29,156 nt of DNA from a virus. Positions 1 through 29,156 of this stretch are shown here, in pieces. The DNA lies in IMG/VR virus record IMGVR_UViG_3300021373_001687, positions 1 to 29,156 of that record. One strand, 5' to 3'. The translations under genes were made by a program, and so were the position numbers. Within the stretch, counting starts at the first letter, position 1. Each line of letters begins with the position of its first letter. The notes beneath the pieces were generated by a model that made no database searches, was not told where the DNA came from, and saw nothing but the letters and a program-made list of their open reading frames with translations.

Positions 1-108
1 AACATAATAGTCTTTTCCTAATCTATAACCACCTACATACTTGGGTGTCTCAAAAAAAAGTTGTTCCATTTCTTTTTCAAAATCTACCTCTGAATCTATT
101 TTAATCAT
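1..108 (-). CDS. Partial hypothetical protein (N-terminal 36 residues)
   Basis: A reading frame opens with ATG at 108 and continues without a stop to the left edge of the window, so only the first 36 residues are visible. It begins MIKIDSEVDFEKEMEQLF and continues with a Tyr- and Gly-rich stretch. The ATG is preceded by an AAAGAGAG purine stretch that could act as a ribosome binding site. It lies in the same orientation as the rest of the left arm, 97 bp beyond the stop of the neighbouring 64-residue gene. No family is recognised, and its function cannot be inferred from this fragment. Confidence 0.55.
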   Translation of the reverse strand, partial: MIKIDSEVDFEKEMEQLFFETPKYVGGYRLGKDYYV

Positions 109-205
109 CTCTCTTTGGTGTTAAAGGTTTCGTAAGGTTATAGCCTTACTTTGTACAATCTATTGTCAGGTTTTAACCTTGTATTGCATATCACAATATA
201 CGATA

Positions 206-400
206 CTACATTCTAATTAATCTCAACCTTCTTTCGTACTTTCTGATAAGTAGTGCAGTGTTGGTTATCTGATTCTGTATTTCTTCTGTCCATCCAAATC
301 TACTTGCATAAATAGTTAAGTTTACTTGGTCAAGTAAGAGCGCATCTAAATACTTACTTATTTCCCTGATGTGTTTCTTCTTCCTAAACATCTCTATCAT
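206..400 (-). CDS. Small basic hypothetical protein (64 aa)
   Basis: This short protein is rich in Lys and Arg, with a charged N-terminus (MIEMFRKKKHIREISKYLDA) and an Arg-rich C-terminus. Predicted secondary structure by eye is mostly helical, with a central TIYASRFGWTEEIQNQIT segment. The basic character would fit nucleic-acid or membrane-surface contact, but no family is recognised. The start lies 12 bp from the 3' end of the tRNA-like gene on the same strand, so the two may share a transcript. An alternative start is Met4. Confidence 0.5.
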   Translation of the reverse strand: MIEMFRKKKHIREISKYLDALLLDQVNLTIYASRFGWTEEIQNQITNTALLIRKYERRLRLIRM

Positions 401-412
401 TTATTTAATTAG

Positions 413-511
413 TGGGTAGGCAAGGATTCGAACCTTTATAGACCTAATCTAACGTATGAGGCAAAACCAAAAACATAAAAACCCCTCCGACCTCCAAGGT
501 AGAACCTACCC
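413..511 (-). tRNA. Atypical tRNA-like gene, class II-like, identity unclear
   Basis: On the minus strand the 5' end GGGTAGG pairs perfectly over 7 bp with CCTACCC at the 3' end, followed by discriminator A. The T arm is canonical (AAAGG, loop TTCGAAT, CCTTG; one outer mismatch). A 13-nt TAGA-TTAGG-TCTA hairpin sits where the long variable arm of Leu, Ser or Tyr tRNAs would be. A D arm can be drawn (CTAC, GG-containing loop, GGAG; one mismatch). No normal 7-nt anticodon loop can be placed: the best stem, GAGG/CCTC, closes a T-rich 22-nt loop. The molecule is 99 nt, longer than usual, and CCA is not encoded. It may be a degenerate or unusual phage tRNA, or a tRNA-derived element such as an attachment site. 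The anticodon is not assigned. Confidence 0.5.
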
Positions 512-519
512 ATATAAGT

Positions 520-543
520 TAAAGAAGGGGAGCGATGCTCCCC
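520..543 (-). terminator. Hairpin terminator after the SSB-tail gene
   Basis: GGGGAGC at 527-533 pairs perfectly with GCTCCCC at 537-543 around the 3-nt loop GAT. Read on the minus strand it lies 30 bp past the stop of the 78-residue gene and is followed by a modest T-rich tail (CTTCTTTAACTT). It would end the leftward DNA-metabolism transcript, and it also sits just upstream of the tRNA-like gene. The stem is GC-rich in otherwise AT-rich DNA, which supports a real terminator. Confidence 0.7.
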
Positions 544-573
544 TACTGATAGTACAAATGAAAAATTCAATAA

Positions 574-810
574 TTAGAATGGCATATCGTCCGTAGCGTT
601 TACCGCTTGTGGCTTACGCTTCATCTCTCCTTGTAGCTGTACATACTTACCGCCATCTCGCTTGTCCTTCATCTCAAGGTTTACCCAACCTTTATCGTTC
701 TTGGCATTCTGTAATACTTCAAAGTCCTGCGGACCTAAAGCTACCTTTACGATTTGACCATACTGTGTGTTCACTACTGTTGTCTTTCCGACAAAAACCT
801 TCTCTGACAT
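574..810 (-). CDS. Small protein with SSB-like C-terminal tail (78 aa)
   Basis: The protein ends in DDMPF, which closely resembles the acidic tail of bacterial SSB (consensus near DDDIPF) that recruits replication and repair partners. The body (about residues 4-60) alternates hydrophobic and polar residues, as in a small beta barrel, with KVFVGKTTVVNTQYGQIVKVA and GGKYVQLQGEMKRKP segments. It is much shorter than standard SSB (about 110-180 aa). It closes an operon of recombination and DnaA-like genes and is followed by a hairpin terminator, so a ssDNA-binding or partner-recruiting role is plausible. The fold is inferred, not recognised as a named family. Confidence 0.6.
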   Translation of the reverse strand: MSEKVFVGKTTVVNTQYGQIVKVALGPQDFEVLQNAKNDKGWVNLEMKDKRDGGKYVQLQGEMKRKPQAVNATDDMPF

Positions 811-816
811 TTTAAT

Positions 817-1242
817 TTAATTTGAGGTTAATAAATCTACTATGTGTTCGTACTTAGCTTCTAGTGTCATATACTTATCGTATAGTGTATCTAGTTTACC
901 TTGCACATTTTCATTTGAAGACTCATAGTCTTCAACAAACTTCTTTGACCTGTTGTATGTATTCATATACTTTCGGTCAGCCATACGATTGTCGTGACTC
1001 TCGACAAAGGTATGCACACCTTTATGGTCTGTATTTATAATACGACCAATCTCTCTTAGCCCGTAACCATATTCACTCAAGATAGAACAAATAACCGAAC
1101 GAGCCAACACAACTTCTTTCATCTTAGAGTTAGACAATATCTTAGCTAACTCAATTCCTGACGTTGCAGAAACTGCACTGAGCACTACATTCTCTAATCT
1201 ACTAAATGATGTCTGTGATTGCATTGTATGGTTTAAACTCAT
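817..1242 (-). CDS. DnaA domain IV-like DNA-binding protein 2 (141 aa)
   Basis: Residues about 44-85 resemble the C-terminal helix-turn-helix domain of DnaA: a helix containing ARSVICSIL, then GLREIGRIIN, then TDHKGVHTFVES, which matches the pattern of the DnaA signature GRDHTTVLHACRK. No AAA+ ATPase domain is present. The C-terminal half (about 90-141) is charged and helical, possibly coiled coil. The chosen ATG (MSLNHTMQSQ) overlaps the end of the RecE-like gene by 41 bp. A start 18 bp further in (MQSQ) or 33 bp upstream (MLTSMKNY) cannot be excluded. It is a likely sequence-specific DNA binder, perhaps acting at the phage control region. That role is inference. Confidence 0.65.
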   Translation of the reverse strand: MSLNHTMQSQTSFSRLENVVLSAVSATSGIELAKILSNSKMKEVVLARSVICSILSEYGYGLREIGRIINTDHKGVHTFVESHDNRMADRKYMNTYNRSKKFVEDYESSNENVQGKLDTLYDKYMTLEAKYEHIVDLLTSN

Positions 1243-1960
1243 TTTCAAAAAATAATTTTTCATACTTGTTAGCACTGTGGTTTAACTCCCATTCTCCTTG
1301 AGAGATAAACTCATCGCTACACTCAAATATCCCTACTTCATAAGGGAACTCCTTTTCTATTACAAGGAAGTAAAACTTATCTAAGTTAAACAACCTCATA
1401 TACAAAGCGGCTTGTTGGTTGTACAGCATCCATCTTGCAGAGCGTTTGAACTCGTCTAGAGTTTTTGCTGTAGTCTTCAAATCTACGATATATCTTTCTA
1501 TACCATTATCCACTATTGCATCCGCTTTACCTTTAACAGGTATGTGTAATCCTGATTCCGTTACATAGGTAGAAACTGCAGGAACTTCTGCCTCCCAAGA
1601 GGAAGTCATCAGTTCTGCAACCTGTGGTACATTGGATAGCTTATCAGCCATACTGTGTACCAAGTCATAGTCTTTAGACGGAAGTACAATCTTATCGAAG
1701 TGTTCAGCTTTGAACTCTTTGTAATCGTTACCACGTCTAGTTCCTTCCCAACGTATAGATACTTCTTTACCTTCTAGGAACAAGGCGTGTAGTGCAGAAC
1801 CTACATCGAAGAACGATGTGCTAGGGTAAGACCACTTGCCTTGTCTCCATAGATGAAACTTAGTAGGTGATTGTCGTAGTAGTTTGAAGGAACTATTAGA
1901 CATATATGACTTGTCGGCATAGTATGCCTCATCATCCTTAAACAATTCTACGTCACTCAT
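1202..1960 (-). CDS. RecE-like PD-(D/E)XK exonuclease
   Basis: This looks like a phage recombination nuclease of the RecE/exonuclease VIII type (PDDEXK-like, DUF3799-related). Landmarks are FDVGSALHALFLEG at about 51-64 (the GxxxH motif of this family), E124 in the AEVP segment, the GKADAIVD motif (D147), YIVDLKTT with the D160-x-K162 pair, and QQAALY at about 182-187 as the trailing helix. The length of 252 residues suits the nuclease domain alone. Such enzymes resect dsDNA 5' to 3' to give ssDNA for the partner annealase, encoded two genes upstream. The start overlaps the stop of the preceding small gene by four bases (ATGA), indicating translational coupling. Confidence 0.85.
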   Translation of the reverse strand: MSDVELFKDDEAYYADKSYMSNSSFKLLRQSPTKFHLWRQGKWSYPSTSFFDVGSALHALFLEGKEVSIRWEGTRRGNDYKEFKAEHFDKIVLPSKDYDLVHSMADKLSNVPQVAELMTSSWEAEVPAVSTYVTESGLHIPVKGKADAIVDNGIERYIVDLKTTAKTLDEFKRSARWMLYNQQAALYMRLFNLDKFYFLVIEKEFPYEVGIFECSDEFISQGEWELNHSANKYEKLFFENEFKPYNAITDII

Positions 1961-2160
1961 TCTAACATTGATTCTAATTGGTAAATCATATTTGCTATGT
2001 CGTGTCTACTGAAAGACATCACATACACATCCTCTTCATCGTATAGTGTCTGCCATAGGTGAATCTTATCATCCACCTGTGGCTTCCAAAATTCTAGGTG
2101 AAAGCCCTTCTCATTTGTAATGACTAGGCGAACACCTTCTGTTGGGTCTGCTTCCTTCAT
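1957..2160 (-). CDS. Hypothetical protein between annealase and nuclease (67 aa)
   Basis: No family is recognised. The protein has an acidic N-terminus and a centre (KGFHLEFWKPQVDDKIHLWQ) that looks beta-rich, followed by an acidic DEEDVYVM stretch and a helical tail ending IYQLESMLE. Its ATG shares one base with the stop of the annealing-protein gene and its stop overlaps the start of the RecE-like gene by four bases. The three are therefore probably translated as a coupled unit. The position suggests an accessory or regulatory role in the recombination pair, but nothing in the sequence proves it. Confidence 0.7.
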   Translation of the reverse strand: MKEADPTEGVRLVITNEKGFHLEFWKPQVDDKIHLWQTLYDEEDVYVMSFSRHDIANMIYQLESMLE

Positions 2161-2693
2161 TAAGCTAGAATCTCTTTCTTAACATCCTCAGAAACTTGGT
2201 AATTGCCTAGCGCATTTTCTACTGCAGCACGATTACCATTCTTCACAGCTTGAATCATCTTACCTTTGATTTCGTCCGTAAGTTTCTTTGTGGTGGTAGC
2301 AGTAGCCTTCTCAGTCTTATTGTTAGGTGTGGCACTTTGCTTTGCGATAGCCATCGACACTTCGTTAGAACTTGCAATCGAAGTATCAATACCAATACCG
2401 AGATTAGCCAATGCACGACCCCAAGCACTTGTCTCACAGTTCTCCACATAGCTTGTCTTGTTTATAAAGCTACTCGACTTGTCCTCTTGTGCGAATCCTG
2501 TAGCTACAATGTACCCACTTTCATTTGCAATCGTAGCTTTCATTACACATTGATTGTCATCGAAGTGGATTACCTCAGTTGATATAGACCAACCATTGTA
2601 GTTACCACTCTCACGGAAATACTTAATACGCTCATTAACTTCAACGTACTGCTTCCCTTTAATTGTTGTTGTTTTGAATTGATGTCTGTTCAT
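2160..2693 (-). CDS. Rad52/Erf-like single-strand annealing protein
   Basis: The protein resembles the phage ssDNA annealing family with a YVEVNERIKYFR N-terminal segment (about 16-27), a beta region (SISTEVIHFDD, MKATIANESGYIVATGFAQE), and the diagnostic ENCETSAWGRALANLGIGI helix at about 84-102, followed by IASSNEV. Residues about 120-177 form a Lys/Thr-rich linker and a small helical tail, as is common in annealases. It would coat and anneal ssDNA made by the RecE-like nuclease encoded nearby. The ATG at 2693 has a purine-rich GATGAACG leader. Assignment to an exact annealase superfamily (Rad52-like versus Erf) is uncertain. Confidence 0.75.
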   Translation of the reverse strand: MNRHQFKTTTIKGKQYVEVNERIKYFRESGNYNGWSISTEVIHFDDNQCVMKATIANESGYIVATGFAQEDKSSSFINKTSYVENCETSAWGRALANLGIGIDTSIASSNEVSMAIAKQSATPNNKTEKATATTTKKLTDEIKGKMIQAVKNGNRAAVENALGNYQVSEDVKKEILA

Positions 2694-2742
2694 CGTTCAT
2701 CTTTTTTGGTTACTAAATCTAATATACGAAATGATTCCACCA

Positions 2743-3198
2743 CTAAGCCACCTCAGCAGTTGGAATTGTCCACACCTTATTAACAAGCTTCCTGACTTGT
2801 TCTTCTGTAAACATATCCATAGCTCTTACAGAACGGAGGTGTTTATGCAGGTCATCCATTATCTGAGACTTGTTACTGATGTGTATATGCATATCCAAAG
2901 AGTATTCTCTGAATAGCTCTACCACACCACTGAAGATATACTCTGTATCTCTATCTCCAATGTCTAGTAAATTCCTTGTTGACTTCACACCGTGAATAAT
3001 GGTAGCGTGGTTCTTGTCAAACACATACCCTATCTCTTGGTAGGTTACACCATACTGAGTCTTGAGTATATAGTAGAAAGCATTACGAGCTGTAACTATG
3101 GAACGCCTTCGTGTCTTACTCATAAGGTCAACGTGGTATATCTCGTTGTACTTGTTGATAAGTCCTTGAATCATTTCACTTGAAATACTGATGTTCAT
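2743..3198 (-). CDS. DnaA domain IV-like DNA-binding protein 1 (151 aa)
   Basis: Residues about 33-80 match the DnaA C-terminal DNA-binding domain: ARNAFYYILKTQYGVTYQEIGYVF and then DKNHATIIHGVKSTRNLL, aligning to the DnaA signature (GRDHTTVLHACRKI) with the conserved His64 and Thr66. There is no Walker motif or AAA+ domain. Residues 80-151 are a separate helical extension with IHISNKSQIMDDLHKHL. It opens the DNA-metabolism operon, downstream of the AT-rich region at about 3.2 kb. It may bind phage repeats or DnaA-box-like sites and act as an initiator, helicase-loader adaptor or regulator. The domain call is firm and the role is inferred. Confidence 0.8.
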   Translation of the reverse strand: MNISISSEMIQGLINKYNEIYHVDLMSKTRRRSIVTARNAFYYILKTQYGVTYQEIGYVFDKNHATIIHGVKSTRNLLDIGDRDTEYIFSGVVELFREYSLDMHIHISNKSQIMDDLHKHLRSVRAMDMFTEEQVRKLVNKVWTIPTAEVA

Positions 3199-3232
3199 AT
3201 TATAATATATTATAAGTTATACTATTATTATA
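3199..3232 (-). promoter_or_regulatory. AT-rich candidate promoter with TTATACTATTATTATAA motif
   Basis: Between the hairpin at 3233-3259 and the start of the first DnaA-like gene lies a purely AT-rich leader. It contains the 17-mer TTATACTATTATTATAA (3217-3233), found again exactly at 8574-8590 in the divergent control region, and the palindromic TATAATATATTATA just before the gene. The position, after a terminator and before an operon start, suggests a promoter or operator for the DNA-metabolism operon. No TAnnTTTG box is seen here, so the polymerase specificity is unclear. Confidence 0.45.
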
Positions 3233-3259
3233 AGAGTATTCCCCTAAAGGGAATACTCT
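3233..3259 (-). terminator. Perfect 11-bp hairpin terminator between early operons
   Basis: AGAGTATTCCC (3233-3243) pairs perfectly with GGGAATACTCT (3249-3259) around a 5-nt loop. On the minus strand it follows the stop of the 53-residue gene by 7 bp and ends in a T/A-rich tail (TATAATAATAG) rather than a pure T run. It would separate the long small-gene operon from the DNA-metabolism operon, and could work in both directions. Confidence 0.65.
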
Positions 3260-3265
3260 ATACTA

Positions 3266-3427
3266 TTATATTAATAAGGTGTTTACCCATTCACTATACT
3301 GATAATCATCATCGTAGAATCTATCAGTGTCATCTCCCTTTAATCCATATTGTTCTTCCATTCTTGGTTGAGTTGTTGGATTAGTAATTGTCTGTCCGTT
3401 ACCTTTTTCATTTGTTTTGTTTTCCAT
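3266..3427 (-). CDS. Small acidic hypothetical protein (53 aa)
   Basis: The N-terminus (MENKTNEKGNGQTITNPTT) is polar and probably disordered. It is followed by an acidic, aromatic segment with KGDDTDRF, YDDDYQYSEW and the ending VNTLLI. It begins 20 bp inside the end of the preceding 35-residue gene, in another frame, and ends seven bases before a strong hairpin terminator, consistent with the last gene of the small-gene operon. The family is not recognised. Its compactness and acidic charge are typical of small phage host-interaction proteins, but that is only analogy. Confidence 0.55.
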   Translation of the reverse strand: MENKTNEKGNGQTITNPTTQPRMEEQYGLKGDDTDRFYDDDYQYSEWVNTLLI

Positions 3428-3515
3428 CTATTATTAATTCTAAAACTTTAATCATTATACCTATGGTTACTATAGATACTACACCTTCAATCAGTAGCAA
3501 GAATACTCCTAGCAT
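3408..3515 (-). CDS. Tiny single-pass membrane peptide (35 aa)
   Basis: The ATG follows the stop of the 100-residue gene by one base, and the frame ends in TGA inside the start of the next gene. Almost the whole peptide is hydrophobic: MLGVFLLLIEGVVSIVTIGI continues to a short basic end (LIIDGKQNK). This gives one predicted transmembrane helix with a short charged C-terminus. Possible roles include a membrane-acting early protein or a holin-like or superinfection peptide. Nothing identifies it further. The tight packing between neighbours is the main evidence that it is translated. Confidence 0.5.
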   Translation of the reverse strand: MLGVFLLLIEGVVSIVTIGIMIKVLELIIDGKQNK

Positions 3516-3516
3516 T

Positions 3517-3819
3517 TTATATGTTTTCAAATTTCATATTCAACTTCTTCTTCAGTTCTCTGTTGTCCTCTCTCAGACTTGCACACGTTGCCTGTAATGC
3601 ACGATATAAGTCTCTAGCACCCTCTATCTTGTCTCGGTACATAAAACCGTCTCTAAGACGCTGTAAATGGATTGCCTCAAAATCGTGTACTAGGTTGACA
3701 ATCTCTACAATCTTATCAGACTCTAGGCATACATCCTTGAGTGCAAGAAGTTTCTGCTCGATTGCGATTAGCTGATGCACATCTGCAAGTGCTAATAGTT
3801 CATCTTCTTTCTTCATCAT
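3517..3819 (-). CDS. Helical, coiled-coil hypothetical protein (100 aa)
   Basis: The sequence is helix-forming throughout, with heptad-like leucines (DELLALADVHQLIAIEQKLL) and a charged C-terminal coil (ASLREDNRELKKKLNMKF). A central IHLQRLRDGFMYRDKIEGA segment may join two helices. It lacks recognisable catalytic motifs. The start (MMKKED) overlaps the stop of the 54-residue gene by one base. An oligomeric scaffold or partner-binding role is possible, but the family is not recognised. Confidence 0.65.
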   Translation of the reverse strand: MMKKEDELLALADVHQLIAIEQKLLALKDVCLESDKIVEIVNLVHDFEAIHLQRLRDGFMYRDKIEGARDLYRALQATCASLREDNRELKKKLNMKFENI

Positions 3820-3983
3820 TATCGTGTTATTACTCTCATTACTGCATCCTTTTTATGGTGAACCAACATACACTGTCTAGCTTCTGCTATATCCAAGAAG
3901 AGCTTTAAGTTTCTGCACTTCTCTCCTTCATTCATTGGGTCGTCTACATCACTATCCCAAGTTACTTCATATCTCCAAATCAT
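3819..3983 (-). CDS. Small hypothetical protein (54 aa)
   Basis: The frame starts MIWRYEVTWDSDVDDPMNEG and continues as an amphipathic helix with LKLFLDIAEARQCMLVHHKK. The pattern of a short beta strand, a loop with acidic residues and a long helix suggests a compact fold. The stop codon shares one base with the start of the next gene, and the preceding gene ends four bases upstream of its ATG. The family is not recognised. Confidence 0.6.
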   Translation of the reverse strand: MIWRYEVTWDSDVDDPMNEGEKCRNLKLFLDIAEARQCMLVHHKKDAVMRVITR

Positions 3984-3987
3984 AATA

Positions 3988-4218
3988 CTAATTATTAAAT
4001 AATACTTTGTTCTTCCAATCGTTTACATCTGTAGGAAATAAACTCTTACTTACATCCTCATACTTGTAGTGAGATATTACATCTAGCACTACTTCATCAG
4101 GTACATAGCTCCAAGCATACACTAGAGCAATGTCCTGTAAACTAACCTTACCATTAGTTCCGTTGCGTTTCCACTTGTTGAGTATCTTGATATACTCATT
4201 CACTGATTGTATATTCAT
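3988..4218 (-). CDS. Hypothetical protein (76 aa)
   Basis: The protein is helical, with an N-terminal amphipathic helix (NEYIKILNKWKRNG), then VSLQDIALVYAWSYVPDEVV and a C-terminal WKNKVLFNN. Its start overlaps the stop of the 37-residue gene by one base, so it is part of the same coupled run. No known domain is recognised. Aromatic and acidic residues in the second half could form a protein-binding surface, which is only a guess. Confidence 0.65.
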   Translation of the reverse strand: MNIQSVNEYIKILNKWKRNGTNGKVSLQDIALVYAWSYVPDEVVLDVISHYKYEDVSKSLFPTDVNDWKNKVLFNN

Positions 4219-4331
4219 TATTCTATTTCTAATAGTTCACACAACTTATCATAAGTATCTTGACCACAAGAACTCATTCTATCATAATCCCAACCTAAAT
4301 CTACGATTAGGTCTTTAACATCTGCTATCAT
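4218..4331 (-). CDS. Very small hypothetical protein (37 aa)
   Basis: The frame reads MIADVKDLIVDLGWDYDRMS and ends CELLEIE. Its ATG overlaps the stop of the 78-residue gene by four bases and its stop shares a base with the next ATG. That packing on both sides argues strongly that it is translated despite its size. The composition is acidic, with two cysteines in the second half (SSCGQD and LCELL). No family is recognised. Confidence 0.6.
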   Translation of the reverse strand: MIADVKDLIVDLGWDYDRMSSCGQDTYDKLCELLEIE

Positions 4332-4564
4332 TCTGCTTTTTGTTTTTGTTTATACTTGTCTCTATTTTCTTTCATCTTTTCGTACACCTTTAGATGTAGA
4401 AGAAACCACTCTGCACTACGCCTAGTGTGGAAGTAGAAATCTTTTGGATTCTCTTCATATATTTCCTCACTCACAAAATCCCAAGTGGACTCGACTATTT
4501 GTCCGTCCTCAATAGTGTAGTAGGTATCACCTTCATCGAAGGGATAGTAGTATTTACTTTCCAT
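4328..4564 (-). CDS. Acidic, Tyr-rich phage protein (78 aa)
   Basis: The N-terminal half has the pattern YYPFDEGDTYYTIEDGQIVE followed by STWDFVSEE, a beta-rich acidic module of a kind seen in many small phage proteins. The second half is an amphipathic, charged helix (EWFLLHLKVYEKMKENRDKY) ending in a Lys/Gln tail. It may mimic a nucleic-acid surface or bind a host protein, but no function is established from sequence. It starts four bases before the stop of the upstream 153-residue gene. Confidence 0.65.
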   Translation of the reverse strand: MESKYYYPFDEGDTYYTIEDGQIVESTWDFVSEEIYEENPKDFYFHTRRSAEWFLLHLKVYEKMKENRDKYKQKQKAE

Positions 4565-4568
4565 AGTT

Positions 4569-5030
4569 CTAGCTTAATCTTGTTATCAATTCATCCAATA
4601 CTTCTTGCACAATCTCATTCATATCCCACGTAGTATTTTCGGTGGTATCATCCTTAAGGTTTTCTAGCAATGGACTATTCTCTAGCTCTGCACATACTAG
4701 CTCCCTAATCTTATCGCTGTCTGTGAGATGGTCAATAGCTCTGTCCGTAGAACTTGATACATATTCATCTAGGTAACTATCTGCCCAATCTTGTATGATT
4801 TCCTGTAGCTCGTACTCATAGTCAGACATACTAATATCTAATAGCATATCTTTAACAGTATCTTCTACATCATACCTATCTACCTTCTCATCAATATTAT
4901 TTTTGTTCTCGTCAATCATAAAGTCTTGGTCTATAAGTTTAGACTCTAGCCTTTCTATTTCTAGCTCTAGCTGTACCATTCTTTGGTACACACCTAGCCA
5001 CTTCATAATGTTTACTTTAAGCTTTTTCAT
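4569..5030 (-). CDS. Acidic coiled-coil hypothetical protein (153 aa)
   Basis: After a basic start (MKKLKVNIMKWLGVYQRM) comes a heptad-rich coil (LELEIERLESKLIDQ, about 20-35) and a strongly acidic helical body with many Asp and Glu residues (DYEYELQEIIQDWADSYLDE). No catalytic motifs are seen. The marked negative charge is compatible with DNA mimicry or with a structural oligomer, and neither can be proven here. It overlaps the end of the preceding gene by 14 bp. A start at Met9 would nearly remove that overlap. Confidence 0.6.
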   Translation of the reverse strand: MKKLKVNIMKWLGVYQRMVQLELEIERLESKLIDQDFMIDENKNNIDEKVDRYDVEDTVKDMLLDISMSDYEYELQEIIQDWADSYLDEYVSSSTDRAIDHLTDSDKIRELVCAELENSPLLENLKDDTTENTTWDMNEIVQEVLDELITRLS

Positions 5031-5193
5031 AATAGTTGTTTTGTTTTAGTTCTATAATTATAAATACTTGTTCATATCTCTCCTTACTTATTAGCATATG
5101 TCTGTAAGTTTGAGCTTCTTGTATCGTACTGAATAGTACGTCTATGACTTTATAATTGCCATAGGGAGTAATTACTAATAGTTGATAGTTCAT
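5017..5193 (-). CDS. Small hypothetical protein (58 aa)
   Basis: The ATG giving MNYQLLVITPYGNYKVIDVL was chosen because it lies eight bases after the stop of the GP88-like gene and has an A-rich leader (ACACTAAAACTACAA). A longer frame upstream would overlap that gene by about 58 bp. The N-terminal half looks beta-rich and the second half helical (TIQEAQTYRHMLISKERY), ending in a Tyr/Lys tail. This resembles a ferredoxin-like alpha/beta mini-domain. The family is not recognised. Confidence 0.6.
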   Translation of the reverse strand: MNYQLLVITPYGNYKVIDVLFSTIQEAQTYRHMLISKERYEQVFIIIELKQNNYYEKA

Positions 5194-5201
5194 TTGTAGT
5201 T

Positions 5202-5837
5202 TTAGTGTTTGTGATATATTACTGTTTCTGCTGTCCAACAAGCTCGACAATCTTGACAATTATTTTCTTGCTGTGGTGCAGGACATTTGTATCCCTGCAG
5301 TTTCTCATTATCTTCAACACCACTAGCATACCCTGTAATCTTATGGTTGGGTTGAGCATCATTCATATGTGCTGATATTCGTACAATAAGATTAGGCGGA
5401 AAATCACCATATAGCTTCTGCCATATCCGTACAGTTTTTATCTCCCTAGTCGGTAGCCAAAAGGTACATTCAGGTATAGCAATAGCTATATCTACAATCG
5501 CACTTAAGTGTTTAGTGTCAATCAAATCTCCGCTATCGTGCCAACGGAAATATGACTTATCGCCTTTCCTATACTTAGATATATAGGTAATCATATTTTT
5601 AGTCCATAGGTCTATATCCATATTGATGCTATCATATCTATGATACATAGCCTTCTCTACATTTGGAAATACATACCTACCTTTTAGCGCATAGCATCCG
5701 CTACAAGTACTGCCTTTGATAGTAACCAATCTACTACCTACATTACATTCTTTTGCAGGAATAGAGTAACCACTACAAGGCATCTTAGAAGGTGCTGATA
5801 AACTACCAACAGCCTCCTTAAGTTCCTTCAGTTTCAT
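5202..5837 (-). CDS. GP88-like Cys-rich phage protein
   Basis: This 211-residue protein carries conserved-looking cysteines: C21, C31, the C45-x2-C48 pair in TCSGCYALKGRYVFPNV, and a C-terminal C185, C194-x2-C197-x2-C200 cluster. A central YFRWHDSGDL motif (97-105) and an FWLPTRE segment (126-132) are also present. The layout resembles the phage Gene product 88 family, whose function is unknown. The cysteines could hold zinc or an iron-sulfur cluster, and the HDSGD motif could be catalytic. Both are inference. It is the largest product of the small-gene operon and has a clear MKLKELKEAVG start. Confidence 0.65.
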   Translation of the reverse strand: MKLKELKEAVGSLSAPSKMPCSGYSIPAKECNVGSRLVTIKGSTCSGCYALKGRYVFPNVEKAMYHRYDSINMDIDLWTKNMITYISKYRKGDKSYFRWHDSGDLIDTKHLSAIVDIAIAIPECTFWLPTREIKTVRIWQKLYGDFPPNLIVRISAHMNDAQPNHKITGYASGVEDNEKLQGYKCPAPQQENNCQDCRACWTAETVIYHKH

Positions 5838-5847
5838 ATCTATCTAT

Positions 5848-6012
5848 TTATATTCTTTCATATCCATAACTATGTATAAAAGTAGCATCGAACATTTGTC
5901 CTAGCTTCTTATAATACTTTGACTTCTTAGGGTATTTGTATGTACCCACTCCCAATTCAAACTTGAGTCCGTTACTATATGTATAGTAAAATCGGTATCT
6001 ATATCTATCCAT
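5848..6012 (-). CDS. Small Tyr-rich basic protein (54 aa)
   Basis: The protein begins MDRYRYRFYYTYSNGLKFEL and contains 13 tyrosines in 54 residues, with a basic middle (YKYPKKSKYYKKLGQM). It starts one base after the stop of the WYL_2-like gene and ends 10 bp before the GP88-like gene, filling the gap with no spare space. A small beta-sheet fold is plausible from alternating aromatic residues. The family is not recognised. Confidence 0.6.
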   Translation of the reverse strand: MDRYRYRFYYTYSNGLKFELGVGTYKYPKKSKYYKKLGQMFDATFIHSYGYERI

Positions 6013-6013
6013 A

Positions 6014-6277
6014 TCATTTCATTTCATATTCATACCCACCATATCTAATCGTCTGAATATTCTCAGGTATTAGTGCGGTGTAGCGTTTTCTATTATTATC
6101 CCACACAGTCCATACATTTGGAGAACTAGCCTTGCCTCCACGTAGAAACTTATGCACTCCAAACCTACCATTAATCTTAGTAGTTTCTCCATTCTTCTTT
6201 ACATAGGTTGCACCAAATATGCGACCCTCTTTTTGTAGCACTGCTTTGGCTACATTTCTAGATAACTTTGCTTTCAT
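6014..6277 (-). CDS. WYL_2 / Sm-like SH3 beta-barrel protein (87 aa)
   Basis: The pattern KINGRFGVHKFLRGGKASSP, then VWTVWDNNRKRYTALIPENIQTI and a closing GYEYEMK, resembles the small WYL_2 (DUF2693-type) Sm-like SH3-barrel proteins common in Bacteroidota phages. The N-terminal helix (KLSRNVAKAVLQKEG) precedes a TYVKKNGE hairpin. Length fits the family. These proteins are thought to be small nucleic-acid or ligand-binding barrels, but the partner is unknown. It is in the early operon, two bases after the neighbouring gene. Confidence 0.55.
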   Translation of the reverse strand: MKAKLSRNVAKAVLQKEGRIFGATYVKKNGETTKINGRFGVHKFLRGGKASSPNVWTVWDNNRKRYTALIPENIQTIRYGGYEYEMK

Positions 6278-6279
6278 AA

Positions 6280-6444
6280 TTATATTTGTTTAGCGTTATT
6301 AATTCCTTTCCATATTTCTTCCCATGCACCTTCATATGCTGTGAAGTTTTCTAGTACAGATTTATCAGTTCCGTGATATACTGTAATCATTGCACCTCTA
6401 AGGTCAATGTGTATTGAGGCAGAACCTCTCTCTTTATTCTTCAT
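6280..6444 (-). CDS. Small hypothetical protein (54 aa)
   Basis: The start MKNKERGSASIHIDLRGAMI was preferred over an upstream Met because the longer form would overlap the preceding gene by 44 bp. This one overlaps by 11 bp and has a GAAG purine leader. The body has a beta hairpin (SIHIDLRGAMITVYHG) and a helical end with tryptophans (YEGAWEEIWKGINNAKQI). It ends two bases before the WYL_2-like gene. No family is recognised. Confidence 0.55.
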   Translation of the reverse strand: MKNKERGSASIHIDLRGAMITVYHGTDKSVLENFTAYEGAWEEIWKGINNAKQI

Positions 6445-6661
6445 AATCTTCGTATATATCGTGTTCTTTTTGTACATCTGTTACCTCGAAATTATCTACG
6501 GACATCTCTACAACTTCTATATCTCCATCGTATAGCGCATCCAATAAATAATCTTCTGAATCTTCAGAGCGTAGCGTGTACCTATTTTGTACACGTACCT
6601 TCACTGTAGCTTCTATGAATACATTACCTGTATTTATTTCATATACTCCAAACTTTCTCAT
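6434..6661 (-). CDS. Acidic hypothetical protein (75 aa)
   Basis: The first 35 residues are beta-like (MRKFGVYEINTGNVFIEATV) and the rest is strongly acidic (DSEDYLLDALYDGDIEVVEM), ending HDIYEDYEE. The charge pattern recalls small phage proteins that bind host enzymes or mimic DNA, but there is no specific match. A TATGTTTG sequence lies 33 bp upstream on the same strand (6694-6701) and fits the Bacteroidota -7 consensus, so an internal promoter is possible. Confidence 0.6.
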   Translation of the reverse strand: MRKFGVYEINTGNVFIEATVKVRVQNRYTLRSEDSEDYLLDALYDGDIEVVEMSVDNFEVTDVQKEHDIYEDYEE

Positions 6662-6663
6662 AA

Positions 6664-6798
6664 TTATAGGTTTTTACTTTTTGTTAATCCATACAAACAT
6701 ATTTCTAGCATTCCTGTTGCCTTCTCATATTCATTCTGTTCCATCAATGATTTAACTGTTTGCATAACAATTATTAAATCTTTTTTGCTGTATTCCAT
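6664..6798 (-). CDS. Small helical hypothetical protein (44 aa)
   Basis: The frame starts MEYSKKDLIIVMQTVKSLME and is helical through NEYEKATGMLEICLYG, ending KSKNL. Two amphipathic helices joined by QNEYE would make a helical hairpin. It ends two bases before the next gene and follows the 46-residue gene by 22 bp. Size and position are the main support. The family is not recognised. Confidence 0.5.
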   Translation of the reverse strand: MEYSKKDLIIVMQTVKSLMEQNEYEKATGMLEICLYGLTKSKNL

Positions 6799-6820
6799 TG
6801 TATTTATACTGTTTATTTAT

Positions 6821-6961
6821 TTAGTGATACATCCAATAACAATTATTAGGTTTGTGCCCTAACTCATTGAGTAAATCTTCTTCATCCATTGTTACTTGTT
6901 TTTCTTCGAGTATATATGAATATGCTTCACCTACTCCATAGTCTAATACTGAAAGTCTCAT
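6821..6961 (-). CDS. Small acidic hypothetical protein (46 aa)
   Basis: The protein begins MRLSVLDYGVGEAYSYILEE and continues with an acidic helix (VTMDEEDLLNELGHKPNNC), ending YWMYH. It starts six bases after the stop of the preceding gene. The pattern of a beta strand, a turn and an acidic helix is all that can be seen. No known family is recognised. Confidence 0.5.
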   Translation of the reverse strand: MRLSVLDYGVGEAYSYILEEKQVTMDEEDLLNELGHKPNNCYWMYH

Positions 6962-6967
6962 ATCTAT

Positions 6968-7168
6968 TTATTTATTATTAGTATTCTTATATCTTGGCAC
7001 ATATTCTTTTGCACCATATCTAGGCTTGGTTGCGTAACAATAATCTGCAACTACTTCTACGTTCTCAAACCCTCTCATGTCTAGCTCATCCCATAGCACC
7101 ATTGCTTGAGAATAACTAAGGTCTTTTTGTATAACTGTGTTCCCTGACACTACACTATAACTTGCCAT
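6968..7168 (-). CDS. Hypothetical protein (66 aa)
   Basis: The sequence has MASYSVVSGNTVIQKDLSYS, then an amphipathic helix (AMVLWDELDMRGFENVEVV) and a basic, Tyr-rich end (YGAKEYVPRYKNTNNK). This suggests a beta-alpha-beta mini-fold with a positively charged tail, which could contact nucleic acid. It is 18 bp from the preceding membrane-peptide gene. The family is not recognised. Confidence 0.6.
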   Translation of the reverse strand: MASYSVVSGNTVIQKDLSYSQAMVLWDELDMRGFENVEVVADYCYATKPRYGAKEYVPRYKNTNNK

Positions 7169-7186
7169 AATATTTGTATTTATTTG

Positions 7187-7312
7187 TTATGCACGTTCTT
7201 TACGTCCGTGCGGTTTATTATTTCTGTTCTCTGTTCTTTCCTCTATATAGGATAATAAAAAAGCGATAGCTACAAAAGCTACCGCTAACATTGTTACATA
7301 TACTGCATTCAT
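7187..7312 (-). CDS. Small membrane protein with basic tail (41 aa)
   Basis: A single hydrophobic segment occupies residues about 4-23 (VYVTMLAVAFVAIAFLLSYI) and is followed by a hydrophilic, basic end (EERTENRNN, KPHGRKERA). This predicts a single-pass inner-membrane peptide with a cytoplasmic basic tail. It starts five bases after the stop of the 106-residue gene. It may modify the host envelope early in infection, but nothing identifies a specific role. Confidence 0.55.
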   Translation of the reverse strand: MNAVYVTMLAVAFVAIAFLLSYIEERTENRNNKPHGRKERA

Positions 7313-7317
7313 AATTT

Positions 7318-7638
7318 CTAGAACCTGAATATATCATCTTTTACAATATGCACATAAGCATTTCTACGTTGTACCTCTAACCAATCTGTATAATTGATAC
7401 GAGCTGTTCGTATCTTTGGTCTCTTGATATTCTTACACCTATCTCTGTATTGTGCGTTCAAAGATTTGTCTTGGTATAAGTACGTAACGCCGTCCAGCGT
7501 TTCTACCTTTCTAAGCGTTCTATTTGCACGTTCTGCACGTTCTCTAGGACTACGTGCTCTATGTGCTCTTTTGTAGCTTTTGGGTTTTACTATTTGTACA
7601 ACCTCAGCGTCTGTAATAATAGGTACGGAAATCTTCAT
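7318..7638 (-). CDS. Strongly basic hypothetical protein (106 aa)
   Basis: The N-terminal half is rich in Arg and Lys (KPKSYKRAHRARSPRERAER and ANRTLRKVE), and the C-terminal half adds KNIKRPKIRTARINYTDWLE and a closing VHIVKDDIFRF. The very high positive charge suggests binding to DNA, RNA or a ribosome-like surface. No zinc-binding or enzymatic motif is present. It follows a hairpin terminator-like element, so its expression may differ from that of the gene upstream. Confidence 0.65.
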   Translation of the reverse strand: MKISVPIITDAEVVQIVKPKSYKRAHRARSPRERAERANRTLRKVETLDGVTYLYQDKSLNAQYRDRCKNIKRPKIRTARINYTDWLEVQRRNAYVHIVKDDIFRF

Positions 7639-7654
7639 AAAATATAAATGAATA

Positions 7655-7680
7655 AAGAGAGAGAGTATTTCTACTCCCTC
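7655..7680 (-). terminator. Hairpin terminator or attenuator with GNRA loop
   Basis: On the minus strand GAGGGAGTA (7680-7672) pairs with TACTCTCTC (7667-7659) with one G-U pair, closed by a GAAA tetraloop, and is followed by TCTTTATTC. It lies between the 89-residue and 106-residue genes. The T tract is weak, so it may be a partial terminator, an RNA-processing site or a stabilising stem. The 3' part is very similar to the hairpin at 8534-8560. Confidence 0.5.
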
Positions 7681-7693
7681 CCTATTTGTAGGA

Positions 7694-7963
7694 TTAGTCT
7701 GTAATTATTTCTACTTTTGTTTGGATTGTACCTGTAACAATTTCGGAACACTCACCATACTTTTTAAGGAACGCGTTTGCTACCTTATCAATGTGATGGA
7801 GCTCGTCCTCCTCAATAAACACATTTACATCATTGCCTAGTTCAATAGTTCTAGACTCTTGTAGCTCAATCGCTACATTTTTCACAGCTTGTAAAAATAC
7901 AAACTTAATCACCTCATTGGTAGTTGCTATTCTACCCTTTTTTACATTAATTGCTTTCTTCAT
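7694..7963 (-). CDS. Hypothetical protein (89 aa)
   Basis: The start is basic (MKKAINVKKGRIATTNEVIK), followed by a hydrophobic helix (FVFLQAVKNVAIELQES), an acidic loop (FIEEDELHHIDKVANAFLKK) and a beta-like end (TGTIQTKVEIITD). It is the second gene of the leftward early operon and lies before a hairpin element. No domain is recognised. The alternation of helices and strands suggests a small globular alpha/beta protein. Confidence 0.6.
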   Translation of the reverse strand: MKKAINVKKGRIATTNEVIKFVFLQAVKNVAIELQESRTIELGNDVNVFIEEDELHHIDKVANAFLKKYGECSEIVTGTIQTKVEIITD

Positions 7964-7994
7964 TTTTATTTATATTTAGCGTTATTAATTCAAT

Positions 7995-8171
7995 TTATTT
8001 CCATGATAGTTTGTACAAATCATCCCACCTTTGACTCAAAGTATCATAGTAGTCAAATAAAGATTCACGGACGTCCGTATCATTGAAGTCTGTTTTCTCA
8101 ATGATAGACGTTACTCTTTTCATATCGTCTAACAATACTTGCATCATTTGTACTACCTGTTCTCTTTTCAT
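7995..8171 (-). CDS. First early gene, helical hypothetical protein (58 aa)
   Basis: This is the first leftward gene next to the divergent control region, so it is probably transcribed earliest. It begins MKREQVVQMMQVLLDDMKRV and continues SIIEKTDF, then an acidic, aromatic helix (VRESLFDYYDTLSQRWDDLY) ending KLSWK. The whole product looks like two amphipathic helices. The leader before ATG is A/T-rich (AAAAATTATACAA), with no Shine-Dalgarno motif. A regulator or host-binding peptide would suit the position, but no family is recognised. Confidence 0.6.
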   Translation of the reverse strand: MKREQVVQMMQVLLDDMKRVTSIIEKTDFNDTDVRESLFDYYDTLSQRWDDLYKLSWK

Positions 8172-8256
8172 TTGTATAATTTTTATTTGTACATATAACC
8201 GAGCCTCTATCCTTATTGGCTACGCCACTAAGATATATAAAAAATAGTGGTGTAAT

Positions 8257-8289
8257 GTTAAGTTAAGGTTAAGTTAATGTTAAGCCAAT
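8257..8289 (+). repeat. Three tandem 11-bp repeats (iteron-like)
   Basis: GTTAAGTTAAG (8257-8267), GTTAAGTTAAT (8268-8278) and GTTAAGCCAAT (8279-8289) follow one another without spacing. A degenerate fourth unit GTTACCAATCG (8290-8300) continues the series. The 11-bp period is close to one helical turn, so a protein would see each copy on the same face of DNA. Such arrays are typical of replication iterons or operator clusters. Confidence 0.75.
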
Positions 8290-8300
8290 GTTACCAATCG

Positions 8301-8336
8301 TAAGATATAGGCAAAGATTGATAAGATTTGGGCAAA
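8301..8336 (+). repeat. 15-bp direct repeat pair, 21-bp spacing
   Basis: TAAGATATAGGCAAA (8301-8315) and TAAGATTTGGGCAAA (8322-8336) match at 13 of 15 positions and start 21 bp apart, two helical turns. The pair abuts the 11-bp tandem repeats, so the two arrays may form one protein-binding platform. Confidence 0.65.
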
Positions 8337-8487
8337 AAAATGTGAAAAATTGCTTGGTAGTGTCAAATTTTTTTACGTGACCGACCATTTTGGAAAGTTC
8401 TCTGAAGCTAACCTCTCGGAGGGGGGAAGGGGATTTGGATAATGAATGGTGTTTAGTGGGTAGTTCGCAATTCACTATTTGAACACA

Positions 8488-8506
8488 TACTATTATAATA
8501 ATAGTA
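8488..8506. repeat. Perfect AT-rich palindrome
   Basis: TACTATTAT and ATAATAGTA form a perfect 9-bp inverted repeat around a central A. Its left arm is part of the recurring ATACTATT motif of this region. It could be a dimeric operator or part of a DNA-unwinding element. Confidence 0.65.
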
Positions 8507-8533
8507 GAAGAGTAAAGTAATACTATTATTATA

Positions 8534-8560
8534 ATACTCTCTCTTTATTAGAGAGAGTAT
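8534..8560 (+). repeat. 10-bp inverted repeat, hairpin
   Basis: ATACTCTCTC (8534-8543) and GAGAGAGTAT (8551-8560) are perfectly complementary around TTTATTA. It lies between two copies of the ATACTATTATTATAA motif. It is not followed by a T run, so a regulatory or origin structure is as likely as a terminator. Its left half is nearly the same as the minus-strand hairpin arm at 7651-7668. Confidence 0.6.
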
Positions 8561-8573
8561 ACTATTTATTAGT

Positions 8574-8590
8574 TTATACTATTATTATAA
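8574..8590 (+). promoter_or_regulatory. Copy of shared TTATACTATTATTATAA motif
   Basis: This 17-mer is identical to 3217-3233, and its 15-nt core ATACTATTATTATAA occurs again at 8520-8534. Shorter variants (ATACTATT plus AT-rich sequence) are at 3260, 8487 and 8559. All copies lie at operon boundaries, which suggests a binding site for a phage regulator or a phage-specific promoter element. Confidence 0.5.
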
Positions 8591-8597
8591 AGGGGGA

Positions 8598-8634
8598 GTT
8601 GATTATGAATTAAACATTCATTATTGTATATTTG
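8598..8634 (+). promoter_or_regulatory. Candidate Bacteroidota-type promoter for the late genes
   Basis: TATATTTG at 8627-8634 fits the Bacteroidota -7 consensus TAnnTTTG and sits 14 bp before the first late ATG. A GTTG at 8598-8601 could serve as the -33 element, although the spacing is a few bases longer than usual. Transcription would begin near 8638, leaving a very short leader with the GGAAGG ribosome binding site. Confidence 0.45.
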
Positions 8635-8648
8635 ATAAAAAGGAAGGT

Positions 8649-8930
8649 ATGAATACTGAGGAATTGTTTTATGAACTAGCAGGTAGGGGGAGAGTTCCTA
8701 GTGGGGAGTTGCGTGAGGCGATGTTTGAGTTCCATAATAGTATGGTGGGCAAGAGTAAGTATATCAAGAGGACTGAGAATCCAAAGACGAGGTGTGGTAG
8801 TTGTATACAGAGGGTGATGAGGAATGTATTTAATTGGTATCACTTTGACGAGGGTGCACCGACTTATGAGGGCATATACTTCTCAGGTAAATTCGGTATT
8901 GGTAACATACCTCTTTACAAACGTAAATAG
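8649..8930 (+). CDS. First late gene, small Cys-pair protein (93 aa)
   Basis: The ATG is preceded by GGAAGG, one of the few clear Shine-Dalgarno sites in the window. The protein is helical at the N-terminus (TEELFYELAGRGRVPSGELR), has a basic central part (SKYIKRTENPKTRCGSCIQR) with a Cys-x2-Cys pair at about 49-52, and an aromatic C-terminus. A single CxxC could be half of a zinc site or a redox pair. It stands nine bases upstream of the small terminase gene, so it may act in packaging or late regulation. The family is not recognised. Confidence 0.65.
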   Translation: MNTEELFYELAGRGRVPSGELREAMFEFHNSMVGKSKYIKRTENPKTRCGSCIQRVMRNVFNWYHFDEGAPTYEGIYFSGKFGIGNIPLYKRK

Positions 8931-8939
8931 AAGGCTTCT

Positions 8940-9407
8940 ATGGCGATTAAAAAAGACAATAAGGGTAACATAACCAAAGGCAGGGGAAGTGAGCTTACAG
9001 ACCTTCAGAATGCCTTTATGGAGCGTGTATACTCTGAGGGTATAGAGAACGGTGGAAAGATAGCTAGAGATTTGGGATATACCAACTACTATCGAGACAG
9101 GAGAACTGAGGGTACTGCATTCCACAGGGAGATGATGAGATTTGTGAATCAGGAGACCAAGAGCATTGAAGCTGCGAAGGGAACAAACCTGAGTAAGTTG
9201 ATTAGCATTCGTGATATGGCATTAGCCAATGGAGATATGAAAGTAGCAATGGATGCTATTCGTATCATCAATGATATGCAAGGTTATAAAGCACCAACTA
9301 AAGTAGAACAAACTAAGATTGATATTACAGCAACAATAGACCTAACTAAACAGCCTGATGAAGAGCAAGATTATCTTGATATTGATGCTGAATTGCTTGA
9401 CGGCTAA
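8940..9407 (+). CDS. terS: Terminase small subunit
   Basis: The 155-residue length, position before the large terminase and helical pattern fit a phage small terminase. The N-terminal part has FMERVYSEGIENGGKIARDL followed by GYTNYYRDR, resembling the helix-turn-helix used to recognise the packaging site. The central helices (SKLISIRDMALANGDMKVAM) would form the oligomerisation domain, and the C-terminus is acidic (PDEEQDYLDIDAELLDG) and may contact the large subunit. An AGAAGG site precedes the ATG. Its last 50 bp overlap the signal-peptide-coding start of the next gene. Confidence 0.75.
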   Translation: MAIKKDNKGNITKGRGSELTDLQNAFMERVYSEGIENGGKIARDLGYTNYYRDRRTEGTAFHREMMRFVNQETKSIEAAKGTNLSKLISIRDMALANGDMKVAMDAIRIINDMQGYKAPTKVEQTKIDITATIDLTKQPDEEQDYLDIDAELLDG

Positions 9408-9789
9408 ACCACAACAATGCAATCCTTACCATCAAATACACAATTACGATTTAGACAAAGGTAAGTCTGCAGCGATTGGATATGTATCTTGCATACACGC
9501 TATGGGTGTGGTAGCAGAGGTAGGCTACGACAAGATGTTTGTGGGTGTGTTAGCGATGGGTGAAGGACATCATAACGCAACCTACGCTTATTTGCAATAC
9601 GAATATTACAATGGTAGATATAGGATTTACGCAGGACCATCTTATCGGCTAAACAACCAACCTAGCCTAATGATTGGTAGAGCAGGATTAGATGTTCAGA
9701 TGTACAAAAACATATATGGCACTATAAGCATACTTCAGGTAAATAGAGAGCTAAACTATTTCCACTATGGAGTGAAATTAATTTATTGA
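9358..9789 (+). CDS. Putative secreted/outer-membrane beta protein between the terminase genes
   Basis: The N-terminus MKSKIILILMLNCLTA has the charge and hydrophobic core of a signal peptide. The rest alternates aromatic and small residues (YAYLQYEYYNGRYRIYAGPS; GTISILQVNRELNYFHYGV) and ends in Tyr, like a short outer-membrane beta barrel. No such protein is needed for packaging, so this may be a moron altering the host surface, for example in superinfection exclusion. The start lies inside the terS frame (+1). A start 30 bp downstream would lose the signal peptide. The stop overlaps the terL ATG by one base. Export and barrel fold are inferred from sequence pattern only. Confidence 0.6.
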   Translation: MKSKIILILMLNCLTAKPQQCNPYHQIHNYDLDKGKSAAIGYVSCIHAMGVVAEVGYDKMFVGVLAMGEGHHNATYAYLQYEYYNGRYRIYAGPSYRLNNQPSLMIGRAGLDVQMYKNIYGTISILQVNRELNYFHYGVKLIY

Positions 9790-11039
9790 TGCAGATAAAA
9801 CTATACAACCCTACTGAGCCGCAAAAGGATTTTTATCGACTCGTACACGAGGACAAACCTTTTATCAGTGTGATTGTCGCAGGGCGACAGACAGGCAAGA
9901 CTTTCTTTATGCAGAATGATTGTTTTATGAGAGCCTTGAACAAACCTAAGCAAAGAATCTTTTGGGTATCGCCAATCCAAGACCAAGCGAACAAGGTGAT
10001 GAAAGACATCGAAGGTATGTTTAGCGGTAGGGATGAGATATTTAAAAAGATTATAAAAAGATATGATAGGAAAGCGAATGAGATGTATCTCTATAATGGA
10101 AGCTTTATTAAATTTCGTTCTGCTGATAGTGGTGATAATCTTCGTGGTGCTACCCTTGATTTTATTTACATTGATGAAGCCGCTTATATGAAGCTAGACT
10201 TTATCAACGAAGTACTACTTCCTATGGTTACTCGTACAGAAGGTAGGGTTGTAGCATCGTCAACCTTCAATGGTCCGAATTGGTATTTCGATTGGTACAA
10301 GGAAGGACAGCTAGAGGAAAACTTCGGTCAGATGAAATCTATTAAGAGAACCTACCTAGACCTTCACGACCCAAAGGTGAGTGAGACCGTACTAGGTATT
10401 AAGAAGTCTATGACCAAAGCGCAGTTCGACCAAGAGTTTTTGTGTAAGCCGATTAGCAGCAATGCATTGTTCAGCAACATTGACGAGTGTGTAACACAAA
10501 CGCTAAACACCGAATACGAAAGAGTATACATCGGTATGGATATTGGAGTCGCACAAGATTACACTGTACTCACAGCATTGGATGAGAACTACAACATCAT
10601 AGACATCGACAGATTCAACTACAAAGAGGAGGGTATGGACAACGATGAGTTCAAGCAACGCATCAAAGACTTCTACCTAAAGCACGATGAAATGTTAAGT
10701 GCTGCATACTTTGAGGTAAATAATAACGATTTATTGTTTGACGAGCTTACCGAAGACGATAGACTCTACAAGATGATTCCGTTTACAACATCAGCCAAAA
10801 CAAAGCCACTAATCGTAAAGAACCTCATCAAGCTATTCGATGAAAAGGATATATCAATACCCAATAACCAAGAGCTGATAAAAGAGCTATACGATTTTAA
10901 GAGTAAGAGAAATCCAATCACAGGAAATCTTCAGTTTTCCAACAGCGAGGGTAGGCACGATGATATGGTGATGAGCCTAGCCATTGCCGCATACTGTGCA
11001 AGAGAAGAACAGAACGGAGGAGTAACAATGTTTTTATGA
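9789..11039 (+). CDS. terL: Terminase large subunit
   Basis: The packaging motor is clearly recognisable. The ATPase domain has Walker A GRQTGKT (32-38) and Walker B FIYIDEAA (D129, E130). A STFNGPNWYFDWY segment follows, near the coupling motif. The RNase H-like nuclease domain has IGMDIGVAQDYT (about 245-256), a mid-domain acidic FEVNNND, and the C-terminal HDDMVMSLA (390-398), supplying the catalytic acidic residues. The 416-residue length is normal. The ATG at 9789 was preferred over an in-frame TTG just before it, because it couples to the upstream stop (TGATG). The stop overlaps the next ATG by four bases. Confidence 0.95.
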   Translation: MQIKLYNPTEPQKDFYRLVHEDKPFISVIVAGRQTGKTFFMQNDCFMRALNKPKQRIFWVSPIQDQANKVMKDIEGMFSGRDEIFKKIIKRYDRKANEMYLYNGSFIKFRSADSGDNLRGATLDFIYIDEAAYMKLDFINEVLLPMVTRTEGRVVASSTFNGPNWYFDWYKEGQLEENFGQMKSIKRTYLDLHDPKVSETVLGIKKSMTKAQFDQEFLCKPISSNALFSNIDECVTQTLNTEYERVYIGMDIGVAQDYTVLTALDENYNIIDIDRFNYKEEGMDNDEFKQRIKDFYLKHDEMLSAAYFEVNNNDLLFDELTEDDRLYKMIPFTTSAKTKPLIVKNLIKLFDEKDISIPNNQELIKELYDFKSKRNPITGNLQFSNSEGRHDDMVMSLAIAAYCAREEQNGGVTMFL

Positions 11040-11734
11040 TTACATTACGACAACATATTAAATTAATACAGTCCGTAGAATCAGGAAATAATATATCTGA
11101 TTTTATGAATGGTATGAAACCTGTTGAAGCTTTAAGGTTTAACAAAGCATCAAATAAAACTTATCCTGTACAGGACAATATTAAAAAACCTAACACAGAA
11201 AAAAAAATACATACTACTATTGAGTCTTTAGTCTTGGGTCAGTTTATTATGTTAGAGCAAATTATAACAAGAAAGACAAAACTTGCAGACCATTTAATAG
11301 ACCTTGAAATAGCTAAGTTGCTTATTAGACCATCAAATCATATGTTGTTCGATAACGAAAACCCTGAAGAAGAAAAGGCTAATGAACAAGACATACTAGA
11401 TATGGATGTATTAGAAGTATATTGGGTGCTAGATAAATTTATAAAAAATAGAAACAAAACCTTGTTTGAAGATTTCTCAGGAGTATTCTATGATGTTTCT
11501 GATGATGACGATGAAAAGCAAAGCGAGGAAACAAAAACTTCAGAGATTTTATTCAATCAACAATGGTATTGGTATTCTATTGTCAGGATGTTAGGTAATG
11601 AAGATATTACTAAATATAATGAAATATATATGCTGAATATGAGTATCGTATTACCTGAAATGTCATTTATAGTACAACGTAATAAGATAGAGTCGGCAAA
11701 AGAAAAACAAAGACAGGCTTTACAGAAATTGTAA
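11036..11734 (+). CDS. Putative tail assembly chaperone-like protein (232 aa)
   Basis: The C-terminal part (ILFNQQWYWYSIVRMLGNED, then ITKYNEIYMLNMSIVLPEMS) resembles the segment seen in chaperone-like genes that precede tape measures in Bacteroidota phages. The N-terminal half is helical, with VLGQFIMLEQIITRKTKLAD, and the middle is acidic (DVSDDDDEKQSEET). It lies between terL and tail-completion genes, four bases overlapping terL. No translational frameshift site is evident. The composition is more AT-rich than terL. The chaperone call is an inference from pattern and position, and it could be another neck or tail assembly protein. Confidence 0.4.
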   Translation: MITLRQHIKLIQSVESGNNISDFMNGMKPVEALRFNKASNKTYPVQDNIKKPNTEKKIHTTIESLVLGQFIMLEQIITRKTKLADHLIDLEIAKLLIRPSNHMLFDNENPEEEKANEQDILDMDVLEVYWVLDKFIKNRNKTLFEDFSGVFYDVSDDDDEKQSEETKTSEILFNQQWYWYSIVRMLGNEDITKYNEIYMLNMSIVLPEMSFIVQRNKIESAKEKQRQALQKL

Positions 11735-11750
11735 ATTCAATAAAGAGATT

Positions 11751-12188
11751 ATGACCAATTTATCAGACTTTTATGATTTAGTAAAAGGATTTGCTGATGA
11801 CCACGATATGGTCAATCAGTTTCTCTTCATTGGCTCTGAGGAAGAATTAGATATGATTGAGTTTGATTATAAGACGTTTATAATGATTCCTGCTAATTCG
11901 AATATTTCAAGAACGCTAAACAGACCTGTATATACACTAAGCTTTGATTGTGTTGTTATCGACAAATATCCATACGATAACGAAATATCAATGATGAAGA
12001 TTATTGAGGAAAACCTTTTCCTAGCAGGTCAGTTCCAAGATTTCCTTACAGCTAAAGACGATGAAATAGAAATAGGACAAGTAGATATTGAAAGCATAGG
12101 TGGTGATGATTACAATGTGTCTTCAGTGATGTTTACTGTAGATGTAAGTTTTGCAAGAAGCCCACACATTAAAGAAATCATAAGTTGA
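11751..12188 (+). CDS. Putative tail terminator/completion protein (145 aa)
   Basis: The protein shows an alpha/beta pattern, beginning NLSDFYDLVKGFADDHDMVN, with strands around YTLSFDCVVIDKYPYDNE and a closing strand (SSVMFTVDVSFARSP). The size, order and beta-rich end are like tail terminator or neck proteins of siphoviruses encoded before the tape measure. No specific family motif is conserved enough to be sure. It precedes a second tail-completion-like gene, whose TTG start overlaps its stop codon. Confidence 0.45.
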   Translation: MTNLSDFYDLVKGFADDHDMVNQFLFIGSEEELDMIEFDYKTFIMIPANSNISRTLNRPVYTLSFDCVVIDKYPYDNEISMMKIIEENLFLAGQFQDFLTAKDDEIEIGQVDIESIGGDDYNVSSVMFTVDVSFARSPHIKEIIS

Positions 12189-12823
12189 TAAGCCGTCAGC
12201 AACAAATACAGAATTTAAGAAAGTTCATTGTACAGGAGATACAAGAGGTAGGGCTAAAGAGAACCTTCATCAATGGATTGAAAAGAAACAATCAGGTCGT
12301 AAGCGGAAAACTTGTAAACAGCATCCTTGCAGTTAACTACCAAAAAAGCGGAAGATATCTAAAAATTAAGTCAGGCTTTAACAAGCAGACCAATATGCTA
12401 ACGGATATCAAAGTTGATATACAAGTACCTTGGGGTGAGTACGGTAGAAAACTAGACACCGTTCAAGGTAGGGCATCAAATGCTAAAGGTAAAAGAATGT
12501 CACCTAGTTGGCAGTCAATCCTAAAATGGATGGACAAGAAAGGAGGTCTGTTTAAGGCAGGACTCTACAGACAACGAAAGACACTCAAAGGCGGTGGAGG
12601 TACAAAGATGTATGTATACTCTGCTAAAAGAGATAGCTACAGAAAGTCTATTGCTTTCAGGATAGCTAGAAAAATTAATAGAAAAAACGAAATAGAGACA
12701 AGACGTGGTTACTCTAACGAATTAAACTTCAAGCTAGAACTTGCCGTGCTTAGAGCATTTGAAAGATACCTAGATGAATATAAGTTAGATTTTCTTAACG
12801 ACTTCACTCTTGAATTTGTATAG
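12185..12823 (+). CDS. Putative HK97 gp10-like tail completion protein (212 aa), TTG start
   Basis: The N-terminal helix, the VVSGKLVNSILAVNYQKSGR segment and the later basic repeats recall head-tail joining or tail-completion proteins of the HK97 gp10 type. The protein is very basic. No ATG occurs in the first 70 codons, so translation probably starts at TTG (12185), coupled to the preceding TGA (TTGA overlap). It ends three bases before the tape measure ATG. The position between terL and the tape measure supports a neck or tail-tip role. The family assignment is tentative. Confidence 0.5.
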   Translation: MISRQQQIQNLRKFIVQEIQEVGLKRTFINGLKRNNQVVSGKLVNSILAVNYQKSGRYLKIKSGFNKQTNMLTDIKVDIQVPWGEYGRKLDTVQGRASNAKGKRMSPSWQSILKWMDKKGGLFKAGLYRQRKTLKGGGGTKMYVYSAKRDSYRKSIAFRIARKINRKNEIETRRGYSNELNFKLELAVLRAFERYLDEYKLDFLNDFTLEFV

Positions 12824-12825
12824 AT

Positions 12826-15800
12826 ATGGCTAAACAAGAAGACGGACTAGCTAGGTTTCGAAAAAATATAAACGAAACAAATAAGCTCTTTGCACAGTTA
12901 GAAAACCGAATCATTAAGCTGAAGCAGAATGGTGCATCGGCTCAAGAGATAATTGGTAAGCTTAGTGGGGAGATGGCTAAGGCTACTGCTAAATTCCGAG
13001 CTACCACATCCGAAATTCGTACGAATCAAAACTCATTAGATAAAAATAGCAATGCGTACAAACAAAGTACCGATGCTATAAAAAATCTAAATGGTGGTAT
13101 GAACAGCTTGGAAGGATCGTTCAAGAAAGCTACCAAGACTACAGATACTTTTGGTCAAGCGTTTAGAAAACAATTCTCTGCTGAGTCTTTAGGTAAGTCT
13201 CTAGGTTCACTATTGAAATATGTTGGTGGCTACAAGTTGTTTACAGGAGCACTTGAACTCGTAAAGAATACTACCGTTGCTGCCGCTAAAGCGAATATAG
13301 AATATGAAGCAGAGTTGGCAAAACTAGAAGCTGTTACAGGTGCTAGTTCTGATGAGATGAAGATTCTTAGTGAAAACATCCTTCAAGTGGCAGGTAATAC
13401 TAAATTTACTTCTTCTGAAATTGTTAAGCTTCAAACATCTTTGGGTAAGCTAGGTTTCAGCACTGAAGAAATTGTAGCATCTACACAATCTATTGCCAAT
13501 GTAGCTCAAGCTCTAGGTGAAGATGCAGCTCCTGTGGCAGAAAGGGTAGGTCAGATATTAAATCAGTTCAACCTTTCAGCAGCAGAGTCTGTTCAGGTAG
13601 GTGATGTACTTGTCTCGACAATCAATAACTCTGCATTGTCGTTTGAATCATTCGGTACAGCGATTCAGTATGTTGGTCCACTAGCCGCAGAGCTTGGCAC
13701 TTCGTTCACTGAACTTTCAGGAGCGATGGCTGTACTTGCCGATAGTGGTTTTACCGCATCTCGTATTGGTACAGGTCTTCGTGGTATATTGACAGAGCTA
13801 GGTACTACAGGTCAAGATTTGGTTTCTATCGTGGAAGATTTGGCAGATGAGGAAATCTCATTCGCTGATGCTGTTGACTTAGTTGGTAAACGTGCGGCAG
13901 CACAGCTACTCACCCTCGTAGATAATGTTGAAATATTAGAGAAAGCAGAAGAAACATATGAAGAAACAGGTGCAGCTATTATTGCGTCCGCAAAACAAAT
14001 TGATACATTTAAGGGTAACACCGAACTACTAAACTCTGCTTGGAACGCATTTCTAATTAATCTAGGTGAATTTTACAACAGAGTGGGATTTGTAAGAACA
14101 GCTTTGAGGATATTGGATTCTGAAGCTGCTGATACTGCAGAAGGTTTAAGTGAGGTTGCCGATGCCGACCCTGCTGTAGTAGCTGCGGGATTTGATTATG
14201 CTACGTTAAGATTTAGACAATTAACTGCAGCAGGGATGGAGTACTCAGAGGCTGTAGCTCAAGCGCAAGCAGATGGCGCACAATTAATTGCAGAAAGTCT
14301 TTATCCCATAACTGATGCGATGTTTTCACAAGCAGGAGGGGTAGACGAAAGAAAAAAATCATTAGAAGCACAGAAAAAAGCTCAAGAGCAAATAGCTATT
14401 GCATTAGCTGCGGAATTTGAAGGTCAGATTCTTAACGCTAAACTTCAAGACGAAAGAACAGCTATTGCAAAAGAATACAAAAACCTTTACGATGGATTGC
14501 TTAAAACATCTATAGATTTAAATGCTGAAGGTGAAAAAGGGAATCTAAAAGAATCCGAAAGGCTTACATTTAACAAAGAGGTAGAAGAAGAAATTGAGAA
14601 GATAAAATCAAGAAAAGCTAAGATTGAAGAAGGTGAGCTAAAAAATCTAGAGCTAAAGAAAACAGCAGGAATCGAACTTACTGATGATGAAAAAGTAAAA
14701 CTAAGTGTTTTAAGCGCACAAGCAGATGCATTAGACATTCAGATAGGTAAGCTACGAAACATTGAGGTTTTATCAGGTAAAGAAAAGAAAGCTGCTAAAG
14801 AAAAGTCTGATACATTTAACGATGAGATTAAAAACCTAGAGAAGTCTATAGAATTTCAAAAAGAGATATTAAGACAGAGATTAGAAACCAATGAAGCTAT
14901 TCGCATTGGGCTAGAGGCTGATTTAGAAAGAGCTAAGACTGATGAGGAAAAATTTGAAATACAAGAAAGGATAAGGGAACTAGAGTCTAGGAGTTTACAA
15001 TCTCAAGAAAATGCTTATAACACTATTGTTGGATTGGTTGCTCAGTATCAAGCTAAATTAGAAGAGGCAGGTCTAAGCACAGAAGAAACTGCAAAAGCTA
15101 CTAAGAAGCTAGAAAGTATCTTATTGGGAGTGTCAGGACTAGATGTAGGTTTTGAAGAACTTGCTGATTCCGCTAAGAGGTTTGCTAAAGATTTTAAGAA
15201 AACTTTTGGTGAGCAGCTAAAAGATGGTAAGGAGCTTACAGAATCTCAACAAGAATTTGTCAATACATATATTGATGGATTGATTGAGAAGTTTGGTATA
15301 ACCTCACCTGAACAAAAAGAGGCGTTAAGAGGTATTCTTTCATCGTTGTTATTTGCAGGAGGGGATGAAGATGAGTTTAAAGACATAGCTTTTAAAGTTA
15401 TCAAAGATGTACTTAAAGAAGCAGAAGATGTATTTGACGAGTTTAACGAAACATACTTAGAAAACAAGAAAGCGGTATACGAAGCAGAGCTTGACGAGCT
15501 GAGAAGAAAAACTCAAATCGAGCAAGATATACTTAAAGCTCAATTAGATAATCAGTTAATTACAGAGTCTCAGTTTAGAACTAAATCTTTAGAGCTTCAA
15601 AAAGCACAGTTGGCTAAAGAAAACACAATTAACAAAAAGATATTTGATGCCGAAAGAAAGCAAGAAAGGAGCGAAGCTATTGCTGATGGTCTTGTAGGTG
15701 TTACTGAATCAACAATTAATGCGTTTACAACATACAAAGACCCTATCACTGCAAGTATTATTGCAGCTATTATGGGTTCTGTAATTATCGGTGCTACAGC

Positions 15801-16227
15801 ACTCAAGCTAAATGCAATCAACCAAAGAAAGTTTGTTCCTAAAAAGTTTGCCGAGGGGGGTATGGTTAACGGACCAAGCCACGCAGAAGGTGGTGTGCCA
15901 TTTACAGTGCAAGGTGCAGGAGGCTACGAGATGGAAGGCGGAGAGTTTATTGTAAACAAACGTGCTACCGCCAAACACTATGACCTTTTACAACGTATTA
16001 ATGATTCATACAGCACAGCTCCTAAAATGGGTCGTATGAAGTTTGCTGATGGTGGTTTAATTAATAACCCAATGAATGAAAGTGTAGATTACCTAAAGGC
16101 TATTGCTGAAGCAACAACTCAATCAGCAATACAAGGAAGTAAGCCTGTACGAGCATTTGTCTCTGCTAAAGACCTTAGAACAAATGAGAACGAAAGAAGA
16201 CTAAGAGATAGAAACGATAGAATATAA
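12826..16227 (+). CDS. Tail tape measure protein (TP901 family)
   Basis: This is the longest gene in the window. Residues about 155-410 match the TP901-type tape measure core (YEAELAKLEAVTGASSDEMK, then GNTKFTSSEIVKLQTSLGKL). Long coiled-coil stretches flank it (about 5-110 and 500-960), a hydrophobic segment lies near 974-993 (ITASIIAAIMGSVIIGATAL), and the C-terminus carries the Gly-rich FAEGGMVNGPSHAEGG and GGEFIVNKRAT motifs found in Bacteroidota phage tape measures. At 1133 residues it predicts a tail of the order of 170 nm, using the usual 1.5 angstrom per residue. It determines tail length and may form the DNA-delivery channel. Confidence 0.9.
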   Translation: MAKQEDGLARFRKNINETNKLFAQLENRIIKLKQNGASAQEIIGKLSGEMAKATAKFRATTSEIRTNQNSLDKNSNAYKQSTDAIKNLNGGMNSLEGSFKKATKTTDTFGQAFRKQFSAESLGKSLGSLLKYVGGYKLFTGALELVKNTTVAAAKANIEYEAELAKLEAVTGASSDEMKILSENILQVAGNTKFTSSEIVKLQTSLGKLGFSTEEIVASTQSIANVAQALGEDAAPVAERVGQILNQFNLSAAESVQVGDVLVSTINNSALSFESFGTAIQYVGPLAAELGTSFTELSGAMAVLADSGFTASRIGTGLRGILTELGTTGQDLVSIVEDLADEEISFADAVDLVGKRAAAQLLTLVDNVEILEKAEETYEETGAAIIASAKQIDTFKGNTELLNSAWNAFLINLGEFYNRVGFVRTALRILDSEAADTAEGLSEVADADPAVVAAGFDYATLRFRQLTAAGMEYSEAVAQAQADGAQLIAESLYPITDAMFSQAGGVDERKKSLEAQKKAQEQIAIALAAEFEGQILNAKLQDERTAIAKEYKNLYDGLLKTSIDLNAEGEKGNLKESERLTFNKEVEEEIEKIKSRKAKIEEGELKNLELKKTAGIELTDDEKVKLSVLSAQADALDIQIGKLRNIEVLSGKEKKAAKEKSDTFNDEIKNLEKSIEFQKEILRQRLETNEAIRIGLEADLERAKTDEEKFEIQERIRELESRSLQSQENAYNTIVGLVAQYQAKLEEAGLSTEETAKATKKLESILLGVSGLDVGFEELADSAKRFAKDFKKTFGEQLKDGKELTESQQEFVNTYIDGLIEKFGITSPEQKEALRGILSSLLFAGGDEDEFKDIAFKVIKDVLKEAEDVFDEFNETYLENKKAVYEAELDELRRKTQIEQDILKAQLDNQLITESQFRTKSLELQKAQLAKENTINKKIFDAERKQERSEAIADGLVGVTESTINAFTTYKDPITASIIAAIMGSVIIGATALKLNAINQRKFVPKKFAEGGMVNGPSHAEGGVPFTVQGAGGYEMEGGEFIVNKRATAKHYDLLQRINDSYSTAPKMGRMKFADGGLINNPMNESVDYLKAIAEATTQSAIQGSKPVRAFVSAKDLRTNENERRLRDRNDRI

Positions 16228-16790
16228 TGGCAGATTTAGTATTTAAACAAGGAATTGATAGTACGCTTTTTAGCATAGCTCTCACTCTTACATCTTCAAA
16301 CACTCTTCAAGAAGTTACTGCAACAGGAGGGTTTCAGCTTAGAGATGTGGTAAGGATTACATACACACCATCAGGCAGCTTTCAAAGAGCGGTATACGCT
16401 ATATGCACAAATGATGTGGGTGCTGCTGAATTTACATTTGATGAAAATATATATCCTGTAGGTCAATCTTCTATAACAGGAGATATATACCTATACAATA
16501 GAGACGATGTAGAAGATGCAGAGTCTTACAGGATTGGGGTAGATGTAGAAAATGGATTGTATTCAAAAGCATACTTGCAATACGAAAACAATATTACATA
16601 CTCATTAATCATACCTACCAAACGAAGAGGATACTTTGGAGCAGCATCAACTATTATAACACAATCAAATGTTGCTTTTGCAGACCACTGTGATAACAAA
16701 GCATATGGTGTAGGTTTATCAGAAATATCTTTGACCAACCTCAACAACAAATTTAAGTCTTCGTTAGAGTTTAACATCGCTACACGTTAG
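16227..16790 (+). CDS. Putative distal tail/baseplate protein (187 aa)
   Basis: The protein follows the tape measure directly (stop and start share a base) and is beta-rich: LVFKQGIDSTLFSIALTLTS, then VVRITYTPSGSFQRAVYAIC and AYLQYENNITYSLIIPTKRR. Position and composition fit a distal tail or baseplate component, where siphoviruses usually encode Dit-like proteins. No Dit signature is recognised. It lies two bases upstream of the large 896-residue protein and the two may form one complex. Confidence 0.45.
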   Translation: MADLVFKQGIDSTLFSIALTLTSSNTLQEVTATGGFQLRDVVRITYTPSGSFQRAVYAICTNDVGAAEFTFDENIYPVGQSSITGDIYLYNRDDVEDAESYRIGVDVENGLYSKAYLQYENNITYSLIIPTKRRGYFGAASTIITQSNVAFADHCDNKAYGVGLSEISLTNLNNKFKSSLEFNIATR

Positions 16791-16791
16791 T

Positions 16792-19482
16792 ATGGATTTT
16801 AAGTTAGAAATAAGTACAGATAATACAAACTATTATTCTGTAGACCTATTCCCTAATTCTGAGATAGAATATAATGTGGATTTTTATGACAGCCTTGAGA
16901 TTGATAAAATCAAACTACCATTCTCAAGTAACATAAAGATACCACTCACTACTTTAAACAAAGCTTCTAATAGGTTTAACTACGACCCACTAACTAGCGT
17001 AAAAGAAGATTTCCCTAAAGGTGATTATTATTTTAGGCTTACTATATATGGCAGTAGCAATACAATTATTGAAGGTATACTAAATGTTACAAGCATTGAA
17101 TACAATAGCGGTGAGCCATACATAGATGTTCGGCTAAATGACTTTGTAACAAAGTACATTAACGACTTAAAAAATGTACAGCTTTACGAGATATACGATG
17201 CCAATAGCGGTAGCTATGGCACTTACTACAGACAGAACAATCAGTTTAGTCTATTCTTCGCTAATACCGTTGCAGGTGGTGAAGCAGGTATTCAAGGCAC
17301 TAACCCTTCTTTAAGACCAATTATATTTCCCTATGTGGATTTTGTAAACGATGTACACGGAAAGTTTGGCTATGCGGCAAGACAGTTTACAGAGTATGGT
17401 GTAGGATTAGACAGAGCAGGTATCATACCTGTGTTTAATGTTAAGGAGTTTATCTATCACTTAGAGCTATATCTGACCGCTCAAGGTTTTAGTACAAGAG
17501 TGGATAGTGCATTATTTGCACAAAACTATGCAGAAGCCATTCCTGACTTTGAGGCTGAGAAATTACACTTCTTAGTTCCTGCAAAGCTTGAGGCTGATAA
17601 AGACACAAACACTAGAACCTTTACCCTTCGTCAATCACCTTATTGGACAGGAACAAATGAAGACCTATACACCGACTTCAAAAATGACGACCCTACAGCA
17701 CCAAAAGATTTTGTAACTCCTTGGTTCTTGGGTAACGAAACATTTGGTAACTATGGTCCTTCGGCAGAAGGTGGTGAACAAGCTGTAGCCAATGGTTATG
17801 GAGCAGACATTACTGACGACCCTTATCCTGAAGACGAGCTTTTTGGATATGAGCGTGGCTACTTCGCACCACATATGTCTTTTAGTGCAGATATTGCACT
17901 TGCTTCAGGAGGTCCATTAGCTGTTATAAACCAAATAGAATACGAAATTCCTGTGGTGAATGAAGACAATATGGTTGGCAACATATATGTCGGTGATTCT
18001 GATATGACATTCAACCTATTCGTAGGCGTGTTTGAGGATGGGAATATGGTTAAGAAAATCCGTATGCAAGACGTTAATGGTAATCCCTATACTATTGAGG
18101 CTAATAGAGCTTCTGCTGTTGCAGGAAACTCTGAAAAGACCAACCATGGTAGTGGTGTTACCTATACTTTCTTTGAGGAAACAAATAGCTCAAAAGGAGT
18201 TATATTAGAAGCGAATGACTTCCCTTCATATACCGATATGTTGAGATGGGATTTAGCAGACCTTGGTCAACAAGAAGTTTATTTCCCTAGTGGGGAAGAT
18301 ATTATCATTAACGGAGAAAGTAGATATGGTATCAATTATTTCTTAGAACCTGTTGACGGTCAATTAAGAGTAAGGTATAGCACAAACGTGACCCCTCACG
18401 GTAGCTCACATTCCGATGCAGACAGACCTGTTACTTCATTTTTAGATTCATCAGCAATAAGAAAAGCTATCACTCGTATTCCTGATTATGGTCAGCTAAA
18501 CATTAACTTTAGAGCAAACGCAAACTTTAATCCATACTTCTCAGATGATGAGTATAACATTAAAGAATCTTTACAAAATACTTGTACCACTACAGCTTAT
18601 GATGTGTTGCTAGGAATCTGTAAGAGATTTAACTGTGGTATTTTTTATGAGTATGATAGTGTAGCTTCAAAGAATGTACTACGCATAGACCCACTACACT
18701 TTGTTCGCAGTGGTGTCCAAAATGTTGACCAATATATTGACGACCTAAAATCAGTAAAGGTTTATATCGGTGGTGATAAGATTAAGAACTTATCGCTAAA
18801 CAACAAAGACTTTGGATTGTATTACGATGATGAAGATGGTGATGATATTACTATAGGCTCTACAACACAAGAGATTAACGCAGATGGTGTATCTGATTTA
18901 AACATAAATTTAAAAACAGCGATATACTATAGGTCTGTTTGTGGAGATACTACAGATGATACGCTAAACCAAAACTATGTAAATGGTGTGGTTAGTGAGA
19001 AGGAAATAGGCTTTACGCCAAACCTATTCACTCCTTATAAAGAGATAGGTATGAGATTTGCTTATGTAGATAAGCCATTATACAAGACCAATCTTAAAGT
19101 ACCATTTGCTATAACTAAATATCAAAGAGCTAATCTATACACAAAGACACAACGCATCTATAAAGATTGGAGAACTTTTGTGTTTAATGGTAGACTAAGA
19201 CACTTCAATTTGCAAAATTGGAATCTATTATCTGAAGATGAAAGCGGTAACACTACAGATTACTATACCTTCTATACAGATAATGAAAAGATTAAATACA
19301 GCAATACGCCTACTGTAGAGTTTGATATGGTAGTTCCTACAACATACTTAGCTAATTTAGACTTTTTACTTCAAGACTTTACTGCAACACTTATCACACA
19401 AGAAACAATATCTGTTAAGGAAGCTAGTGGTGATGTTTATGAAGACTATGCATATCTAACAATCAAGGGAATACTTAAATAA
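16792..19482 (+). CDS. Large tail/baseplate protein (896 aa)
   Basis: The N-terminus (KLEISTDNTNYYSVDLFPNS, then IEYNVDFYDSLEIDKIKLPF) and the rest are beta-rich with many aromatic and acidic residues, typical of baseplate hub or tail-associated proteins. A segment near about 595-625 contains CTTTAYDVLLGICKRFNCGI, resembling the hub-like domains of tail proteins, and the C-terminus is again beta-rich. No lysozyme or peptidase motif was recognised. The order tape measure, small tail protein and then this gene suggests the tail tip. Exact function and homology are uncertain. Confidence 0.5.
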   Translation: MDFKLEISTDNTNYYSVDLFPNSEIEYNVDFYDSLEIDKIKLPFSSNIKIPLTTLNKASNRFNYDPLTSVKEDFPKGDYYFRLTIYGSSNTIIEGILNVTSIEYNSGEPYIDVRLNDFVTKYINDLKNVQLYEIYDANSGSYGTYYRQNNQFSLFFANTVAGGEAGIQGTNPSLRPIIFPYVDFVNDVHGKFGYAARQFTEYGVGLDRAGIIPVFNVKEFIYHLELYLTAQGFSTRVDSALFAQNYAEAIPDFEAEKLHFLVPAKLEADKDTNTRTFTLRQSPYWTGTNEDLYTDFKNDDPTAPKDFVTPWFLGNETFGNYGPSAEGGEQAVANGYGADITDDPYPEDELFGYERGYFAPHMSFSADIALASGGPLAVINQIEYEIPVVNEDNMVGNIYVGDSDMTFNLFVGVFEDGNMVKKIRMQDVNGNPYTIEANRASAVAGNSEKTNHGSGVTYTFFEETNSSKGVILEANDFPSYTDMLRWDLADLGQQEVYFPSGEDIIINGESRYGINYFLEPVDGQLRVRYSTNVTPHGSSHSDADRPVTSFLDSSAIRKAITRIPDYGQLNINFRANANFNPYFSDDEYNIKESLQNTCTTTAYDVLLGICKRFNCGIFYEYDSVASKNVLRIDPLHFVRSGVQNVDQYIDDLKSVKVYIGGDKIKNLSLNNKDFGLYYDDEDGDDITIGSTTQEINADGVSDLNINLKTAIYYRSVCGDTTDDTLNQNYVNGVVSEKEIGFTPNLFTPYKEIGMRFAYVDKPLYKTNLKVPFAITKYQRANLYTKTQRIYKDWRTFVFNGRLRHFNLQNWNLLSEDESGNTTDYYTFYTDNEKIKYSNTPTVEFDMVVPTTYLANLDFLLQDFTATLITQETISVKEASGDVYEDYAYLTIKGILK

Positions 19483-19497
19483 TTGTAGATTATACAA

Positions 19498-20289
19498 ATG
19501 GCTACTTATAACGACTATCCTCAATCAGCTACTAACAACGCAAAGAAAGTTCTTGCGTGGAAGGAGAAGTATGGTGATGAAGTAAAAGGAATGACTTCGG
19601 TAGGTTGGACTCGTGCAAAACAGTTAGCATCAAAAAGAAAGCTATCATATGATACTATTGCTCGTATGGCTGCGTTTAACCGCCATCGCAAAAATGCTGA
19701 GATTGACCCTAAGTACAAGGAGACTCCTTGGAAAGATAGAGGCTATGTTGCTTGGCTTGGGTGGGGAGGAACTTCAGGCATTAATTGGGCGATTAAAAAA
19801 GCTAAGTCTATACGAGAAGGAACAGTTAAGCTTGATACAGACATCGCTGACCTCCCGTGGGGTAATCGCAAAGTCAAAGCTAAAAAAAGAAGGAAGAAGG
19901 ATAATTATGCTACCCAAGGTGAAGATGGAAGCGTTAAGAAATCACCTAAAGCACCTAAGAGCGATACTCCTGAAAAGAATCCTAAAGGTGTTGGAAAAGG
20001 TGGAAAGCTATCTCCAAAGATTATTAAGTCTATAGAAAGCAAGGTAGATAAGTACAACGAGAAATATCCTGATAAGAAGATTGGTATGGGTGCTGCAAAA
20101 GCTGTAGTACTTAGAGGTATGGGTGCGTACAACACAAGCCACAGCCCAAAGGTTACAAGTGCAACACAATGGGGATTAGCACGTTTAAATGCTTTCTTGT
20201 ACCTTTTAAAGAATGGAAGTCCACAGAATAAGAAGTATGTTCAAGATAACGACCTACTTCCTAAGTGGCATAAAAAAAGCAAAAAGTAA
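19498..20289 (+). CDS. Basic two-domain phage protein before the capsid protease
   Basis: Two parts are visible. Residues about 1-105 contain TIARMAAFNRHRKN and YVAWLGWGG, a pattern often found near or fused to phage capsid proteases and portal proteins. A Lys-rich linker (about 115-170, with KAKKRRKKDN) joins this to a C-terminal part with GMGAAKAVVLRGMGAY and GLARLNAFLYLLKNGSP, resembling DUF5824-type phage domains. The function is unknown. The strong positive charge contrasts with the acidic tail of the next gene product, so a scaffold or DNA-associated internal virion role is possible. It ends on the first base of the protease ATG. Confidence 0.55.
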   Translation: MATYNDYPQSATNNAKKVLAWKEKYGDEVKGMTSVGWTRAKQLASKRKLSYDTIARMAAFNRHRKNAEIDPKYKETPWKDRGYVAWLGWGGTSGINWAIKKAKSIREGTVKLDTDIADLPWGNRKVKAKKRRKKDNYATQGEDGSVKKSPKAPKSDTPEKNPKGVGKGGKLSPKIIKSIESKVDKYNEKYPDKKIGMGAAKAVVLRGMGAYNTSHSPKVTSATQWGLARLNAFLYLLKNGSPQNKKYVQDNDLLPKWHKKSKK

Positions 20290-21329
20290 TGGACAAGGAT
20301 TTACCATTGTACGATATTACATTAGAGGACTTTGAGCAAGGGATGTATAAAATATCACTTGTAGACAAACCTGCTATTGAAGAAAACTTTATTTATTTCT
20401 CTAAGCAAAGCATTGAGATGTTTGCTAACGATGAGAAGCGTGAGGTCGTTGGACCAATTATGATTCCTAACAAGGAGATTCTAAGACAATCTGCTGAGAA
20501 TGGTTTCTATTATGTACGCTTCACTGAGGAAACAATTAGAGAGATAATGTACAACTACTCTAAGAAAGGGTTGTTTAACGCATTTGGCATACAGCACGAG
20601 AACGATACCAACGATGTTGTGATGCTAGAGATTTGGATGAAGGAATCAGAAAACGACAAGTCTAAAGACTATGGGTTCGAACTTCCAAACGGAACAGTAT
20701 TCGTAAAGGCTAAGATTGAGTCTGACGAATTATTTAACGCTATCAAAGATGGGGAAATCAATGGATTCTCTATTGAGATTAAAGCTAATATAACACCAAC
20801 AAACAAAGAAGAAATGACTGAATTTTCATTCGCTAAAGAACTTGGTAAGTTAGAGGCTCAATTCGAGACAATGACAGAAAAGTTCCAAGCACGTATTGAG
20901 ACATTGGAATCCGAAAATGAGATTCTTTTGTCTTCATTGACATCTTTTGAAGAGAAGTTCGCAGGAGTAGACGATTTGAAATCTGCTGTAGAGATGATTC
21001 AAAAGCACATCGACTCTATGTCTGATATGGCAGAAGAGGAAAAAGATGAAGAAGAAATGGCTCGTCACGATGAGGAAGAAGATGAGATGAAAGAAGATGA
21101 GTACAAAGCTGTAGAAGAAGCTCCTGCTGAAGAAGTAGTAGTTGAAGAAGCAGTTGAGGAAAGCTTCCAAGCTGAAGAAGAAGTAAACGAAACAGAAGTT
21201 GAAGAGCAATTTACTGCAGAGCAGACAGAAGAAGTTGTCGCTGAAGTAGAAGATAAGACTATCAACTTTGAAAGAATCACTTCTGAAAAAGTAAATCTAA
21301 TTAATAAACACTTCCCAAGTCTTTATTAA
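20289..21329 (+). CDS. XkdF-like prohead protease fused to acidic scaffold-like tail
   Basis: Residues about 1-170 resemble the XkdF-like (Peptidase_S78_2) capsid maturation protease: ISLVDKPAIEENF, the VVGPIMIPNKEI strand, GIQHENDT with probable catalytic His103, and INGFSIEI with probable nucleophile Ser161. Residues about 185-235 are coiled coil, and about 245-330 are extremely acidic (Glu/Asp repeats such as EEEDEMKEDE). This is the layout of a protease with a scaffold domain that is removed on head maturation. It is encoded right before the major capsid gene, as expected. The catalytic residues are assigned by motif position only. Confidence 0.8.
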   Translation: MDKDLPLYDITLEDFEQGMYKISLVDKPAIEENFIYFSKQSIEMFANDEKREVVGPIMIPNKEILRQSAENGFYYVRFTEETIREIMYNYSKKGLFNAFGIQHENDTNDVVMLEIWMKESENDKSKDYGFELPNGTVFVKAKIESDELFNAIKDGEINGFSIEIKANITPTNKEEMTEFSFAKELGKLEAQFETMTEKFQARIETLESENEILLSSLTSFEEKFAGVDDLKSAVEMIQKHIDSMSDMAEEEKDEEEMARHDEEEDEMKEDEYKAVEEAPAEEVVVEEAVEESFQAEEEVNETEVEEQFTAEQTEEVVAEVEDKTINFERITSEKVNLINKHFPSLY

Positions 21330-21375
21330 TTATTGTAAATTAAGTAAAACGAATTTTTTTTAAAACTATTATATA

Positions 21376-22323
21376 ATGGGAACTAGCATTAATACTACTC
21401 CAAACTTATCAAATCCTGAAAGTTTATGGGGAGACCGTAGCCGTGATTTGTTCATCGACTCTATGGTTAAATCTGCGGCTGTACTTGACCGCTTTACACT
21501 TATTGATGGTGTAAAAAACAAAGTAAACGTACCAATTTTTGACGTAACTACATCTGCTTTCCAAACAGGTGATGACTGTGAATTTTCTGACAACAACACT
21601 GCAGCAATCACAGAAAAAGAAATGAGCGTTGAAACTTTCTCTTGGAACTTCAAAAACTGTAAGCACGTCCTAGAGAAGTCTTACCGTGGTATCGCATTGA
21701 AGAAAGGTCAACACAACCCTGAAACTATGGACGTTGAGTTCCGTAATTGGGTATTTGATTACTTCGCAAAATTGGCTGCTCAGAAAGCATTGACTTACGC
21801 TGCTTCTGAATTAGTTACTGAGATGGGTGCTGACTCTGATGTAAACGACTACCTATTGACAGGTTTGTCTGACTACGCAGCAGCAGGTGACTTGGACAAA
21901 GACAACATCCTTGCAGCTATGGAAGGTATGTACGAAGCAATGACTGACGTTATGTTGGCAGGTGTATATGGTGATGCAGACCGTGAGTACCGTCCTGCGT
22001 TTTTCTTGAGCACTAACGCTTACCAACTATACCAAATCGCTATCGCTAACAAGCACACGACTACCCCTGCAGGTATCGTAGCAGGTGAGCTTCCAACATT
22101 CTATGGAATGGAAGTTATCCACTTGTCTAGCTTGGCTTCAGAGGAAATGTTTATCTCTGCTCCTAGCAACTTGGTAATGTTGACTGATGACTACAACGAT
22201 GTAGCTGCTATCGACAGTGAGTACGAAGCTAAAGAAAATGCTGAGTACATTTGGGGTCGCTTCAAAGTAGGTTTCTCTTACTTGAAAGGTGACGAGATTG
22301 TACTTGCAAATCCTGCGGCATAA
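21376..22323 (+). CDS. Major capsid protein (HK97-fold likely)
   Basis: The 315-residue length, position after the protease and sequence pattern fit a major capsid protein. Landmarks include LWGDRSRDLFIDSMVKSAAV, the VNVPIFDVTTSAFQTGDDCE strand, a helical spine-like region (FRNWVFDYFAKLAAQKALTY), an ADREYRPAFFLSTNAY segment, and a closing FKVGFSYLKGDEIVLANP strand. The gene uses C-ending codons (AAC, GAC, TAC) more than its neighbours, as highly expressed genes often do. An A/T-rich leader of 46 bp precedes it and a strong terminator follows. Confidence 0.88.
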   Translation: MGTSINTTPNLSNPESLWGDRSRDLFIDSMVKSAAVLDRFTLIDGVKNKVNVPIFDVTTSAFQTGDDCEFSDNNTAAITEKEMSVETFSWNFKNCKHVLEKSYRGIALKKGQHNPETMDVEFRNWVFDYFAKLAAQKALTYAASELVTEMGADSDVNDYLLTGLSDYAAAGDLDKDNILAAMEGMYEAMTDVMLAGVYGDADREYRPAFFLSTNAYQLYQIAIANKHTTTPAGIVAGELPTFYGMEVIHLSSLASEEMFISAPSNLVMLTDDYNDVAAIDSEYEAKENAEYIWGRFKVGFSYLKGDEIVLANPAA

Positions 22324-22334
22324 TAATTAACAAC

Positions 22335-22363
22335 AAAGGGGGAGGTTAATCCCTCCCCTTTTT
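22335..22363 (+). terminator. Rho-independent terminator after the capsid gene
   Basis: GGGGAGG (22339-22345) pairs with CCTCCCC (22352-22358) around TTAATC, flanked by an A run on the left and five T on the right. This is a classic intrinsic terminator, 12 bp after the major capsid stop. It probably allows partial read-through, so that downstream genes are made in lower amounts. Confidence 0.88.
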
Positions 22364-22381
22364 ATAATACACATAAATAAT

Positions 22382-22978
22382 ATGGCTTGTTCTGTAACTC
22401 TTAGTGATGTAACTTACTCTTGTGATGACTTGGGTGTTGGTGGTATCACTGAACTATACCTTGTAAATAAGGCAGACCTTACAGCAACCGTAGGCGAAGG
22501 ATTGAATGGCGCAGATTTCTCTACTGATGGTTCAAGAACTATCACAGGAACTATTGCTGCTATTGATGCTGCTGATGGTGTAGAAATGGAATTTAACAAT
22601 AAAGATGGATTCTCTTTCTTCGGTGAGGTTAAAACTGTAAACGCTGATGGTACTACTTCAACTGTACCTACTATCTCTTTTGAGACTCCTAAAATGAGTC
22701 CTGAGAAAGTTACTGCTCTAAACCAAATGGCTAAAGCAGGTTCTGAATTGGTTGCTCTTGTAGCTACTGCTGCAAATACTTACCACGTGGTAGGATACGA
22801 CTACGGCTTGTACATCAACACTATTGATGGTAACTCAGGTACTGCTCGTGCTGAGAAAAACCGTTTCCAAGTAACTATCACAGGTGAAGAAGATGGTCTT
22901 AGCTACTCATTGCCTGAGACTTCTAACGATAATGGTAAAGCTGAATTTGATACCTTAGTAGGTAGCATCAAAGCTTAA
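22382..22978 (+). CDS. Major tail tube-like structural protein, paralog 1 (198 aa)
   Basis: The protein starts MACSVTLSDVTYSCDDLGVG and aligns in outline with the products starting at 23044 and 24805: an N-terminal Cys pair with a GGI motif, a KDGFSFFGEV strand, a central helix near MSPEKVTALNQMAKAG, and the LVALVATAANTYHVVGYDYG strand. Such a beta-sandwich with a central helix, and C-rich codon use, suggests an abundant virion component, probably the major tail tube. The tube call is inferred from abundance signs, context and paralogy. A head decoration or completion protein is an alternative. Confidence 0.55.
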   Translation: MACSVTLSDVTYSCDDLGVGGITELYLVNKADLTATVGEGLNGADFSTDGSRTITGTIAAIDAADGVEMEFNNKDGFSFFGEVKTVNADGTTSTVPTISFETPKMSPEKVTALNQMAKAGSELVALVATAANTYHVVGYDYGLYINTIDGNSGTARAEKNRFQVTITGEEDGLSYSLPETSNDNGKAEFDTLVGSIKA

Positions 22979-22998
22979 TCTATATCTTGTAAATTAAT

Positions 22999-23032
22999 AC
23001 AAGGGGAGTGGAGCAATCCTCTCCCCTTTTTT
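22999..23032 (+). terminator. Rho-independent terminator after paralog 1
   Basis: AAGGGGAGTGG pairs with CCTCTCCCCTT (one T-T mismatch) around AGCAAT and is followed by six T. It lies about 20 bp past the stop of the first tube-like gene. With the capsid terminator it isolates this gene as a separately punctuated unit. Confidence 0.85.
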
Positions 23033-23043
23033 AATAAAATAAT

Positions 23044-23613
23044 ATGGCATTTAACTGTTCGGTAGCACTAGCTAACTTAGACATAAATTGTTTAAGTAAA
23101 AATAACGGAGGTATTAAGCGTGTAGTTCTCGGCTTAAAAGAAGACCTTTCTTTATCTTTAGATACATCCGAAGAAAATGTTTTATTAAGTTTAACTCTTT
23201 CTGAGTTTGTTGTTTTTGAGCACAATAAAAAAGATGGTGCGACATACTTCAGGGAAACGAAGTCAACAGAACAAGGAAATGGAGTTGTAAATACAGAGAT
23301 ATTAGTTCGTCTTCCTGCTATTGATAGTAAGATTAATAAGATAGAACAAATGTCTTATAGAAACGATATTGTTTGTATATTATATCACAACAATGATTCT
23401 GTTACAGTAAGTGGTTGGAAAAGAGGTTTAGATATGAATTACAGTGCTTCAAGTGGTTCTTCAATATCTAACATTTCTTACGTTGATGTAACTTTATTTG
23501 GAGAATCTTGGTATTCTTCTTTAACTACAACAGATGAATCTATTATAGCTTTAGGAGCACCTTGGGCTAGTACAAACACAGTTTGGAGCAACACAAATAT
23601 TATTTGGTCGTAA
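23044..23613 (+). CDS. Tube-like structural protein, paralog 2 (189 aa)
   Basis: It begins MAFNCSVALANLDINCLSKN with the same Cys spacing as paralog 3 (MAFNCSILLSDIDINC), followed by a GGIKRVVLGLKEDL segment, the KDGATYFRETKS strand, VNTEILVRLPAIDSKINKIE, and the NNDSVTVSGWKRGLDMNY motif. A C-terminal extension rich in Ser, Thr and Trp (GAPWASTNTVWSNTNIIWS) is absent from the others and may contact the neighbouring fibre-like protein. The product is likely a virion component related to the tail tube. It ends on the first base of the next ATG. Confidence 0.6.
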   Translation: MAFNCSVALANLDINCLSKNNGGIKRVVLGLKEDLSLSLDTSEENVLLSLTLSEFVVFEHNKKDGATYFRETKSTEQGNGVVNTEILVRLPAIDSKINKIEQMSYRNDIVCILYHNNDSVTVSGWKRGLDMNYSASSGSSISNISYVDVTLFGESWYSSLTTTDESIIALGAPWASTNTVWSNTNIIWS

Positions 23614-24800
23614 TGAATTTAACAAACGAAACTATACAGCAGACATACGGAAACCTATTAACAATAGGAACCACTGCAGGAACGCCAACTCAAGGAACAC
23701 TCCAAAATGGAGCAGGTCAAAATGTTAGCAACTTAACGCTAGATGAGTTAGAAGTAAACAAGCTTATACAAACTCAAGCAACTATTGCTGCGAGTGGAAC
23801 ATCTCTTTCAGGAGCAACATCTTTAACAGCAGGAGTGAATCTTATTACATCCGTTGATGCAAATAACATTGCTGTTAAGTTACCTCAATCTCAACTTGGT
23901 CTTATAATCAATGTAGTAAATACATCAACAAGAGATATTGAAGTATACCCTTATTCCGCTACAGATAGTGTCTTAGGTCTTCCTGATGGAGACCCTTTTA
24001 TTGTTAGTGCAGATAATAAAATGTATCAATTTGTCTGTGTACAGAATCCTAATGTGGGCGTTTGGACTGTGATTAGTCCATACAATGGACAAAGCGCAAG
24101 AAAGTCTGTGACTTTAGAACTTACAGCTAATTCATCTGACCCTTCTGTTGGGTCAGCTATGGCTGTAACTGTAGACAATTTAGCAAACAATGACCCCCAA
24201 GGTTTTATATTTAGAACAACAAATTCTAATAATGTAGGTCTTGATATGACAGCCTTTAAAGGGTACAATGAGATAAAATGTGTAGGATACGACATTAAAA
24301 CAAATGTTCCTACAGGTGATTTAACTCAAACTGCTTCACAACAACCTTATAACCTTATGGGTGGTTTAACCCTGAGTCAATGGCAAACCATTGATTTTCA
24401 AATCGCAATCGGAGGGTGGGATAAAACAAGTATACCAAATCCGTCAAGTTTTATAGACACTGTTTGGAGCAATAGAAGAATTGCAAATTACGATTTTTCA
24501 AATACATATAGCTTAAACGTACAAGTAGGTTTTGACCCTTTAAGGTCTCTGCCTGATATGTATGTTCCCCAAGCAGGAGACCCTGCCTACGGTATTACCA
24601 CATCTACTTACTTTCAATCTGATACAGGAACTACCATCTCAGGTTTAGATAATTGGATTAATGTATGGGATGATTATAATCGTGCAGCTTTAGCCTTTAA
24701 CTTTATTTTAAAATATGGAAATGGGAGTAACCCTGCAAGTGGATTCCCTGCAGGATTTGAATTAAAATACAAAATAACTCTTGAATTTGAAATGAGATAA
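23613..24800 (+). CDS. Fibre/decoration-like virion protein (395 aa)
   Basis: The N-terminal part is Thr/Ser/Gly-rich (LLTIGTTAGTPTQGTLQNGA) and helical around LTLDELEVNKLIQTQATIAA. It is followed by a beta module with IAVKLPQSQLGLIINVVNTS and DIEVYPYSATDSVLGLPDGD, a pattern typical of phage fibre or capsid-decoration proteins. The C-terminal half (about 165-395) is a large beta-rich domain with many Trp, Tyr and Asn, suited to carbohydrate or surface binding. The ATG at 23613 couples to the preceding stop (TAATG). A TTG start 30 bp earlier was rejected. It sits between two tube-like paralogs. Confidence 0.55.
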   Translation: MNLTNETIQQTYGNLLTIGTTAGTPTQGTLQNGAGQNVSNLTLDELEVNKLIQTQATIAASGTSLSGATSLTAGVNLITSVDANNIAVKLPQSQLGLIINVVNTSTRDIEVYPYSATDSVLGLPDGDPFIVSADNKMYQFVCVQNPNVGVWTVISPYNGQSARKSVTLELTANSSDPSVGSAMAVTVDNLANNDPQGFIFRTTNSNNVGLDMTAFKGYNEIKCVGYDIKTNVPTGDLTQTASQQPYNLMGGLTLSQWQTIDFQIAIGGWDKTSIPNPSSFIDTVWSNRRIANYDFSNTYSLNVQVGFDPLRSLPDMYVPQAGDPAYGITTSTYFQSDTGTTISGLDNWINVWDDYNRAALAFNFILKYGNGSNPASGFPAGFELKYKITLEFEMR

Positions 24801-24804
24801 TATT

Positions 24805-25332
24805 ATGGCTTTTAACTGTTCTATACTATTAAGTGACATTGATATTAACTGTAACAAACGTGTTTCAGGTGGTATTGAAAAAGTTATTCTTTTATTACAG
24901 GATGACTTAACTGTTACGTTTGACCCCAACGATGAGACTGTAGTAACGCAAGTAGGTACAAATAACACTGTTGTTTTTTCTCATAATATAAAAGACGGTG
25001 TAACTTCTTTTGATGAAAACAAAAGTATATCTAACGCCCTTGGCATAGTAACTACCAACATCATTGTTCAGCTACCTTCTGTTGATAATAAGATTAACAA
25101 GCTTGACTATATGAGCAGAAGAGAAGACATTGTAGCTATCCTAGTTCACAATAATGATTCTGTTACTATCTCAGGATGGAAGGATGGTTTAACAATGAAC
25201 TATGAAGCTAACAGTAGTGCAGGACCTTCTGATAAGTCATATGTAAATGTTGCGCTAACTACTCAAAGCAGTAAGGCTTCATTAGCATTAGACGATAAGA
25301 CCGTGTTTACAGACCAAACAATTTTTGATTAA
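24805..25332 (+). CDS. Tube-like structural protein, paralog 3 (175 aa)
   Basis: The order of motifs repeats that of paralog 2: MAFNCSILLSDIDINCNKRV, GGIEKVILLLQDDLTVTF, IKDGVTSFDENKSISNALG, NIIVQLPSVDNKINKLDYMS, and NNDSVTISGWKDGLTMNYEA. The short C-terminus ends KTVFTDQTIFD. This suggests a duplicated gene that kept the fold. It follows the fibre-like gene by four bases, so the pair may assemble together, for instance at the tail tip or as an alternative tube ring. The role is inferred. Confidence 0.6.
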   Translation: MAFNCSILLSDIDINCNKRVSGGIEKVILLLQDDLTVTFDPNDETVVTQVGTNNTVVFSHNIKDGVTSFDENKSISNALGIVTTNIIVQLPSVDNKINKLDYMSRREDIVAILVHNNDSVTISGWKDGLTMNYEANSSAGPSDKSYVNVALTTQSSKASLALDDKTVFTDQTIFD

Positions 25333-25346
25333 TTAAAACATATATT

Positions 25347-25592
25347 ATGTATTACATCGGAACAAAAGAAGCTTGTGAAGCTTATAATAGCTTTGTACTT
25401 AGCTCTCCAAGAAGAGAAGACGTAAGAGAAAACTCAAAAGTAATTTCTCATCCTAACGATGTAGATTTTGCTGTAGAAAAGCATCCTTTAGTAAACGCTC
25501 CTTTCTCAAAAGTAGTAGAAGAACTAGGAAATGATTGGGTAAAGAAACCTAAGAAAGCTGTTAAAGCAAAACAACCTAAAGTAGAGGAATAG
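25347..25592 (+). CDS. Small hypothetical protein (81 aa)
   Basis: It begins MYYIGTKEACEAYNSFVLSS, continues with VDFAVEKHPLVNAPFSKVVE, and ends with a basic Lys-rich tail (WVKKPKKAVKAKQPKVEE). It is in the late operon between virion genes, suggesting a small assembly or adaptor protein. No family is recognised. The upstream spacing is 14 bp with an A/T-rich leader. Confidence 0.6.
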   Translation: MYYIGTKEACEAYNSFVLSSPRREDVRENSKVISHPNDVDFAVEKHPLVNAPFSKVVEELGNDWVKKPKKAVKAKQPKVEE

Positions 25593-25593
25593 T

Positions 25594-25950
25594 ATGGCTA
25601 GTATAAACTTAGTAGTCAGAGAAGAACTTGATATAACTTGTATGCAGAACGATACATTCAAGTTAGATATGGATTGGACAGATACAAACGATGACCCAAT
25701 CGACCTAACTAATTATACGTTTAAATGCGAAGTTAGAAAGTCAAAAAATAAAACTGCTGTTCTTACATTTGGAACAAACGATTTTACCAAAGATGCTATT
25801 GGCAATCTTCTTATGAAGAAGTCTGCTAGTGATATGGATGTTAAAGCAGGAGTTTATCAATACGACCTACAGGCTACAGAAACTGTATCAGGTGATGTAG
25901 CTACTTGGTTAGGTGGTTTATTTGTTGTACAAGGAGATATTACTGAATAA
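25594..25950 (+). CDS. Baseplate upper protein-like fibre adaptor (118 aa)
   Basis: The pattern NDTFKLDMDWTDTNDDPIDL, TNYTFKCEVRKSKN, KAGVYQYDLQATETVSGDVA and a closing WLGGLFVVQGDITE resembles the beta-sandwich N-terminal domain of phage baseplate and fibre proteins (BppU-like). It probably anchors receptor-binding fibres to the tail. It starts after a one-base gap and shares a base with the next gene. This assignment is by sequence pattern, not by a confirmed family. Confidence 0.55.
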   Translation: MASINLVVREELDITCMQNDTFKLDMDWTDTNDDPIDLTNYTFKCEVRKSKNKTAVLTFGTNDFTKDAIGNLLMKKSASDMDVKAGVYQYDLQATETVSGDVATWLGGLFVVQGDITE

Positions 25951-26276
25951 TGAGTGTAAGTATAAACTTATCAGAAGCAAACGAAGTTTCAATTATCAAA
26001 CAAGAAATTGGCTCGGTTGACTTAATCAATACTACCCCGAATGTTGTTACCGTTAGTAAGGTTGCTGTGGGTGCAGATTTTGATAAGCATTACACACACA
26101 TTCAGTTAAATGCTACTGACCAATGGGATATTACTCACAATCTAGGAAAAAGAGCATCTGTCAATATTGTTGACAACAATGGATATGAAGTTATAGCTCG
26201 TGTACATTATATGAGCGATAATAGAGTTATAATCGAGTTTAGTCAGCCTGTATCAGGCAGCGCATATTTTAATTAA
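25950..26276 (+). CDS. Tail fibre/baseplate protein with WxITHNLG motif (108 aa)
   Basis: The C-terminal half (ATDQWDITHNLGKRASVNIV, then VIARVHYMSDNRVIIEFSQP, ending GSAYFN) is a well-known short beta module at the end of many phage tail fibres and adaptors. The N-terminal part (SVSINLSEANEVSIIKQEIG) is beta-rich. The protein is probably part of the receptor-binding apparatus, next to the BppU-like adaptor and the long fibre. It starts at the last base of the preceding stop. Confidence 0.65.
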   Translation: MSVSINLSEANEVSIIKQEIGSVDLINTTPNVVTVSKVAVGADFDKHYTHIQLNATDQWDITHNLGKRASVNIVDNNGYEVIARVHYMSDNRVIIEFSQPVSGSAYFN

Positions 26277-26284
26277 TTTTTACA

Positions 26285-28024
26285 ATGGCAATTAAGTTTT
26301 TAAATAACATAGACCTCAACGGCTCGTTAGACTTGAACAGCAACGAGCTTATAGATGCGAGGTTAAGCAATTCCTCAACTAACCCTTCAACGGCTAGTGC
26401 AGGACAAATCTATTACAATACCAACGACAATGAGATTCGTTTCTACAACGGCTCTGCTTGGATTAACCTAAGCTCTGCAACAGGAGACATCACAGGTGTT
26501 ACTGCAGGAGATGGTCTTACAGGCGGTGGACAATCAGGAGCTATCACATTAAATATTGGTGCAGGTACAGGTATCACTGTAAACGCAGATGACATAGCTA
26601 TTTCAGCAGGTGGGGTAGGAACAACGCAGTTGGCTGACAATGGTGTTACTCTTGCGAAGATGCAACAGATAGCTACAGATTCTTTCTTGGGTAGAGATAC
26701 TACAGGAACAGGAAATGTAGAGGTAATTAGTGCTAGTGCTGCTCGTACTATCCTTAACGTAGCAGACGGAGCAACAAACACTGAAGAACCTGCAATCAAT
26801 AGAGGTGGTGGTACACCAACACTTGCAACAGGAGTTACAGGTGCAGAGATTCGTACATTGATTGGCGCAGGTACTAGCTCTTTCTCAGGCTCATACGATG
26901 ACCTGACTAACAAACCAACTATACCTGCAGCAGCTAACGATGCTACAATTACCATTACTGCAGGAGACGGTCTTCAAACAGGTGGTAACTTCACTACTGA
27001 CCAATCTACCAACGAGACTATTACGATTGATGTAGACAGCACTGTAGTACGTACCACAGGAGCGCAGACAATCGCAGGTAATAAGACATTCTCTAACAAT
27101 GTTGTTATTAGTGGTGACTTAACAATTAGCGGTACAACGACTACTGTAGATACTACCAACCTTGTTGTTAGCGATAATATCATTGTGTTGAACAATGACG
27201 TTACAGGAACGCCTACTGAGAACGCAGGTGTTGAGATAGAGCGTGGTACATCTGCAAATGTATTGGTTCGTTGGAACGAAGGTACTGACCGTTGGGAGTT
27301 TACTAACGATGGAAGTAACTATTACAACATTCCTATTTCTTCTGAGTACACCAACAACGTAGGTGATATTACAGGTGTTACAGCAGGAACAGGTCTATCA
27401 GGTGGAGGTGCTTCAGGTTCTGTAACACTAACGAACACTGACAAAGGTTCAGACCAAAACATTTTTAAGAATATAGCTGCGGATAGCGGTACTGCTGTAG
27501 CAGGTAGCAATAACGATACAGTTACACTTACAGGTGGTACAGGTATCAGCACATCAGTTGGTCCTACAGGTGATATTATTGCAATCACAAACACAGCACC
27601 TGACCAAACTGTTGCACTTACAGCAGGTTCAAATGTAACTATCACAGGTACTTACCCTAACTTCACTATTGCTTCTACAGATACTCAGTTGTCTGAAGAG
27701 CAGGTAGAAGATTATGTTGGTGGTATGGTTACAGGAAATACTGAGTCAGGTATTACTGTTACTTACCAAGATGCAGACGGTACACTAGACTTTGTAAATA
27801 CGAACAAGGTATACACCTCATCACACACAGCAGCTACTTCTATTAGTGTTGCAGGTACTACACACGGTGTTGATTATCCTGCAAACATTCAGTTGTTTGA
27901 CAACTCAGATAGTGGTAGATTAGTGTTTGCTGATATTACTATGAACCCTACAAGCGGTGATATTAGCATCTCAGGACTACCAAGTAGTGATTACGATTTG
28001 GTAGTTACAGGTTTACGTTCGTAA
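26285..28024 (+). CDS. Tail fibre protein with Gly/Thr repeats (579 aa)
   Basis: The N-terminus has a fibre module (AGQIYYNTNDNEIRFYNGSA, followed by WINL). Repeated units follow, with GDITGVTAGDGLTGGG at about 67-82 and again as GDITGVTAGTGLSGGG near 360-375, plus a shorter copy (ITAGDGLQTGGNF). These repeats and the overall Gly, Thr and Ser content predict a long trimeric beta fibre. The C-terminus (SGDISISGLPSSDYDLVVTG) is a compact end domain. It presumably binds the host surface. The neighbouring gene encodes a second fibre. Confidence 0.75.
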   Translation: MAIKFLNNIDLNGSLDLNSNELIDARLSNSSTNPSTASAGQIYYNTNDNEIRFYNGSAWINLSSATGDITGVTAGDGLTGGGQSGAITLNIGAGTGITVNADDIAISAGGVGTTQLADNGVTLAKMQQIATDSFLGRDTTGTGNVEVISASAARTILNVADGATNTEEPAINRGGGTPTLATGVTGAEIRTLIGAGTSSFSGSYDDLTNKPTIPAAANDATITITAGDGLQTGGNFTTDQSTNETITIDVDSTVVRTTGAQTIAGNKTFSNNVVISGDLTISGTTTTVDTTNLVVSDNIIVLNNDVTGTPTENAGVEIERGTSANVLVRWNEGTDRWEFTNDGSNYYNIPISSEYTNNVGDITGVTAGTGLSGGGASGSVTLTNTDKGSDQNIFKNIAADSGTAVAGSNNDTVTLTGGTGISTSVGPTGDIIAITNTAPDQTVALTAGSNVTITGTYPNFTIASTDTQLSEEQVEDYVGGMVTGNTESGITVTYQDADGTLDFVNTNKVYTSSHTAATSISVAGTTHGVDYPANIQLFDNSDSGRLVFADITMNPTSGDISISGLPSSDYDLVVTGLRS

Positions 28025-28039
28025 TTAAAATAAATATAT

Positions 28040-29156
28040 ATGGCTAAGGTCTTAGGCAACTTAGAGATTGACAATGGAAACCTAGGTATAGGTACTAGTA
28101 GTCCTAATGCTATGTTACACGTAACCAACTCTATTCAAGTAGACGGTGGAGATACTTTTGGCGTGGATAATGCAGGACATCAAATCTATATGTCTAGCGG
28201 TGGTTCAGGTTTAGGAGGTGAGTTTGGTTCAGGATATGCAAGAAACCTTATTAAATCAGATGGTTCTGCTACTATACAAATTGGTGATAATACCTCCTTA
28301 ATATCTCGCATACTGTTAGATGCAGGCTCATCAGGCACTAACGGATATATATCACTACAAACAAAACAAGTCGAGCGTGTACGAATTAATCACGATGGTA
28401 ACGTAGGTATTGGTACTAATAGTCCTGATGAAAAGCTTCACGTAGCTGATAATAGCAATGGGATTACTGTAAGGATTCAAAACTCTAGTGTTGGAGAAGA
28501 ATCCTCTTTGAGATTTCAAGCGTTAAGTAGTACCTCTACACAAGAGTACGCTGATATTGCTTTAGACCCACAAGCAGGTTCAGGCGCATTGGTGTTTAGA
28601 AACCCATACGCCTCTGAGCGTATGCGTATTGACGGAGGAGGTAACGTAGGTATAGGTACTACTAGTCCAAGTGAGAAGTTACACATTGTAGGAAGCAACG
28701 GCTCGCTACGCATTGACAATGCATCCTCTACCAAGAGTTTTTCAATGACTGTTATGGATTCTAATAACAGATTTAGAATTTACGATAACACTTCATCAGC
28801 CGAAAGATTTACAATAGTCAATGGAGGCAACGTTGGTATCGGTACTAGTAGTCCTGTCCAGCCTCTTCAGGTTGATGGCAATGTATATTCTAACGGAGGT
28901 GATTTTTATGTTAATACCAATAGAGGTATTAAAGCTGTAGGAAACCTATTATTTAGCTACAACAATGGTTCTAGTTACCAAGAAGGGATGCGTATTACCT
29001 CAGCTGGCAACGTTGGTATCGGTACTAGTAGTCCTTCTCGAAGGTTAACTGTAGTTGATAATAGCAACACATTGCTGTTTGGAGAACACGGAACAAGTGA
29101 TGTTGCTGAGTTTAAAATAATTGCGGATGAAGCACATGATGCAGCAATATATTTTG
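28040..29156 (+). CDS. Partial tail fibre with GNVGIGT repeats (runs off the window)
   Basis: An ATG at 28040 opens a frame with no stop to the right edge, giving 372 residues. Five repeats of the form G-N-(V/L)-G-I-G-T-x-S-P, most followed by a hydrophobic L-x-V or L-x-I strand, begin at residues about 13, 120, 201, 263 and 323. Linkers between them contain beta strands (GSGYARNLIKSDGSATIQIG). The pattern is typical of long phage fibres and of proteins that end in an intramolecular chaperone, which here would lie beyond the window. It is probably receptor-binding. Copies of the repeat are nearly identical at the DNA level. Confidence 0.75.
   Translation, partial: MAKVLGNLEIDNGNLGIGTSSPNAMLHVTNSIQVDGGDTFGVDNAGHQIYMSSGGSGLGGEFGSGYARNLIKSDGSATIQIGDNTSLISRILLDAGSSGTNGYISLQTKQVERVRINHDGNVGIGTNSPDEKLHVADNSNGITVRIQNSSVGEESSLRFQALSSTSTQEYADIALDPQAGSGALVFRNPYASERMRIDGGGNVGIGTTSPSEKLHIVGSNGSLRIDNASSTKSFSMTVMDSNNRFRIYDNTSSAERFTIVNGGNVGIGTSSPVQPLQVDGNVYSNGGDFYVNTNRGIKAVGNLLFSYNNGSSYQEGMRITSAGNVGIGTSSPSRRLTVVDNSNTLLFGEHGTSDVAEFKIIADEAHDAAIYF
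28826..29035 (+). repeat. Exact 30-bp direct repeat within the fibre gene
   Basis: Positions 28826-28855 and 29006-29035 are identical over 30 bp (core GGTATCGGTACTAGTAGTCC), 180 bp apart, so recombination would delete exactly 60 codons in frame. Related copies are near 28085-28105, 28397-28426 and 28640-28669. They encode the GNVGIGTSSP unit. Confidence 0.8.

Follow-up and report, generated by a model that had tools for sequence, protein, structure and literature searches.

Plasmids that replicate by the theta mode from iterons, such as pSC101 and R6K, have an autoregulated initiator; their origins contain repeats, and a related element lies at the gene for the initiator itself. The locus described here is similar in having repeats in the proposed origin region and a related element at the gene of the proposed initiator. 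It differs in that the element common to both sites consists of AT-rich boxes around a hairpin, whereas the direct iterons are neither shared between the sites nor conserved. The closest analogue among phages is the Bacillus phage SPP1, the sole useful parallel that was found in the literature on phage DnaA-like origins. Its initiator G38P acts with two origins, oriL and oriR, and theta replication proceeds from oriL (PMC5615212). SPP1 uses a phage helicase together with the primase and clamp loader of the host, and concatemers are formed later by recombination (PMC5615212). The likeness lies in the layout, i.e., a phage initiator with two sites and early genes that also include a helicase, an annealing protein and an exonuclease; membership of the SPP1 group is not claimed. 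In contrast to SPP1, the protein in the present phages resembles DnaA domain IV, the second site lies before the terminase genes, and the boxes and the hairpin are of another kind. Bacterial DnaA and oriC are a third point of comparison. The phage protein has the fold of DnaA domain IV and the NHAT recognition motif, but it lacks the AAA+ ATPase domain, and DnaA boxes (TTATNCACA) occur at the level of chance, with neither enrichment nor clustering at the origin. Stand-alone DnaA_C proteins, about 31–34% identical over the domain, are also encoded by the Pelagibacter HTVC and Greip phages and by the Cellulophaga phages phi46:3 and phi19:3, although a matching pair of sites is absent from Greip.

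The DNA that was analyzed, hereafter the window, is a virus record of 29,156 bases. A TerL search of IMG/VR yielded 80 relatives, all uncultured, with a TerL identity of 70–89%; the near-complete ones measure approximately 37–39 kb. Among isolated phages there was no match at the DNA level, the 93-aa protein described below had none in GenBank phages, and TerL found distant matches only, so that no close relative was found in GenBank phages. Neither prophages nor close relatives were found among bacterial genomes sampled at one per species, and the window contained no matches to Rfam families and no tRNA. A Shine–Dalgarno-like leader precedes only 7 of 41 genes, and this scarcity fits a host that probably belongs to the Bacteroidota. 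The intergenic region of 478 bp at 8172–8648 parts the leftward early and replication genes, which end at 8171, from the rightward late operon, which begins at 8649. On the left side, the window or a relative encodes exonuclease VIII, a DnaB-like helicase (seen in a relative) and two DnaA_C proteins. An Erf-type annealing protein was found in a relative, and the window protein at 2160–2693 matches families of unknown function. Since no DNA polymerase was present among the phage proteins examined, the phage likely recruits the polymerase of its host. Elsewhere in the window, the similar proteins encoded at 23044–23613 and 24805–25332 (MAFNCSVALANLDINC and MAFNCSILLSDIDINC) stand on either side of another structural gene and apparently reflect a duplication.

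The conserved portion of the intergenic region lies just to the right of a set of direct repeats, and these iterons fall outside it. Common to the relatives upstream of the 93-aa gene are TGACCG, a GCTAACCTCTCGGAGCGGGGGGAAGG-like sequence, AT-rich boxes with a hairpin, and CATTCAnnATTGTATATT. In the window, this core spans 8378–8648 and is followed by the first late gene:

8378–8383, plus strand: TGACCG, left edge of the core, from the alignment of relatives and found in most other lineages too.
8407–8432, plus strand: G-rich motif GCTAACCTCTCGGAGGGGGGAAGGG, recognizable in every lineage examined.
8488–8506, no strand assigned: AT-rich near-palindromic box 1, TACTATTATAATAATAGTA, from the sequence.
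8521–8536, no strand assigned: AT-rich box 2, TACTATTATTATAATA, from the sequence.
8534–8560, no strand assigned: hairpin with an 11-bp stem and a 5-nt loop, its pairing kept while the stem sequence varies.
8575–8590, no strand assigned: AT-rich box 3, TATACTATTATTATAA, from the sequence and the alignment of relatives.
8605–8634, plus strand: inverted repeat ATGAAT/ATTCAT and, after it, TTGTATATTTG, both conserved in relatives; candidate late promoter or operator of the gene at 8649.
8649–8930, plus strand: protein of 93 aa encoded by the first gene of the late operon, which adjoins the terminase genes and occurs in 68 of 80 loci.

The boxes and the hairpin are under different constraints. In almost every relative of group A, box 1 and box 2 are spaced by 33 bp, and the boxes are constrained in sequence, whereas the sequence of the hairpin stem is free. 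Among nine distinct group-A stems of equal length at the core, pairing is kept at 100%, with compensatory changes at five of the nine pairs and none broken. The box-hairpin element as a whole folds much more stably than shuffled DNA, with a z of -5.3. The AT-rich palindromes that the first-pass annotation had noted to the right of the repeats are real, and they turn out to be the part that matters. Between boxes 1 and 2, the segment AGAGTAAAG (window 8504–8520) is reverse-complemented to CTTTACTCT in many relatives, such as the cores of L021, L025 and L029. With the 33-bp spacing of the boxes unchanged, this flip appears to be a loop inversion between inverted repeats.

The window contains a second copy of the box-hairpin element of 8487–8592, at 3198–3273, and each of the two has the hairpin. 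In the window, boxes of the TATTATAATA type cluster at 8491–8589 and at 3198–3273 only, with 13 matches, a number equalled in none of 100 shuffles. The second site coincides with the start codon of a DnaA-like gene:

817–1275, minus strand: DnaA-C2, second DnaA-domain-IV-like protein, from Pfam; most long relatives also have a second copy.
2743–3198, minus strand: DnaA-C1, DnaA-domain-IV-like protein and proposed binder of the element (Pfam Bac_DnaA_C, E 4.5e-14).
3198–3273, no strand assigned: second copy of the box-hairpin element, with its hairpin at 3233–3259, located where the DnaA-like gene begins.

The pairing of the two sites is general among the relatives. Each of 35 records, 33 of which have a DnaA-C1 gene, was searched with its own terminase-side core. 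The best match in the genome lies immediately upstream of the DnaA-C1 gene in 31 of the 33, counting some lineages in which one sigma-like gene stands between the site and DnaA-C1. In the two exceptions, extra genes intervene (G006) or the site and the called start codon overlap (L046), and the two fragments without a DnaA-C1 gene have no dnaA-side site. The DnaA-side match scores at least twice as high as the next best place in 13 of the 15 genomes compared, with weaker matches in G002 (19 vs. 14) and in the window (16 vs. 10). The same element is thus found at the control region and at the gene of the proposed initiator, as in an SPP1-like two-site arrangement. As a separate observation, the gene between the second site and DnaA-C1 in L025 (3057–3785, approximately 240 aa) has a weak match to sigma-70 region 4; it has homologues in L010, L016, L028 and L033 and is absent from the window.

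The sequence of the boxes varies by lineage, with TACTATTATTATAATA, CTATATAGGGTATACTATATAG, TATATACTTAGTATATA, ATATTACTAATATAAGTAATAT and others, and the two copies diverge jointly. Across 21 distinct records, the similarity between the two copies of one genome is 0.087, against 0.038 after permutation (permutation P 5e-5; Mantel r 0.71), although the k-mer sharing on which these values depend is inflated by AT-rich sequence. In several group-A records, including the window, the genome's own site is equalled or surpassed as a match by that of another record. Shared ancestry alone is insufficient to explain why two separate sites in one genome change alike, which points to a common binding protein. 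To judge from the sequences, the joint divergence would fit any protein that binds both sites.

DnaA-C1, the candidate for this role, is assigned to DnaA domain IV by its match to the DnaA_C HTH family and by its fold. A profile of the family retrieves DnaA domain IV from the PDB (1j1v, E 2.7e-11). The AlphaFold2 model has a mean pLDDT of 77.5, and its best fold matches are 3pvp and 1j1v, with Foldseek E-values of only about 0.01–0.03. The protein of 151 aa matches DnaA_C only, and an AAA+ ATPase domain was not found in it. DnaA-C1 diverges fast, being 15–23% identical to the copies in relatives, compared to 71–88% for TerL, which would be in keeping with a changing target sequence. A scan for loci with DnaA-C1 alone returned none, probably because the protein diverges too fast. 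A relation between the residues of the recognition helix and the type of box was also considered; the correspondence is loose and suggestive, with G002 as a clear exception, and it was not retained.

Strand asymmetry provides a further line of evidence. The first-pass annotation, which likened the region to a replication origin or a multi-site operator, had proposed GC skew as a check. The skew of the window does have its minimum at approximately 8.4 kb, but this coincides with the switch in gene strand; at the core, raw GC skew and gene direction change together, both in this record and in the long relatives. The skew of the window alone was therefore rejected as evidence for an origin, as it tracks the gene strand. 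The relatives are more informative. Third-position skew was measured in eight records from a few related lineages, the window not among them, that carry plus-strand genes to the left of the core. Most of these left genes were verified as conserved proteins with an excess of third-position differences, a few entries having no cross-lineage match. In all eight records, the third-position coding-strand skew of the left plus-strand genes is negative (-0.09 to -0.37), while that of the 93-aa gene and terL on the right is positive (+0.11 to +0.29; Fisher P 1e-3 to 2e-8), with the caveat that expression may be different for genes on the left side. The GP88 gene offers a natural inversion: its skew is +0.30 in the window, where it lies on the minus strand, and -0.27 to -0.34 in four relatives where it has kept its side of the core but lies on the plus strand. 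Together with the agreement among the eight records, this indicates that the skew follows the side of the core and not transcription. Strand asymmetry that switches independently of gene direction, as looked for in a two-site phage origin, was thus found in eight of eight records. It supports divergent replication that would start near the core, the exact site lying beyond the resolution of the skew.

Taken as a whole, we consider the chances about even that the main function of the core is that of a replication origin with a cognate phage DnaA-like initiator. DnaA-C1 (2743–3198) would bind the AT-rich boxes flanking the hairpin in the core at 8378–8648, which would contain the origin, open the DNA, and recruit the phage DnaB-like helicase along with the polymerase of the host. 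The other copy of the element, located where the DnaA-C1 gene begins, could then serve in self-control of its synthesis or as a second origin. Against initiation by such a protein stands the role of the ATPase domain in the melting of bacterial origins, a domain that the DnaA-like proteins alone do not have.

The same pair of sites could instead serve transcription. The box-hairpin elements would in that case be promoter or operator sites, the DnaA-like protein a transcription factor for its own replication operon and for the late operon, and the origin would lie elsewhere. Both copies do directly precede operons, i.e., the late genes from 8649, and DnaA-C1 with the replication genes from 3198. 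A gene resembling sigma-70 region 4 adjoins the second site in some lineages, and the conserved inverted repeat with TTGTATATT before 8649 is promoter-like. The repeat and TTGTATATTTG at 8605–8634 presumably resemble the Bacteroidota -7 box, TAnnTTTG; this stretch is a candidate late promoter or operator. However, in lineages whose genes run in one direction on both sides of the core, the third-position skew still changes sign there, which points to replication, and a hairpin with a free stem sequence is unusual for an operator. We regard a purely transcriptional role as possible but rather unlikely.

It is a good deal less probable that the element is a packaging signal (cos or pac) for the neighboring terminase. 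Immediately downstream of it come the 93-aa gene, the probable small terminase gene and terL, and the conserved G-rich motif precedes it; the 93-aa protein itself was without a match in Pfam, in PHROGs and among phage records. In addition, an exact terminal repeat of 345 bp (L033/G006) ends exactly before CTAACCTCACTGAGCGGGGGG, which may be a packaging end. On the other hand, the boxes are also present at the dnaA-like gene, contig ends are scattered, and the near-complete G010 has its end repeat elsewhere. Clustered contig ends were considered as a sign of cos and were not convincing, as there is no single point of clustering. The G-rich motif alone could be related to packaging.

The remaining question is what the direct repeats to the left of the core contribute:

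8253–8293, no strand assigned: 11-bp tandem array, with three copies followed by a degenerate one; specific to the lineage and a candidate operator for the early genes on the left.
8301–8337, no strand assigned: two copies of TAAGATnTnGGCAAA, 21 bp apart and 13/15 identical (P about 0.0075 to 0.04); not conserved among relatives.

Three 11-bp repeats with a degenerate fourth had been described before, and their presence is far beyond chance. The units are GTTAAGTTAAG (8257–8267), GTTAAGTTAAT (8268–8278), GTTAAGCCAAT (8279–8289) and the degenerate GTTACCAATCG (8290–8300). With a TRF score of 61, the array is the top tandem repeat in the window. Its self-match score of 20 at period 11 was reached in none of 200 full 29-kb sequences simulated with an order-2 model (maximum 15) and in none of 2000 simulations of the 478-bp intergenic region. 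The 15-bp pair, likewise described earlier, consists of TAAGATATAGGCAAA at 8301 and TAAGATTTGGGCAAA at 8322. It is much weaker, with P approximately 0.0075 for period 21 alone and approximately 0.04 for any helical period, and it is lineage-specific, not being conserved among the aligned relatives.

The first-pass annotation likened these repeats to a replication origin or a multi-site operator and named the DnaA-domain-IV-like proteins of the phage as candidates for binding them. As in an iteron-type origin, regularly spaced direct repeats of one helical turn do stand beside an AT-rich region in a divergent control region. In contrast to such origins, the repeats are not conserved among replicons that share the initiator: a significant tandem array was found at this position in 4 of 41 testable records, with periods of 11 bp (window), 21 bp (L008) and 17 bp (L011 and L020). 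Among the relatives with a preserved core and DnaA-like genes, most have no such array or a different repeat in its stead, and nothing similar to it occurs at the dnaA-side site. Because both sets of direct repeats are confined to single lineages or a few, and the DnaA-like gene is tied to 8487–8592 and 3198–3273, the proposal is supported for the control region as a whole and not for the repeats it named; the region was right and the reason partly wrong. That the 11-bp repeats are the binding sites of the initiator therefore seems improbable to us.

The turnover of the repeats is visible between close relatives. The window and L008, whose TerL proteins are 88% identical, share the flanks GTGGTGTAAT and TTACCAATCG, and the repeats in between differ, which would look like a fast-changing operator or drifting repeats. 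L006 retains four copies of TTAACATT. There is no wider enrichment of this single motif in the relatives, a few of which have single copies in the opposite orientation. In L011, L014, L020, L024 and L026, arrays of the 17-bp TTGCTAAAAATATTAGA, themselves overlapping inverted repeats, lie upstream of TGACCG in place of the iterons of the window. Long C-/A-rich low-complexity stretches lie left of TGACCG in L053, L069, L079 and L084, in phages that are otherwise AT-rich. The 11-bp repeats are probably a fast-evolving operator for the leftward early genes. Array and pair would together form a quickly evolving accessory at the left edge, at the leftward early promoter, and the iterons may act as an operator whether the main function of the region is that of an origin, a transcriptional switch or a packaging signal.

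As first described, the array was one more iteron-like repeat; the conserved pair of sites is more useful. It predicts an origin, the protein that binds it and several matching specificity pairs, in a phage group without a cultured member that was found here. We tentatively suggest, at somewhat less than even confidence, that these uncultured phages, probably of Bacteroidota, form a family with a stand-alone DnaA-domain-IV initiator devoid of the DnaA ATPase. The boxes on either side of the conserved hairpin, present once at the terminase-side origin and once by the initiator gene, would have changed in concert, giving at least five types of sequence and an initiator–origin specificity series comparable to plasmid incompatibility groups. 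The co-evolution of initiator and origin, and the working of a DnaA domain IV protein without an ATPase, become directly testable in this group, which also offers a clean case for separating the effects of replication and transcription on GC skew in phages.
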